This document shows positions 1-64,000 of a stretch of DNA of 64,000 bases, in pieces (position 1 is the first letter of the stretch; each line of letters begins with the position of its first letter). The notes below the pieces were generated by a model that had not been told where the DNA came from, made no database searches, and saw nothing but the letters and a program-made list of their open reading frames with translations. Origin of the DNA: Quadrisphaera sp. DSM 44207 (GTDB lineage Bacteria > Actinomycetota > Actinomycetes > Actinomycetales > Quadrisphaeraceae); assembly GCF_900101335.1 (NCBI RefSeq), contig NZ_FNKA01000004.1, positions 124,001 to 188,000 on the forward strand. The letters run 5' to 3'. The position numbers and the translations under genes were made by a program.

Positions 1-769
1 CGAAGCGGGAGACGCGCAGGCCGTCGGCGTCGATGGCGACGAGCTCGCCGGGCTCGACCTCGCGCACGGAGCTGGCGCCGACGATGTCCAGGGCCGTCGT
101 CTCGCTCGCGACGACCCAGCCGCGCTCGAGGCGCCCGAGGACCAGCGGGCGCACGCCGTGCGGGTCGCGGGCCGCGTACAGGGTGCTCTCGTCCATGAAG
201 ACGAGGCTGAAGGCGCCGCACAGCAGGGGCAGCACCTCCATCGCCGTGGCCTCGAGCGTGTGGTCGAGGTCGCCGGTCAGCAGGGCCGTGACGAGCGCGG
301 TGTCCGTGGTGTTGCCGCGCGCGATCTCCGCGCCGGCGGCGGCGCCGTAGCGCTCGGCCACCAGGCGCCGCAGGTGGGCCGTGTTCGTCAGGTTGCCGTT
401 GTGCGCCAGCGCCACCGTGCCCGCGGCGGTCGCGCCCAGCGTCGGCTGGGCGTTCTCCCACTGGCTGGCGCCGGTCGTGGAGTAGCGGGTGTGGCCGATC
501 GCCACGTGGCCCCTCAGCCCCTGCAGCGACGCCTCGTCGAAGACCTGGGAGACCAGGCCCATGTCCTTGTAGACGAGGATCTGCTCCCCGGTGCTGGCGG
601 CGATGCCCGCCGACTCCTGCCCCCGGTGCTGGAGGGCGTAGAGCCCGAAGTAGGCGAGCCGGGCGACCTCCTCGCCCGGCGCCCAGACCCCGAAGACGCC
701 GCAGGCGTCCTGGGGGGCCTTCTCGCCCGGCATCAGGTCGTGGCTGAGTCGTCCGTCCGCGCGGGCCAC
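1..769 (-). CDS. purF: Amidophosphoribosyltransferase (N-terminal part)
   Basis: First committed step of purine synthesis: PRPP plus glutamine gives phosphoribosylamine in the cytosol. The gene runs off the left edge, so about 256 N-terminal codons are visible, all from the class II glutaminase domain. The catalytic cysteine is Cys23 (DACGVFGVW), preceded by a short propeptide, as known for actinobacterial PurF; YALQHRGQES and HNGNL follow. The GTG start gives an N-terminus (ARADGRLSHDL) like that of Streptomyces PurF; a downstream ATG (base 733) would remove the propeptide, and an ATG at base 777 is out of frame. Last visible gene of a minus-strand purine run; purM would be expected beyond the edge. 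Confidence 0.95.
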   Translation of the reverse strand, partial: MARADGRLSHDLMPGEKAPQDACGVFGVWAPGEEVARLAYFGLYALQHRGQESAGIAASTGEQILVYKDMGLVSQVFDEASLQGLRGHVAIGHTRYSTTGASQWENAQPTLGATAAGTVALAHNGNLTNTAHLRRLVAERYGAAAGAEIARGNTTDTALVTALLTGDLDHTLEATAMEVLPLLCGAFSLVFMDESTLYAARDPHGVRPLVLGRLERGWVVASETTALDIVGASSVREVEPGELVAIDADGLRVSRF

Positions 770-801
770 GCGACCATGGTGGCACAGCCGGGCGGGTGGG
801 C

Positions 802-1068
802 TCAGCGCCGCCGGGCCGCGAGCACCGCCGCCAGGGCCCCCAGCAGGCCGCCGCCGAGCCCCAGGACGACGCACAGGTAGCCGAGCACGGTGCCGTAGCT
901 GTACTCCCCCTCCGGCTGGGAGAAGGTCAGCACCAGCGCGGCCAGCAGGCCGGCGAGCACGCCCACGGCGACGAACCGGCCGTAGCGGGGCTCCCGGCGG
1001 ATCCGGCCCCGGCGCACCGGCTCGCCCGGACGCGGGCCCGCGGGCTGCTCACCCTCCGGCTGGCTCAC
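802..1068 (-). CDS. Small two-helix membrane protein, unknown function
   Basis: An 88-residue protein with a charged, proline-rich cytoplasmic start and two predicted membrane helices (about residues 32-50 and 57-83), ending in arginines. It starts with GTG and overlaps the end of the sterol-carrier-like gene by 20 bases, so it is probably co-transcribed and coupled with it. purF follows 32 bases later. No family is recognised; small membrane proteins are common next to actinobacterial purF. A real gene is likely because of the tight overlap and clear hydrophobic pattern. Confidence 0.7.
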   Translation of the reverse strand: MSQPEGEQPAGPRPGEPVRRGRIRREPRYGRFVAVGVLAGLLAALVLTFSQPEGEYSYGTVLGYLCVVLGLGGGLLGALAAVLAARRR

Positions 1069-1459
1069 CCGACGACCGTACCGGCGGCTCGGCGGGCGCC
1101 GTCAGCGGCAGCCACGGCGACAGGTCCGCGCGCTGCCCGCTGGCGCGCACGCGCCCCTGGGCGAGCGCGTCGGACCACGCCAGGTCGCCCGCGGCCAGGG
1201 CCAGCCAGGTCGCCGCGTCGGCCTCGACGACGTTGGGCGGGGTGCCGCGCGTGTGCCGCGGGCCCGGGACGCACTGGACCACCCCGAACGGGGCGACGCG
1301 CACCTCGACGGTGTGCCCGGGCGCGCGCAGCGCGAGGTCCTCCAGCGTCGAGCGCACGGCCGTGGCCGTGGTGGTGCGGTCGGCGGCCGTCGGGTCCGCG
1401 CGCCAGGCTGCGAGCGCGGCCCGGCCGGCGACCGGGTCGGTGCGGCGTCGGGCGGGCAC
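1049..1459 (-). CDS. Sterol carrier (SCP-2-like) family protein
   Basis: About 136 residues matching the small 'sterol carrier family protein' found upstream of purF in many actinobacteria. Diagnostic stretches are EVRVAPFGVVQCV, GPRHTRGTPPNVVE and DAATWLALAAG, which resemble the SCP-2 fold around its lipid-binding cavity. The role in bacteria is not established. The GTG chosen gives the usual MPARRRTDP start. A GTG 18 bases upstream (base 1477) overlaps the preceding gene's stop as GTGA and is the alternative if translation is coupled. It sits between a MerR regulator and a small membrane protein. Confidence 0.8.
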   Translation of the reverse strand: MPARRRTDPVAGRAALAAWRADPTAADRTTTATAVRSTLEDLALRAPGHTVEVRVAPFGVVQCVPGPRHTRGTPPNVVEADAATWLALAAGDLAWSDALAQGRVRASGQRADLSPWLPLTAPAEPPVRSSGEPAGG

Positions 1460-1473
1460 GCTCCCACTGTGCC

Positions 1474-2277
1474 TCACCACGGCGAGAACAGGACGGCGAG
1501 GTGGGCCTGCGCCAGGGACGCGTCGAGGAGGACGGCGAAGCCGACGGCGAACCCGCCGTCCGGCGCGGCGAGCCTGTCCCGCAGCACCTCGGCGGCACCC
1601 GCGGGCGAGCCGTCGACGACGGCTGCGAGCTCGGCGTCCGCCAGCGGGACGGCGGCGCGGTGCCCGCCCCGGCGATCGCAGCGAGTCCACCCGGGCGGCA
1701 CGGGCTCGCCCGGGTCCCACGGCAGCGCAGCGGTGCGCAGGGCGAAGCTGCCCTCGCCCGCGCGGGACAGCTCCACCCACGGACCGTCCGCCGGGTGCCC
1801 GCACGCGGCGCGCGGGAGCGCGGACACCGCGAGCCCGAGCTGCCGCGCCAGGCGGGCGCGCGCTCCCCGCAGCTGGTCGACGAGGCCCGCCCCGGGCACC
1901 AGAGGCACCTGCAGGCCGACGACGTCGCGCTCCCGGACCGCGACGACGCGCTCCGCGCCGTCGACCGGCAGGTGGTCGCGCAGGCGCTGCAGCAGCTCCT
2001 CGACGCGGGCGATGTGAGCGATCACCGCCGACCGGTCGCCGGAGGCGACGACGCCGGCGGCCCGCCCCAGGCCCATGCCCGTCGCGCGCAGGGCGTGCAG
2101 GAGGCGGCCCGCGCCGATCTGCCCCGGCGCGTACCGCCGCCACCCCGTCCCCGGGTCGACCTCCGCCGGCGTGAGCAGGCCGCGCTCGTCGTAGCGGCGC
2201 AGCAGGTGCACCGGGATGCCGGTCCGCAGCGAGAAGACGGCCGGCGTCAGGCCAGGGTGCGGCAGGAGGGAGGACAC
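1474..2277 (-). CDS. MerR-family transcriptional regulator
   Basis: 267-residue DNA-binding regulator. The winged helix-turn-helix is near the N-terminus: FSLRTGIPVHLLRRYDERGL is the MerR recognition region, followed by GWRRYAPGQ. A long helix and a C-terminal effector-type domain (about residues 120-267, GyrI-like in feel) follow. Cysteines are few, so a drug or other small-molecule ligand is more likely than a metal, but this is inference. The GTG start places the HTH at the usual distance from the N-terminus; no good ribosome binding site is visible. The gene lies downstream of a strong nested inverted repeat that could be its operator or the purL terminator. Confidence 0.82.
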   Translation of the reverse strand: MSSLLPHPGLTPAVFSLRTGIPVHLLRRYDERGLLTPAEVDPGTGWRRYAPGQIGAGRLLHALRATGMGLGRAAGVVASGDRSAVIAHIARVEELLQRLRDHLPVDGAERVVAVRERDVVGLQVPLVPGAGLVDQLRGARARLARQLGLAVSALPRAACGHPADGPWVELSRAGEGSFALRTAALPWDPGEPVPPGWTRCDRRGGHRAAVPLADAELAAVVDGSPAGAAEVLRDRLAAPDGGFAVGFAVLLDASLAQAHLAVLFSPW

Positions 2278-2373
2278 GTCCGCAGGGTGGCAGCCGGCGC
2301 GCCTTCGGCGTCCCCACCCGGCCGGTCCTGTGGACGAGCGCACCCGACCCCGTGCACGAGCGCACGGAGCGGG

Positions 2374-2501
2374 GGTGTTCTCCTCGAGCGAGCCTGACGG
2401 GAGGTGAGGCTCCCGGAGCGTTCCTGTGGACAGCCGTGCGGTGTCCACAGGATGAGGACCGCGAACCTCACCCGCGGTGAGGCTCGCTGGAGGAGAACAC
2501 C
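2374..2501. repeat. Nested inverted repeat upstream of merR
   Basis: Two 24-base arms (2374-2397 and 2478-2501) are inverted copies with 22 of 24 matches. Between them lies a second, perfect hairpin (2422-2432 with 2442-2452), and the right arm begins with a 7-bp inverted repeat (2466-2472 with 2476-2482, spacer CGC) that looks like an operator. The 329-bp gap between purL and merR holds this structure, the 13-bp tandem repeat and nothing else recognisable. Confidence 0.8.
2422..2452. terminator. Hairpin downstream of purL
   Basis: A perfect 11-bp stem (TCCTGTGGACA paired with its complement) closes a 9-base loop. It lies about 155 bases past the purL stop, so it can act as a factor-independent terminator or pause site. 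No T-run follows, which is usual in high-GC actinobacteria. It sits inside a longer imperfect inverted repeat and could also be part of a merR control region. Confidence 0.55.
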
Positions 2502-2561
2502 ACCTCCGCGCGGCCTCCACGGGCGTCCCGCGTCAGCCGGCGGGTGCGGCCGGTCGCGCGC

Positions 2562-2610
2562 GATCGGTCAGCGCGACCGGTCAGCGCGATCGGTCAGCGT
2601 GATCGGTCAG
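2562..2610. repeat. 13-bp tandem repeat across the purL stop
   Basis: About 3.8 copies of GATCGGTCAGCGC with single-base variants; the last copy contains the purL stop codon (bases 2607-2609). Every copy carries the same TGA on the minus strand, so slippage here would not lengthen PurL. Confidence 0.85.
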
Positions 2611-4973
2611 GCGGGGGCGGGGACGCCCGCGAAGGCCCGGGGCAGCGGCGCCGCGTGCACCTCGCGCAGCTCGGCCAGGGGCACGGTGAAGAGCTCCTGG
2701 ACGTCGAGCGCGGCGTCGTCCCCGGTGCCGTCGGTGACGCCGATGCGCAGGTGCGGCACGCGGCGGGCGGTGCACATGTCGGTGAAGCGCACCTCCTCGC
2801 TGCGGGGCACCGCGACGAGCACGCGCCCGGTGGACTCGGCGAACAGGGCGCTGGCCAGGTCGACGCCGTCGCGCTCGCGCAGCTCGCCCAGCCACACGCG
2901 GGCGCCGACGCCGGAGCGCAGGCAGGCCTCGACGAGCGCCTGGGCCAGCCCGCCCTCGGACAGGTCGTGCGCGGCGTCCACGAGGCCGTCGCGGGAGGCG
3001 TTGACGAGCACGTCGGCGAGGACGCGCTCGGCCTGGAGGTCCAGGGACGGCGGCAGCCCGCCGAGGTGGCCGTGCACCACGGCGGCCCACTCGGACCCGG
3101 ACAGCTCCTCGCGCGTGGTGCCGAGCAGGTGCAGGTTGAGGCCCTCCTCCCGCCAGCCGGACGGCGTGCGGCGCGAGACGTCGTCCAGGACGCCGAGGAC
3201 GCCGACGACGGGAGTGGGGTGGATGGGCTCGTGGCCGGTCTGGTTGTAGAAGCTGACGTTGCCGCCGGTGACCGGGACGCCGAGCTCGGCGCAGGCGTCG
3301 GCGAGGCCGGTGACGGCCTCGGCGAACTGCCACATCACGCCCGGGTCCTCGGGGGAGCCGAAGTTCAGGCAGTCGGTGACGGCCAGCGGCGTCGCACCGG
3401 CGGTGGCGACGTTGCGGTGCGCCTCGGCGAGGGCCAGCTGCGCGCCCGCGCGGGGGTCCAGGCGGCAGTAGCGGCCGTTGGCGTCCAGCGACAGGGCGAC
3501 GCCGAGCCCGGTCTCCTCGTCGACGCGCACCACGCCGGCGTCGTCGGGCGCGGCCATGGCGGTGTTGCCGAGCACGTAGCGGTCGTACTGGTCGGTCACC
3601 CACGCCCGGCTGCACAGGTTCGGCGAGCCGGCGAGGGCGAGCAGCTGCTCGCGCAGCTGCTCCGCGGTGGTCGGGCGGGGCAGGTCCTCGGCGCGGTCGG
3701 CCTGCAGCACGTCGAGCTCGGCGGGGCGGGCCGTCGGGCGGCGGTACACCGGCCCCTGGTGCGCGACCGTGCGCGGGGGCACGTCGACGACGGTCTCGCC
3801 GTGCCAGGTGATCCGCAGCCGCCCGGTGCCGGTGACCTCCCCGACCACGGTGGCCTCCACGTCCCACCGGCGGGTGATCGCCAGGAACGCGTCGAGGTCG
3901 GCGGGCCGGACGACCGCCATCATCCGCTCCTGGGACTCGCTCATCAGCACCTCCTCCGGCCGCAGGGAGGGGTCGCGCAGCGGGACGGCGTCCAGGCGCA
4001 CGGCCATGCCGCCGTCCCCGGCGCTGGCCAGCTCGGCGGTGGCGCAGGACAGGCCGGCGCCGCCGAGGTCCTGCACGCCCGCGACGACGCCGGCGCGGAA
4101 GAGCTCGAGGGAGCACTCGATGAGCAGCTTCTCCTCGAACGGGTCGCCGACCTGCACGGCGGGGCGCTTGCTGGGCCCGCCGCCGCCCTCGAAGGCCTCG
4201 GAGGCGAGCACGGACACGCCGCCGATGCCGTCCCCGCCCGTGCGGGCGCCGTACAGGACGACGAGGTTGCCCTCGCCGGTGGCGCTGGCGAGGTGGATGT
4301 CCTCGTGGCGCATCACGCCGACGCACAGGGCGTTGACGAGGGGGTTGCCCTGGTAGACGGCGTCGAAGACGACCTCGCCGCCGACGTTCGGCAGGCCCAG
4401 GCAGTTGCCGTAGCCGCCGACGCCGGCGACCACGCCGGGCGCGACGCGGGCGGTGTCGGGGTGCTCCAGCGCGCCGAAGCGCAGGGAGTCCATCACCGCG
4501 ACCGGGCGGGCGCCCATGGCGAGGACGTCGCGCACGATGCCGCCGACGCCCGTGGCCGCGCCCTGGTGCGGCTCGACGAAGCTGGGGTGGTTGTGGCTCT
4601 CGACCTTGAACGTCACGGCCCACCCGTCGCCGACGTCCACCACGCCGGCGTTCTCGCCGATGCCGACGAGCAGGGAGCGCCGCATCGCCTCGGTGGTCTT
4701 CTCCCCGAACTGGCGCAGGTGCACCTTGGAGGACTTGTAGGAGCAGTGCTCGCTCCACATCACCGAGTACATCGCGAGCTCGCTCGCCGTCGGGCGGCGG
4801 CCGAGGATCTCGCGGATCCGGGCGTACTCCTCCTCGCGCAGCCCCAGCTCGCCGTAGGGCAGCGCCGCGTCGGGCGTGCCGGCGGCGTGCTCGACGGTGT
4901 CCACGCCCGTGTTCGCGCCGGTGTCCACGCCGGTGTCCACGCCGGTGCTGCGGGCCGTGCTCGCGAGGCTCAC
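2607..4973 (-). CDS. purL: Phosphoribosylformylglycinamidine synthase subunit PurL
   Basis: 788-residue small-type FGAM synthase: it converts FGAR, ATP and ammonia to FGAM and works with PurQ and PurS, both present nearby. Characteristic stretches are [35 protein letters not shown] and [13 protein letters not shown]. The GTG start overlaps the sigma-factor stop as GTGA, so translation is probably coupled. The first 25 residues contain a four-unit VDTG-type repeat from a 12-bp tandem (4897-4944) absent from the Streptomyces protein, whose start aligns near [12 protein letters not shown]; internal GTG codons are therefore possible starts. Confidence 0.96.
4897..4944. repeat. 12-bp in-frame repeat in the 5' end of purL
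   Basis: Four consecutive 12-bp units (GTGTCCACGCCG and variants on the + strand) encode the repeated VDTG/ANTG segment of PurL. The unit length keeps the reading frame, so copy number can vary without breaking the enzyme. Confidence 0.85.
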
Positions 4974-5512
4974 ACCGGAAGGCTACCGGCGGGCGCCTCC
5001 CCCTCCAGCGCACCGGCGCGGCGCAGCGCGAGCAGGCCGCGGTGGGCGCAGCTGCGCACGGTCGGCAGGGCGACGTCCAGCAGCTGCGCGATCTCGGCGT
5101 CGGGCAGCCCCTCGTAGTAGCGCAGCACGAGGACGGCGCGGTGGCGGGCCGGCAGGCGGCGCAGCGCGGCCAGCAGGGCGTCGCGGTCGCCGCTGGCGGC
5201 GTTCGGGTCGCCGACGGCGGCCTCGGGCATCGCCTCGGCCTCGGTGGGCTGCTCGCGCCGGGCGCCGCGGCGCCACCAGGACGTCGCGGCGTTGACGAGC
5301 ATCCGGTTCACGTACGCGGCGGGGTCGTCCGCGGCGCTGACCCGGTCCCACTTCAGCAGCGCGGTGGCGAGGACGTCCTGGACGAGGTCCTCGGCGTCCT
5401 GCTCGCGGCGCACCAGGCCGCGCGCCATCGCCAGCATCGGGCCGCTGCGGGCGGCGACGAGCTCCTCGAAGCCCGGCGCGGTCTCGACCCGAGGAGCCCG
5501 CAGCCAGCTCAC
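4970..5512 (-). CDS. SigE-family ECF RNA polymerase sigma factor
   Basis: 180-residue group 4 sigma factor. Region 2 is seen as [16 protein letters not shown] and [19 protein letters not shown] (about residues 13-70). Region 4 is seen as [17 protein letters not shown] and [20 protein letters not shown] (about 115-165). It starts at a GTG overlapping the stop of the membrane-partner gene (GTGA), and its own stop overlaps the purL start in the same way. Sigma factors of this type direct stress or envelope regulons with a membrane anti-sigma; here the presumed anti-sigma is upstream, the reverse of the usual order. Confidence 0.88.
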
Positions 5513-6408
5513 GACCGCACCGCCCGCTCCAGGGCGACGTCCAGCAGGCCGTCGACCGCGACCGCGGCGGCGGCGAGGTCGGTCGCGGGGACCACCGCCG
5601 ACAGGGACACGACCGTCGTCGCCTCGGCGCCGACCGCGCGGACCTGCAACGTGCCGGCCGCGTCCGCGACCGCGCCGAGCAGGTGCTCGCCGTCCTCGTC
5701 CGCGGGACTCTCCAGGACGGTCCAGGTGCCCGTCTCCGGCGGTGGTGAGGCCGGGTCGGTGCACGAGGGCACCTGGGCCGCCAGCGCCGCCAGGTAGGCC
5801 CGCGCGCTCGCCTCGTCGTCCCAGCGGAGCACCTCCTCGCTGACGGCCGGCCTGAGCGCGACGTCGTCCGAGGGCGGTTCCGCGTCCCACACCCCGACGA
5901 CGGCGTCCGCGGGCATCGGGACGTCGCTGAGCTGCTGGTCGGTGCACAGGCCGGCGACCAGCGGCTCGGGCAGGTCCTGCTCGACGTCGAGCACGGTGGG
6001 CGCCTGCAGCACCTGGGCGTCGGCCAGGACCGTCCGCACCTGCTCCAGGTCCAGCACCGACGCCTCGGTCAGCGCCCCCGGGGCGGTGGTCGTCGGCGCC
6101 GGGGCGGTTGTCGTCGGCCCCGGGGCGGGCTCGGACGGCGCCGGGGCGGCGGGGACCACCGGAGGCGCCGGCGCGCTCTGCGGCGACCCCAGCGGCACGA
6201 GGACCGCGACGCCGGCCACCGCCAGGCCCGCGACCGCCGCCCGGCGGGCGACCCGCCGCCGGTGGCGGCGGGTCGCCCGCTGCTGGACGGCGCCCAGCAG
6301 GTCCGGACCGGGTCGCGGCTGCCCGAGCGCCGCCCGCACGGCCGTGGCGACCGCGCGCTCGGCGGGGTCGTCCGGGCCGCGCGCGCTGAGGTCGGTGGTG
6401 TCGTCCAC
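5509..6408 (-). CDS. Single-pass membrane protein, probable sigma-factor partner
   Basis: 299 residues: an acidic, helical cytoplasmic segment (1-45), an arginine-rich stretch, one membrane helix (about 55-72), a Pro/Ala/Thr-rich linker with two TTTAPAP-type repeats, and an extracytoplasmic domain of about 190 residues with two or three cysteines. No zinc-binding HxxxCxxC motif is seen. The fold order and overlap with the sigma gene match membrane anti-sigma proteins. The function is inferred from context; sequence alone only shows a membrane-tethered secreted domain. The GTG start (MDDTTDL) begins the acidic segment. Confidence 0.62.
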   Translation of the reverse strand: MDDTTDLSARGPDDPAERAVATAVRAALGQPRPGPDLLGAVQQRATRRHRRRVARRAAVAGLAVAGVAVLVPLGSPQSAPAPPVVPAAPAPSEPAPGPTTTAPAPTTTAPGALTEASVLDLEQVRTVLADAQVLQAPTVLDVEQDLPEPLVAGLCTDQQLSDVPMPADAVVGVWDAEPPSDDVALRPAVSEEVLRWDDEASARAYLAALAAQVPSCTDPASPPPETGTWTVLESPADEDGEHLLGAVADAAGTLQVRAVGAEATTVVSLSAVVPATDLAAAAVAVDGLLDVALERAVRS

Positions 6409-6464
6409 GCCGCTACGACGCACGGGCCGGTCGATCCGTCGCGGTCCGCGTCGCGCCCGGCCGG

Positions 6465-7022
6465 CTACCAGCTGTGGGCGACGTCGACGACGAGGCGCTG
6501 GTCGTGGTCGCCCGGCCCGTCGAGGGCGAGCACCCGGAACGGCAGCCGCGCGCGGGTGCCCAGGACGTACAGGACGTCGTCCACCTCGTCGTCCGGGTCG
6601 TGCTCGAAGAGCATGGGCGTGGCGTCGCGGAAGGTCCGGAAGCCGCCGACCCGGGCGGCGACGCCCGAGACGTCCTCCATCTCGCTCCACGTGGCGTCCT
6701 CGACCTGGATCCGCAGCGCCGCCCCGCCGCCGACGTCGAGGGCCTCCGGGTCACCGGCGGGCACGTAGCGCACGGTGGTGTCCGGGACGGGCCCGGCAAA
6801 GTCGAGGACGAACCGGTCGAAGCAGGCGTGCTGCCCCGCGCGGACGCCGACCACCGCGGCGACCTCGTCGGGGCCGCCGAGGTCCACCTGCTCCGGCGTG
6901 GAGCCCCAGCCGGTCGGGCACAGCGCCGCCGCCGCGCTCGGGGCGGTCGCGGCGGCACCGCCGACGATGAGGGCGGCGACGGCCGCGGCCCTGGTGCGGG
7001 ACGAGGCGGAACGGGTGCGCAT
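6465..7022 (-). CDS. Secreted AMIN-like domain protein
   Basis: 185 residues with a Sec signal peptide (RTRSASSRTRAAA then a hydrophobic core ending near PSAAAA). The mature part resembles the actinobacterial AMIN-like family: CFDRFVLDFAG, VRYVPAGDPEALDVGG and FRVLALDGPG. Two cysteines (near residues 36 and 69) may form a disulfide. The AMIN fold is associated with envelope or peptidoglycan binding in other proteins; the role here is unknown. It begins at an ATG that gives a complete signal peptide and lies 104 bases after purQ on the same strand. Confidence 0.75.
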   Translation of the reverse strand: MRTRSASSRTRAAAVAALIVGGAAATAPSAAAALCPTGWGSTPEQVDLGGPDEVAAVVGVRAGQHACFDRFVLDFAGPVPDTTVRYVPAGDPEALDVGGGAALRIQVEDATWSEMEDVSGVAARVGGFRTFRDATPMLFEHDPDDEVDDVLYVLGTRARLPFRVLALDGPGDHDQRLVVDVAHSW

Positions 7023-7124
7023 CTCAGACCTCCGGGGTGCGAGCGGAGGTCGCGCCGAGCGGCGCGTCCTCGTCAGGAGGACGCGCGATCGACCGATCGC
7101 GTTGCAGTGCGGAACCACCCGACC

Positions 7125-7820
7125 TCAGGCGGTCACCAGCGAGGTGAGCACCGAGGTGAAGACGCGCAGGCCGTCCGTGCCGCTGCCGGTCTGCGGGCCG
7201 AAGCCCGGCTCGGTGGCGTGCTCGGGGTGCGGCATGAGGCCGACGACGTTGCCGCGCGCGTTCGCGACGCCCGCGATGCCGCGCAGCGAGCCGTTCGGGT
7301 CGGCCCCGAGGTAGCGGAAGACCACGCGGCCCTCGGCCTCGAGCTCGTCGAGCACGCGCTGCTCGGCGACGTAGCCGCCCTCGCCGTTCTTCAGCGGGAC
7401 GACGACCTCCTCGCCGGGGGCGAAGCCGGACGTCCACGCGGTGGACGCGTTCTCCACGCGCAGGCGCTGGTCGCGGCAGACGAAGGTGCGGGTGGCGTTG
7501 CGGCGCAGCGCCCCGGGCAGCACGTGGGCCTCGCACAGCACCTGGAAGCCGTTGCAGATGCCGAGCACCGGCAGGCCGCCCTCGGCCGCGCGCAGCACCT
7601 CGCCCATCACGGGCGAGAAGCGGGCGATGGCCCCGGCGCGCAGGTAGTCGCCGTAGGAGAACCCGCCCGGCAGCACCACGGCGTCGACGCCGTGCAGGTC
7701 GGCGTCCGCGTGCCAGAGCGCGACGGCCCGCCCGCCGGCGAGGCGCACGGCGCGCGCGGCGTCCCGGTCGTCGAGGCTGCCGGGGAAGGTGACGACGCCG
7801 ATCCGAGGGGCCGCGCCCAT
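7125..7820 (-). CDS. purQ: Phosphoribosylformylglycinamidine synthase subunit PurQ
   Basis: 231-residue class I glutaminase that supplies ammonia to PurL. It shows [29 protein letters not shown], the nucleophile region [10 protein letters not shown] and GLMPHPEH with the His of the catalytic triad. Its ATG overlaps the purS stop by one base (TGATG), indicating coupled translation of the two small subunits. Length and motifs are standard. Confidence 0.96.
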
Positions 7821-8107
7821 CAGTAGCGCACCTCGTGCTGGTCGGTGACGAGGGACTCGTCGTCGGCGTCCACGACGCGGACGACGTCCTCGAGGACGGG
7901 GTTGGACAGCAGGGTCTCGGCGGCGCGCTGCGCGGCGGCCAGGACGTCGGGCGTGACGTCGCCGTCGACCTCGAGCTCGAACCGCTTGCCCTGGCGGACG
8001 CCGGTGAAGGCGGCGACGCCCAGGCGCGGCAGCGCGGCGGCGACCGCCTGCCCCTGCGGGTCGAGGATCTCCGGCTTCGGCATGACGTCGACGACGACCC
8101 GTCCCAT
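7820..8107 (-). CDS. purS: Phosphoribosylformylglycinamidine synthase subunit PurS
   Basis: 95-residue bridging subunit of the PurLQS complex. The sequence [17 protein letters not shown] and the later [14 protein letters not shown] are typical; the C-terminus [16 protein letters not shown] is a little longer than in many homologs. It starts with ATG and heads the purS-purQ unit; a divergent XRE-type gene starts within a few bases, so the two promoters overlap the coding starts. Confidence 0.94.
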
Positions 8108-8120
8108 GCCCGCAAGGGTA

Positions 8121-8387
8121 GTGGCGCGCCCTCGCGCCCGGGCTCACCGCCGAGGTCCCCCCGAGGCGCACCGGGTCTCCTGCCACCTCGACCGGCTGCT
8201 GGCGGCGCGCGGCATGACGCTGACCGAGCTGGCCGAGCGCGTGGGCGTCAGCGTGGTGAACCTGTCCGTGCTGAAGAACGACCGGGCCCGCGCGGTGCGG
8301 TTCTCGACGCTGACCGCGATCTGCGACGCGCTGGACTACCAGCCCGGGGACGTCCTGTCCGTGGCTCCGCGCCCGCCCGCGGCCTGA
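8121..8387 (+). CDS. XRE/Cro-type HTH regulator
   Basis: About 88 residues, of which the last 65 form a helix-turn-helix domain of the YozG-like type: [39 protein letters not shown] and [15 protein letters not shown]. The small size and lack of another domain fit a simple DNA-binding protein. The start is uncertain. The GTG chosen follows AAGGG; an in-frame ATG at base 8106 overlaps the purS start codon on the other strand; homologs begin nearer CHLDRLL, where no standard start exists. It is divergent from purS and convergent with the siderophore ATPase gene. Confidence 0.75.
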
Positions 8388-8401
8388 GGGCGGGCCGGGC
8401 G

Positions 8402-9259
8402 TCAGCGGGGCGTGCGCGCGCGCCGGGCGGCCGGGACGACGAGCGGCGTGCCGGTCTCCGGGTCCGGCACCACGCGGCAGCGCAGCCCGAACACCGCCTC
8501 GACCACCTCGGCCGTGACGACCTCCTCCGCGCGGCCCTGCGCGACGACGCGCCCCGCGCGCAGGGCCACCAGGTGCGTGGCGTAGCGCGCGGCGTGGTTG
8601 AGGTCGTGGAGCACGGCCACGAGCGTGCGCCCTCCGGCCGCGTGCAGGTCGGCGAGCAGGTCCATCACCTCCACCTGGTGGGCGATGTCGAGGTACGTCG
8701 TCGGCTCGTCGAGCAGCAGCAGCGGCGTCTGCTGCGCGAGCGCCATGGCCAGCCACACCCGCTGGCGCTGGCCGCCGGAGAGCTCGTCCACCATCCGCGG
8801 CGCGAGGTCCGTGACGCCGGTGGCGGCCATGGCCTCCGCGACGGCCGCCTCGTCGGCCGCCGACCAGCGGCGCAGCAGCCCCTGGTGCGGGTAGCGGCCG
8901 CGCCCGACGAGGTCCTTCACCGTCATCCCGTCCGGCGCGGTGGGGCTCTGCGGCAGCACGCCCAGGCGCCGCGCGACCTCCTTGGGCGGCAGGGTCGCGA
9001 CCTCCTGCCCGTCGAGCAGCACGCTGCCGCCGCGAGGGCGCAGCACGCGCGCCAGGCCGCGCAGCAGCGTCGACTTCCCGCAGGCGTTCGGCCCGACGAG
9101 CACGGTGAACGAGCCGTCGGGCACGGAGAGGTCGAGCCCGTCGAGGACGGTGCGGTCGTCGTAGCCCAGCTGCAGGCCCGCCGCGCGCAGCCGCGACGGC
9201 GCGCCCGCCCCCACGGCGCCCGCCCCCACGGCGCTCGCCGTGCTCCCGGCGCCGCTCAT
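8402..9259 (-). CDS. Iron-siderophore ABC transporter ATP-binding protein
   Basis: 285-residue FecE/FepC-type ATPase that powers import of ferric siderophore. It has Walker [10 protein letters not shown] (alanine where glycine is usual), signature [14 protein letters not shown], Walker [13 protein letters not shown] and the switch histidine in [12 protein letters not shown]. The [13 protein letters not shown] stretch is typical of this subfamily. The ATG overlaps the stop of the second permease (ATGA), so the three genes form one operon under the iron box at 11438-11456. No substrate-binding lipoprotein gene is in the cluster. Confidence 0.93.
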
Positions 9260-10302
9260 GCCGCGCGCCACCTCCACTCCCTGCTGAGCAGCCACGCCAG
9301 GTAGGCCCCGCCGAGCAGCCCCGTGACCACCCCGACCGGCACCTGCGCCGGCGCGAGCACGCGCTGCGCGAGCCAGTCGGCCGCCAGCAGCAGCGTCGCG
9401 CCCACCAGCGCCGAGGCCAGCAGCTGCGGGCCGGGCGAGCGCACGAGCCGGGCGGCCACCTGGGGGGCCGCGAGCGCGACGAACGCCACGGGCCCGGCGG
9501 CCGCGACCGCGAGGGCGGCGAGCACCACGCCGACGGCCCCGACGAGCAGCTGCGTGCGCTGCACCCGCACGCCGAGCCCGACGGCGGCGTCGTCCCCGAG
9601 CGCGAGCATCCCCAGGGGCCGCACGAGCAGCGCCGCGCACGGCAGCAGGACGGCGAGCGCGACCGCGAGCGGCACCACCTGCTCCCAGCTGCGCCCGTTG
9701 AGGCTGCCGGTCAGCCACACGACGGCCTGCTGGGCGTCCTGGACCTGCCCGCGCACGAGCAGCCACGAGACCACCGCGGTGGCCAGCGCCTGCACGGCCA
9801 CCCCGACCAGCACGAGCCGGTACCCGGCCGTGCCGTGCCCGGCCCGCCAGGCCAGGGCGTAGACGGCGGCCGCGGTCGCCGTCCCGCCGAGCACCGCGGA
9901 CGCCGGCACGCCCCAGCCCGTGGCGCCGCCCAGGACGAGGGCGGCCACGGCGCCCGCGGAGGCGCCCATCGTGAAGCCGACGACGTCGGGGCTGCCCAGC
10001 GGGTTGCGCGTGAGCGCCTGGAACAGCGCGCCGCTGACCGCCAGGGCGACGCCCACCCCGACCGCGACGAGCACGCGCGGCAGGCGCAGCTGGAGCACGA
10101 CGAAGTCCGTGCCGGGCTCGCCGGCGCCGAGCAGCGAGCGGACGACGTCCACCGGGGCGAGCGGGAACTCGCCCGTGGTCATCGCGAGGACGGCGACGGC
10201 GGCGCCGACAGCGGCCGTCGCGGCGCACACCGCGAGCGTGCGGGGCGGCAGCAGGGCCGAGCGGGCGGGGCGGCGGGCCCGCGCCCCGGTGGGCGCGCTC
10301 AC
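9256..10302 (-). CDS. FecCD-family iron-siderophore permease
   Basis: 348-residue inner-membrane permease of the BtuC/FecCD fold with about ten helices. Family stretches are [37 protein letters not shown] and [13 protein letters not shown]; the coupling region [18 protein letters not shown] follows. Its GTG overlaps the stop of the first permease gene (GTGA). Probably the FepG/FecD-like half of a heterodimeric channel. Confidence 0.93.
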
Positions 10303-11405
10303 CGCAGGCCGCCCACGCGGCCGCGGCGCACGAGCGCGACCAGCACCGGCGCGCCGACCGCGGCCGTGAGCACGCCGACCTGCAGCTCCCCGGGCCGGGC
10401 GAGGAGGCGGCCGAGGACGTCGGCGGCGACGAGCAGCAGCGCCCCCAGCACGGCCGCGTACGGCAGCAGCCACCGCTGCGCGGGCCCGACGAGCAGGCGC
10501 GCGGCGTGGGGGGCGGCGAGCCCGACGAACGCGATCGGCCCGACGGCCGCGGTGCCCGCGCCGCACAGCAGCGTCACCGCCACCACGGTCAGGACCCGCG
10601 TGGTGGCGACGCGGGCGCCGAGGGCTCGGCCGAGGTCCTCGCCGAGGGCCAGGGCGTCCAGCGGGCGCGCCAGCACCGCGGCGAGCACGGCGCCGGCGAG
10701 CAGGAACGGCGCGGCGTCGGCCAGCGGCTCCCAGCCGCGGGCGGCGAGGGAGCCGACGGCCCACAGGCGCCAGGCGTCGAAGGTGGCCCGGTCGGCGAGG
10801 GTGACGGCCGTGACGAGCGACTGCAGCACCGCGGTGACGGCCACCCCGGCCAGCGCCAGGCGCACGGGTGCGGTCGCCGAGCGCCCGACCGCGCCGAGCG
10901 CCGTGACGACGAGCATGGCCAGCGCCGCGCCGCCCAGCGCGAGCAGCGTCGAGCCGCGCCCGGCCACGCCGAGGGCGAGCCCGGCGACCACGGCGGCCGC
11001 GGCCCCGGCGTTGACGCCCAGCAGGCCCGGGTCGCCGAGGGGGTTGCGGGTCAGCGCCTGCAGCAGCGCCCCGGCGACGCCGAGGGCGGCGCCCACGGCC
11101 AGGCCGAGCAGGGTGCGCGGCACGCGCAGGTCGCGCACGACGATCTGGTCCTCGGAGGCCGGGTCCGCGGCCGTCAGCGCCTCCCAGACCACCGCCGGCG
11201 GCACCGCCCGCACGCCCAGCGCCAGGCTCGCCGCCGCGACCGCGACCAGGGCCAGGACGCCGAGGACCAGGCCGAGCGCCCGGCGGGCGCGGGCCGCGGG
11301 GGGCAGCAGCCCGGACGGCGCGGAGGCGGCCTCGGAGACGGCCCCGGACGCCGCCCCGGCCCCCGGCGCGGCCCGCACGGCGGGCGCGGCGGGGGTCGGG
11401 GGCAC
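10299..11405 (-). CDS. FecCD-family iron-siderophore permease
   Basis: 368-residue permease, first gene of the importer operon. It has an extended Ala/Pro-rich cytoplasmic N-terminus (about 40 residues) before the first helix, then [40 protein letters not shown] and GPIAFVGLAAPHAARLLVGP. GTG start, 33 bases from an IdeR/DmdR-type iron box, which implies induction under iron limitation. It probably pairs with the next permease as the FepD-like half. Confidence 0.93.
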   Translation of the reverse strand: MPPTPAAPAVRAAPGAGAASGAVSEAASAPSGLLPPAARARRALGLVLGVLALVAVAAASLALGVRAVPPAVVWEALTAADPASEDQIVVRDLRVPRTLLGLAVGAALGVAGALLQALTRNPLGDPGLLGVNAGAAAAVVAGLALGVAGRGSTLLALGGAALAMLVVTALGAVGRSATAPVRLALAGVAVTAVLQSLVTAVTLADRATFDAWRLWAVGSLAARGWEPLADAAPFLLAGAVLAAVLARPLDALALGEDLGRALGARVATTRVLTVVAVTLLCGAGTAAVGPIAFVGLAAPHAARLLVGPAQRWLLPYAAVLGALLLVAADVLGRLLARPGELQVGVLTAAVGAPVLVALVRRGRVGGLR

Positions 11406-11437
11406 GCGCCATCCTGACCCACGGCGATCCGGTGGAG

Positions 11438-11456
11438 CAAGGTGAGCCTTACCTGC
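11438..11456 (-). promoter_or_regulatory. IdeR/DmdR-type iron box
   Basis: The minus strand reads GCAGGTAAGGCTCACCTTG, which matches the core of the actinobacterial DtxR-family iron box (TTAGGTTAGGCTAACCTAA), with the inner AGGTnAGGCTnACCT intact. It lies just upstream of the siderophore importer operon, so iron-loaded repressor would shut that operon off. The divergent MBL-fold gene starts 135 bases away and might also be affected. Confidence 0.8.
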
Positions 11457-11474
11457 CTCGCCGTGGGTGTCGCC

Positions 11475-11538
11475 GGGGTGCCGCCGGGCGTCGACCGGGT
11501 GCCGCCGGGGTGCCGCCGGGCGTCGACCGGGTGCCGCC
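11475..11538. repeat. 32-bp perfect tandem duplication
   Basis: Bases 11475-11506 are repeated exactly at 11507-11538, followed by further short CCGGGTGCCGCC-type units to about 11560. The repeat fills the space between the iron box and the MBL-fold gene. No protein-like reading frame was recognised in it. Confidence 0.9.
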
Positions 11539-11590
11539 CGGGTGCCGCCCGGGTGTTGCCCGGGGCGCAGGGGCGGAGCAGGGTGGCCGC

Positions 11591-12259
11591 ATGCGGATCA
11601 CCCACCTCGGCCACGCCTGCCTGCTCGTCGAGGCCGGCGGCGCGCGCGTGCTGCTGGACCCCGGGGTCTTCTCCACCGGCTGGGAGGCGCTGACCGACCT
11701 GGACGCCGTCCTCGTCACCCACGCCCACCAGGACCACCTCGACAGCGAGAAGCTGCCCCAGCTGCTCGAGGCCAACGACGGCGCGCTGCTGCGCACGGAG
11801 CCGGAGCTGGCCGCCGACCTGCGCAGCACCGGCTTCGACGAGGCCGCGCTCGGGGTCCTGGCGCCGCTGCACCCGGGCGAGCACCTCGACCTCGGCGGCC
11901 TGCGCGTGCGCGCGGTCGGCGGCCAGCACGCCCTGATCCACCCCGACGTGCCGCGCGTCGGCAACGTCGGCTTCGTGCTCTCCGCCGCCGGCGAGCCCGT
12001 CCTGCTCCACCCCGGGGACTCCTACGGCACGGTCGTCGAGGACGTCGACGTCCTCGCGCTGCCCGTCAGCGCGCCGTGGGCCGCCAGCCGGGAGACGGTC
12101 GACTTCCTGCGGGAGGTCTCCCCGCGGGTCGCGATCCCCGTGCACGACGCGCTGCTGTCGGCGGCGGGCCGCCAGGTCTACCTCGGCAACCTCACCCGGC
12201 TGCTGCCCGAGGGCACCCGCCTGCACGACACGGGCGGCTCCGGCGTCGTGGAGGTGTGA
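11591..12259 (+). CDS. MBL-fold metal-dependent hydrolase (UlaG/RomA-like)
   Basis: 222 residues with the metallo-beta-lactamase fold: ITHLGHACLLVEAGG at the start, the metal-binding motif THAHQDHLD (about residues 50-58), GGQHALIHPDVP and GDSYGTV with further ligands, and IPVHDALLSAAGRQ. This small subgroup (similar to YtkL/UlaG) hydrolyses unknown, possibly phosphorylated or cyclic, substrates in the cytosol. The ATG follows GGTGG. Its stop codon is overlapped by a very short downstream reading frame. Confidence 0.88.
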   Translation: MRITHLGHACLLVEAGGARVLLDPGVFSTGWEALTDLDAVLVTHAHQDHLDSEKLPQLLEANDGALLRTEPELAADLRSTGFDEAALGVLAPLHPGEHLDLGGLRVRAVGGQHALIHPDVPRVGNVGFVLSAAGEPVLLHPGDSYGTVVEDVDVLALPVSAPWAASRETVDFLREVSPRVAIPVHDALLSAAGRQVYLGNLTRLLPEGTRLHDTGGSGVVEV

Positions 12260-12405
12260 GCGGTGCTGCATGCACAGCACGAGGAGAGTCTGGGCTGCTC
12301 CTCCTCGGACCCGACGACCGCGGCATCGAGCTCGAGATCGTCGTGGTGGTGTCTCCAGGTGCCCTGACCGTCATCTCCGTCATGCCCACGCACCACCGGA
12401 GCTGA
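12256..12405 (+). pseudogene. Remnant of a small toxin-like protein (DUF4258/BrnT-like)
   Basis: A 49-codon frame whose GTG overlaps the previous stop (GTGA). Residues 14-45 (LLLLGPDDRGIELEIVVVV, then ALTVISVMPTHHR) resemble the C-terminal strands of actinobacterial DUF4258-like toxins, which usually read as GPD-x-G-x-LLE-V-VVIHAMP. The first half of such a protein is missing, so this looks like a 5'-truncated relic. A second small frame with an antitoxin-like position follows 56 bases later. Recognition is by pattern only and could be wrong. Confidence 0.4.
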
Positions 12406-12461
12406 CCACCTGCTCCACCACGCCGACAGCGACCGGCGCCCCGGACCGCCAGGAGCACACC

Positions 12462-12627
12462 ATGACCGAGAAGACCGTCATCAACACCGCGGACGGCCAG
12501 AGCATCGAGGCCGTCAGCGGCACCGAGGTCGACCTCGACGCCCACCCGATCACCCTGCCCACGGGCAGGGTGATCGACGAGGCGGGCGCCGCGCCGAGCG
12601 CTCGAGGAGCACCTGCAGTCCCGTTGA
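12462..12627 (+). pseudogene. Small frameshifted reading frame, antitoxin-like position
   Basis: ATG preceded by AGGAG. About 45 well-formed codons (TEKTVINTADGQSIEAVSG, then VDLDAHPITLPTGRVIDEA) are followed by a change to the +1 frame, where ALEEHLQSR and a stop follow. Read straight on, the original frame instead runs as low-complexity sequence to base 12677, across the end of the next gene. The protein-like character switching frames near base 12590 suggests a one-base insertion or a sequencing error. No family is recognised. Confidence 0.45.
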
Positions 12628-12664
12628 CCGGACCGGACCGGACCGGCCGGCCGGACCTGGGCGG

Positions 12665-14146
12665 TCAGAGGCCGTAGCCCTCGAGCAGGCGCAGCCAGAT
12701 CTCGCTGATCGTGGGGAAGGACGGCACCGCGTGCCACAGCCGCTCCAGCGGCACCTCCCCCACGACGGCGACCGTCGCGGAGTGCAGCAGCTCCGCGACG
12801 TCCTGGCCGACGAAGGTGGCGCCGACGACGACGCGGCGGTCCTCGTCGACGACGATCCGGGCCCACCCGGTGTACCCCTCGGCCTGGATCGAGGAGCCGG
12901 CGACGGCCAGGTCGAGGTCCACGCAGCGCACCCGCACGCCCGCCTCCTCCGCCTCCGCGGCCGTGGGCCCCACCGAGGCGACCTCGGGGTCGGTGAAGAC
13001 CACCTGCGGGACGGCGCGCTGCTGCGCCGTCGCGGCGTGCTCGCCCCACGCGCCGTCGCGCACGGGCCGGCCGGCCGCTCGGGCGGCGACCGCGTCGCCG
13101 GTAGCCCGCGCGGAGTACTTGCCCATGTGGGTCAGGGGCGCCTGGCCGGTGACGTCGCCGGCGGCGGACAGCCACGCGCCGGGCACCCCCCGCACCAGGC
13201 CGCTGGGGTCGACCGCGAGCGGCTCCCCGGCGCTCAGGCCGACGGTCTCCAGGCCCAGGTCGCCGGTGTTCGGGCGGCGCCCGGTGGCGACGAGCAGCTC
13301 GTCCGCGACGATCCGCGCGCCGTCCTCGGTGGTCAGGGTGACCGGCCCGTCGGCGCCGGCGCGCTCGACCCGCGCCGGCGTCGTGCCGGTGCGCACGTCG
13401 ACGCCCGCGGCGCGCAGGCCGTCGGCGACGAGCTCGCCGGCGCGCTCCTCGAACCGGCTCAGGACCCGCGAGTGCGCCAGCAGCACCACCTGCGACCCCA
13501 ACCCCGCGAAGGCCGCGGACATCTCCACCCCGACGACGCCGCCGCCGACCACGGCCAGGCGCGCCGGGACCTCCTTCGCCGACGTCGCCTCGCGGCTGCC
13601 CCAGTGCGCCACGGCGTCCAGGCCCTCGACCGGCGGCGTGCGCGGCGTGGAGCCGGTCGCCACGACGACGGCGGAGCGGGCGGTGATGGTGGCCGTGCTG
13701 CCGTCGCGCGCCGTGACCTCCACCCGCCGCTGTCCGGCCAGGCGGCCCCAGCCGCGCACGACGGCGATGCCGGCGCCCTCGGCCCACTCCACCTGGTGCC
13801 CGTCGTCCCAGCCGGAGGTGAAGGCGTCGCGGTAGCGCAGCGCGGCGGGCACGTCGAGCTCGCCCGTGACGGCCTCGCGGGCGCCGGGCACGCGGCGCGC
13901 GGCGGCCAGGGCGTGCACCGGGCGCAGCAGCGCCTTGGACGGCATGCACGCCCAGTACGAGCACTCCCCGCCCAGCAGGTCCGCCTCGACGAGCACGGCG
14001 CTCAGCCCACCCCGCACGGCGCGGGCGGCGACGTTCTCGCCGGTGGGCCCGCCGCCGAGGACGACGACGTCGACCTCGCCGACGTCCGCCGCGCGCACCG
14101 TGCGCTGCTCGGAGAGGTGGCGCTCGTGGACGTGGGTGGCGGTCAT
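12665..14146 (-). CDS. Pyridine nucleotide-disulfide oxidoreductase
   Basis: 493-residue class I FAD enzyme of the dihydrolipoyl dehydrogenase / mercuric reductase superfamily. It has the FAD-binding GGGPTGENVAARA, the redox pair in GGECSYWACMPSK, the NAD(P)-binding GGGVVGVEMSAAFAGLG, ATGRRPNT, the second FAD motif LSAAGDVTG and the dimerisation domain from about residue 360. Substrate cannot be told from sequence; no lipoyl or Hg-binding domain is present. The ATG is the first start with the conserved N-terminal fold. It lies 31 bases after purC on the same strand. Confidence 0.9.
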   Translation of the reverse strand: MTATHVHERHLSEQRTVRAADVGEVDVVVLGGGPTGENVAARAVRGGLSAVLVEADLLGGECSYWACMPSKALLRPVHALAAARRVPGAREAVTGELDVPAALRYRDAFTSGWDDGHQVEWAEGAGIAVVRGWGRLAGQRRVEVTARDGSTATITARSAVVVATGSTPRTPPVEGLDAVAHWGSREATSAKEVPARLAVVGGGVVGVEMSAAFAGLGSQVVLLAHSRVLSRFEERAGELVADGLRAAGVDVRTGTTPARVERAGADGPVTLTTEDGARIVADELLVATGRRPNTGDLGLETVGLSAGEPLAVDPSGLVRGVPGAWLSAAGDVTGQAPLTHMGKYSARATGDAVAARAAGRPVRDGAWGEHAATAQQRAVPQVVFTDPEVASVGPTAAEAEEAGVRVRCVDLDLAVAGSSIQAEGYTGWARIVVDEDRRVVVGATFVGQDVAELLHSATVAVVGEVPLERLWHAVPSFPTISEIWLRLLEGYGL

Positions 14147-14177
14147 CGCTGCATCACCCCCGCATGCTCGCGCAGCC

Positions 14178-15098
14178 TCAGCCCCACGTCCTGCCGGTGA
14201 GGCGCTCGTAGGCCTGCACGTAGCGCTCACGGGTGCGCTCGACGACGTCGGGGGGCAGGGGCGGCGGGGGCTCGGCGTCCCCGGGGTGCCAGCCCGTGGC
14301 GTCGGAGGTCAGCCAGTCGCGCACGTACTGCTTGTCGAAGCCGGGCTGCGCGCGCCCGGGCTCCCAGGCCTCCGCGGGCCAGAACCGGGAGGAGTCGGGC
14401 GTGAGGACCTCGTCGCCGAGGACGAGCACCTCCCGCCCGTCGGGAGCCGGGGCCAGGCCGAGCTCGAGCTTGGTGTCGGCGATGATCACACCGCGCTCGG
14501 CGGCGAGGGCGGCGGCCCGCTCGTAGACGCCCAGGGTGGCCGCGCGCAGCTGCGAGGCGAGGTCCTCGCCCACCAGCTCCGCGACGGCGGCGAGGTTGAC
14601 GTTCTCGTCGTGCGAGCCGACGTCGGCCTTCGTGGACGGCGTGAACAGCGGCACCCGCAGCCGGTCGCCGTCGCGCAGGCCGTCGGGCAGCTCCACGCCC
14701 CCGACCGCGCCGGTGGCGCGGTAGTCGGCCAGCGCCGAGCCGGTCAGGTACCCGCGGGCGATGCACTCCACGGGCAGCATGCGCAGGTGCCGGCACACCA
14801 TGGCCCGGCCCGCGACGGCGTCCGGCACGGGCTCGCCGAGCAGGGCGTGATGGGGCAGGTCGAGGTCCCACTCGTCCAGGCGCTCGGACCACCACAGGCT
14901 CAGGGCGGTGAGGATCGCGCCCTTGTCCGGGACCGGGGTGGGCAGGACGCGGTCGTACGCGCTGATCCGGTCGGTGGCGACGACGAGCACGCGGCTCTCG
15001 TCGGCCTCGTCGACGTACAGCTCGCGCACCTTGCCCGCGTGCAGGGGGCGCCACCCCGGCAGGTCGGTGCTGGGCCGGGGCGGGTGCGGGGAGCTCAC
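14178..15098 (-). CDS. purC: Phosphoribosylaminoimidazole-succinocarboxamide synthase
   Basis: 306-residue SAICAR synthase (CAIR + Asp + ATP), long actinobacterial type. Motifs: HAGKVRELYV, VATDRISAYDRVLPTPVPDK, ECIARGYLTGSAL, IADTKLELGL and DEVLTPDSSRFWP, with FDKQYVRDWL near the end. The GTG overlaps the purD stop (GTGA), so purD and purC are translationally coupled. Confidence 0.96.
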   Translation of the reverse strand: MSSPHPPRPSTDLPGWRPLHAGKVRELYVDEADESRVLVVATDRISAYDRVLPTPVPDKGAILTALSLWWSERLDEWDLDLPHHALLGEPVPDAVAGRAMVCRHLRMLPVECIARGYLTGSALADYRATGAVGGVELPDGLRDGDRLRVPLFTPSTKADVGSHDENVNLAAVAELVGEDLASQLRAATLGVYERAAALAAERGVIIADTKLELGLAPAPDGREVLVLGDEVLTPDSSRFWPAEAWEPGRAQPGFDKQYVRDWLTSDATGWHPGDAEPPPPLPPDVVERTRERYVQAYERLTGRTWG

Positions 15099-16405
15099 GC
15101 GCTCGATCCTCGCAGGGCGGCGGCGGCGATGTCGGTGCGGGAGTGCGAGCCGGGCAGGTGCACGCGCGCCACGCCGGCGTAGGCGGCCGCGCGCGCGGCG
15201 GCGAGGTCGGGGCCGGTGCCCACGACGGAGAGCACCCGGCCGCCGGCGGAGACGAGGCGCCCCGCGCCGTCCAGCGCCGTGCCGGCGTGCAGCGCGTACG
15301 GCGCGCCGGGCGCCGCGGGCACGGCCTCCAGCCCGGTGACCGGGTCCCCGGTGCGCACCCGCCCGGGGTAGCCGGCCGCGGCGACGACGACCGTGACGGC
15401 GGCGTCGCGGCTCCAGCGCAGCGGCGGGACGTCGTCCAGCACCCCGGTCGCGGCCGCGTGCAGCAGCCCGCCCAGCGGCGTGCGCAGGCGGGCGAGGACG
15501 ACCTGGGTCTCCGGGTCCCCGAAGCGGGCGTTGAACTCGACCACGCGCACGCCGCGGGAGGTCAGGGCGAGCCCGCAGTACAGGACCCCGGCGAACGGGG
15601 CGCCGCGGCGGTCCATCTCGTCGACGACCGGCTGCGCCACGCGCGCGACGACCTCGTCGACGAGCCCGGGCGGCGCCCACGGCAGCGGCGAGTACGCGCC
15701 CATGCCGCCCGTGTTGGGCCCGGTGTCGCCGTCGTGCGCGCGCTTGGCGTCCTGCGCGGGCGCCAGCGGCACCACGGTGCGGCCGTCGGTGAGGCAGAAG
15801 ACGGAGACCTCGGGGCCGTCGAGGAACTCCTCGACGACCACGGCGCCCGTGCCGCCGCCCGTGCCGCCGCCCGTGCGGCCCAGGCAGGCGGCGGCGTGCG
15901 CGAGCGCGTCGGCGCGGTCGTCGGTGACGACCACGCCCTTGCCGGCGGCCAGGCCGTCGTCCTTGACGACGTGCGGGGCGCCGAACTCCTCCAGCGCCGC
16001 GGCGACCTGCTCGGTGGTGGTGCAGGCGCGCGCGGCGGCCGTGGGCACGCCGGCGGCGGCCATGACCTCCTTGGCGAACGCCTTGCTGCCCTCCAGGCGC
16101 GCGGCCTGCGCGGAGGGGCCGAAGCAGGCGGTGCCGGCCTGGCGCACGGCGTCCGCGACGCCCGCCACCAGCGGGGCCTCGGGACCGACGACGACGAGCT
16201 CGGCGTCGAGCTCGGCGGCCAGCGCGACCACGGCCGCCGGGTCCAGCGGGTCGAGCGGGCGGCACCCCGCCGCGCCGGGCTCGGCGGCGATCCCGGGGTT
16301 GCCGGGGGCGGCCCACACCCGCGCGACCTGCTCGTCCGCGGCCAGCGCGCGCACCAGGGCGTGCTCGCGGGCGCCGGAGCCGACGACGAGCACGCGCAGG
16401 CTCAC
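15095..16405 (-). CDS. purD: Phosphoribosylamine-glycine ligase
   Basis: 436-residue GARS with ATP-grasp fold. Motifs: VLVVGSGAREHALV, APGNPGIA, KDDGLAAGKGVVV, GPNTGGMGAYSP and VVEFNARFGDPETQ. A short in-frame repeat (GRTGGGTGGGTGAVVV, from a 12-bp duplication near 15850) widens a loop in the ATP-grasp domain. GTG start two bases after purA, so purA-purD-purC form one operon. Confidence 0.96.
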   Translation of the reverse strand: MSLRVLVVGSGAREHALVRALAADEQVARVWAAPGNPGIAAEPGAAGCRPLDPLDPAAVVALAAELDAELVVVGPEAPLVAGVADAVRQAGTACFGPSAQAARLEGSKAFAKEVMAAAGVPTAAARACTTTEQVAAALEEFGAPHVVKDDGLAAGKGVVVTDDRADALAHAAACLGRTGGGTGGGTGAVVVEEFLDGPEVSVFCLTDGRTVVPLAPAQDAKRAHDGDTGPNTGGMGAYSPLPWAPPGLVDEVVARVAQPVVDEMDRRGAPFAGVLYCGLALTSRGVRVVEFNARFGDPETQVVLARLRTPLGGLLHAAATGVLDDVPPLRWSRDAAVTVVVAAAGYPGRVRTGDPVTGLEAVPAAPGAPYALHAGTALDGAGRLVSAGGRVLSVVGTGPDLAAARAAAYAGVARVHLPGSHSRTDIAAAALRGSSA

Positions 16406-16407
16406 GC

Positions 16408-22196
<5,789 letters not shown>

Positions 22197-22526
22197 CGCG
22201 CGGGACCTCCCGCGCGCCAGCAGGGCGCGGACTCCGCCGCGGTCGAGGGATGAGGGCGTGTGCACGGGACTGCTCCGATCACCGAGGTCGACGGCTGGCG
22301 ACGGGCCCGCCCGGCGTCGACCGGTGCCCGTGGCGTTCAGCACACCAGCCGCAGGGGGGTCGGGTCCCTCCCGCAGACGGGCCGGAGCAGGTGGTGCAGG
22401 CACTACTCCCCCGCTGCGTCGCGGGCGCGTCGCGGGTCTGCCGGGGTCCGGAGCGCCCGCGGGAGGGCGGCCGGCGAGGGCCGGAGGGCCCTGCCGCGGG
22501 CGGGAGGGCGCGGCTAGCGTGGCGGG
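22197..22526. other. Divergent intergenic region
   Basis: 330 bases between the exporter ATPase and the GPP34 gene. It holds the ATPase ribosome binding site, two GTCGAC sites about 30 bases apart and GC-rich purine runs. No protein-like frame, clear -10/-35 pair or strong hairpin was recognised; both flanking promoters must lie here. Confidence 0.5.
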
Positions 22527-23216
22527 GTGCTCGTCGCCGAGGACCTCCTGCTGCTGCTCACCGACGACGACAGCGGCAGGCTGGTGCTGGCGGGTGACCA
22601 GGTCGACGCGGCGCTGGCGGGCGCGCTGCTCGTCGAGCTGGTCCTGGGTGAGCGGGTCGACCTCACCGGCGCCGCGGACGCGGGCAGGTCGGGCCGCGTC
22701 GTGGTGCGCGACGCCTCGCCCACGGGCGACCCGCTGCTGGACGAGGCGCTGGCGCGGATCGGGGAGCGCGAGGGCAGGAGGCCGGCCGCGGTGATCGGCC
22801 CGCTGGGGAAGGGCGTGCGGGAGCGGCTGTACCAGCGCCTGGTCGCCGCCGGCGTCCTGCGCGCGGAGCACGGCACGGTGCTGGGCGTCTTCCCGCGGCG
22901 CAGCTGGCCGACGGCGGCGGCCGAGCACGAGCGCCAGCTGCGCCGGCGCCTCCTCGACGCGCTGGCGGGCGTCGAGGGCGACGACGCGCGCGTCCCGGCG
23001 CTGCTGTCCCTGCTGCACGCGCTCAAGGCGGTGGCGAAGGTCCTGGACACCGCGGCCGTGGGGCTGGACGGGCGGGGGGTCCGCCGGCGCGGCGAGGAGG
23101 TCGCCGCGGGCAGCTGGGCGTCCGCGGCGGTGCGCCGGGCCCTCGACGAGGCGATGGCCGCGGTCGTGGCCGCCACCACAGCGGCGACCGCTGCCGCCAC
23201 CGCCGGCGGCAGCTGA
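22527..23216 (+). CDS. GPP34 (GOLPH3/Vps74-like) family protein
   Basis: 229 residues of the GPP34 fold, known in eukaryotes as Golgi PI4P-binding proteins and common in actinobacteria, where the role is unknown (lipid-surface binding is proposed). Family stretches: AEDLLLLLTDDDSGRLV, GALLVELVLGERVDL, GDPLLDEALARI and the C-terminal LLSLLHALKAVAKVLD. GTG start. The protein ends in an Ala/Thr-rich tail and is followed by a 14-bp tandem repeat. Confidence 0.85.
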   Translation: MLVAEDLLLLLTDDDSGRLVLAGDQVDAALAGALLVELVLGERVDLTGAADAGRSGRVVVRDASPTGDPLLDEALARIGEREGRRPAAVIGPLGKGVRERLYQRLVAAGVLRAEHGTVLGVFPRRSWPTAAAEHERQLRRRLLDALAGVEGDDARVPALLSLLHALKAVAKVLDTAAVGLDGRGVRRRGEEVAAGSWASAAVRRALDEAMAAVVAATTAATAAATAGGS

Positions 23217-23266
23217 GGACCGCCCCGCGTCCGGGTGCTGGCCTCCGCCCGCGCGCAGGACCAGGG

Positions 23267-23364
23267 CGTCACCGGGTGGGCGTCACCGGGTGGGCGTCAC
23301 CGGGTGGGCGTCACCGGGTGGGCGTCACCGGGTGGGCGTCACCGGGTGGGCGTCACCGGGTGGG
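23267..23364. repeat. Seven perfect copies of a 14-bp tandem repeat
   Basis: Unit CGTCACCGGGTGGG, seven identical copies with no spacers. The last copy contains the stop codon of the EamA transporter gene (bases 23353-23355). It fills the gap between two converging genes. Units are contiguous and too short for CRISPR. Confidence 0.97.
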
Positions 23365-24309
23365 CGCCGCCTCCGGCGCCCCGGGGAGCGGGGCGGGCTC
23401 GCGCCGGCGCAGCTCGTCGAGGCGCACGAGCGCCACGCCGGCCAGGACGAGCGCGCCGCCGAGGAGCTGGACGGACGCGGGCACCTGCCCCAGCAGCAGC
23501 CAGGCGAAGAGCACGGCGAAGAGGACCTCGGTCAGGCCCACGAACGCGGCCAGGCGGGCCCCCAGCGAGCGGGCCGCGCGAACGCCGGCGACGTAGGCGA
23601 GCGCCGCCGCGACCAGGGCCAGGGCGAGCACCGGCACCAGCCAGCTCACCCGCGCCCCCAGGAGCACCACGTCGGTGAGCGGGGCGCGCACCGCGAGCGC
23701 CCCGGTGGCCGCGGCCGCCAGGAGCGCGAGCGCGCCGGTGCCCAGCCCGCCCCAGACCAGCACCAGCGGCGGCAGGGGGTCCTCCGCGGCCGCGGCGAGC
23801 ACGAAGTAGACGGCGAGCCCGACGGCCGCGCCGAGCCCCCACAGCACCCCGACCGGGTCCAGTCGGGCGTCGCCGCTGAGGTCGAGGACGAGGATCAGGC
23901 CGACCACGGCGAGCAGGGCGCCGCCGAGGGTCAGGCGCCGGGGGCGCTGGCCGTGGCGCACCCACAGCCAGGCGACGACGAGCAGGGCGCCGGAGTACTC
24001 CAGCAGCAGGGCCACGCCGACCGGGACGCGGGCGACGGCGTTGAAGTAGCACAGCTGGCAGCCGGCCACGGCGACGAGCCCGTACACCACCACCGCCCGG
24101 GCGCCGCGGCGCGGCGCCGCCCGGCGGCCCCGCAGCTGCAGCAGCGCGAGCGGGGTGAGCACGAGGGCGGCGAGAGCGACCCGGGCGGTGACGGCGGCTC
24201 CCGCGCTCCACCCGGCGTCCAGCAGCACCGCCGCGAGGGCGCCGGAGGTGCCGAAGGCGGCGGCGGAGACCAGCGCCAGGCCGAGCCCGGCGCCGCGCGG
24301 AGCGAGCAC
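23353..24309 (-). CDS. EamA/DMT-family transporter
   Basis: 318 residues, ten predicted helices in two five-helix EamA repeats. Typical stretches: AAFGTSGALAAVLLDAGW, ARVPVGVALLLEYSGALLV and FVGLTEVLFAVLFAWLLLG. It likely exports a metabolite or drug across the inner membrane. GTG start preceded by a GGGGG-type ribosome binding site. Divergent from a CGNR zinc-finger gene that probably regulates it. Confidence 0.9.
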   Translation of the reverse strand: MLAPRGAGLGLALVSAAAFGTSGALAAVLLDAGWSAGAAVTARVALAALVLTPLALLQLRGRRAAPRRGARAVVVYGLVAVAGCQLCYFNAVARVPVGVALLLEYSGALLVVAWLWVRHGQRPRRLTLGGALLAVVGLILVLDLSGDARLDPVGVLWGLGAAVGLAVYFVLAAAAEDPLPPLVLVWGGLGTGALALLAAAATGALAVRAPLTDVVLLGARVSWLVPVLALALVAAALAYVAGVRAARSLGARLAAFVGLTEVLFAVLFAWLLLGQVPASVQLLGGALVLAGVALVRLDELRRREPAPLPGAPEAAPTR

Positions 24310-24392
24310 GCAACCCCCTGGGTAAGTGGTGAGCGGACGTAGGATCCTTACAGGTAGCGACGCTAGGGCACCGCGCGAAAGGGGTCAACCGG
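24310..24392. promoter_or_regulatory. Divergent promoter of transporter and CGNR gene
   Basis: 83 bases between two divergent starts. A GTAAG...CTTAC inverted repeat (about 24323-24352) with a GGATCC palindrome inside is a candidate operator. The GAAAGGGG ribosome binding site of the + strand gene is at its right end. Confidence 0.5.
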
Positions 24393-24935
24393 GTGTTCGC
24401 CCATGACACGGAGGTGGCGCTGGCGGCGGCGGCGGCGCTGGTGAACACCGACCGCCCCGGGGCCGACGCCCTGGCCGACACCGCCGCCCTGGACGCCTTC
24501 GTGCGCGCGTGGGACTGGACCGGGTCGCGCCGAGGCGACGACGCCGAGCTCGCCCAGGTGCGGGCGCTGCGGGCGCGGCTGCGCCGGCTGTGGCACCTGG
24601 ACGAGGACGGGCTCGTGGAGGAGGTCAACCGGGTGCTCCGCGACGCCGGCGCGCTGCCCCAGCTGGTCGCGCACGGGAACTGGGGCTACCACCTGCACGC
24701 CACGAGCCCGCGGGCGCCGCTCGCGGACCGGATGGCGGTCGAGGCGGCGATGGCCTTCGCCGACCTGGTGCGCGCCGGTGAGCTGCGGCGCGTGCAGGTG
24801 TGCGCCGCGGCCGGGTGCGCCGACGTGCTGGTGGACCTGTCGAAGAACCGCTCGCGGCGCTTCTGCAGCACCTCGTGCGCGAACCGCACCAACGTCGCCG
24901 CCTTCCGCGCCCGCCGAGCCGCCCACCCCGGGTGA
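24393..24935 (+). CDS. CGNR zinc-finger (ABATE-domain) regulator
   Basis: 180 residues. The N-terminal ABATE-type domain (about 1-125) begins with DTEVALAAAAALVNT. The C-terminal zinc finger has VCAAAGC, then RRFCSTSCANRTNVAAFRAR, giving four cysteines and the CGNR-type element (here CANR). Proteins of this type are DNA-binding regulators, often beside the transporter they control; here an EamA transporter is divergent. GTG start with GAAAGGGG upstream. Confidence 0.88.
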   Translation: MFAHDTEVALAAAAALVNTDRPGADALADTAALDAFVRAWDWTGSRRGDDAELAQVRALRARLRRLWHLDEDGLVEEVNRVLRDAGALPQLVAHGNWGYHLHATSPRAPLADRMAVEAAMAFADLVRAGELRRVQVCAAAGCADVLVDLSKNRSRRFCSTSCANRTNVAAFRARRAAHPG

Positions 24936-24948
24936 GCGGCGCCGGGTC

Positions 24949-25475
24949 GTGGACGTCCGCACGGTCCTCCCCGCCCTCGACGAGGAGCTGGCGCACGCCC
25001 TGGTGGACCTGCAGCAAGCGGCGTGCGCGGTCGAGGCCGTCCTCGTCGGGGACGACCGCATCCCCGCGCTGCACGAGGACGTGCAGGACCTGCGCCGGGC
25101 TCCGTCGCAGTGGCTGGGCGCCTTCACCGGCCAGGACCTGGCCGGTGCCCTCGCCTTCACGCAGGGCCACCTCGTCGAGATCGACCGGCTCGTGGTCGCC
25201 CTGCGCGCGCACCGGCGCGGAGTCGGCACCGCGCTGGTGCGCGCGGTGCTCGAACGCGCCGGCACCCGGCCCACCGCGGTGGCCACCGGCGGGAGAACGC
25301 CCCGGCCAGATCGCTCTACGAGCGGCTCGGCTTCGCCGACCGCGGGGACGAGGAGGTCCTGCCCGGGTTGTGGACCACCCACCTCGTCCACGCGCCGCGG
25401 CTGCGCGGCCCGGGGGTCAGCGCTCCCGGTCGTAGACCGTCGCGACGGCCCCGGTGTCGGAGACGGCGCTGCTGA
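24949..25475 (+). pseudogene. GNAT acetyltransferase broken by a frameshift
   Basis: The first frame encodes a GNAT N-terminus with FTGQDLAGALAF, VEIDRLVVALRAHRRGVGTAL and the acetyl-CoA P-loop region. Near base 25290 the coding signal moves to another frame, where ENAPARSLYERLGFADRG, the conserved GNAT C-terminus, continues through LPGLWTTHLVH. A single missing base in a GGCGGG run explains it. Either an inactive gene or a sequencing error. The shifted frame stops inside the convergent DHFR-like gene. Confidence 0.75.
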
Positions 25476-26049
25476 CCAGGCTCCAGCGCGAGCGGGGCAG
25501 GCCGTCGTCGAAGAGGCGCTCGCCGCTGCCGAGCACCTCGGGGCACCAGAGGACCGCGAGCCGGTCCAGGGCGTCGACGGCCAGCAGGCCGCGCACGAGG
25601 GCGCCCCCCAGGACCAGGACGTCCCCGCCGCGCTGGCGGCGCAGCTGGTTGGTGACCTGGGTCGGGGAGACCCCCAGCACCCAGGCGTTGCGCCATCCCG
25701 GCTCGGTCAGCGAGGGCGAGACGACGATCTTCTCCACCTCGTCCAGCCAGCGGGCGAAGGCGCGGTCGCGCAGGTCGGCGGCGGCAGCGGCGGAGCCGTC
25801 CGCGGAGTCCTCGGCCAGCGGCTGCCACGCCTCGCGCAGGCCCTCGTAGTCCTCACCACCCACCAGCACGGTCGTCGCCGACCCGGACAGCTGCTCCCGG
25901 AGCTCCCGCGCCGCGTCGCTGAGCACGTGCGGCACCGCCCAGTCCGCGTCCAGGTCACCACCAGGACCGGGCGTCCGCCCGTCCAGCGCCACGCAGACGC
26001 TGCCGACCACGGTCCTGCCCGTCCTGACCTCCGCCACGCCGCTCATCAT
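25417..26049 (-). CDS. Dihydrofolate reductase / RibD C-terminal family protein
   Basis: 210 residues. It begins GSVCVALDGRTPGPGGDLD, which is the first strand and loop of the RibD_C fold. Later stretches LTEPGWRNAWVLG, GGDVLVLGGALVRGLLA and PEVLGSGERLFDDG are the NADPH-binding and C-terminal family motifs. Such proteins reduce pterin-like or other small substrates; the actual reaction is unknown. Two ATG codons (26049 and 26046) are possible starts. Confidence 0.82.
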   Translation of the reverse strand: MMSGVAEVRTGRTVVGSVCVALDGRTPGPGGDLDADWAVPHVLSDAARELREQLSGSATTVLVGGEDYEGLREAWQPLAEDSADGSAAAAADLRDRAFARWLDEVEKIVVSPSLTEPGWRNAWVLGVSPTQVTNQLRRQRGGDVLVLGGALVRGLLAVDALDRLAVLWCPEVLGSGERLFDDGLPRSRWSLVSSAVSDTGAVATVYDRER

Positions 26050-26194
26050 GGGTGGCCCGCCCCTGGTGCCGCGACACGGCGCCCGCGCAGGAGGCGGCGT
26101 GGGTGCGGTCGTCCAGGTACGCGACCGGACCTGAAGGCCCCAGGGCGTGAGAGGGAACTGGAGGCGGACGCCCGTCCACCCCTCAGTCCTCTGC

Positions 26195-27196
26195 TCAGGC
26201 CGCGCGCTCGAGCAGCGCCCGCCCGAGGTCGCGCCCGGAGCGCCACGCCTGCTCCACGCGCGGCCTGCCGCCCCAGCCGTCGCCGCAGACCCCCAGCAGG
26301 CCGGTCGCGACCCCGCCGACCCAGCACGGCTCCTCGTGCGGCTCGGTCGGTGACGCGAAGGACCAGCGCTGCACCCCCACCTGCAGCGGCGCCGGTGGGC
26401 GCGGCGTGCCGAGGACGTCGCCCAGGTGCTCCAGCACCGGCTCGACCAGGGCCTCGGGCCGGTGCAGGTGCGGCTGCGCGGCCTCCCCCGTGGAGTGGGC
26501 GACGAGCACGGGCGCGCCGTCCCCGCGGCGCCGGCCGTCGTCGGCGACCAGGGACAGCACCGGGTCGTCGTTGACGAAGGCGGCGTCCAGCTCCGGCCAC
26601 CACCGCTGCTCCCACGCGCCCCAGACGGTGACCACCGGGCTCCACGGTCGGCTCAGCACGCGCCGGGCGCTCGCCAGGCCGTCCGCGGCCGCGACGTCGA
26701 GCAGCCGCCCCGCCTGCGGGTCCGGCATGGCCAGCACCACGGCCTCGGCGGGCTCGCCGTCCACCGCCGGACGCCCGTCGACCACGCCGACCGAGCGCGC
26801 GGTCCTCCCCGAGGCGACGTCCAGCCCGGTAGCGAGGTGGTCGACCAGGCCGCGCAGGCCGCCCGGCGCCGCCCACCGCTGCGGGCCCGCGGTGGTGCCG
26901 CGCAGCCCGCCGGGACCGGCCACGGCGAGGGTGTCGGTCCACGGGCGGGCCAGACCGGCGTCCGACCAGCCCGAGACGACGGCGGCGAAGTCCGGGTCGC
27001 TGACGGTGAAGTAGGCGGCGCCGGTGTCGACGACGTGCCGCCCGCCCCCGGGCAGCTCCACGGCGCGCGCGCCCATCCGTCCGCCGGGGCGGTGCCCGCG
27101 GTCGAGCACGCGCACCTGCACCCCGCCGGCGCGCAGGACCTGGGCGCAGGCGACGCCGGAGATGCCGGCGCCGACGACGACCGCGCTCGGGCTCAC
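26195..27196 (-). CDS. FAD-dependent amine-oxidase/renalase-like oxidoreductase
   Basis: 333 residues with an N-terminal Rossmann FAD motif (VVVGAGISGVACAQVLRAGG, then RPGGRMGARAV), the DTGAAYFTV segment typical of renalase-like proteins, and a C-terminal FAD-contact region GLLGVCGDGWGG. The likely role is oxidation of a small NADH- or amine-type substrate. GTG start. Third gene of a minus-strand unit after the helicase and DUF3151 genes, 19 bases from the latter. Confidence 0.85.
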   Translation of the reverse strand: MSPSAVVVGAGISGVACAQVLRAGGVQVRVLDRGHRPGGRMGARAVELPGGGRHVVDTGAAYFTVSDPDFAAVVSGWSDAGLARPWTDTLAVAGPGGLRGTTAGPQRWAAPGGLRGLVDHLATGLDVASGRTARSVGVVDGRPAVDGEPAEAVVLAMPDPQAGRLLDVAAADGLASARRVLSRPWSPVVTVWGAWEQRWWPELDAAFVNDDPVLSLVADDGRRRGDGAPVLVAHSTGEAAQPHLHRPEALVEPVLEHLGDVLGTPRPPAPLQVGVQRWSFASPTEPHEEPCWVGGVATGLLGVCGDGWGGRPRVEQAWRSGRDLGRALLERAA

Positions 27197-27215
27197 GCGG
27201 GACGCACCCGGGACG

Positions 27216-27674
27216 TCACTCGCGGTACCCGCTGCCGGCGAGGCGGTCGACCGCGGCCGGGTCGCACTCGGCGAGCAGCTGCGCGCACCGGGCGGCCTCG
27301 TCGTCCTCGTCGAGCGCTGCGGCGGCGCGGCCGAGGATCGCGATCGAGCGCAGGACGCCGCGGTTGGGCTCGTGGTGCCACGGCACCGGCCCGGTGCCGC
27401 GCCAGCCGGCGCGGCGCAGCGCGTCCAGGCCGCGGTGGTAGCCGGTGCGGGCGAAGGCGTACGCGTCGACGAACCGGCCGGCGGCGAACGCCTCGTCGGC
27501 CAGCACCGCCCACGCCAGGCTGGACGCCGGGTGGCGGGCGGCGAGCTCCTCGGACGCGACGCGCTCGCGCAGCAGCCGGGCGACGACCGTGTCGGGGTGG
27601 TCCTCGGGCAGCAGCGTTGGCGGCGGGCCGCTCGTGGCCCCGGGCATCGGCAGGGAGTCGGGCATGCCGCTCAT
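27216..27674 (-). CDS. DUF3151 domain protein
   Basis: 152 residues of the actinobacterial DUF3151 family, recognisable by PASSLAWAVLADEAFAAG, AYAFARTGYHRGLDALRRAG and GPVPWHHEPNRGVLRS. The function is unknown; the gene is usually between fba and purA in actinobacteria, both of which are in this window but separated by inserted genes. The ATG chosen follows GGCGGCAGG; an ATG three codons later is possible. Confidence 0.9.
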   Translation of the reverse strand: MSGMPDSLPMPGATSGPPPTLLPEDHPDTVVARLLRERVASEELAARHPASSLAWAVLADEAFAAGRFVDAYAFARTGYHRGLDALRRAGWRGTGPVPWHHEPNRGVLRSIAILGRAAAALDEDDEAARCAQLLAECDPAAVDRLAGSGYRE

Positions 27675-27684
27675 CCTGCCGCCG

Positions 27685-29253
27685 TCAGCTCCGCGACGCC
27701 CGACCGGCGGAGCGGGAGGGACGGCGCCCCGACGACGGCCCCGTCGGCGCGCCCGAGCCGGCGCCGGGCGTGCTGGTGCTGTAGACGCTGCCGTGCCCGC
27801 CCGTGCGGCCCCCGGCGCTGCCGCCCGTGCCGCCGCTCGTGCCGCCCCCGCCACCGCCGCGGCGCCGAGAGCGCGACGCACCACCGGACGCACGGGCCGT
27901 CGTGCCGCCGGTCGCACGGGCCGTCGCGCGGGCCGGGGTCGCCGGCGCGGGAGCGGCCGGGGGCGCGGGCTCCACGTGCGCCGCCCGCTCCCCGCGCAGC
28001 TCGGCGACGACGGGCGAGTCCGCCGTCACCGCGTGCTGCGTGGCCGTGATGCGGGCCTGGCGCATGAGGGAGCGCACGTCCCCGGCCTCGTCCGGCGTCA
28101 TGACGGTGACGACGTCCCCCCCGGAGCCGGCGCGCGCCGTGCGGCCCGAGCGGTGCAGGTACGCCTTGTGCTCGGTCGGCGGGTCGACGTGCACGACGAG
28201 CTCGACCTCGTCGACGTGGATGCCGCGGGCGGCGATGTCGGTGGCGACGAGCACCTTCACGTCGCCGGAGGAGAACGCGGCGAGGTTGCGCTGCCGCGCG
28301 TTCTGCGACAGGTTGCCGTGCAGGTCGACGGCGGGGACGCCGGCGGCCGTCAGCTGCTTCGCGAGCTTCTTCGCCTGGTGCTTGGTGCGCAGGAACAGCA
28401 CGCGCCGTCCGGTGCCCTGCGCGAGCGCGCGCACCACGGCGGTCTTCGCGTCCGGGGTGGGCACGGCGAGCACGTGGTGGGTCATGGCCGGCACCGGCGA
28501 GGCGGCGGGGTCGACGGCGTGCGCGAGCGGGCGCGACAGGTACCGCGTGACGAGGACGTCCACGCCGTTGTCGAGCGTGGCGGAGAACAGCAGGCGCTGG
28601 CCGCCGCGCGGGGTGGCGTCGAGGATGCGGCGCACGCCGGGGAGGAACCCGAGGTCGGCCATGTGGTCGGCCTCGTCGAGCACCGTGACCTCGACGGCGT
28701 CGAGGACGACCTCCCGCTGGCGCATCAGGTCCTCGAGCCGGCCCGGGCAGGCGATGACGACGTCCACGCCGCCCCGCAGCGCCGTGACCTGCCGGCCCTG
28801 CGGCACGCCGCCGAAGACCACGGTGGTCCTCAGCCCGGCCGCCGCGGCCAGCGGCTCGACCGTCGCGGCGATCTGGGTGGCCAGCTCGCGCGTGGGGGCC
28901 AGGACGAGGCCGCGCGGGCGCTGAGGGGCGCGGCGGGTGCCGGACGCCGCGAGGCGGGCGACCAGGGGGAGCGCGAACGCGAGGGTCTTGCCGGAGCCGG
29001 TCTTGCCCCGCCCGAGCACGTCGCGCCCGGCGAGCGTGTCCGGCAGCGTCGCGGCCTGGATCGGGAAGGGGCTGGTCAGGCCGCGGCGGGCCAGGTCGGC
29101 GACGAGGGCGTCCGGCACGCCGAGGCCGGCGAAGGTGGCGCCCTCGAGCGGCGCGGCGCTCGCGGGCGGCGAGGCGGGCGCGGTCCGCGCGGCGGGCGCG
29201 GCGGGGCGCGCCGACGCGGACGGGCGCGGGCGGGGCAGGGCGGTGCTGGGCAC
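27685..29253 (-). CDS. DEAD-box RNA helicase
   Basis: ATP-dependent RNA remodelling enzyme. Q-motif region FPIQAATLPDTLAGRDVLG, motif I GKTGSGKT, Ia APTRELATQI, II LDEADHMADLGFL, III LFSATLDNG, V ATDIAARGIHVDEV and VI HRSGRTARAG are intact. A Gly/Ser/Arg-rich C-terminal tail of about 110 residues is likely for RNA binding. The GTG chosen has GAGAGG upstream; an ATG at 29286 without a ribosome binding site would add 11 residues. The N-terminal 50 residues are Ala/Pro-rich. Confidence 0.93.
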   Translation of the reverse strand: MPSTALPRPRPSASARPAAPAARTAPASPPASAAPLEGATFAGLGVPDALVADLARRGLTSPFPIQAATLPDTLAGRDVLGRGKTGSGKTLAFALPLVARLAASGTRRAPQRPRGLVLAPTRELATQIAATVEPLAAAAGLRTTVVFGGVPQGRQVTALRGGVDVVIACPGRLEDLMRQREVVLDAVEVTVLDEADHMADLGFLPGVRRILDATPRGGQRLLFSATLDNGVDVLVTRYLSRPLAHAVDPAASPVPAMTHHVLAVPTPDAKTAVVRALAQGTGRRVLFLRTKHQAKKLAKQLTAAGVPAVDLHGNLSQNARQRNLAAFSSGDVKVLVATDIAARGIHVDEVELVVHVDPPTEHKAYLHRSGRTARAGSGGDVVTVMTPDEAGDVRSLMRQARITATQHAVTADSPVVAELRGERAAHVEPAPPAAPAPATPARATARATGGTTARASGGASRSRRRGGGGGGTSGGTGGSAGGRTGGHGSVYSTSTPGAGSGAPTGPSSGRRPSRSAGRASRS

Positions 29254-29504
29254 GGGTGGTCGCCTCTCAGGCGGTCGGGTGCGCATCGCGGGGCGATGGC
29301 GGCGGCTCTCGGCGGGTCGCGGCTGCGGGCAGCCTGGACCGGCGCGGCACGAGGAGCACGGGGGTGTCGGCGCTCCCGGCCGCTGGCCGGGCGCTGCCGC
29401 GCACACCCATTGTGGCGCATCGCCCGCCTCGCCGGGGGACCGCCGGACGATCGGTGTGTCATCACCGAGCGTGCACCGTCAGTTGCAGTTAGTGTGGGGC
29501 GGTC

Positions 29505-29876
29505 ATGATCGAGCTGTCCACCACGCCCACGACGGCCACCGTGACCGTCACCGGCGACCTCGACCTCGCCGAGCGGGGCTCCTTCCCGGAGATCGCCGCG
29601 CGGGTGGCGGGGCTGCGCCGCCAGCTGCTCGTGGCGGACCTGTGCGCGACGACGTTCCTGGACTCCAGCGGCGCGGCGTTCCTGATCTCCCTCGCCGAGT
29701 CCGCGCGGCGCCGGGGCGGGGTGGTGGTGCTGCGCGGGGCCAGCGAGCGCGAGCTGTTCGTCCTGGAGGTCTGCGGGGCGCTCGAGAGCTTCCGCGTCGA
29801 CGCCCGGCACCGGTGCGCCGGCGCGCAGGAGGCGCCCGGCCCGTGGCGCCGGCACCCGGACCCCGCCGCCGGCTGA
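29505..29876 (+). CDS. STAS-domain anti-sigma factor antagonist
   Basis: 123 residues of the SpoIIAA/RsbV fold. VTVTGDLDLAERGSF begins the domain; FLDSSGAAFL (residues 51-60) contains the serine phosphorylation site. In partner switching the unphosphorylated form binds the anti-sigma kinase. It lies next to, and converges with, the LOV-PP2C-HATPase gene, whose phosphatase domain would activate it. The last 25 residues are an extra Pro/Ala-rich tail. Confidence 0.88.
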   Translation: MIELSTTPTTATVTVTGDLDLAERGSFPEIAARVAGLRRQLLVADLCATTFLDSSGAAFLISLAESARRRGGVVVLRGASERELFVLEVCGALESFRVDARHRCAGAQEAPGPWRRHPDPAAG

Positions 29877-29916
29877 GCCCGCCGGGGCGGTGGGGAGCGC
29901 ACGGCCGCCGCGGGGG

Positions 29917-32484
29917 TCAGGACGGGTCGCCCGCGGGCAGGGCCGGCAGCAGCGCCCAGACCGTCTTGCCCGCCCCGGAGCGGCGCCAGCCCCACTCCGC
30001 CAGCCGCTCGACCACCTGCAGCCCGTACCCGCCCGTCCCGGGCGCCTCGCCGCCGCGCGGCTGCGGCGGCGCCGGGTTCGCGTCGTCCACCTCCACGAGC
30101 AGCCCTCGGCCGGTGTGGCGCACCCGCAGCCCGACGGGCCCCCACCCGTGCAGCACCGCGTTGGCGACGAGCTCGGAGACCACGAGCTCGGCCTCGGGCC
30201 CGGCCTGCAGCCGCCAGGCCGCGCACGTGGTGAGCACGTGCCGGCGGGCGCGCCCGATCGACGACGGGTCACCCGGCAGCTGCCAGCGCCGCTGGCGCGG
30301 GGTGCCCTCGGGCTCCTGCACGAGCTCCCCGGCCCGCGGCACCCGCACCACGACGACGGCCAGGTCGTCCTCGGGGTCGTCCCCCAGCGCGGCCAGCAGC
30401 TGCTCCCCCACCCCGGCGGCGTCGCTCGGCGCCAGCACCGCGCAGACCTCCCGCAGCCGCTCCAGGCCCGCCGCGAGCGGGCGCGAGCGCCGCTCGACCA
30501 GCCCGTCGGTGTAGAGCACGAGCACGTCGCCCGGCCCCAGGACGACGGACGCCGTCGAGCGCGGCCGGTCCCCCACGCCCACCAGGGTGCCGCCGCGCTC
30601 GTCCAGCAGCTGCACGCCGGCCACGCGCCCGTCGCCGCCGGCGCGCACCAGCACGGGCGGCAGGTGGCCCGCGCGGGTCCAGTCCAGCTCCCACGCGCTG
30701 CCGCCGGCCCCGCCCGGCGGCCCGAGGGGGCGCAGGCGCCCGTAGACCATGCTCGCGGAGCGGGAGATGCGCATGCCGTTGACCAGCTGGTCCACGCGCA
30801 TGACGACCGTGCCGGGCTCCTCCTGCTCGAAGGCGTAGGCCCGCACCACCGAGCGCAGCTGCCCCATGGACGCCGCGGCCTCCACGTCGTGGCCCACGAC
30901 GTCCCCGACGACGAGGCCGACCGCGCCGCCGCCGAGCGGCAGGACGTCGTACCAGTCGCCCCCCACCTGCGCGTGCTCGGCGCTCGGGGCGTAGTAGGAC
31001 CACAGGTCCAGGCCCGGCACGGCCAGGTGCTCGGGCAGCATGCTGCGCTGCAGCGTCTCGGCGAGGGCGTGCTCGCGCGCGTAGAGGCGCACGTTCTCCA
31101 GCGACAGCCCCACGCGCCGGGCCACCTCGCCGAGCAGCGCCGCGGCGTCCTCGCCCGGCGGGGCGTCCGCGCCGAGCAGCAGCAGCGCCAGCGCGCCGCG
31201 CCGGCCGGGCACCGCGATCGCGGTGAAGGCGTCCTGGCGCGCGGCCCCCAGCTCGCCCGCCACCCAGCGCGTCAGCGTCCCCGGCGCCCAGCGCTCGCGC
31301 AGCGACGCCGCGACGGGACCGGCGGTGGTGCCCGCGAGCAGGCCGCCGAGCGGGTCGTGCTCGCCGCCCGGGAAGCCGCCGCGCGGCACCGGGAAGGAGC
31401 TGCGGCTGACGCCGTCCTCCACGCCCACGGCGGCCACGACCCGCACGCCGCCGTCGACGAGCAGCACCGCGGACCACTGCGCGCGCCAGCCGCTGTCGCG
31501 GCTGGCGACCAGCACCTCCGCGACCTCGCGCAGCGCGGAGGGGGAGTCGAGCTCGGCGACCGCGTCGGCGACGTCGGCGAGCAGGGCCAGGCGCGAGCGC
31601 GCCTCGCGCTCCGCGGCGAGCGCGGCCATGCGCTCCTGCTGCACGAGCACGCGCGGGGTGACGTCGGCCTGGACCCCGACGTAGCTGACGAGGCGGCCGC
31701 CGGCGTCGAAGACCGGTGAGAGGGACAGCTCGTTCCAGAAGGCCGTGCCGTCGGCGCGGTAGTTCAGCAGGGTCTCCACGACCCCCTCCTCGCGCTCGAG
31801 CGCCCGCCGGATGCGGCCCACGGCGGCGGGGTCGGTGTCCGGGCCCTGCAGGAAGCGGCAGTTGCGCCCCAGCGCCTGCTCGGGCGGGTACCCGGTCGTC
31901 GCCGTGAACGCCGGGTTCACCCACACCAGCGGCAGGTCCTCCTGGGAGGGGTCGCTGATGGTGAACGCCAGGCCCGTGGCCACCAGCGCCCGCTCGCGCA
32001 GCTCGTGCAGCCCTCCGGACGCCGCGCCGGCCGGGACCGGCGCCGCGACGGGCACGAGCAGGACGAGGGCGGTGTCCTCCAGGCCCGGCGGCGCCGCCAG
32101 CGGCAGCGGCTCCAGGGCGCCCAGCGGCAGGCCGGTCACCCACAGCGGCCCCGCCAGCCGCGACGGCCCGGCGCTGCGGCGCGGGTCGCGGTGCACCAGC
32201 TCCCCCGCCACCGGCTCCCCGAGCGCCGAGCGCGCCACCGGGCCGGCGGCGGAGGACAGGGCCTGCCCGGACGGCGCCGGGTGCCCCGACGGGGTCGACA
32301 GGCCGGCGCGGCGCGCCCACTCCTGCGCTGCCAGCGGCAGGGACTGCGGGCCCGCCAGGGCGGTCGCGGCGCGGTTGGCGTGCAGCACGGCGCCGGTCGT
32401 CAGGTCCACCAGCAGGACGGCGACACCGGCCTCGTGCGCCAGGCGCGACAGGGCGCGCGCAGGGGGCTCCTGCACCTGGCTCAA
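29917..32484 (-). CDS. LOV-GAF-PP2C(SpoIIE)-HATPase photosensory phosphatase/kinase
   Basis: 855 residues. A weak PAS-like segment (about 1-150), a LOV domain (about 170-285) with the flavin-cysteine motif GRNCRFLQ (Cys209), a GAF domain (300-470), a SpoIIE-type PP2C phosphatase (485-690: GGDWYDVLPLGGG, VVGDVVGHDVEAAASMGQL, LYTDGLVERR) and a C-terminal RsbW-like ATPase (720-855: VVSELVANAVLHGW, GTGGYGLQVVERLAEWGW). Blue light would change phosphatase or kinase output on STAS partners. The TTG start is chosen because AGGAG lies eight bases upstream. Two STAS genes flank it. Confidence 0.9.
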   Translation of the reverse strand: MSQVQEPPARALSRLAHEAGVAVLLVDLTTGAVLHANRAATALAGPQSLPLAAQEWARRAGLSTPSGHPAPSGQALSSAAGPVARSALGEPVAGELVHRDPRRSAGPSRLAGPLWVTGLPLGALEPLPLAAPPGLEDTALVLLVPVAAPVPAGAASGGLHELRERALVATGLAFTISDPSQEDLPLVWVNPAFTATTGYPPEQALGRNCRFLQGPDTDPAAVGRIRRALEREEGVVETLLNYRADGTAFWNELSLSPVFDAGGRLVSYVGVQADVTPRVLVQQERMAALAAEREARSRLALLADVADAVAELDSPSALREVAEVLVASRDSGWRAQWSAVLLVDGGVRVVAAVGVEDGVSRSSFPVPRGGFPGGEHDPLGGLLAGTTAGPVAASLRERWAPGTLTRWVAGELGAARQDAFTAIAVPGRRGALALLLLGADAPPGEDAAALLGEVARRVGLSLENVRLYAREHALAETLQRSMLPEHLAVPGLDLWSYYAPSAEHAQVGGDWYDVLPLGGGAVGLVVGDVVGHDVEAAASMGQLRSVVRAYAFEQEEPGTVVMRVDQLVNGMRISRSASMVYGRLRPLGPPGGAGGSAWELDWTRAGHLPPVLVRAGGDGRVAGVQLLDERGGTLVGVGDRPRSTASVVLGPGDVLVLYTDGLVERRSRPLAAGLERLREVCAVLAPSDAAGVGEQLLAALGDDPEDDLAVVVVRVPRAGELVQEPEGTPRQRRWQLPGDPSSIGRARRHVLTTCAAWRLQAGPEAELVVSELVANAVLHGWGPVGLRVRHTGRGLLVEVDDANPAPPQPRGGEAPGTGGYGLQVVERLAEWGWRRSGAGKTVWALLPALPAGDPS

Positions 32485-32582
32485 CGGCGCATCTCCTGAT
32501 CTCCTATGGTCTACCCGGCCCGCGCGGCGCGCACGGCCGGACGGAGCACCCGACGGAGCACCCGCGGTCACGAGGAGGCACG

Positions 32583-33002
32583 GTGGACGACGGAGGCCTG
32601 AGCGGCGCCGCGGGGGCGCCCGCCGAGCCCGGGTCGGTGCACGTCATCCTGGGCAGCCGCAAGACCCGCGTCGTCCTCACCGGCGAGATCGACGCCGAGC
32701 TGGGCCCCGACCTGCTGGAGGCCTCCGCGGACGCCGAGGAGGCGGGCCGGCCGGTCGAGGTCGACGTCCAGCACGTGACCTTCATGGACTCCACCGGCGT
32801 GGCCTTCCTCGCCCGCCTCGCCTCCCGCTCCCCCCAGCAGCTCGTGCTCATCAAGCCGCCGGACCTGGTGCGCTTCCTCATCCAGGTCACGAGCATCAGC
32901 GAGGTGCTGCGGGTGGTCGAGCAGGACCCGGGCGTGGACAGCACGCTGCCCGACCGCCCGGACGGTCCCGACGGCGATGACCACCCCGACCTCATCGCCT
33001 GA
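32583..33002 (+). CDS. STAS-domain anti-sigma factor antagonist
   Basis: 139 residues with a SpoIIAA-like core: RVVLTGEIDAELGPDLL and VTFMDSTGVAFLARL, where DSTG (69-72) holds the phospho-serine. The GTG follows GGAGG. It is divergent from the LOV phosphatase gene, 98 bases away, so the two may share a control region. The C-terminal tail is Asp/Pro-rich. Second antagonist of the locus. Confidence 0.9.
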   Translation: MDDGGLSGAAGAPAEPGSVHVILGSRKTRVVLTGEIDAELGPDLLEASADAEEAGRPVEVDVQHVTFMDSTGVAFLARLASRSPQQLVLIKPPDLVRFLIQVTSISEVLRVVEQDPGVDSTLPDRPDGPDGDDHPDLIA

Positions 33003-33041
33003 GCGGGCCGGGGCGGCCGCCGCGCGCGCCACCGCCGGGCC

Positions 33042-34064
<1,023 letters not shown>

Positions 34065-34184
34065 GCCGTTCTCTCCTCGTGATCCGGTGGCGCGCGGTGG
34101 GTGCGGTGGGGCGTGCTCGGCTGTCGGTGCCGCTGATCCTTCCACGGCGGCCCGCCCGAGCAGAACGGACGCCGACCCGCGCTC

Positions 34185-34242
34185 TCCCGGGGAAGTGCGG
34201 CTCCCAGCGGCGTCGCTGCCGCACCTTCCCGGGGAAGTGCGG
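34185..34242. repeat. Two 16-bp operator-like repeats upstream of fba
   Basis: TCCCGGGGAAGTGCGG occurs exactly at 34185-34200 and 34227-34242, 42 bases apart (four helical turns). The second copy is extended on its left into a near-palindrome, CCGCACCTTCCCGGGGAAGT and onwards. The spacing on one face of the helix suits a cooperative regulator of fba. Confidence 0.6.
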
Positions 34243-34277
34243 GAGCAGGGGAGGAGCGGGGGCGCTCGGGACGGCCC

Positions 34278-34856
34278 TCAGGGGCGCTGGCCGAAGCGGT
34301 GGCGCCGCACCCAGGCGTGCAGGGCGATCGCGGCGGCCGCGCCCGCGTTGAGGGAGCGGGTGGAGCCGGACTGGTCGATGGACAGCACCGCGTCGCACCC
34401 GGCCAGCAGCGTCGCCGACAGGCCCGCGCCCTCGGAGCCGAACGCCATCACGCACGCGAGCGGCAGGTCGGTGGTCTCCAGCGGCACGGCGCCGGGCGCG
34501 TTGTCGACGCCGAGCACCGGCAGCCCCGCCCCGTGCGCCCACGCGAGCAGCGCCTCGGCGTCCGGGTGGTGGTGCACGTGCAGGTACCGGTCGGTGACCA
34601 TCGCGCCCCGCCGGTTCCAGCGCCGGCGGCCGACCACGTGCACGCCGGCGGCATTGACGGCGTTCGCCGTGCGCACCACCGAGCCGATGTTCAGGTCGTG
34701 CGCGAAGTCCTCCACCGCCACGTGCAGCGGGGCCCGGCGGGTGTCGAGGTCCGCGACGACCGCCTCCACCGTCCAGTACCGGTAGCGGTCGACGACGTTG
34801 CGCCGGTCGCCCTCGGCGAGCAGCACCGGGTCGTAGAGCGGTCGTCGTCCGGCCAC
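34278..34856 (-). CDS. TrmH/SpoU-family RNA 2'-O-methyltransferase
   Basis: 192 residues of the SPOUT fold. Motif 1 DLNIGSVVRTANAVNAAG, motif 2 VMAFGSEGAGLS and motif 3 SIDQSGSTRSLNAGAAAAI are complete. It methylates a ribose in tRNA or rRNA; no extra RNA-binding domain is present. The GTG chosen has GGAGGG directly upstream; a GTG four codons earlier (34868) is possible. It lies upstream of fba on the same strand. Confidence 0.92.
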   Translation of the reverse strand: MAGRRPLYDPVLLAEGDRRNVVDRYRYWTVEAVVADLDTRRAPLHVAVEDFAHDLNIGSVVRTANAVNAAGVHVVGRRRWNRRGAMVTDRYLHVHHHPDAEALLAWAHGAGLPVLGVDNAPGAVPLETTDLPLACVMAFGSEGAGLSATLLAGCDAVLSIDQSGSTRSLNAGAAAAIALHAWVRRHRFGQRP

Positions 34857-35037
34857 GGCCCCTCCCACGGGCCGACGCCCACCGCCGGCGCGCCGGGCGG
34901 CGCCCCGACCGGGGCACCGACCTGCCGGTGTCCGCCGTCCTCCTCGGGTGCTGGGTCCTCGTGCGACACGCCGGGAGTGTCGCGCAGCGACCCCGCACCC
35001 GGTGAGCCGCTCGGGTGTGGGCGGTGGTTGATCGCCG

Positions 35038-35262
35038 CTACGGCGGCTCCGCGCGGTCCAGCACCTCTTGGGGGAGCGCGCGCCCCGCGCCCAGCACCTC
35101 TACACCCAGGAGGCGGCCGTCAGCATTGAAGTCGAGGATGACCTCGCTGTGCCCTCCGGGCAGGGAGATGGAAGGCAACTGCGCGGCAGCTTCACCATCG
35201 GCGATCCGGTCGACCAAGAAAACATAAGCGGCGTCGGCGTCCGGGTCGTAGGTCATTCGCAC
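35038..35262 (-). CDS. DUF2283 family protein, probable antitoxin/immunity partner
   Basis: 74 residues. MTYDPDADAAYVFL at the start and EVILDFNADGRLLGVEVL in the middle define DUF2283. Members often sit directly beside DUF4258 toxin-like genes; here the upstream neighbour, 10 bases away on the same strand, ends in a DUF4258-like domain. GTG start, or ATG two codons later. An immunity or antitoxin role is inferred from this pairing only. Confidence 0.8.
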   Translation of the reverse strand: MRMTYDPDADAAYVFLVDRIADGEAAAQLPSISLPGGHSEVILDFNADGRLLGVEVLGAGRALPQEVLDRAEPP

Positions 35263-35272
35263 GGTGGTCCTC

Positions 35273-36007
35273 CTAGCCTCTGGTCACTGTAATGATGTCG
35301 CCCGTCCTGTTGTCCACGATGGCGCGGATGCGACTTGCACCCTTGCCTTGGGTGAACACAGACGTCCACTTAGTACCAGCTGTCCGGACGCCGTTCTGCA
35401 CGACCTCGCGGATGAGTGCCTGGCTGACGCCGCGAGCTGCAGCTTGAGCGATAGCATGACGCGTGAGATGACCCATGACCATCAGGGCTGGAACCCAAAA
35501 GGGGTCAGCCACTACAGGGAAGGCGGTGGAGCTGCTGACCTGGAGGCGTTGTACCAATGTCGTGCCTTCGATGACGTATTCCGTGGGAACGGCCGCCCCT
35601 GCTGCATCGACGGCCCAAGGCGGGCTGAAGGTTCCGATGAGGTCACCCCCAGCATCTCGCACCACCACACCTCCGTCCTCGAGCGGGAGCAGTTCGGCTC
35701 CTTCCGGCAGCTCGAGCTTGAAGTCATACGTCTCCGGCGCTTCGGAGTTCGGCACGTGCACCAGCGCCCGAAACGCTCCCGCACCCTCGTCAACCACCGC
35801 GGCGCTGAAGTCCTGGCTCTCGCCAGAGAAAACCGTCATGTCCTCAACCTGCGTGACCTCGTCCGCAGACGCGCCACCCGGCAGCTGCATTCCGATCGTC
35901 TCACCGCCAGCCACCGTCGGCACGGTCACGACACCCGCCTGTTCGTCGATGATGGCGGCCGGCGCGTCGATGAGGTCGAGCATCGGAGAGACCTCGTCTA
36001 CGGGCAC
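35273..36007 (-). CDS. Protein with C-terminal DUF4258-like toxin domain, cut from its signal peptide
   Basis: 244 residues. About 1-165 is an acidic beta-rich region (VVDEGAGAFRALVHV, TYDFKLELPEGAELL) ending at VVADPFW, as in actinobacterial secreted precursor proteins. About 175-244 resembles DUF4258: HLTRHAIAQAAARGVS, IREVVQNGVR, and a final strand DNRTGDIITVTRG. The GTG start follows directly after an amber codon that separates it from an in-frame signal peptide (36008-36127). Base composition is less GC-rich than the neighbours. A DUF2283 gene follows. Function as a toxin is inference. Confidence 0.65.
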   Translation of the reverse strand: MPVDEVSPMLDLIDAPAAIIDEQAGVVTVPTVAGGETIGMQLPGGASADEVTQVEDMTVFSGESQDFSAAVVDEGAGAFRALVHVPNSEAPETYDFKLELPEGAELLPLEDGGVVVRDAGGDLIGTFSPPWAVDAAGAAVPTEYVIEGTTLVQRLQVSSSTAFPVVADPFWVPALMVMGHLTRHAIAQAAARGVSQALIREVVQNGVRTAGTKWTSVFTQGKGASRIRAIVDNRTGDIITVTRG

Positions 36008-36127
36008 CTAGGCGTCTTCGATGTCCTCGGCGACAACCGCTGAAGATTCCTCGGCGTGTGCGCCTGAACCTGAGGCAACGAGTGCCGCGCTCATGACGAG
36101 ACTGGTGAGTAGAGGCGCTTTGCGCAC
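36008..36127 (-). pseudogene. Signal-peptide segment ended by an amber codon
   Basis: Starting at GTG (base 36127, preceded by GAAGGG), 39 codons encode RKAPLLTSLVMSAALVASG, GAHA and an acidic stretch, a classical Sec signal, followed by TAG (36008-36010). The next codon is GTG in the same frame and opens the 244-codon body. So one ancestral secreted protein of about 283 residues appears split by a nonsense mutation, with possible re-initiation at TAG-GTG. Confidence 0.7.
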
Positions 36128-36403
36128 CCCTTCACTTCCTCGTGGCTCGAGCGGACACTGATGTGGTGATCCTCTTGATGACCGTGAGTGGCGTCAAGGG
36201 TCCACGGCAGACCACTTCCCGGGTCTAGGACCGTCCAGCTCCTCGTCGGACCATCCGGCGTCCTTGTTGCTATGAGCTGGCCACCGATGATGCTCTGCCT
36301 CGCCCGCCTCCTGCATGCCGCGATCCGCACCATCCGCGTTCGCGTGACGCGACCAGCGCCGCCTTCGGGTCGTGCGCAGGCGTCTGGCCCCTACGCTGCC
36401 CCC

Positions 36404-37186
36404 GTGATCGAGGAGCAGGAGACGCCCAGGGCCTGGCTGACGGACATGGACGGCGTCCTCGTGCACGAGGGTCACGCGATCCCCGGCGCGGCGGAGTTCC
36501 TGCAGCGCCTGGAGCAGCGGCAGCGCTCGTTCCTGGTGCTCACCAACAACTCCATCTACACCCCCCGGGACCTGCGGGCGCGGCTGGAGGCCTCGGGCCT
36601 GCGCGTGCCGGAGGAGCGGATCTGGACGTCGGCGCTGGCCACGGCGCAGTTCCTCTCCGACCAGATGCCCGAGGGGTCCGCGTACTGCATCGGCGAGGCG
36701 GGCCTGACCACCGCCCTGCACGAGGCCGGGTACACCCTGACCGAGACGAACCCGGACTACGTCGTGCTGGGCGAGACGCGCACCTACTCCTTCGAGTCGA
36801 TCACCCGCGCGGTGCGGCTGATCGAGGGCGGCGCCCGCTTCATCGCCACCAACCCCGACGCCTCCGGGCCCTCCCTGGAGGGCAAGCTGCCCGCCACCGG
36901 CGCGGTCGCCGCGCTGATCACGCGCGTCACCGGCCGCACCCCGTACTACATCGGCAAGCCGAACCCGATGATGTTCCGCTCGGCGCTCAACGCGATCGAC
37001 ACCCACTCGGAGGGCACCGTGATGATCGGCGACCGGATGGACACCGACGTCGTCGCCGGCATCGAGGCGGGCCTGGAGACGGTGCTCGTGCTCACCGGGT
37101 CCACGACCCGCGAGGAGGTCGAGCGCTTCCCGTTCCGCCCCAGCCGCATCGTCGACTCCATCGCGGACGTCGTCGACCTGGTCTGA
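36404..37186 (+). CDS. HAD-IIA family phosphatase (NagD-like)
   Basis: 260 residues. [12 protein letters not shown] has the two catalytic aspartates, LVLTNNS is motif [14 protein letters not shown] holds the motif III lysine and [17 protein letters not shown] motif IV; a C2-type cap lies between. It dephosphorylates small phosphate esters such as nucleotides or phosphoglycolate. The GTG gives a standard N-terminus ([11 protein letters not shown]). Upstream DNA is AT-richer. Confidence 0.92.
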
Positions 37187-37219
37187 GCGCCCGCGCTCGG
37201 GTCCGGGGCAGGAGGCGCG

Positions 37220-37873
37220 GTGTCGCAGTGGCTGGAGTCCCTGCTCGACCCCGACCTGGCGTCGCTGACGGCGGGCGCCCTCTACGCGGCCGTGTGGTCG
37301 CTGGTCTTCGTCGAGTCCGGCGTCCTCGTCGCCTTCTGGCTCCCGGGCGACACCGTGCTGTTCACCGCGGGGCTGCTCACGGCCCGTCCCGGCTCGGGCG
37401 TGTCGCTGCCGCTGCTCGCCGCCGGCACGGCCGCGGCGGCCGTGGTCGGCAACGCCGTCGGGTACTGGACGGGCCGGCACCTGGGACGCCCGTGGCTGGA
37501 GCGGCGCTCGGCGCGCGTGCAGCACCACCTCGCGCGCGCGGAGGCGTTCTACGACCGGTACGGGGCGCTGGCCCTGGTCTGCGCGCGCTTCATCCCGTGG
37601 GCGCGCACGTTCGTGCCCGTGCTCGCGGGCGTCTCGCGGATGCCGTACTGGCGCTTCACCGCCGCGAACCTCCTCGGGGCGGTGGTGTGGGGCAGCGGCC
37701 TGATCGTCCTCGGGTACGCGGCGGCGTCCGTGCCGTGGCTGCGCACGGCCGCCTACGTCGTCGCCGGGGTCGCGGTCGCCTCCTCGGTCGTCGTGCCCGT
37801 GGTCGCGAGGGTGCGCGCCGCCCGCCGCCCGCGCGCGCCGGAGCCGGCTCCCCAGCCCGAGCCCGAGCGCTGA
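37220..37873 (+). CDS. DedA-family membrane protein
   Basis: 217 residues with four to six helices. FVESGVLVAFWLPGDTVLF is the DedA/SNARE-associated signature with the re-entrant loop acid, GNAVGYWTGRHLGRPWLE is next, and ARFIPWARTFVPVLAGVSRM is the conserved arginine region. The family flips or moves undecaprenyl- or phospholipid. GTG start with AGGAGG. 33 bases after the HAD gene, so likely one unit. Confidence 0.93.
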   Translation: MSQWLESLLDPDLASLTAGALYAAVWSLVFVESGVLVAFWLPGDTVLFTAGLLTARPGSGVSLPLLAAGTAAAAVVGNAVGYWTGRHLGRPWLERRSARVQHHLARAEAFYDRYGALALVCARFIPWARTFVPVLAGVSRMPYWRFTAANLLGAVVWGSGLIVLGYAAASVPWLRTAAYVVAGVAVASSVVVPVVARVRAARRPRAPEPAPQPEPER

Positions 37874-37968
37874 GCCGCGCGGAGGCCGTCGACGCCGTCC
37901 GGTCCTGACCCGCGGCCGCACTCCGCCCGCGCAGTGCGCTCGGGGAGAGCGCGCTCGGGGAGCGGGTC

Positions 37969-38523
37969 TCAGGCCAGGCCGAGGTCGGCCTTCGTGTACG
38001 CCGCCAGGTACGGCAGCCCCGCGGCCTCGACGCGCTCGCGCGCGCCGGTGTCGCGGTCGAGCACCACCGCGACGGCCACCACGTCGGCCCCGGCCTCGCG
38101 CAGCGCCTCGACCGCGGTCATCACCGACCCCCCGGTGGTGGAGGTGTCCTCGACGGCGACGACGCGCCGCCCGGCGACGTCCGGGCCCTCGATGCGCCGC
38201 TGCAGCCCGTGCGCCTTGGCCTCCTTGCGGACGACGAAGGCGTCGACGGCGCGCCCGCGCGCGGCGGCGGCGTGCAGCACCGCGGCGGCCACCGGGTCGG
38301 CGCCCATGGTCAGGCCCCCCACGGCGTCGGGGGCGAGGCCGGCGCCGTCGAGCAGGTCCAGCAGCACCTGGCCGACCAGCGGGGCGGCCTGCGCGTGCAG
38401 GGTGACGCGGCGCAGGTCGACGTAGTAGTCGGCCGGCGCGCCGCTGGAGAGCACGACGCGGCCGTGGACGACGGCGAGGTCGCCGACCAGCTGCTGCAGG
38501 CGCTCGCGGGCGGGCACGGTCAT
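37969..38523 (-). CDS. pyrE: Orotate phosphoribosyltransferase
   Basis: 184 residues; converts orotate and PRPP to OMP in pyrimidine synthesis. It shows LSSGAPADYYVDLRRV, GGLTMGADPVAAAVL, VRKEAKAHGLQRRIEG and the PRPP loop VVAVEDTSTTGGSVMTAVEAL-type segment. ATG start. Convergent with DedA. Confidence 0.94.
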   Translation of the reverse strand: MTVPARERLQQLVGDLAVVHGRVVLSSGAPADYYVDLRRVTLHAQAAPLVGQVLLDLLDGAGLAPDAVGGLTMGADPVAAAVLHAAAARGRAVDAFVVRKEAKAHGLQRRIEGPDVAGRRVVAVEDTSTTGGSVMTAVEALREAGADVVAVAVVLDRDTGARERVEAAGLPYLAAYTKADLGLA

Positions 38524-38722
38524 GCGCGGGGCTCCTCGGGACGCGGGCGCGGACGGCGCGGGCGCGCCGGGGAATGCCCAGCGTCCCACGGACGCTGGCG
38601 GAGTCCTGGGGCAACCAAAAACGTGCGACGCAGAGTCACGACTGGCACCATGGAGTCGTCGTCGGCTGCGGGAACGGCCCCGTGGACGAACACCCGAGCA
38701 GCACCCACGAGGACGAGGCCCC

Positions 38723-39997
38723 ATGACGACGAGCGACACGCTCCTGCCTGCGCGCACCCGCGCGGCGATCCCGCCCGACCGCGACTTCTCCGCCCTGCCC
38801 CTGGGCCGGCGCGTCGGCTGGGTGGTGCTGCTGGGCTCCCTCACGGCGCTCGGGGCCTTCACCATCGACCTGTACCTGCCCGCCTTCCCGGTGCTGCAGG
38901 CGGAGCTGTCGACGTCCGCGAGCGCGGTGCAGCTGACCCTGACCGGCACGCTGGTCGGCCTCGCGCTCGGCCAGCTGGTCCTGGGGCCGCTCTCCGACGC
39001 CCTCGGCCGCAAGCGCCCGCTCCTGGCGGGCCTGGCGCTGCACGCGCTGGCCTCCCTCGCCGCCGTCGCGGCGCCCACGGTGACCGTCCTCGGCATCACC
39101 CGCGTGCTGCAGGGCGTCGGCACCGCCGCGGCGTCCGTGGTGGCCATGGCCGTCGTCCGCGACCTGTTCGACGGCAGCGGGGCCGCGCGCCTGATCTCCC
39201 GGCTGATGCTCGTCATCGGCGTCGCGCCCGTCTTCGCCCCGACCGTCGGCAGCGCGCTGATGGAGGTGACGAGCTGGCGGGGGATCTTCGCCGTCCTCGC
39301 CGGGCTGAGCCTGGTCCTGGGCCTCGCGGTGGCGCTCGTCCTGCCCGAGACGCTGCCGGCGCACCGCCGGCGCAGCTCGGGCCTGCGCTCGACCCTCGGC
39401 GCCTACCGCGAGCTGCTGGGCGACCGCGCCATGGTCGGTCTCGTCCTCGTCGCCGGCCTGACCATGGCGGCCCTCTTCGGCTACGTGTCCGGCTCCTCCT
39501 TCGTCTTCCAGGAGCAGTACGGCATGAGCGCCCAGCAGTTCGGGCTCGTCTTCGCCGTCGGCGGCGTCGCGATCGTGGCCGGCACGCAGACCAGCGCCGC
39601 GCTCGTCGAGCGCGTCGAGCCGCAGCGCCTGCTGGCCGCCTCCCTGGCCGCCGGGGTGGTCGCCGCGCTCGTGCTGCTGGCCGGCACGAGCGGCTGGCTG
39701 GGGGTGTGGGGCGTCGCGGTGCCGCTGTGGACGGCGCTGTTCTTCGTCGGCCTCGGCTTCCCCAGCGCCCCGGCGCTGGCGCTGGCCCGCCACGGGCGCG
39801 CGGCCGGCACGGCGGCGGCGATGCTCGGCGCGGTCCAGTTCGGCGTCGGCGCCGTCTCGGCGCCGCTGGTGGGCCTGCTCGGCGGCTCCCCGGCCCTGGG
39901 CATGGCGCTGGTGGTGGTCACCGGGCTCGCGCTGGCGCTCGCGGTGCTCCTGGTCGTCGTGCTCCCGGCGCTGCGGCGGCCCGCGCCCGCGGCCTGA
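38723..39997 (+). CDS. Bcr/CflA-family multidrug MFS transporter
   Basis: 424 residues, twelve helices. ALGAFTIDLYLPAFPVLQ and GQLVLGPLSDALGRKRPLL (MFS motif A) plus TRVLQGVGTAAASVVAMAVV and RDLF (after motif B) are typical of the Bcr/CflA drug-efflux branch. The first 25 residues are cytoplasmic. ATG with GAGG upstream. Convergent with an SDR gene nine bases away. Confidence 0.93.
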   Translation: MTTSDTLLPARTRAAIPPDRDFSALPLGRRVGWVVLLGSLTALGAFTIDLYLPAFPVLQAELSTSASAVQLTLTGTLVGLALGQLVLGPLSDALGRKRPLLAGLALHALASLAAVAAPTVTVLGITRVLQGVGTAAASVVAMAVVRDLFDGSGAARLISRLMLVIGVAPVFAPTVGSALMEVTSWRGIFAVLAGLSLVLGLAVALVLPETLPAHRRRSSGLRSTLGAYRELLGDRAMVGLVLVAGLTMAALFGYVSGSSFVFQEQYGMSAQQFGLVFAVGGVAIVAGTQTSAALVERVEPQRLLAASLAAGVVAALVLLAGTSGWLGVWGVAVPLWTALFFVGLGFPSAPALALARHGRAAGTAAAMLGAVQFGVGAVSAPLVGLLGGSPALGMALVVVTGLALALAVLLVVVLPALRRPAPAA

Positions 39998-40006
39998 CCC
40001 GCGCCG

Positions 40007-40828
40007 TCAGCTCCCGGCGGCGCGGGGGCCGCGGTCGCGGCCCATCGGCCAGGGCGCGCGCCGGGCGCCCACGCCCCCCGAGGCGGCGCGCACCAGCGGC
40101 CGGGGCGCCAGCCGCAGCCCCAGCGCGGCGAGCGCGTAGCGCCGGCTCGGGACGCTGACCACCGCGCCGCGCCCGGCGTCGGCGAGCGCCTGCTCCACCA
40201 CGGCGTCGGCGTCCAGCCACGCCCACGCCGGGCTGCCGCTGGTGTCCTCGCCCATGCGCGCGTGGAACTCGGTGCGCACGAAGCCCGGGCACAGGGCCGT
40301 CGCGCTCACCCCGGTGCCGCGCAGCTCCCCCGCCAGGCCCTCGGTGAACGTCGTCGTCCACGCCTTGGCCGCGGCGTAGGTGCCCATCGCCGTCCAGCCG
40401 GCGACGCTGGAGACGTTGACGACGGCGCCGCGGCCGCGCTCGCGCATGGCCGTGGCCGCGGCGGCGCTGAGCACGAGCACCGCCCGGCACATCACGTCCA
40501 GCGCGCGCTCGTGCTCGCGCACGTCGCCGCCGACCACGGGCTGGCGCAGGCCGAAGCCGGCGTTGTTGACGAGCAGGTCCACGGGCCGCGACGCCGACCC
40601 GGCCCGCTCGGCCACCGCCGCCAGGGCCTCCCGGTCGGCGAGGTCGGCGGGCAGCACCTGCACCGCCGCCCCGTGCTGCGCGCGCAGGTCGGCCGCCAGG
40701 GCCTCCAGGCGGGCGGCGTCGCGCGCGACGAGGACCAGGTCGTGCCCGCGCGCGGCCAGGGCGCGCGCGAACGCGAGGCCGAGGCCGGCGCTGGCGCCGG
40801 TGACGAGGGCGGTGGGGGCGTCGTCCAC
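40007..40828 (-). CDS. Short-chain dehydrogenase/reductase
   Basis: 273 residues. Cofactor motif TGASAGLGLAFARAL, NNAGFG, catalytic serine in NVSSVAGW, YAAAK with catalytic Tyr/Lys, and CPGFVRTEFHARMG. The fold is the classical SDR with a DltE/YqjQ-like C-terminus. Basic residues after the glycine motif (VARDAARLEAL) suggest NADP. The substrate is unknown. It lies downstream of the oxoamine synthase fusion on the same strand, 62 bases apart, and may work with it on a keto product. Confidence 0.88.
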   Translation of the reverse strand: MDDAPTALVTGASAGLGLAFARALAARGHDLVLVARDAARLEALAADLRAQHGAAVQVLPADLADREALAAVAERAGSASRPVDLLVNNAGFGLRQPVVGGDVREHERALDVMCRAVLVLSAAAATAMRERGRGAVVNVSSVAGWTAMGTYAAAKAWTTTFTEGLAGELRGTGVSATALCPGFVRTEFHARMGEDTSGSPAWAWLDADAVVEQALADAGRGAVVSVPSRRYALAALGLRLAPRPLVRAASGGVGARRAPWPMGRDRGPRAAGS

Positions 40829-40890
40829 GGCCGCGACCCTACGCACCGCCCGGCTCGGCGGGGCGCGGCGGCTCGGCGGGGCGCGGCGGC

Positions 40891-43374
40891 TCAACGGGGC
40901 GCGGCGGCCACGGTCTGCGCCAGGCGGGCGAGGACGTCGCTGTTGTACGTGTCGGTGGCCTGCACGTACGCCCATCGCTCCTCCGGCACGGCCCCGAAGC
41001 GGGCCTTGTGCAGGCCCGCCGACAGGCCGTAGAGCACGCGCGCGGCCCCGTGCCGCTGCCCCGAGCGCAGCGCCTGCCACAGCACCTGCTGGTAGGCGTG
41101 GTGGTCGGCCACGTAGTCGTAGTCGAGCCCGAGGAAGAGCGGCTGGACGTGCTCAGCGCCGACCTGGGTGGCGCAGAACGCCACGGGCCGCCCCGGGCCG
41201 CCCTCGCGCAGGGACAGCGTGACCACCTCCCAGCCGGGGGAGGCCAGCACCGCGTCGAGGGTGCGCCGCGGCAGGGGGAAGACGTTGAGGTCGAGGCCGC
41301 GCGCGTGCACGCGGCGGTACAGGTCGTGCAGGTGGTCGACCTCCGCCGGGGCCGGGGCCGGGGCCGCGCCGGGCCCGCCGGCCAGGACGTCGACGCGGTA
41401 GCGCGCCTCCCACGGCAGCACCCGGGCCCGCACGTGCTGGCGGGCCTTCTTGCGCAGCGAGGCGAGGAAGCCGTCGTCGCCGTCGAAGTCCAGGTGGCGG
41501 GTCCAGGCCCGGCCGACCGGCACGCGCGCGAAGCCCTCGCCCACGAGCAGCTCGTGCAGCTCCTCGTCGCCGTCGGGCAGGTCGCGCAGGACGAGGGCGG
41601 AGGCGCCCGCGCGGTCCTCCTCGGCGCGCGCGGCGTCGAGGAGGACGCGCAGCGCGCCCCGCCAGTCCGCCGAGCGGTCCAGCCACAGGTGCTCGCCCTC
41701 GGTGAGCAGCGAGCCGGTCGCGAGCACGCGCGAGGTGAGGAAGTAGGGGTCGCCGCGCTCGGCGCGCAGCCGCTCGACCTCCGCGGACAGCGCCGCGGAG
41801 GAGAGCATGTCGTCCTTCCACAGGGCGGTGGTGAAGAAGGTCGCGGCCACCGGGGCACCGCCCCGGGCGTCGTCGCGCACGATCCAGTACGAGAAGTCCC
41901 AGCGGTCCTCCGGAGGAGCGTCGTCGCCGCCGCGGGCGAAGACGGCCTCCAGCACGCGCAGCGCGGCGACGTCGAAGGCGCCGCGCCCGCCGAGCAGGGC
42001 GTCCCACTCGGCCGGGTCGAGCCGGTCGACGCTGTCGGCCCGCTCCAGCCGCAGGCCCGGGCGGCGCTGGACGGGGACGGCGGCCGGGACCTCGGCCGGC
42101 GCGGCGCGCCCGCGGCGCAGCTGCCGGGCGAAGCGCTGGTGCACCACCGCCAGCGAGCTGCCGCCCTCGGCGAGGGCGGCCGGCAGGGCCTGCGCGAGGG
42201 CCTCGACGACGGCGGTGACGTCGTCCGGGGTGTGGTGGGCGGTCAGGGTCAGCCGCGCGCCGGAGCGCTTGGCCGACACGGCGGGGAAGACGGCGGTGTC
42301 GGCGAAGGCGCCGGCCGCGCGCAGGCGGGCGACCAGGGCGTGGGCGACCGCGGGGTCGCCCGCGCCGATGCAGCGGATGGGTGCCTCGCTGTCGGAGACC
42401 AGCGGCAGGCCGGCCTCGTCGGCGAGGGCGTTGAACTGCCGCACCAGGCGCAGCAGGTGCCGCTGGCGCTCGGCGACCTCGGGCCCGCGGTGCAGCGCGA
42501 ACGAGGCCAGCAGGGCGCCGAGCATCGGCGGCTGGACCGGCCCGGAGAAGATCATCGGCCCGCCGACGGTGGAGACGCGCCGCCGCGTCTCGGCGTCCGG
42601 GAAGGAGAACGCGCCGCCGGCGGCGGCGAAGGACTTGTTGAGCGAGCCGGCGACGACCGCGCGCTCGAGCGTGGCGGGAGCGGCGTGCTCGAGGACGTGG
42701 CCGCGGCCCTGGGAGCCGGTCCAGGAGAAGCCGTGCGCGTCGTCCAGGTACAGCCACAGCTGCGGGTGGCGCGCGAGCAGCTCGTCGAGCCCGGCCAGGG
42801 GCGCGAAGTCCGCGTACATCGAGTACAGCCCGTCGGCGGCGTACCAGACGCGCCGCGCGCGCCGGGAGAGCTCGACGACGCGGCGCTCGAGCACCTCGAG
42901 GTCGTTGTGCGGCACGAGCTCCACCGCGCTGCCCTGCGCCCGCACGTGCGTGGCGGCGCTCTGGACGCTCGTGTGCACCTGGTGGTCCAGCAGCAGCGCG
43001 TCGCGCGGGCCCACCACGGTCGGCAGCGTCGCCAGGTGCCCGAGCGTCGTGCTCGGGGCCACGAAGGCGGGGCGCCGCAGCAGCTGCGACAGCTCCTCCT
43101 CCACCCGCGCGTAGGGCGGGGCGGAGACGTAGGCGCGCGAGGAGGAGAACTGCGTGCCGTAGCGGACGACGGCGTCCACCACCCCGGCGCGCATGGCCGG
43201 GTGGGTCTCCAGGCCCAGGTACGAGCAGGAGCCGAAGTTCACCAGGCGCCGGCCCTGCAGGGTGATGGTCCGCCCGTCGAGGACGTCGTCCTCCGCGACG
43301 GCGTGCAGGTGCCCCCGCCGCACGCCGTGCGTGATGGCCTCGTCCACGGCCCGCTGCAGATCCTCGGCGTCCAT
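40891..43374 (-). CDS. Alpha-oxoamine synthase fused to a BioF2-like GNAT
   Basis: 827 residues. Residues about 1-395 are a PLP-dependent BioF/Kbl/SPT-type synthase: NFGSCSYLGLETHPAM, LYLDDAHGFSWTG, PLP lysine Lys247 in GSLNKSFAAAGG and AIRC-type IRCIGAG. Residues about 435-827 are a large GNAT-type domain (DFSYWIVRDDARGG, FLASLRKKARQHVRARV, FLGLDYDYVADHHAYQQVLW). The first half would condense an acyl thioester with an amino acid, and the second might acylate the amine. ATG start. A hybrid kinase gene is divergent. Confidence 0.88.
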   Translation of the reverse strand: MDAEDLQRAVDEAITHGVRRGHLHAVAEDDVLDGRTITLQGRRLVNFGSCSYLGLETHPAMRAGVVDAVVRYGTQFSSSRAYVSAPPYARVEEELSQLLRRPAFVAPSTTLGHLATLPTVVGPRDALLLDHQVHTSVQSAATHVRAQGSAVELVPHNDLEVLERRVVELSRRARRVWYAADGLYSMYADFAPLAGLDELLARHPQLWLYLDDAHGFSWTGSQGRGHVLEHAAPATLERAVVAGSLNKSFAAAGGAFSFPDAETRRRVSTVGGPMIFSGPVQPPMLGALLASFALHRGPEVAERQRHLLRLVRQFNALADEAGLPLVSDSEAPIRCIGAGDPAVAHALVARLRAAGAFADTAVFPAVSAKRSGARLTLTAHHTPDDVTAVVEALAQALPAALAEGGSSLAVVHQRFARQLRRGRAAPAEVPAAVPVQRRPGLRLERADSVDRLDPAEWDALLGGRGAFDVAALRVLEAVFARGGDDAPPEDRWDFSYWIVRDDARGGAPVAATFFTTALWKDDMLSSAALSAEVERLRAERGDPYFLTSRVLATGSLLTEGEHLWLDRSADWRGALRVLLDAARAEEDRAGASALVLRDLPDGDEELHELLVGEGFARVPVGRAWTRHLDFDGDDGFLASLRKKARQHVRARVLPWEARYRVDVLAGGPGAAPAPAPAEVDHLHDLYRRVHARGLDLNVFPLPRRTLDAVLASPGWEVVTLSLREGGPGRPVAFCATQVGAEHVQPLFLGLDYDYVADHHAYQQVLWQALRSGQRHGAARVLYGLSAGLHKARFGAVPEERWAYVQATDTYNSDVLARLAQTVAAAPR

Positions 43375-43484
43375 CGTTCGCTCCTCCGCCCGTCGTGCTG
43401 CTGGGCGCCCATCGTCGCTGGCCCGAGCGGGCTACGCGTCCGCTTCGCGGTACAGGCCCCTCGGCGCGGCGTCGATGCCCGGGC

Positions 43485-46475
43485 ATGACGACGCCCGCCG
43501 CCGAACCGCTCGCGCTGCTCGCCGCCGCCGACCCGCGCACCGCGGCCGGGCTGTGCGAGCTGGCCTGCGACGCGCTCGGCGCGGCCGCGGCGGCGGTGAC
43601 GTCCTGCGGGCCCGCCGGCGCCGCGGTGCTGGCCGCCGTCGAGCGCCGCGGAGCGGGCCGGCTGCCGGGCCTGCCGCCGGGCTCCTACGCCGACGCGGCG
43701 GCCCGCGGGGCCGCGGGGCTGGCCGGGCACGTGCGCGTGCCGCTGCGCGGCCGCGACGGCGAGCCGCTGGGCGCCCTGGACGCCGTCGCCGCCGAGCCGC
43801 TCGCCGTCGGGCCCGGCGCGCTGCGCCTGCTCGACCTGGCCGCCGCGGCGCTGGCGCGCGACCTGGAGGTCGACGCGCTGCGCGCGGCCGCAGCGCGCCG
43901 GGCGCGGCTGCAGGTCGGCCTGGCCGACCTGCGCCGCCGCAGCGCCGCGGGCGCGCGCGTCGAGGAGGTCCTCGCCGGCGGCGCCCGGCTCGTCGCGGAG
44001 GCGCTCGGGGCCGACGGGTGGCAGGTGCTGCAGCTGGTGGGGTGGGCCCCGCAGCGCACCGCCGTCCGCCCGTGGCCCGGCGTGACCGCCCCCGTGCGCC
44101 GGGGCCCCGGCGCCTGGAGCAGGGACCTCACCGCCCGGGCGCTCGCCTGCGGCGGGGTCCTGGAGCCCGGCCGCCCCGAGGAGCCCTCGCTCGTCGTCGT
44201 GCTGGCCTCCCCGCAGGGGCCGGTGGGCCTGCTCGCGCTGCACCGGGACGCGCCGCGCTCGAGCACCCCCGAGGAGCTGCAGCTGGCGGCGTCCGTCGGG
44301 GAGCTGCTCGGGTCCTCGGTCGCGCTGCGCGAGAGCGAGGACGGCCTGGAGCGGCGCGAGGAGCTCAAGCGCCTCCTGCTCGACCTCGCCACCCGGTTCA
44401 CCAGCCTGGCGCCCGACGACGTGCACCGCTCCATCGACCGCGCCCTCGCGGACGTCGGCGCCCACCTCGGGTGCGCCCTCGTCGCCCTGCACCGCGTGAG
44501 CGGGGACGGCGCGGCGGTGCGCCCGACCCACCGCTGGGCCGCTCCCGACGCCGACACCGACGCGCAGGTGCCCGTGGAGGACCCTGAGTGGCTCGAGGCG
44601 GTGCTCACCGGGCGGTCGGTGGTGCTGCGCGCGTCCCCGGCGCGCCCGCACCCGCTGCTCGTCGTCCCCCTGCGCGTCGACGGGCGCGCGACCGGTGCCG
44701 TGACCCTCGTGCGGGACGCCCTCAGCTCCCCCTGGCAGGAGGACATCCCGGCCCGGCTGCTGCCCCTCGGCGCCGCGCTCGCCGGCGCCACCGCCCGGAT
44801 GCACGCCGTCAACGCCCTGCACGAGTCCGAGCGGCGCTACCGCGACGTGGTCGACAGCGTCGCGGACATCATCGTGCACGCCGGCCCCGACGGGCAGGTG
44901 GCCTTCATCAACCGCGCGTGGACGGAGTTCACCGGGCTCTCCCTGGAGGAGACCGTCGGCGGCGACCCGCTGCGCCGCATCCACCCCGACGACAAGGCCG
45001 TCGCCGCGGCCCATCTGCACGCCGCGATCACGGGCACGGACGACGGCAGCGCCCGCGAGGTGCGGATGTACGCCCACGACGGCTCCGTGCGGTGGATGGA
45101 GGTCAAGGGCCGCGCCCTGCGCGACGACGAGGGCGCGCTCGCCGGCTTCTCCGGCATCGTCCACGACGTCACGGAGCGCCGCGAGGCCGAGGCGCGGGTG
45201 CGCCGCGCCGCGGAGCAGGCGGAGCAGGCCCGCCGGGAGGCCGAGCAGGCCCGCGACGAGGCGGAGCAGGCCCGCGACGAGGCCGAGCGCGCCCGCGACG
45301 AGGCCGAGCGCTCGAGCCGGGCCAAGAGCGAGTTCCTCTCCCGGATGTCGCACGAGCTGCGCACGCCCCTGAACGCCATCCTCGGCTTCGGGCAGCTGCT
45401 GCAGCTGGCGGACCTGGCCGAGGAGGACGGCGAGAACGTCGACCAGATCCTGCGCGCCGGGCGCCACCTGCTCGACCTCATCAACGAGGTCCTCGACGTC
45501 GTGCGGATCGAGTCCGGCGCGCTGACGCTCTCGATCGAGGCCGTCGACGTCGGCGACGTCGTCGCGGAGAGCCTGGACCTCGTGCGCACGGCCGCGGGCG
45601 CGCGCGGGATCACCCTGCGCGCCCCCGCGCGCCGCTGCGGCCTGCTCGCCCTCGCCGACCGGCAGCGGCTCAAGCAGGTGCTCATCAACCTGCTCTCCAA
45701 CACCGTCAAGTACGGCAGGGACGACGGGGAGTCCGTCGTGCGGTGCGAGGTGCTGCCGCCCGACCGGGCCCCGCAGGACCTGGCGGACCCCGGCTTCGGG
45801 TGGCTGCGCCTGAGCGTGGCGGACGACGGGCGGGGCATCCCCGCCGACCGGATCAAGGACGTCTTCACGCCCTTCGAGCGCCTGGGCGCGGAGACCACGT
45901 CCATCGAGGGCAGCGGGGTCGGCCTGTCGGTCACCCGCACCCTCGTGGAGGCGCTCGGCGGGCGCGTGGACCTGTGCAGCGAGCAGGGCCGGGGCACGAC
46001 GTTCTGGGTGGACCTGCCCCTGGCGGAGGCGCCGACGTCCTGCCCCGTGCCTGCGGGCGCGGGCGCGGTCGGGGACGCCGCGGGCGCGCCCGGGCCCCGG
46101 CGCACCGTCCTGTACGTCGAGGACAACCCCTCCAACGTCATGCTCGTGCGCCGCGTGCTCAGCCGCCGGCCGCACCTGCACCTCGTCGTCGCGCACGACG
46201 GCGCCGACGGGCTGGAGGAGGCCGCGCGCTCGGCGCCCGACCTGGTCCTGCTGGACCTGCACCTGCCGTCCGTGCCGGGCCAGGAGGTGCTGGCGGCCCT
46301 GCGCGAGCACGCGGACCCGGCGCTGCGCGAGGTGCCCGTGGTCGTGGTCAGCGCCGACGTCAGCGCCGGCACCGAGGCGCGGGTCCTGGCGGCCGGCGCG
46401 ACGGCGTTCCTGCCCAAGCCCCTCGACGTCCGGCACCTGCTGGAGGTCCTCGACGAGCGGGTCCCGGTCTCGTGA
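43485..46475 (+). CDS. GAF-PAS hybrid histidine kinase with receiver domain
   Basis: 996 residues, cytoplasmic. Two or three GAF-like domains (about 10-430), PAS (445-565), a coiled coil with EQARDEAE/ERARDEAE heptad repeats (565-610), HisKA with SHELRTPLNAILGF (His623), HATPase (NLLSNTVKYGR, DDGRGIP, GSGVGLSVT) and a C-terminal receiver with LLDLHLP (Asp924) and the PKPLDV lysine. All catalytic residues are present. No membrane helix, so it senses an internal signal. The stop overlaps the next start (GTGA). Confidence 0.9.
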   Translation: MTTPAAEPLALLAAADPRTAAGLCELACDALGAAAAAVTSCGPAGAAVLAAVERRGAGRLPGLPPGSYADAAARGAAGLAGHVRVPLRGRDGEPLGALDAVAAEPLAVGPGALRLLDLAAAALARDLEVDALRAAAARRARLQVGLADLRRRSAAGARVEEVLAGGARLVAEALGADGWQVLQLVGWAPQRTAVRPWPGVTAPVRRGPGAWSRDLTARALACGGVLEPGRPEEPSLVVVLASPQGPVGLLALHRDAPRSSTPEELQLAASVGELLGSSVALRESEDGLERREELKRLLLDLATRFTSLAPDDVHRSIDRALADVGAHLGCALVALHRVSGDGAAVRPTHRWAAPDADTDAQVPVEDPEWLEAVLTGRSVVLRASPARPHPLLVVPLRVDGRATGAVTLVRDALSSPWQEDIPARLLPLGAALAGATARMHAVNALHESERRYRDVVDSVADIIVHAGPDGQVAFINRAWTEFTGLSLEETVGGDPLRRIHPDDKAVAAAHLHAAITGTDDGSAREVRMYAHDGSVRWMEVKGRALRDDEGALAGFSGIVHDVTERREAEARVRRAAEQAEQARREAEQARDEAEQARDEAERARDEAERSSRAKSEFLSRMSHELRTPLNAILGFGQLLQLADLAEEDGENVDQILRAGRHLLDLINEVLDVVRIESGALTLSIEAVDVGDVVAESLDLVRTAAGARGITLRAPARRCGLLALADRQRLKQVLINLLSNTVKYGRDDGESVVRCEVLPPDRAPQDLADPGFGWLRLSVADDGRGIPADRIKDVFTPFERLGAETTSIEGSGVGLSVTRTLVEALGGRVDLCSEQGRGTTFWVDLPLAEAPTSCPVPAGAGAVGDAAGAPGPRRTVLYVEDNPSNVMLVRRVLSRRPHLHLVVAHDGADGLEEAARSAPDLVLLDLHLPSVPGQEVLAALREHADPALREVPVVVVSADVSAGTEARVLAAGATAFLPKPLDVRHLLEVLDERVPVS

Positions 46476-48025
46476 GCGCGCCGACCGCGCGGCCCGGCAC
46501 CGACCTCGACCCGGCTCTGGGCGACCTGCTCGCCCAGAGCCTGAGCCGGGGCGTGCGCACGCCGCTGCACAGCCTCCTCGGCTTCCTGGAGCTCCTCGCG
46601 ACGAGCGGCGTGGACGCCGAGCAGCGCCGCCTCGTCGATCAGCTGGTCACCAGCTCCGAGGAGCTGGTGACCAGCGGCGACCGCCTGGTGTGGCTGCTGC
46701 GGGTCCTCGGCGGCGCGCCCGCGCCGCCGCCGCAGCCCGTGCGGGTCGCGGACCTGCTCGACGAGCTGGCCGGCCTGACCGGCGCGCCCGTCGTCACGTC
46801 CACCGGCCCCGGCGCGCCCCGGGGCCTGACCACCGACGTGCCCGCCCTCTCCCAGCTGCTCAGCGAGCTGCTGGGCAACGCCGTCCTGCACGGCGGCGCC
46901 CCCGTCGTCCTCGCGGTGGCGCAGGGCGCCGCGCCGGGGCGGGTGCGCCTCAGCGTCGCGGACGCCGGGCCGGGCCTGCCCGAGCCCGCGCAGCGCGCGC
47001 TGCTCGCGGCGCCGGGCCCCCTGAGCGGGGCGACGCCCGTGGGGCTGCTGCTCGTGCGCCGCCTCGCCGACCGCCTCGGCGGGCGCCTGGACGTCGCGAG
47101 CAGCCGCGCGGGCACGCGCATCACCGTGGACCTGCCCGTCGACCCGTCCCTCGACCCGCCCGTCGACCCGCCCGTCGACCCGCCGGCGCGCCCGGCCGCG
47201 CGCCCGACCGTGCCCGGCGGTGCGGGGGGCGCCCCGCTGCGGGTGCTGCTCGTGGAGGACAACGCCACGAACCGGCTGCTCGCGCAGCGGCAGCTGCAGC
47301 GCCTCGGGCACGAGCTGACCGCCGTGGCCACCGGCGAGGAGGGCGTGCGCGCGGCGCTGGCGGGCGGCGCGGACGTCGTCCTCATGGACCTGCACCTGCC
47401 CGACGTGGACGGCGCCGAGGCCACCCGCCGGATCCGGGCCGCCGAGGCGGACGCCGGCCCGGGCGTGCGGCGGCTGCCCGTGGTGGCCGTCACCGCCGAC
47501 GCGACCCCCGCGGCGCGCGAGGCGTGCCTGGCCGCCGGCGTCGACGCGATCGTGCACAAGCCGGTCGACCTGGAGGAGCTCGGCGCCGTCCTGCGCCGCG
47601 TGGCCGGGCCGGCCGCCAGCAGCGGCCCGGCAGCGGCCGCGGGCCCCTCGCGGCCCGTCCCGCCGGTCGTGCGCCGCCTCGCCGGCCGCGTGGACGGCGA
47701 CCCGGACGCCGTCGCGCAGTTCGTCACCACCTACCTGGGGGAGCTGCCGGGGCGGCGGCTGCGGATCCAGGCCTCGCTGCGCCGCGCCGAGCCGCGGGCG
47801 GTGCTGGCGGCGGCGGAGTCGCTGCGCGCCTCCAGCGAGACCATGGGCGCGGCCGCCCTGGCCGGCGCGTGCGCCGCGCTGGGCGCCGCCGTGCGCGGGG
47901 AGGACCTCGACACCGCTCGCGCCTTCCTGCCGTCGCTGCTGCTGCAGTGCCAGCAGCTGCAGGAGGACCTCGCGCCCTACACCGAGCCCGGTCGCGTCGC
48001 CGCCGCGCTCGCCGTCCTCGCCTGA
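46472..48025 (+). CDS. Degenerate kinase-receiver-HPt protein lacking both phospho-histidines
   Basis: 517 residues in the layout HisKA-like, HATPase, receiver, HPt. The H-box reads SRGVRTPLHSLLGF, with Arg26 in place of the phospho-accepting histidine. The ATPase retains LLGNAVLHGG and ADAGPG. A (VDPP)n linker follows, then an intact receiver (VLMDLHLPDVDG, Asp306; HKPVDL). The HPt domain reads AAESLRASSETMGA, with Glu449 where the histidine belongs. It overlaps the upstream active hybrid kinase by four bases, so it is probably its coupled partner, acting as a phospho-sink or scaffold. Confidence 0.82.
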   Translation: MSAPTARPGTDLDPALGDLLAQSLSRGVRTPLHSLLGFLELLATSGVDAEQRRLVDQLVTSSEELVTSGDRLVWLLRVLGGAPAPPPQPVRVADLLDELAGLTGAPVVTSTGPGAPRGLTTDVPALSQLLSELLGNAVLHGGAPVVLAVAQGAAPGRVRLSVADAGPGLPEPAQRALLAAPGPLSGATPVGLLLVRRLADRLGGRLDVASSRAGTRITVDLPVDPSLDPPVDPPVDPPARPAARPTVPGGAGGAPLRVLLVEDNATNRLLAQRQLQRLGHELTAVATGEEGVRAALAGGADVVLMDLHLPDVDGAEATRRIRAAEADAGPGVRRLPVVAVTADATPAAREACLAAGVDAIVHKPVDLEELGAVLRRVAGPAASSGPAAAAGPSRPVPPVVRRLAGRVDGDPDAVAQFVTTYLGELPGRRLRIQASLRRAEPRAVLAAAESLRASSETMGAAALAGACAALGAAVRGEDLDTARAFLPSLLLQCQQLQEDLAPYTEPGRVAAALAVLA

Positions 48026-48099
48026 GCCGCGCCTGAGCCGCGCCGTCCTCGCCCGAGAGGGCCGGTGGCGCCGTCGGGGGCGGTCGGTAGCGTCGGGGG

Positions 48100-48888
48100 G
48101 TGCGACTGGCGACCTGGAACGTCAACTCCATCCGCGCCCGCGTCGACCGCGTGGCCGCCTGGCTGCAGCGCAGCGACGTCGACGTCCTCGCGGTGCAGGA
48201 GACCAAGTGCCGGGACGACCAGTTCCCGACCGAGCGCTTCGCCGAGCTCGGCTACGAGGTCGCGCACGCGGGCCTGAGCCAGTGGAACGGCGTGGCGGTG
48301 CTCTCGCGGGTCGGGCTGGACGACGTCGAGGTCGGCTTCCCGGGCCAGCCGTGCTGGGCGGAGCAGACCGAGGTCGAGGCCCGGGCGCTCGGCGCCACGT
48401 GCGGCGGGGTGCGCGTGTGGAGCCTGTACGTGCCCAACGGGCGCGCGCTCGGCGACCCGCACCTGGACTACAAGCTCGACTGGCTCGCCGCCCTGCGCGA
48501 GACCGGCGCGCGCTGGCTGGCGCAGGACCCGCAGGCCCCGGTCGCCCTGTGCGGCGACTGGAACGTCGCCCCCACCGACGAGGACGTGTGGGACGTCGCC
48601 GTCTTCACCGACTCCACCCACGTCTCCCCCGCCGAGCGCGCCGCGTTCGCCGCCGTGGTCGACGCCGGCTACGCCGACCTCGTGCGCCCGCACGCGCCGG
48701 GCCCGGGCGTGTACACGTACTGGGACTACAAGCAGCTGCGCTTCCCGCGCCGCGAGGGCATGCGGATCGACTTCGTGCTCGGCTCGCCCGCCCTGGCCGC
48801 CCGCGTCGAGGGCGCGTTCGTCGACCGCGAGGAGCGCAAGGGCAAGGGCGCCAGCGACCACGCGCCGGTCGTCGTCGACCTGCGCTGA
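48100..48888 (+). CDS. xth: Exodeoxyribonuclease III
   Basis: 262-residue EEP-fold AP endonuclease for base-excision repair. LATWNVNSIRARVDRV, VQETKCRD (metal-binding Glu), LYVPNGRALG, CGDWNVAPTDEDV and GKGASDHAPVVVDL are all conserved. The GTG gives the standard MRLATWNVNS N-terminus. An alpha/beta hydrolase gene follows after five bases. Confidence 0.93.
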   Translation: MRLATWNVNSIRARVDRVAAWLQRSDVDVLAVQETKCRDDQFPTERFAELGYEVAHAGLSQWNGVAVLSRVGLDDVEVGFPGQPCWAEQTEVEARALGATCGGVRVWSLYVPNGRALGDPHLDYKLDWLAALRETGARWLAQDPQAPVALCGDWNVAPTDEDVWDVAVFTDSTHVSPAERAAFAAVVDAGYADLVRPHAPGPGVYTYWDYKQLRFPRREGMRIDFVLGSPALAARVEGAFVDREERKGKGASDHAPVVVDLR

Positions 48889-48893
48889 CCGCC

Positions 48894-49820
48894 GTGGTCG
48901 TGCGCTCCTCGCCGCCCGACGCCTGGGTCGCCACGGACGACGGCGCGCGCCTCGCCGTGCTCGTCGACGAGCCGGAGCCCGCCGCCGGCTCGGCGAGCGC
49001 GACGGTCGTGCTCGTGCACGGGTGGACCCTCGCCGCGCGCGTGTGGGACCGCGCGGGAGAGCAGCTGCGCGCCGCGCGCCCCGACGTGCGCGTGGTGCGC
49101 TACGACCAGCGCGGGCACGGCGCGTCCCGGGCGCCGGCGACCGCGGGCGCCGAGGCCACCATCGGCCGCCTCGGGCTCGACCTCGCCGCGGTGCTCGACG
49201 CGGTGGCGCCGTGCGGCCCGCTGGTGCTGGCCGGGCACTCCATGGGCGGCATGGCGGTGATGGCCCTCGCCGGGCGGGCGCCGGCGCTGCTGGCGGAGCG
49301 GGTGGCCGGCGTCCTGCTGTGCAGCACCTCCGCCGGCGGGCTCGCGGCGACGGGCCGGGCGCTGGCGCCGCTCATGGCGGCGCTCGCGGCGCTGCCCGAG
49401 GGCGTGCGGGTGCCCCGCGTGCCGGCGGTGCTCAACCGGCGCGCGAACTACGGACCGGGCACGGCCCTGCGGCTGGTCGCGCGGACCAGCCGGGCGCTGG
49501 GGCCGGTCTCGGGGCGCACCACGGGCACGTGGTTCGCGGCGCTGATGGCGCACGACGAGAGCCGGGCGCTGCCGGTGCTCGCGGCGAGCGGGGTGCCCGT
49601 GCGCATCGTCGTGGGGCAGGCCGACCGCCTCACGCCGCTGCCGCACGCGCGGGCCCTGGCCGACGCCCTGCCGCGGGCCCGGTTCGACGTCGTCCCCGGC
49701 GCGGGGCACATGCTGCTGGTGGAGCGGCCCGACGTCGTCGCCGGCGCCCTGGCGCAGCTGCTGCCAGGGCGCCGGGACGGCGCGGGGGCTCGGGGCAGCG
49801 GAGGTCAGGGCAGCGGCTGA
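48894..49820 (+). CDS. Alpha/beta-hydrolase fold protein
   Basis: 308 residues. Oxyanion region LVHGWTLAARVW, RYDQRGHGASRAP, nucleophile elbow GHSMGGMAVM (Ser), acid near VVGQADRLTPL and His in GAGHMLLVERP. A helical cap lies at about 140-220. It hydrolyses an ester, lactone or similar; substrate unknown. A GTG two codons later (48900) is an alternative start. The end overlaps the convergent SDR gene by 16 bases. Confidence 0.88.
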   Translation: MVVRSSPPDAWVATDDGARLAVLVDEPEPAAGSASATVVLVHGWTLAARVWDRAGEQLRAARPDVRVVRYDQRGHGASRAPATAGAEATIGRLGLDLAAVLDAVAPCGPLVLAGHSMGGMAVMALAGRAPALLAERVAGVLLCSTSAGGLAATGRALAPLMAALAALPEGVRVPRVPAVLNRRANYGPGTALRLVARTSRALGPVSGRTTGTWFAALMAHDESRALPVLAASGVPVRIVVGQADRLTPLPHARALADALPRARFDVVPGAGHMLLVERPDVVAGALAQLLPGRRDGAGARGSGGQGSG

Positions 49821-50701
49821 CCGCCGGTGACGCCGAGGCGGTCGCCGGTGATGTAGCTGGACTCCTGGGAGGCGAAGAACACGTACGCCGGAGCGAGCTC
49901 GGCGGGCTGGCCGGGGCGGCCCAGCGGGCTCTGGGCGCCGAAGCTCTCCACCTGCTCCTCCGGCATGGTCGCCGGGATCAGCGGGGTCCAGATCGGGCCC
50001 GGCGCGACGGTGTTGACGCGGATGCCCTTGGGCGCCAGCTCCTGGGCCAGGCCCTTGGTGAGGTTGACCAGCGCGCCCTTGGTCGAGGCGTAGTCGAGCA
50101 GGGACGGCGAGGGCTGGTAGGCCTGCACCGAGGTGGTGATGATGATGCTCGAGCCCGGCTGCAGGTGGCGCACCGCCGCCTTGACCAGCCAGAACGTCGC
50201 GAAGACGTTGGTGGTGTAGGTGCGCAGCAGCTGCTCGGTGCTCAGGTCCTCGATGCCCTCGACCGCCATCTGGTAGGCGGCGTTGGAGACCAGGACGTCG
50301 AGGCCGCCGAGCTCGGCGACGGTGCGCTCGACGACCTCGGAGCAGAAGGACTCCTCGCGCAGGTCGCCGGGCAGGGTGACGATCTCGCGGCCGGCCTCGC
50401 GGACGACGCGGGCGGTCTCCTGCGCGTCCTGCTCCTCCTCGGGCAGGTAGACGATGGCCACGTCGGCGCCCTCGCGGGCGAACGCGAGCGCCACCGCGCG
50501 GCCGATGCCGGAGTCGCCGCCGGTGATCAGGGCGCGCCTGCCCTCCAGGCGGCCGCTGCCGCGGTAGGTCTCCTCGCCGTAGTCCGGCGCCGAGCGCATG
50601 TCGGACTCCAGGCCGGGGTGGTCGATCTTCTGCGTCTCCAGGTCGTCGGCCTGGGCGTACTGGCTCGTGGGGTCCTGGGGGGTGGTCTGGTCCTGGCTCA
50701 C
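49805..50701 (-). CDS. Short-chain dehydrogenase (YghA/general stress type)
   Basis: 298 residues, with the 45-residue N-terminal extension (PDYGEETYRGSGRLEGRRAL) typical of the YghA/GsiB-linked stress SDR group. It has TGGDSGIGRAVALAFA, VSNAAYQ, TTSVQAYQPSP, YASTKGALVNLTKGLA and the C-terminal SSYITGDRLGVTGGQPLP. Probably an NAD(P)-dependent aldehyde or sugar-type reductase. GTG start. It lies downstream of clpB terminator hairpins. Confidence 0.9.
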   Translation of the reverse strand: MSQDQTTPQDPTSQYAQADDLETQKIDHPGLESDMRSAPDYGEETYRGSGRLEGRRALITGGDSGIGRAVALAFAREGADVAIVYLPEEEQDAQETARVVREAGREIVTLPGDLREESFCSEVVERTVAELGGLDVLVSNAAYQMAVEGIEDLSTEQLLRTYTTNVFATFWLVKAAVRHLQPGSSIIITTSVQAYQPSPSLLDYASTKGALVNLTKGLAQELAPKGIRVNTVAPGPIWTPLIPATMPEEQVESFGAQSPLGRPGQPAELAPAYVFFASQESSYITGDRLGVTGGQPLP

Positions 50702-50797
50702 GGGGCCTCCTCGGTGCGGGACGGGTCCTCCCGCCGTGCCCGGACCGGCGCGCGATCATGCGCGCCGGAGCCCCGACTCATCGCCCCGTCCCCTCCT

Positions 50798-50841
50798 GGT
50801 CGTGCCCGTCCCGCCCGAGGGCGTGCGGGACGGGCACGACC
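50798..50841. terminator. Hairpin 1 downstream of clpB
   Basis: Perfect 17-bp stem (50798-50814 with 50825-50841) and a 10-base loop. It shares two bases with the adjacent palindrome, so only one of the two can fold fully. Confidence 0.8.
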
Positions 50842-50891
50842 ACGGCGAAGGGGGTGGCCACCCGCGCGGGTGGCCACCCCCTTCGCCGTGG
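50840..50891. terminator. Hairpin 2 downstream of clpB (52-bp perfect palindrome)
   Basis: Every base of 50840-50865 pairs with 50866-50891, centred on CCCGCGCGGG. It begins 13 bases past the clpB stop and would form a very stable transcript end. No T-run follows. Confidence 0.88.
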
Positions 50892-50904
50892 GCGGTCGGG
50901 GCCG

Positions 50905-53523
50905 TCAGGCCGCGGGAGCGGGCTCCTCGGCGCGGCGGACGAGCAGCCCGCTCGCGCCGCCGTCCTCGGCGGTGCGGTCGACGAGGACCGTGTCGCCGTC
51001 CCGGACCTCGCCCGAGAGCAGGGCCCAGGCCAGCTGGTCGCCGATCTCGCGCTGGACCAGCCGGCGCAGCGGCCGGGCGCCGTAGGCCGGGTCCCAGCCC
51101 TCGAGGGCCAGCCACTCGCGCGCGGCGTCGGTCACCTGCAGCCGCAGGCGCCGCTCGGCCAGGCGCCCGGCCATGCGCGCCACCTGCAGGTCGACGATCC
51201 GGCCGAGCTCGCCGGTGCCGAGCGCGTCGAAGACGACGACCTCGTCCAGGCGGTTGAGGAACTCCGGCTTGAAGGTGCGCCGGACGACGTCCATCACCGC
51301 GGCCCGCTGGGACTCCTTGTCGAGGGTGAGGTCGACGAGGAACTGCGAGCCGAGGTTGGAGGTCAGGATGAGGATGGTGTTGCGGAAGTCCACCGTCCGC
51401 CCCTGCCCGTCGGTCAGGCGCCCGTCGTCGAGCACCTGCAGGAGGACGTCGAAGACCTCCGGGTGCGCCTTCTCCACCTCGTCGAGCAGCACGACGCTGT
51501 AGGGGCGGCGCCGCACGGCCTCGGTCAGCTGGCCGCCGGCCTCGTACCCGACGTACCCGGGCGGGGCGCCGACGAGGCGGGCGACGGAGTGCTTCTCCCC
51601 GTACTCGCTCATGTCGATGCGGATCATGGCCCGCTCGTCGTCGAAGAGGAAGTCGGCCAGGGCCTTGGCCAGCTCCGTCTTCCCGACGCCGGTGGGGCCG
51701 AGGAAGAGGAAGGAGCCGGTGGGCCGGTCGGGGTCGGACACGCCCGCCCGCGAGCGCCGCACGGCGTCGGAGACGGCGCGCACGGCCTCGGCCTGCCCGA
51801 CCAGGCGCTCGCCGAGCACCTCCTCCATGCGCAGCAGCTTGCCGGTCTCGCCCTCCATCAGCCGCCCGACGGGGATGCCCGTCCAGGCGGAGACGACCTC
51901 GGCGATGTCGTCGGGCCCGACCCGCTCGGCGACCATGCGGTCATCGGACGGCGAGGCCTGGGCCTCGGCGGCCTGCGCCTGCTCCAGCTGGCGCTCGAGG
52001 TCGGCGATCTCGCCGTACTGGATGCGCGAGGCGGTCTCGTAGTCGGTGTCGCGCACCGCCCGCTCGTAGCGCACGCGGGCGTCGTCCAGGGCCGCCTTCA
52101 GCTCGCCGACCCGGTTCAGGCCGGCCTTCTGCTGCTCCCAGCGGGCCATCAGGCCGGCGAGGCGCTCGGTGCGGTCGGCCAGGTCGGCGCGCAGGCGCTG
52201 CAGGCGCTCGCGGGAGGCCTCGTCCTCCTCCTGCTCCAGGGCCAGCTCCTCCATGCGCAGCCGGTCGACGCTGCGGCGCAGCTCGTCGATCTCCACGGGC
52301 GAGGAGTCGATCTCCATGCGCAGGCGCGAGGCGGCCTCGTCGACGAGGTCGATCGCCTTGTCGGGCAGCTGGCGGCCGCTGATGTAGCGGGACGACAGCG
52401 TCGCGGCGGCGACCAGGGCGGCGTCGGTGATCTCCACCTTGTGGTGGGCCTCGTAGCGCTCGTTGAGACCGCGCAGGATCGCGACGGTGTCCTCCACGCT
52501 CGGCTCGCCGACGAAGACCTGCTGGAAGCGGCGCTCCAGGGCCGGGTCCTTCTCGATCCGCTCGCGGTACTCGTCCAGCGTGGTCGCGCCGACCAGGCGC
52601 AGCTCGCCGCGCGCCAGCATGGGCTTGAGCATGTTGCCCGCGTCGAGCGAGGAGTCCCCGCCCGCACCCGCGCCGACGACGGTGTGCAGCTCGTCGATGA
52701 AGGTGATGACCTGGCCCTGCGAGCCGCGGATCTCCTCCAGGACGGCCTTGAGGCGCTCCTCGAACTCGCCGCGGTACTTCGCGCCGGCGACCATCGCGCC
52801 CAGGTCGAGGGAGACCAGGCGCTTGCCGCGCAGCGACTCGGGGACGTCGCCGTCCACGATGCGCTGCGCCAGGCCCTCGACGACGGCGGTCTTGCCGACG
52901 CCGGGCTCGCCGATGAGGACCGGGTTGTTCTTGGTGCGCCGGGAGAGCACCTGCACGACGCGGCGGATCTCGGCGTCGCGGCCGATCACCGGGTCGATCG
53001 CGCCCTCGCGGGCGCGGGCGGTCAGGTCGACGCCGTACTGCTCGAGGGCGTTGAAGGTGCCCTCGGGGTCGGCCGAGGTGACCTTCGCGCCGCCGCGCAC
53101 GGTCGGCAGGGCCTCGCGCAGCGCCTCCGGGGTCGCGCCGGCGGCGCGCAGCGCCTCGCCGGTCGCGCCCTGGTCGGCGGCCAGGCCGAGGACCAGGTGG
53201 TCGGCGGAGACGAACGCGTCGCCCATCGCCTCGGACTCGGTGCGCGCCGTCGTCAGCGCGGTCAGCGCGGGCCGCGACAGCTGCGGGGCCGCCACCGAGG
53301 AGCCGGAGGCCGACGGCAGCGCGGCCAGCAGGGCGTCGGCGCGCGGGCGCAGGGCGGCGGGGTCGGCCCCGACGGCCTGCAGCAGGGCGGTGGCGACGCC
53401 GCCCTGCTGCAGCAGGGCGGCCAGCAGGTGGGCGGGCTCGACCTGCGGGTGGCCGGCCTGCACGGCGCGGCTCGCGGCGGCGGCCATCGCCTCCTGGCTC
53501 TTGGTGGTGAGCTTGAGCTCCAC
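50905..53523 (-). CDS. clpB: ATP-dependent disaggregase ClpB
   Basis: 872-residue Hsp100 that dissolves protein aggregates with DnaK. Clp-N domain (1-145), NBD1 ([29 protein letters not shown]), coiled-coil middle domain (about 410-530), NBD2 ([35 protein letters not shown]) and a C-terminal small domain are all complete. GTG with GGAGG upstream. Preceded by a HAIR operator, so HspR control is expected. Followed by two strong hairpins. Confidence 0.97.
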
Positions 53524-53550
53524 GGGACCTCCGAACGGTGCTGGTTCAGT

Positions 53551-53571
53551 CTTGAGTCGGGATGACTCAAC
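53551..53571. promoter_or_regulatory. HAIR (HspR) operator of clpB
   Basis: CTTGAGTCGGGATGACTCAAC matches the HspR-associated inverted repeat CTTGAGT-N7-ACTCAAG in 13 of 14 defined bases. It lies 28 bases upstream of clpB, so HspR repression with heat release is expected. The carboxyltransferase gene beyond it is on the same strand and ends 72 bases away, so only clpB is likely controlled. Confidence 0.9.
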
Positions 53572-53642
53572 TGTGGTGTGCAACACCGCAGGGGCGCTCC
53601 TCCTTCCCGCCGCGGCGGGCCGGTCGGGATCAGCGGCCGGGG

Positions 53643-55160
53643 TCAGCGGCCGATGCGCCGGTAGCGCTGCAGGCGCGCCGTCGTCCGCTCGCCCGGCTCG
53701 CGCCCGCGCAGCGCGACGAGCTCGGCCTCGAGCACGCGGCCGAGGCGGGCGCAGAACTCCTCCGGCTCGGCCGCGGCGTCGGGGCGCTCCGGCACGACGG
53801 CGTCGACCAGGCCGGCCCGCACGAGGTCCACCGACCGCACGCCCTGCTGCGCGGCCATCTGGGGAGCGTGGTCGACGTCGCGGTGCACGATCGCGCTGGC
53901 GCCCTCCGGCGGCAGCGGCGAGAGCCAGCCGTGCTGGGCGGCCACGACGCGGTCGGCGGGCAGGAGCGCCAGCGCGGCCCCGCCGGCGCCGGAGCCGAGC
54001 AGCACCGCCAGCGTGGGCGCCGGCAGCGTGATGAGCTCGGCGAGGCAGCGGGCGATCTCCCCCGCGAGCCCGCCCTCCTCCGCCTCCACGGACAGCGCCG
54101 CGCCGGGGGTGTCGATGACGGTGACCAGCGGCAGGCGCAGCTCGCGCGCGAGGTTCATGCCGCGCCGGGCGGCGCGCAGGGCCGCGGGCCCCAGCCGCGT
54201 GCGGGTGGTCTGGCCCACGCGGTCCTGGCCGAGGAGCACGCACGAGGCCCCGCCGAAGCGGGCGAGGGCGAGCAGGAGGCCGGGCTCGGCCTCCCCGGCG
54301 CCCGTGCCCTGCAGGGGCAGGACGTCGGCGGCCGCGGAGCGCAGCAGCGCGCGCACGTCGGGGCGCTCGGGATCGCGCGAGCGCTCCACCGACGTCCACG
54401 CGGGCACGTCCGGCAGCCCCTGCCCGGACCCGCCGGCGTCCAGCACGTCGCCGGGCCGCGGCGCCGGCGCGGGAACGGGCGGGGCGAGGAGGATCCCGAG
54501 GGCCCGGGCGGCGACGTCGCGCACCTGCTCGGGCGGCACGACGGCGTCCACGAGGCCGTGGCGCACGAGGTTCTCCGCCCGCTGCACGCCCTCGGGGAAG
54601 GGCTCCCCGTGCAGGGCCTCGTAGACGCGGGGGCCGAGGAAGCCGATCAGCGCCCCCGGCTCGGCGACCGTGACGTGCCCGAGGGAGCCCCAGGAGGCGA
54701 AGACGCCGCCGGTGGTGGGGTGGCGCAGGTGGACGAGGTAGGGCAGGCCCGCGGCGCGGTGCGCGGCGACGGCCGCGGAGACCTTGACCATCTGCAGGAA
54801 GGCCACGGTGCCCTCCTGCATGCGCGTGCCCCCGGACGCCGGGGCGACGAGCAGCGGCAGGCCCTCCGCCGTCGCCCGCTCCACGGCGCCCACGAGGCGC
54901 TCGGCGGCGGCGACGCCGATGGACCCGCCGAGGAAGGCGAACTCCGAGGCGGCGACCGCCACGCGCCGCCCGTGCACGAGCCCCTCGCCCGTGAGCACCG
55001 CCTCGTCCGCGCCGGAGCGCTGCGCCGCCCGCTCCAGGGCGGCGCGGTACTCGGGCGAGGCCGGCGGCTGCTGCGGCGGGACGTCCCAGGAGCGCAGCGT
55101 GCCCGGGTCGACGACGAGCTCGAGCAGGTCCCGGGCGCCCGCGCTCACCGGCTCACCCAC
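53643..55160 (-). CDS. Acyl-CoA carboxylase carboxyltransferase, fused beta-alpha type
   Basis: 505 residues in a two-domain crotonase-fold layout. The N-terminal half is AccD-like ([35 protein letters not shown]) and the C-terminal half AccA-like ([50 protein letters not shown]). No zinc-finger region is seen. It transfers carboxyl groups to acetyl- or acyl-CoA; a biotin carboxylase/BCCP is not in the window. GTG start at 55160 (or 55148), inside a GTGAGCCG repeat. Last gene of a four-gene minus-strand cluster. Confidence 0.85.
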
Positions 55161-55180
55161 CGGCTCACCGGCTCACCCGC

Positions 55181-56374
55181 TCACTCGCCGTCCAGCCAGG
55201 CGCGCACCGCCGCGCCGTCGGCGTCGAGCACCGGCGGGGCGACGTGCTCGCGGCGCGTGGTCTCCGCGCCGTCCTGGCCGAAGAAGCGCAGCGGCGGGCC
55301 CGGCAGGGAGATCCGGCCCAGCGTGGCGTGCTCGACGTCGACGACCAGCCCCTGGCTGAGGGTCTGCTCCCACCCGTAGACCTCCGAGAGGTCGCGCACC
55401 CTCCCCGCCGGCACGCCGACCTCGTCGAGGCGGGCGAGGAGGCGCTCGGCGGGCCAGGAGGCGAACGCCTCCTCCACCCGCGCGATCACCTCCTCGCGGT
55501 GGGCGACGCGCTCGCCGTTGGTGGCCATGCCCTCGGTGGCGGGGTCGACGTCGAAGGCCGCGCAGAAGCGCTGCCACAGCCCCTCGCTGCCGACGGCGAT
55601 CTGCACCGACCCGTCGGCGCACCGGAACAGCCCGTAGGGGGCGATGGAGGGGTGGTGGTTGCCCTGCGCCCGCCCGACCTCGCCGGCCACCGTCCAGCGG
55701 GTGCCCTGGAAGGCGTGGACGCCGACGATCGCGGCGAGCAGCGACGTCCGCACGAGCTGCCCGCGCCCGGTGCGCTCGCGCTCGAGCAGCGCGGCGAGGA
55801 CGCCGTAGGCGCCGTACATGCCCGCGAGCAGGTCGCCGATGGGCACGCCGACGCGCTGCGGGTCCTCCGGCGACGGCCCGGTGATCGACATCAGGCCCGC
55901 CTCGCCCTGGGCGATCTGGTCGTAGCCCGCGCGCCCGCCCTCGGGCCCGTCGTGGCCGAAGCCGCTGATCGACAGGACGACCAGGCGCGGGTTGAGCGCG
56001 AACAGGCGCTCGGCGCCGAAGCCGAGGCGCTCCAGGACGCCGGGGCGGAAGTTCTCCAGCAGCACGTCCGCCCGCTCGAGCAGCCGCGCGAGCACCCCGC
56101 GGCCGTCGTCGGACTTCAGGTCCAGGGCGAGGGACTCCTTGTTGCGGTTGCACGAGAGGAAGTACGTCGACTCCCGGCCCGCGCCCTCCGCGTCCGGCTG
56201 CACGAACGGCGGGCCCCAGCCGCGGGTGTCGTCACCCGCGCCGGGGGTCTCCACCTTGACCACGCGGGCGCCGAGGTCGCCCAGCATCATCCCGGCGTGC
56301 GGGCCGGCGAGGGCGCGGGTGAGGTCGACGACGAGGACGCCGTCCAGGGGGCCCGGCACGGGGATCTCCTTCAC
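55181..56374 (-). CDS. CaiB/BaiF class III CoA-transferase
   Basis: 397 residues. LDGVLVVDLTRALAGPHAGM, KVETPGAGDDTRGWGPPF, NRNKESLALDLK and GYDQIAQGEAGLMS include the catalytic aspartate of the family. It moves CoA between acyl-CoAs and free carboxylates. The GTG overlaps the transporter stop (GTGA), so uptake and activation are coupled. The acid is unknown; a dicarboxylate such as malonate is a guess from the MatC-like neighbour. Confidence 0.9.
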   Translation of the reverse strand: MKEIPVPGPLDGVLVVDLTRALAGPHAGMMLGDLGARVVKVETPGAGDDTRGWGPPFVQPDAEGAGRESTYFLSCNRNKESLALDLKSDDGRGVLARLLERADVLLENFRPGVLERLGFGAERLFALNPRLVVLSISGFGHDGPEGGRAGYDQIAQGEAGLMSITGPSPEDPQRVGVPIGDLLAGMYGAYGVLAALLERERTGRGQLVRTSLLAAIVGVHAFQGTRWTVAGEVGRAQGNHHPSIAPYGLFRCADGSVQIAVGSEGLWQRFCAAFDVDPATEGMATNGERVAHREEVIARVEEAFASWPAERLLARLDEVGVPAGRVRDLSEVYGWEQTLSQGLVVDVEHATLGRISLPGPPLRFFGQDGAETTRREHVAPPVLDADGAAVRAWLDGE

Positions 56375-57825
56375 AGCAGGACGACGAAGACGAGCCAGAG
56401 CAGGACCGGCGCGGCGACGGTGACCAGGGCGCCGTAGGACAGCAGCTGGCGGAAGAAGACGTCTCGGTCGACGCCGCGGGCGTTGGCCAGCACGAGCGCG
56501 CCGTTGGTGGAGAACGGGCTGACGTCGACGATGGTCGAGGAGACGGCCAGGGCGGCGATGAAGGTGACGGCGCCGACGCCGGTGCCCTCCTGCAGGAACG
56601 GCACGGCGAGCGGGATGATCGAGCCCAGCACGGCGGTGGAGGAGGCGAACGCGGAGACCACCGCGCCGATGAAGCACAGCAGCAGCGCCGCCAGCAGCGG
56701 GGACGCCAGGCCCGCGACGCTGTTGCCGACGTAGTCGATCGTGCCCATCTCCTGCAGCACGGCGACGTACGTGCTCACCCCGGTGATGAGGACGATCTCC
56801 GGCCAGGTCACCTGCCCCAGGGCGCCCTTCTGGGTGCGCGGGGAGACCAGGGAGAGCACGAGCCCGATGGTGATGGCCACGAACCCGATCTCCAGGTCGA
56901 AGACGAGGACCAGGACGGCGAGGGCGAGGATGCCGAGCACCGTCAGCACCTGGTAGGGGCGGCTGTGATCGGCCGCCGGGGTCTGCGCGCGCGCGAAGTT
57001 CGCCTCCCGGCGCAGCTCCTCGGTCAGGGCCTCGTCCTCGGCGTCCCCGAACGCCTGCGGGCCGGACTGCCCGGAGACCGCGCTGCCGGTCGGGGCCGCG
57101 GGGGAGGCGGGAGACGCGCCGGCCGCGGCGGCCCCGGCGCCGCCGCCCGCCGCGCGGGCGCCCACGAGCCCGGGCGCCCCGGCGCCGTCCCCGGCCCCGG
57201 TCGCGGGCGCCGTGCGCTGGCGCATGAGCTTGCGGCCCCCCAGGAGGAGGAAGAGCACCGCGGCCACGAGGGTGTTCACGGCGAGGCTGGCGAGGAACGT
57301 GACGGTCTCGTTCAGCGGCAGCCCCGCCTCCTCGACCACGCCGTTGGTGATGGTGCCGTAGATGCTGATCGGCGAGAACCCGCCCGCCTGCGCCCCGTGG
57401 ATGACCATGAGGCCCATCAGCAGCGGGCTGATGCCGTGCTGCACGGCGAAGCCGAGCGCGATCGGGGCGATGATCGCGACCGCCCCGGGGCTGACCGCCC
57501 CGACCGCGGTGAGCACCGCCGCGAGCGCGAACATGATCCACGGGATGGTGGCCACGCGCCCGCGCACCGCCCGCACCGCCAGGGAGACGAGCCAGTCGAT
57601 GGTGCCGTTGTTCTGGGCGATGGCGAACAGGTACGTGATGCCGACGAGGGTCAGGAACAGGCCCGCGGGGAAGCCGCCGAGGATCCCGTCCGCGTCCAGG
57701 CCCGCCACCAGGGTCCCGACGAGGAAGGCGCCGACGAAGGCCAGCACGCCCATGTTGATCGGCAGCACGGTGGCGACGACGAACATCACCACCAGGACGA
57801 GGATCGACAGGAGTTCTGGGGACAC
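56371..57825 (-). CDS. MatC/SLC13-type carboxylate transporter
   Basis: 484 residues with about 11-12 helices in two halves, each with a hydrophobic hairpin. The N-terminal half (LPINMGVLAFVGAFLVGTLV, NNGTIDWLVSLAVRAV, GAVSPGAVAIIAPIALGFA) matches the dicarboxylate carrier MatC type. An Ala/Gly/Pro-rich cytoplasmic linker of about 80 residues separates the halves. VDVSPFSTNGALVLANA is the second SPFST-like site. GTG with GAGGAGGAG upstream. Confidence 0.86.
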   Translation of the reverse strand: MSPELLSILVLVVMFVVATVLPINMGVLAFVGAFLVGTLVAGLDADGILGGFPAGLFLTLVGITYLFAIAQNNGTIDWLVSLAVRAVRGRVATIPWIMFALAAVLTAVGAVSPGAVAIIAPIALGFAVQHGISPLLMGLMVIHGAQAGGFSPISIYGTITNGVVEEAGLPLNETVTFLASLAVNTLVAAVLFLLLGGRKLMRQRTAPATGAGDGAGAPGLVGARAAGGGAGAAAAGASPASPAAPTGSAVSGQSGPQAFGDAEDEALTEELRREANFARAQTPAADHSRPYQVLTVLGILALAVLVLVFDLEIGFVAITIGLVLSLVSPRTQKGALGQVTWPEIVLITGVSTYVAVLQEMGTIDYVGNSVAGLASPLLAALLLCFIGAVVSAFASSTAVLGSIIPLAVPFLQEGTGVGAVTFIAALAVSSTIVDVSPFSTNGALVLANARGVDRDVFFRQLLSYGALVTVAAPVLLWLVFVVLL

Positions 57826-57914
57826 GGTCTCCTCCTCGAGACGCAGCCGGTGTGCGGTGTGGTGGCGCGGGGTGGCGCGGGTGGCGCGGTGCGGGGTGGC
57901 GCCGGTGGCGCGGG

Positions 57915-59906
57915 TCAGCCGCCGAACGCCAGCGCGGCGTCGTCCGCGCTGCTCCCCGCGGCCGTGGGGTCGGCGGTGGCCCCGGCGGCCCGGTCCGCGC
58001 CGGCGTCCGCGGCGTCCTCGGCGAGCGCCGCGGCGGTGCTGTCGCGGCTGACGACGGCGGGGTCGACGCGCAGCACCGCGTAGCCCCCGACCGCCCCGGC
58101 GCCGAACCCGGGCGCGAACACCCGCACCGGCCGGTCGATCACCCCGTCGCGCACCGCGTCGGCCACGGCGATCGGGATGCTCGCGGCGGAGACGTTGCCG
58201 ACCTCGGCGATGTCGAAGTAGAGGGCCTCCGCGGGCAGGCCGGCGGAGGTCGCCAGCTTCGTCACCATCGTCTTGTTGGCCTGGTGGGGGACGACGAGCT
58301 CGATGCTGTCGAGCAGGGTGTCCGCGGCGCCGTCCGGGTCGGGCAGGGTCCTCAGCTCCTCGATCATCTGCCGCAGGTAGCGCCCGGCCAGGGAGCGCAC
58401 CTCCGGCCCGTAGACGGTGATGCTGTTCGCGAACGCCGGGTTGGGCCAGACGATGGAGTTCACCTCGCTGACCGGGCCGCTCGCGTACGTCTGCAGCACC
58501 TCGATGTCCGGTGCCGCGCCCTCCGGCGCGGGCCCGACGACGACCGCCGCCGCGCCGTCACCGAAGATCATCCGCGAGGGGCGCACCGTGCCGATCTTGT
58601 CGGAGAACTTCTCCCCGCACACGACGAGCACCGGGCGGCGCACCTCCTGCAGCAGCCGCGTCGCCTCCGCCAGCCCGTAGGGGAACCCGGCGCAGGCCGC
58701 GACGAGGTCGACCGAGGCGTGCGTCTGGTGCATCCCGAGCTGCCCCGACAGCCACGTGGCGGTGGAGGGCATCAGCCGGGTGCTCGTGCAGGTGCAGAAC
58801 AGGACGGCGCCGATCTCCTCCGGCTCCCGCCCCGCCACGGCCAGCGCCCGCTGCGCCGCCTCCAGCGCGAGGTCCTCCAGCGGGCGCGCGGTGTAGAGCC
58901 GCTGCTCGATCCCGGTCTTGTCCGTGATCTCCTGCGCCGTCATCGGCGACCAGCTGTAGGCGGCGTTGCGGATCAGGTCCACGTTCGTGCACGGCTGCTC
59001 GCCCTTGACGACGGCGAGGGCCTCCAGACGCGGCATCACCGCCACGTCGCGGCGCACCTGCACGGCCGGGTAGGGCTGCACCGGGGGCCGCGCCTGCGGT
59101 GCCGCGGCCGGCCTCGTGCGCGGCGCCTGCTGCCCGGTGCGCACCCGGCGCAGGAAGTCCAGGACGTCGCGGTCGCGGGGGTGGAACAGGACCACGTGGT
59201 CCTCGTCACGCAGGGAGGCGACCTCGACGAGCTCGGTCTGCGAGCGCTCCCACGGGTACTGGTTGTGCAGCACCATCGCCCAGCGGTGCAGCGCCTCCAG
59301 CTCGGGCACGTCCTCGGCGCAGTCGACGATCTGCTGGTGGCTGAAGACCGGGTAGTCCGGGTCGTAGGCCCGCAGGCGCCAGGTGCGGTTGCCCGGGTCC
59401 GCCACGGCCTCGGCCACCGTCGGCTTGACCGCCGGCAGCTCCGTCGCGTGGTGCCGCTTGTGCCGGTAGAGGTCGAAGAGGACCTCGAAGATGCGGTCCT
59501 CCGACTCCGCGCCCGGACCGGGCGGCAGGCTCGGGTACAGGCCCTCGACCGCCGCGATCTTGCGGTCGGCGTCCTGCCACGGCTCCAGCACCGGGAGGAA
59601 GACGTCCTCGCGCGAGCGGGGCACGTCTCCCCAGCGCGTGGGCAGCAGGTCGTACATCGTCACGGCGAACCGGTTGGCCCAGAACAGGTGCAGCGCCAGG
59701 TCGCGCAGCAGCTCGTAGCGCGTCGCGTAGGAGCCCGCCTCGACGCGGCGCAGGATCTCGGTGCCGCTGGGGGCCTTGGTCTCGAAGTCGCGCCGGACGA
59801 CGTCGTCGAGCTCCTCCAGGCTCTCGATGCCGGAGAAGTCGAGCTCCGGGGTGTAGCTGGAGGGCAGGACCAGACGCCCTGCGCGGTCCAGGACGAACGA
59901 GCGCAT
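57915..59906 (-). CDS. FabH-like ketoacyl synthase III with an unknown N-terminal domain
   Basis: 663 residues. About 1-260 form a domain I do not recognise (helical, with LALHLFWANRFAVTMYDLL, FDLYRHKRHHATELPA and FLRRVRTG). A Pro/Ala/Arg-rich linker (260-285) leads to a KAS III domain (285-625): VAACAGFPYGLAEA with Cys405, VVPHQANKTMV and EVGNVSAASIPIAVADAV give the Cys-His-Asn triad, and APGFGAGAVGGYAVL closes the fold. It would condense an acyl-CoA starter with an extender. An Ala/Asp-rich tail follows. ATG with GGGGAG upstream. Confidence 0.88.
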   Translation of the reverse strand: MRSFVLDRAGRLVLPSSYTPELDFSGIESLEELDDVVRRDFETKAPSGTEILRRVEAGSYATRYELLRDLALHLFWANRFAVTMYDLLPTRWGDVPRSREDVFLPVLEPWQDADRKIAAVEGLYPSLPPGPGAESEDRIFEVLFDLYRHKRHHATELPAVKPTVAEAVADPGNRTWRLRAYDPDYPVFSHQQIVDCAEDVPELEALHRWAMVLHNQYPWERSQTELVEVASLRDEDHVVLFHPRDRDVLDFLRRVRTGQQAPRTRPAAAPQARPPVQPYPAVQVRRDVAVMPRLEALAVVKGEQPCTNVDLIRNAAYSWSPMTAQEITDKTGIEQRLYTARPLEDLALEAAQRALAVAGREPEEIGAVLFCTCTSTRLMPSTATWLSGQLGMHQTHASVDLVAACAGFPYGLAEATRLLQEVRRPVLVVCGEKFSDKIGTVRPSRMIFGDGAAAVVVGPAPEGAAPDIEVLQTYASGPVSEVNSIVWPNPAFANSITVYGPEVRSLAGRYLRQMIEELRTLPDPDGAADTLLDSIELVVPHQANKTMVTKLATSAGLPAEALYFDIAEVGNVSAASIPIAVADAVRDGVIDRPVRVFAPGFGAGAVGGYAVLRVDPAVVSRDSTAAALAEDAADAGADRAAGATADPTAAGSSADDAALAFGG

Positions 59907-60090
59907 CGCACTCCCCTTCCGGCGGCACTGCCAGCGGCACCCGGCCCGCGCGCCGGGACGGCGCGGCGCGGGTCGAGCAGGACGCCGATCCTCGCGCACT
60001 CCGCCGCGATGCACACCCGGGGGCGCCGGTCCCGGTGCCCGCCGACCGCGCACCGCCTCGGGGCCTCTCCGCATCGCGGCGTCGCAGCGC
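59907..60090. other. Upstream region of the FabH-like gene
   Basis: Contains the FabH-like ribosome binding site and otherwise GC-rich DNA. No gene is seen. With the repeats that follow it forms a 730-bp gene-free stretch up to gnd. Confidence 0.5.
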
Positions 60091-60202
60091 GGGCGCGGGC
60101 GCTCGGGCGCGGATGCACGGGCGCGGGCGCTCGGGCGCGAATGCACGGGCGCGGGCGCTCGGGCGCGAATGCACGGGCGCGGGCGCTCGGGCGCGAATGC
60201 AC
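60091..60202. repeat. Four tandem copies of a 28-bp unit
   Basis: GGGCGCGGGCGCTCGGGCGC followed by GAATGCAC, four contiguous copies, the first with one change (GGATG). Each carries an ATGCAC motif. No unique spacers are present, so it is not CRISPR. Confidence 0.95.
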
Positions 60203-60213
60203 GGGCGCGGCGT

Positions 60214-60250
60214 TGCTGCTGGGATGCCGCGCTGCTGCTGGGATGCCGCG
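60214..60250. repeat. 19-bp tandem duplication
   Basis: TGCTGCTGGGATGCCGCG occurs twice, 19 bases apart. Confidence 0.88.
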
Positions 60251-60300
60251 CCGGAGGGGCCCGCACGGCCGTGCGCCGCGGCATCCGGAGCGCATCGCCG

Positions 60301-60366
60301 CGCCCGAGCGGCAACACGGCGCCCGAGCGGCAACACGGCGCCCGAGCGGCAACACGGCGCCCGAGC
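60301..60366. repeat. 19-bp tandem repeat, about 3.5 copies
   Basis: CGCCCGAGCGGCAACACGG three times exactly plus a partial copy. Confidence 0.95.
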
Positions 60367-60480
60367 CGCCGAGCGGCGTCCGACCTGCGCGCAGGAACGG
60401 GCGGGTACGGGCGGGTACGGGCGGGCCCGGCCACATGCGGGCAGGTGCGGTCACTGGGCGGTGCTGTGCTCGTCCCGGAT

Positions 60481-60533
60481 GAGCACGGGGTGGCCCCGTG
60501 CCCGTTGGACGGGCACTGGGTGGCCCCGTGCTC
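60481..60533. terminator. Alternative hairpins in the gnd downstream region
   Basis: Three stems compete: 60483-60490 with 60494-60501, 60498-60503 with 60511-60516, and the outer 60481-60490 with 60524-60533 (10 bp). They lie 106-158 bases past the gnd stop, so a secondary terminator is the simplest reading; a leader element for a downstream gene is possible. Confidence 0.5.
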
Positions 60534-60598
60534 ACGACGGGCGGGGCGATGGGCCCGCGCAGCCGGACCCGCACGGACGAGCTCGGGCGGCCGCGCAG

Positions 60599-60632
60599 CC
60601 GGGCCCGCGCGCCGTCGAGCGCGCGGGCCCGG
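60599..60632. terminator. Terminator hairpin of gnd
   Basis: Perfect 13-bp stem (CCGGGCCCGCGCG and its complement) with an 8-base loop, starting seven bases past the gnd stop codon on the minus strand. Confidence 0.8.
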
Positions 60633-60638
60633 CGCCGC

Positions 60639-62147
60639 TCAGTGCGGGTTCGTCGTCTGCGCGGCCGCGCCGTCCATGCGCACCTCGCGGCCGTCCTCGC
60701 TCCACAGCGTGTGGAAGACGCCCTCGCGGTCGACGCGGCCGTAGGTGTGGGCACCGAACAGGTCGCGCAGCCCCTGCACCAGCGCCGCCGGCAGGCGGTC
60801 GCGGCGCAGCCCGTCGTAGTAGGCCAGGGCGCTGGCGAAGCCGGGCACCGGCACGCCGAGCTGCACCGCGGCGACGACCACGCGCCGCCACGCGTCCTGG
60901 GAGCGGCCCACGACGTCGGAGAAGTAGTCGTCGACGAGCAGGGTGGGCAGGTTCGGGTCGCGGTCGTAGGCCTGCTTGATCCGGTCGAGGAACTTCGCGC
61001 GGATGATGCAGCCGCCGCGCCAGATGGTAGCCATCGCCCCCTCGTCCACGCCCCAGCCGTAGGTCTGGCTGGCCACCCGGATCTGGTCGAAGCCCTGGGC
61101 GTAGGCGACCAGCTTGGAGGCGTACAGCGCCTGGCGGACGTCGTCCACGAAGGCCTGCGCCCGCTCGGGCGTCACGTCCTCCAGCGCCGTCCCGACGGGC
61201 CCGGCGAGGACGCCGCGGGCGGGCCCGCGCTGCTCGGCGTGCCCGGACAGCGCGCGGGCGAAGACCGCCTCGGCGATGCCGGAGACGGGCACGCCGAGCT
61301 CCAGGGCCGACTGCACCGTCCAGCGGCCGGTGCCCTTCTGCTCGGCCTGGTCGACGACGACGTCCACGAGCGGCTGGCCGGTCTCGGCGTCCACCTGCCG
61401 CAGCACGCGGGTGGTGATCTCGATGAGGAAGGAGTCCAGGTCGCCCCGGTTCCACTCCTCGAAGACGTCGGCGAGCTCCGCGGGGCTGAGGCGCAGGCCC
61501 TGGCGCAGCAGGTCGTACGCCTCGGCGATGAGCTGCATGTCGGCGTACTCGATGCCGTTGTGCACCATCTTCACGAAGTGCCCGGCGCCGTCGGAGCCGA
61601 CGTAGGTGCAGCACGGGGTGCCCTCGACGACCGCGGCGATCGACTCGAGGATCGGTCCGAGCGCCTCGTAGGACTCCCTCGACCCGCCCGGCATGATCGA
61701 CGGCCCGTTCAGGGCGCCCTCCTCGCCGCCGGAGACGCCCGTGCCGACGAAGTGCAGGCCGTGCTCGCGCAGGCGCGCCTCGCGGCGGCGGGTGTCCTCG
61801 AAGTGCGCGTTGCCGCCGTCGACGACGATGTCGCCCTCCTCCAGCAGCGGCACGAGCTCGTCGATGACGGCGTCGGTGGGCGCACCCGCCTTGACCATGA
61901 TCATGACGCGGCGGGGCCGCTTGAGGGAGGCCACGAAGGCCGCGGTGTCGTCGCTGGGCACGAAGTCGCCCTCGGCGCCGAACTGGCTGACCAGGTCGGC
62001 GGTGCGGGCGGGCGTGCGGTTGTGGACGGCGACCACGTGGCCGTGCCGGGCGAAGTTGCGGGCGAGGTTGCGGCCCATCACGGCGAGGCCGGTCACGCCG
62101 ATGTCGGCGCGCGCGTCGGTCGCGGGGCTCGGGTCCTGTGCGCTCAT
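60639..62147 (-). CDS. gnd: 6-phosphogluconate dehydrogenase, decarboxylating
   Basis: 502 residues; oxidises 6-phosphogluconate to ribulose 5-phosphate with NADP in the pentose phosphate pathway. GVTGLAVMGRNLARN is the cofactor site, IVDGGNA-type VVDGGNAHFEDT, VGTGVSGGEEGALNGPSIM and GAGHFVKMVHNGIEYADMQ hold the catalytic Lys, and the C-terminal helical domain includes WRGGCIIRAKFLD. ATG start. Divergent from a small unknown gene. Confidence 0.96.
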   Translation of the reverse strand: MSAQDPSPATDARADIGVTGLAVMGRNLARNFARHGHVVAVHNRTPARTADLVSQFGAEGDFVPSDDTAAFVASLKRPRRVMIMVKAGAPTDAVIDELVPLLEEGDIVVDGGNAHFEDTRRREARLREHGLHFVGTGVSGGEEGALNGPSIMPGGSRESYEALGPILESIAAVVEGTPCCTYVGSDGAGHFVKMVHNGIEYADMQLIAEAYDLLRQGLRLSPAELADVFEEWNRGDLDSFLIEITTRVLRQVDAETGQPLVDVVVDQAEQKGTGRWTVQSALELGVPVSGIAEAVFARALSGHAEQRGPARGVLAGPVGTALEDVTPERAQAFVDDVRQALYASKLVAYAQGFDQIRVASQTYGWGVDEGAMATIWRGGCIIRAKFLDRIKQAYDRDPNLPTLLVDDYFSDVVGRSQDAWRRVVVAAVQLGVPVPGFASALAYYDGLRRDRLPAALVQGLRDLFGAHTYGRVDREGVFHTLWSEDGREVRMDGAAAQTTNPH

Positions 62148-62298
62148 GGCCCGCCATCCTGCCGATGCCGCGCAGGAGGCGCCATCACACCGGGTGCTGC
62201 ACGGCGACCGGCCCGCCGGGGTGCGTCAGCAGCGGCGCGTGAGATCGGCGGGTGCTGGGTAGGAGCGGGGCACCCCATCCGATCGACGAGGGAGATCC

Positions 62299-62595
62299 AT
62301 GAGCGAGAGCAGCGCAGGACAGGGCCCGGGCCAGAGCGACCTCGGCAGGAGCGTCATCAAGACCCGCAAGGTGACGTCCTGGCAGCCCAACTGGTCGGCC
62401 TCGGGCAGCGGCCAGCCGGGCACGTACATCTTCCAGCTCATCCTGGACGACGGCGCCTCCGAGGTCGTCCTCTCGGTCACCGAGGGCGACGCGGACAACC
62501 TCTTCGACTGGCTGTCCGCCAGCGACGACGTCCACTACGACCTGGAGCGCGAGGTGCTCGTCTTCGGCACCCGCCGGACGGGCTCCAGCGGCTGA
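62299..62595 (+). CDS. Small conserved-looking protein, unknown function
   Basis: 98 residues. A polar start (about 1-25), then IKTRKVTSWQPNW, GTYIFQLILDDGASEVVLSV and EGDADNLFDWLSASDD, which read as a compact alpha-beta domain. No family recognised and no signal or membrane segment. ATG follows GAGGGAG at good spacing. It stands alone between gnd and a converging secreted-protein gene. Confidence 0.72.
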   Translation: MSESSAGQGPGQSDLGRSVIKTRKVTSWQPNWSASGSGQPGTYIFQLILDDGASEVVLSVTEGDADNLFDWLSASDDVHYDLEREVLVFGTRRTGSSG

Positions 62596-62693
62596 GCACT
62601 GCTGGTCAGCTCTGACGTCCCCGGCGGGGGCGCCCGTCGCGGGCGCTCCCGCCGGAGACGGACCGATCCTCTCCGGCACCACCGGACGCCAGG

Positions 62694-62735
62694 TGTCAGC
62701 ACGACGGCGTGCTCGGGCGCGTCCTGGTGCTGACA
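62694..62735. promoter_or_regulatory. 9-bp inverted repeat between converging genes
   Basis: TGTCAGCAC and its exact complement are 24 bases apart, 14 bases beyond the stop of the PKD-like gene. A terminator arm or operator; weak evidence. Confidence 0.4.
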
Positions 62736-62748
62736 GCTGACGGGCGCG

Positions 62749-63591
62749 TCAATCCAGCTCGGTGCCGGCGACGAGGGCGTTGCGCCCGGCGAGCGCCTGG
62801 ACCGCCACGGGGGCAGAGGAGACCTGCGCCTCGCCGTCGACGGGCAGCCACGGCCCGCCGGCAACGGCGTACTGCCCGGTGTAGTGAGTGGTCAGGACGA
62901 CCTCGTACGCACCCGCAGCGGTGTAGGTGTGCGTCAGGCGCAGGTCGGGGTACGCGGCGCCGGGGTCGCTGGTCGGGCCCAGGGTGGCGCCGTCCCCGAA
63001 GCTCCAGCTGTAGCGAGCCGGCGTGGCCCGCACCCGCACCGGGAAGCCGACCACGTCGACGTCCAGCTCCACCGGCTCAGCGGTGGCGTAGACGTTGGTC
63101 GGCACGTTCAGCAGCGCGTACCCGGTGTCCGGCTGGACCGAGGCGTCGGCCGCCGGGAGGGGCAGGCGGCGGAAGTCGGCCAGGGTGAACCCCGGGAAGG
63201 TCGCGACGGCCGCCTCGGCCTCGGCGTAGCAGCCGGCCCCGGTCAGCTCCCACAGCGGCGGTTCGAGCCCGACGGGCGAGCGGTAGGTCCAGTAGCGGAA
63301 CTCCCCCGGCGGGCAGGACGCGTCGGCGAGACCGCAGGTGATGTCCGGTTCGGGCGCGTCGGAAGCGACGTCGTCGCACATGCGCACGAAGCGAGTCTGG
63401 TATTCCGGAGCGGTCGACGCCTGCTGCGGCACCGGCGCCATGCCGGATGGCGCCTTCGACCTTTTGCCCCTTACCTCCACCACTTTTTCGAGCATCTGCG
63501 CTCGAGGAGCGTGGTCTACAGGTCCCTGAGCAGCCGTTACTGCGAGAGTGGCGCTCAAGAAAACGGACACCACCGCACCGGACGTAGTCAC
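62749..63591 (-). CDS. Secreted protein with a PKD-like domain
   Basis: 280 residues with a signal peptide (GAVVSVFLSATLAVTAAQG). The middle has a Cys-rich region (VRMCDDV, ITCGLADASCPPGEFRYW, GAGCYAEA). The C-terminal third, YSWSFGDGATLGPTSDPG, then LTHTYTAAGAYEVVLTTHYTG, is the PKD-type beta-sandwich motif. Exported or surface-bound; the role is unknown. Its GTG overlaps the stop of the upstream DUF6318-like gene (GTGA). The start region is AT-richer than the neighbours. Confidence 0.8.
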   Translation of the reverse strand: MTTSGAVVSVFLSATLAVTAAQGPVDHAPRAQMLEKVVEVRGKRSKAPSGMAPVPQQASTAPEYQTRFVRMCDDVASDAPEPDITCGLADASCPPGEFRYWTYRSPVGLEPPLWELTGAGCYAEAEAAVATFPGFTLADFRRLPLPAADASVQPDTGYALLNVPTNVYATAEPVELDVDVVGFPVRVRATPARYSWSFGDGATLGPTSDPGAAYPDLRLTHTYTAAGAYEVVLTTHYTGQYAVAGGPWLPVDGEAQVSSAPVAVQALAGRNALVAGTELD

Positions 63592-64000
63592 ATCCCGTCC
63601 TTGGCTATGCCAAAAGCAAGCCATCGGTCATCTAGCCACTCAACGCCGATGAGGACTTGGTAGGGGCTCTCAGCTGGCACTTCGCCGCGGACGGATCCTG
63701 ACGGAGCGATCTCTTGGGTCGCTGCAGCTGAGAACGTCAGACTGACAAGGGTCCCGAAATCTTCCATCGGAGCCGCGATCGGCGCCACGACGGAAAGGTC
63801 CGCCCCGCGGATCGAGCCGCCGTCGCCATACTGAGACTCGATGATGTCCACGAAGTTCTGGCACTCGGTGCAGTCAGGGGCGGAGGCTACCTCAACCAGC
63901 GTCGTGTCACCGGTGCGGTAGCCGTACTCCAAGGCGTCGAACCAGTAGCTGGCGAAGGCGGCCGCACCGGCCTCTGTGCGGTCCCGAGCCTCCGGTGGCA
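63588..64000 (-). CDS. DUF6318-like lipoprotein (C-terminal part)
   Basis: Runs off the right edge; about 137 C-terminal residues are visible. AGAAAFASYWFDALEYGYRTGD, APDCTECQNFVDIIESQYGDGG (two cysteines) and VEWLDDRWLAFGIAKDGM fit the DUF6318 family of actinobacterial secreted lipoproteins. Translation is coupled with the PKD-like gene that follows. The base composition is less GC-rich than most of the window. An N-terminal lipobox would lie beyond the edge. Confidence 0.68.
   Translation of the reverse strand, partial: PPEARDRTEAGAAAFASYWFDALEYGYRTGDTTLVEVASAPDCTECQNFVDIIESQYGDGGSIRGADLSVVAPIAAPMEDFGTLVSLTFSAAATQEIAPSGSVRGEVPAESPYQVLIGVEWLDDRWLAFGIAKDGM

Follow-up and report, generated by a model that had tools for sequence, protein, structure and literature searches.

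Can a single light-sensing chain that joins a phosphatase to a kinase set the phosphorylation of the STAS proteins encoded beside it, and where would such a switch lead? The locus lies in a window of 64,000 nucleotides from Quadrisphaera sp. DSM 44207 (the whole stretch of DNA analysed), and its three genes are arranged as originally predicted: a STAS gene at 29505–29876 on the plus strand, a large minus-strand gene ending at 29917, and a second plus-strand STAS gene at 32583–33002. The flanking products, STAS_A (123 aa; Pfam STAS, 9.9e-11) and STAS_B (139 aa; Pfam STAS_2, 4e-15), are both single-domain STAS proteins with the expected DSSG and DSTG sites (FLDSSG and FMDSTG, respectively); STAS_A lies tail-to-tail and STAS_B head-to-head with the gene between them. 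This sensor gene (29917–32484, minus strand), assigned from its ORF and domain matches, encodes 855 aa from a TTG codon in the order PAS-LOV-GAF-SpoIIE(PP2C)-HATPase. The alternative to the TTG at 32484 is a GTG at 32571 (884 aa); the TTG is preceded by AGGAGATCAGGAG, with a ribosome-binding-like AGGAG upstream as read from the sequence, and numbering from it places the LOV cysteine at residue 209, as in the original prediction. Syntenic borders are formed by a class II fructose-bisphosphate aldolase gene (FbaA; 33042–34145, minus strand; Pfam 2.7e-80) and, on the opposite side, a DUF3151 gene (27216–27917, minus strand; Pfam 1.1e-52).

Residues 156–288 of the sensor (31621–32019, minus strand) match Pfam PAS_9 (6.6e-21) and solved LOV domains (phmmer, E 8.2e-32). 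The cysteine motif GRNCRFLQ is translated from 31846–31869, and its Cys209 aligns with the cysteine of solved LOV domains. N208, R210, Q213, N241, N251 and Q272, which we take to be the flavin-contacting positions, are all present. The proposed structure prediction and FMN-site comparison superposes this domain on MrLOV and CagFbFP at 0.5–0.7 Å over about 105 residues, and a predicted intact flavin site, Cys209 included, is supported. Chance resemblance is ruled out by the LOV E value, a confident model and the conserved gene order. The GAF domain (residues 298–452; 31129–31593, minus strand) receives no Pfam call in the Quadrisphaera protein; when the region was folded alone (pLDDT 89.2), its best PDB matches were GAF domains (Z 11.8), and L024 has a sub-threshold GAF_3 match. 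An N-terminal PAS-like domain at about residues 8–145 (32050–32463, minus strand; PAS_8 5e-5, 23.5 bits vs a cut-off of 21.8) was absent from the earlier domain list. Its strands and helices are visible in the predicted model, and segments 43–45% identical to it occur in L022, L202, L203 and L025 (the last over 71 residues only).

Both output domains were recovered in the same chain. Residues 490–716 (30337–31017, minus strand) form a SpoIIE-type PP2C phosphatase domain (Pfam SpoIIE, 1.2e-37) with D510, D528, D660 and D706/D707, presumably the metal-binding aspartates, and residues 731–847 (29944–30294, minus strand) form an RsbW/SpoIIAB-type HATPase (HATPase_c_2, 1.7e-7) with N-box E771 and N775 and G2 glycines 818, 819 and 821. 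Across 82 aligned cassette sensors, the first two metal aspartates are kept in 82, the LYTDG aspartate in 80 and the DD pair in 81; the kinase Glu, Asn and G2 glycines are kept in 81, the exception (L122) being cut by a contig end. Phosphatase and kinase thus both have intact active-site residues, although intactness alone is insufficient to prove activity. Alternatively, the HATPase could bind ATP merely in a regulatory or docking role, which would make the protein in effect a light-regulated phosphatase and leave STAS phosphorylation to free-standing RsbW-type kinases in trans. The genome has 25 HATPase_c_2 matches at E ≤ 0.001 (19 above the cut-off, the sensor included), as this would need, and the STAS pair occurs with no intervening sensor gene in eight relatives' genomes, namely six from genus g2 together with G002 and G006 (which carries L087). 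This indicates that the pair is able to persist without the sensor enzyme. Mere docking, however, would not require the N-box Glu/Asn and G2 glycines that all but the truncated sensor retain, and we regard this explanation as quite improbable.

The joining of phosphatase and kinase, originally presented as unusual, turned out to have precedents. Rv1364c, HsbR, CrsR and SypE each combine both in one protein, and the Quadrisphaera genome has two or more further genes, L054 and L059 among them, that pair SpoIIE with HATPase in one frame with no stop, which rules out the fusion itself as a novelty; in a third such pair, L057, the two parts do not share a frame. The best structural match is Rv1364c of Mycobacterium tuberculosis (PAS-RsbU-RsbW-STAS, PDB 3ke6; the domain order is also given in the accessible text of PMC12143880), which shares the PAS front end and a PP2C domain followed by an RsbW-type HATPase. 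The sensor was modelled with AlphaFold (mean pLDDT 86.5), and residues 480–848 align with 3ke6 with Z 27.8 and an rmsd of 13.7 over 322 residues, so that the match holds domain by domain and not as one rigid body. Among the features of the Rv1364c family, PP2C followed by HATPase with matching folds is found here and the fused STAS is not; Rv1364c carries its STAS in the chain and lacks LOV and GAF domains, whereas Quadrisphaera encodes the STAS proteins as separate genes.

Other systems are compared as the accessible portions of the cited papers describe them. In HsbR–HsbA and CrsR–CrsA (Pseudomonas, Shewanella), one protein with PP2C and kinase/anti-sigma domains sets the phosphorylation of its STAS partner (PMC6482189), but HsbR and CrsR are proteobacterial, their outputs are FlgM/FliA, a diguanylate cyclase or RpoS, and HsbR has a receiver-domain input where Quadrisphaera has LOV. 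SypE of Vibrio fischeri holds a serine kinase and a phosphatase that act on the downstream STAS partner SypA (PMC10120452); in that account its kinase is N-terminal, a receiver is central and no LOV appears, whereas the Quadrisphaera sensor has a LOV domain and a C-terminal HATPase. YtvA of Bacillus subtilis does bring LOV light input into a STAS-based system (PMC10949197), but, unlike the Quadrisphaera sensor, its LOV is fused straight to STAS in a chain described with neither phosphatase nor kinase. SpoIIE-type phosphatases are named among prokaryotic LOV/BLUF outputs in PMC4844311, the accessible text of which mentions no HATPase or STAS neighbours, and no HATPase was found in the PAS-LOV-SpoIIE proteins L032–L036 of related genomes. 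No description of a LOV-GAF-SpoIIE-HATPase protein or cassette was found in the literature searched, which took in few subscription journals and no survey supplements; an earlier listing is possible.

In our reading, with a probability of roughly 0.7, the Quadrisphaera locus encodes a bifunctional partner switch of a known kind that is gated by light. Blue light would generate a flavin–Cys209 adduct in the LOV domain, and the signal would travel along a long signalling helix (276–309) to the GAF domain and on to helix 445–482. The altered signal might then favour either the PP2C phosphatase or the HATPase serine kinase that lies further along the same chain. The net balance would fix the phosphorylation of the DS(S/T)G serine in STAS_B and, where present, STAS_A, whichever activity each may be assigned to, and the STAS proteins would relay the signal to a putative target through partner binding or release.

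The locus is an orthologous, widely conserved cassette. With STAS_B as the query of the locus search, a sensor with SpoIIE and HATPase adjoins STAS_B in 77 of 80 named loci; a further locus set gives 38 of 40, or 26 of 28 new loci once the 12 that repeat named loci are set aside. FbaA lies on the STAS_B side in 78/80 named loci (the exceptions, L138 and L157, are cut by contig ends), DUF3151 was found in 72/80, and STAS_A, DUF3151 and FbaA are all present around the sensor in 65/80. A DEAD-box helicase gene (27685–29406) lies between DUF3151 and STAS_A in the Quadrisphaera genome. It was rejected as a switch target and is probably a local neighbour, since it was found in none of the 80 named loci (E ≤ 1e-10, in loci that extend no more than about 7 kb from STAS_B, some of them truncated).

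That the sensor has two possible substrates holds insofar as both STAS proteins carry a phosphorylatable serine within the conserved cassette, but the two are unequal: STAS_B is the constant partner. The DS(S/T)G motif is present in all 80 STAS_B proteins and in 72 of the 73 STAS_A matches, the 73rd (L130) being a segment of residues 75–121, past the site. STAS_A occurs at a minimum of 45% identity in 73/80 named loci; at E ≤ 1e-6 it has no match in any of the three g21 genomes searched, and of ten Kineococcus-family genomes eight likewise lack one and two give only weak matches (31–35% identity).

Whereas the catalytic residues and the STAS serines hardly vary, the LOV cysteine does. Only 6 of the 82 aligned sensors have a photoactive cysteine; most orthologs lack it, which argues that light is not the general input of the cassette. 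The front end of this otherwise fixed cassette varies, and LOV is one of its states. The Cys-less L104 keeps N208, Q213, N241, N251 and Q272, though not R210, and the Cys-less L150 keeps every flavin contact except N251; L209 and L216 read GRNPNLL, with Pro in place of Cys. Some Cellulomonas-type members carry LOV relics in which Pro replaces Cys and most of the flavin contacts persist. Natural Cys-less LOV-like domains (LOV*) that keep LOV residues, have Ala, His or Pro for Cys and may act via flavin reduction are described in the accessible part of PMC4682037. The Cys-less domains found here differ in lying within one orthologous cassette beside Cys-bearing orthologs, and in both L104 and L150 one more contact residue is missing.

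On a tree of the SpoIIE-HATPase core, LOV presence requires at least three changes, which can be read as three losses or three gains; parsimony alone was set aside as a guide to gain or loss, the count being three either way. Every row with an intact Cys falls outside a 70-row Cys-less clade of this tree, which came from a quick search and is weakly rooted, with very long outgroup branches. On the LOV tree, which has few strong deep branches, the Quadrisphaera LOV clusters with the LOV of genus g21 (87/85) and, at a modest support of 83/90, with that of other SpoIIE proteins that lack HATPase. Late insertion of LOV into a PAS-bearing cassette, rather than loss of an ancestral front end, would agree with gains on the core tree and with these groupings, which permit domain swapping. 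We consider it conceivable but doubtful: L104, L150, L209 and L216 keep LOV pocket residues, as decay from LOV would leave, and the placement of the intact-Cys rows also speaks against it. Tentatively, and at a little under even odds, we propose that the cassette, which occupies a single chromosomal position in many families of its order, arose as a blue-light receptor switch acting on STAS_B, with STAS_A joining later. In the Cellulomonas–Promicromonospora branch and the other Kineococcus examined, the switch would then have been blinded when the LOV cysteine was lost, possibly yielding a redox or ligand sensor, and the target would be other than a SigB/F/G factor.

Partner switches are usually treated as sigma-factor circuits that control a stress sigma factor. 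The corresponding expectation of a SigB/F/G factor as the natural target was not borne out: 40 of the 49 genomes with named loci (genome completeness not given) have no match at E ≤ 1e-45, which makes a SigB-type target unlikely as a conserved output. With the threshold relaxed to E ≤ 1e-20, G019 and G037 (both 100% complete) each yield a single match, which scores in the range of the housekeeping sigma factor. The family-wide partner of the STAS proteins is most likely something other than a SigB/F/G factor; such a partner is possible in the Quadrisphaera genome, which has two matches above the SigBFG cut-off (C1:469361 and C1:1027739). The HATPase would then be the anti-sigma factor of one of these two, freed by light in a conventional SigB-type switch. 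All seven LOV-Cys carriers whose genomes were searched (the window, G005, G008, G010, G027, G029 and G333, which is L100) have at least one SigB/F/G match, as this would lead one to expect, and the accessible text of PMC12143880 includes Rv1364c and OsaC in the phosphatases documented to initiate the general stress response. We nevertheless think it unlikely, given the 40 genomes without a match, a cassette that contains no sigma gene, and kinase residues that are retained in sigma-less carriers. Other HATPase proteins of sigma-less genomes were uninformative about the target, with 13 to 21 matches per genome in seven genomes (in this survey, G340 is L107, G337 is L104, G353 is L134 and also G037, G371 is L164, and G366 is L155).

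The cassette persists, with both enzymes and the substrate serines near-invariant, in many genomes where no SigB/F/G factor was found, which implies that its output is to be sought elsewhere. Front ends with an intact LOV, a Cys-less LOV or no LOV at all form a natural series on one output, and this series allows direct study of the conversion of a photoreceptor to, or from, another input. In practical terms, a LOV protein in which kinase and phosphatase for STAS are combined would be a ready optogenetic part. The divergent intergenic region between the sensor gene and STAS_B (98 bp; 32485–32582) holds GTAGACCATAGGAG on the sensor strand, which by eye resembles CTAGACGATCGGAG of relatives.

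Three genes lie within 29505-33002: a plus-strand STAS gene (STAS_A, 29505-29876; 123 aa, FLDSSG motif), a large minus-strand sensor gene, and another STAS gene on the plus strand (STAS_B, 32583-33002; 139 aa, FMDSTG motif). The large gene is open for 884 codons from a GTG, and a TTG 29 codons inside this frame (position 32484) has a good ribosome-binding sequence and yields an 855-aa product ending at 29917, in which the flavin cysteine is residue 209, as originally numbered. By Pfam the product has PAS_9 (a strong match, corresponding to the LOV part), SpoIIE and HATPase_c_2, plus a weak PAS match at the N terminus; the LOV, phosphatase and kinase domains of the original prediction were thus recovered, together with an N-terminal PAS that it had overlooked.

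An AlphaFold2 model of the sensor, built on an alignment of 31 sequences including its own, reached a mean pLDDT of 86.5 and a pTM of 0.63. Its LOV domain superposes on those of Meiothermus ruber and Chloroflexus aggregans at 0.5-0.7 Å over ~105 residues (~50% identity), and the GAF region, modelled separately (pLDDT 89.2), has GAF domains as its top matches (Z 11.8, rmsd 3.1, 134 aligned). Overall, the model comes closest to the crystal structure of Rv1364c RsbU-RsbW (Z 27.8 over residues 480-848), with an rmsd of 13.7 over 322 aligned residues, which indicates that PP2C and HATPase match domain by domain and not as a single rigid body.

The predicted sensor is most likely a switch in which the LOV domain would gate the balance of kinase and phosphatase acting on the STAS proteins. 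SpoIIE-type phosphatases appear among LOV outputs in the available part of a LOV review (PMC4844311). Helices at 276-309 and 445-482 in the model fit the hypothesis, set out in the accessible portion of PMC12143880, that PPM phosphatases are switched via dimeric coiled-coil linkers with exchangeable PAS/GAF front ends. Both enzymes share one chain in Rv1364c and, according to excerpts of PMC6482189 and PMC10120452, in HsbR, CrsR and SypE, which makes the cassette a variation on an already known bifunctional switch.

The same arrangement was recovered in relatives by tblastn with the window's domains. Among the named loci, which are the best 80 of 211 from a STAS_B alignment scan over named genome contigs, a gene with SpoIIE and HATPase diverges from STAS_B in 77; the exceptions are two loci at contig ends (L122, L129) and L087, which has no sensor gene. 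STAS_A is present at ≥45% identity in 73/80; it runs in the direction of STAS_B in 61 of these and against it in 12. The seven loci without it comprise five from Kineococcus and the two at contig ends. Counting contig-end loci, FbaA (33042-34145, minus strand, in the window) occurs in 78/80, DUF3151 (27216-27917, minus) in 72/80 and TrmH in 68/80. DUF3151, STAS_A, sensor, STAS_B and FbaA are all present in 65/80; here the sensor invariably separates the DUF3151/STAS_A side from the STAS_B/FbaA side, with the window's exact order in 54 and DUF3151 and STAS_A swapped in 11. STAS_B was found at E≤1e-30 in 85 of 396 genomes sampled from the order (the window's included). Of 40 loci retrieved from those genomes, 38 have SpoIIE and HATPase next to STAS_B; twelve were already among the named loci, leaving 26/28 new loci positive. 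A class-wide sample of 296 genomes gave STAS_B matches at 1e-12 in eight, only three of them strong and all three from this order, one being the window's genome. A DEAD-box helicase gene (27685-29406), placed between DUF3151 and STAS_A in the window, had a tblastn match in 0/80 named loci.

Phosphatase aspartates are retained in 80-82 of 82 aligned sensors, and both kinase residues, Glu and Asn, persist in 81 (the remaining sensor is truncated). The STAS serine motif is present in 80/80 STAS_B and 72/73 STAS_A matches, the 73rd lying past the site. The LOV cysteine behaves in the opposite way, occurring in only 6/82 sensors (the window, L022, L088, L089, L100 and L133), and additionally in L129 (gene cut), L202 and L203; it is present in all three genomes examined of genus g21. 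Five sensors with 47-49% identity to the window's LOV carry Pro (three), Ala or Val instead: L104 keeps the flavin contacts N208, Q213, N241, N251 and Q272 with R210 replaced by Ala, L150 loses only N251, and L127, L130 and L090 lose more contacts, N208 included. L209 and L216 resemble these relics (GRNPNLL), and the remaining sensors have a more distant PAS-like front end or none detectable. Natural Cys-less LOV domains with Pro exist and can respond to flavin reduction, as described in the available part of PMC4682037. PAS-LOV-SpoIIE proteins with an intact LOV cysteine also occur at five loci of related genera (L032-L036), and no HATPase was found in them.

On the core tree, Cys-bearing sensors fall outside a 70-row Cys-less clade (Cellulomonadaceae, Promicromonosporaceae and others), and LOV-less Kineococcus and genome G013 are also placed beside Cys-bearing sisters. 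LOV presence requires three changes, gains and losses being equal by count; the Cys-less relics would favour loss over gain on this weakly rooted tree. In the LOV tree the window groups with g21 (87/85), close to LOV domains from other SpoIIE proteins (83/90); swapping of front ends is therefore also possible.

STAS_A had no match at 1e-6 in three g21 genomes or 8/10 Kineococcus-family genomes, and the other two gave weak matches of 31-35% identity. On this distribution, STAS_B is the partner that stays constant, with STAS_A probably acquired later. The two genes are adjacent in tandem, with the sensor gene absent, in six g2 genomes, G002 and G006 (loci L087 and L176-L183; their ends possibly overlap in one). 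Presence of the sensor differs within genus g3, where G002 lacks the gene whereas G005, G008 and G010 have it. In G027, a convergent pair of STAS_B-like genes (C347:875-1570; 48% and 39% to STAS_B) has no cassette-sensor match in 5 kb.

Two sigma factors of the window genome score above the SigBFG cut-off. Among 49 of the 80 named-locus genomes searched, one of them sensor-less (that of L087), a SigB/F/G factor occurs in nine (Quadrisphaera, two Pseudokineococcus, five Kineococcus and BWSM_131), and none was found at E≤1e-45 in 40, whose completeness is not stated. At a looser 1e-20, G019 and G037 (both 100% complete) gave one match each of ~131-134 bits, common to nearly every genome searched; in the window genome it lies in a frame with what we take to be a housekeeping-type sigma C-terminal sequence. 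At this limit G024 gave a second match (98 bits), and none was found in G023 (89% complete). Strong SigB/F/G-like factors occur in six genomes that gave no STAS_B match, above the cut-off in G016, G026 and G034 and below it (209-220 bits) in G017, G028 and G035. Not found in most carriers searched and present in genomes that gave no STAS_B match, SigB/F/G is thus not co-carried with the cassette. It occurs in 7/7 LOV-Cys carriers searched, which relatedness explains equally well, and also in LOV-less Kineococcus and G013. An output other than sigma is known for HsbA, which also acts on a diguanylate cyclase (PMC6482189, in part).

By eye, a stretch similar or close to TAGAC(G/C)AT(N)GGAG precedes the sensor start in several genera, in the divergent intergenic region (32485-32582 in the window; likewise L023, L024, L088, L025 and L100), and may represent either a -10 promoter element with a ribosome-binding site or an operator. 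The window's genome also encodes a second LOV protein, on contig C2 near 98526 (L188:2978-5524, minus strand), an EAL-DICT-LOV-GGDEF protein of ~843 aa with the motif GRNCRVLQ, which is a candidate light-regulated cyclic-di-GMP enzyme.
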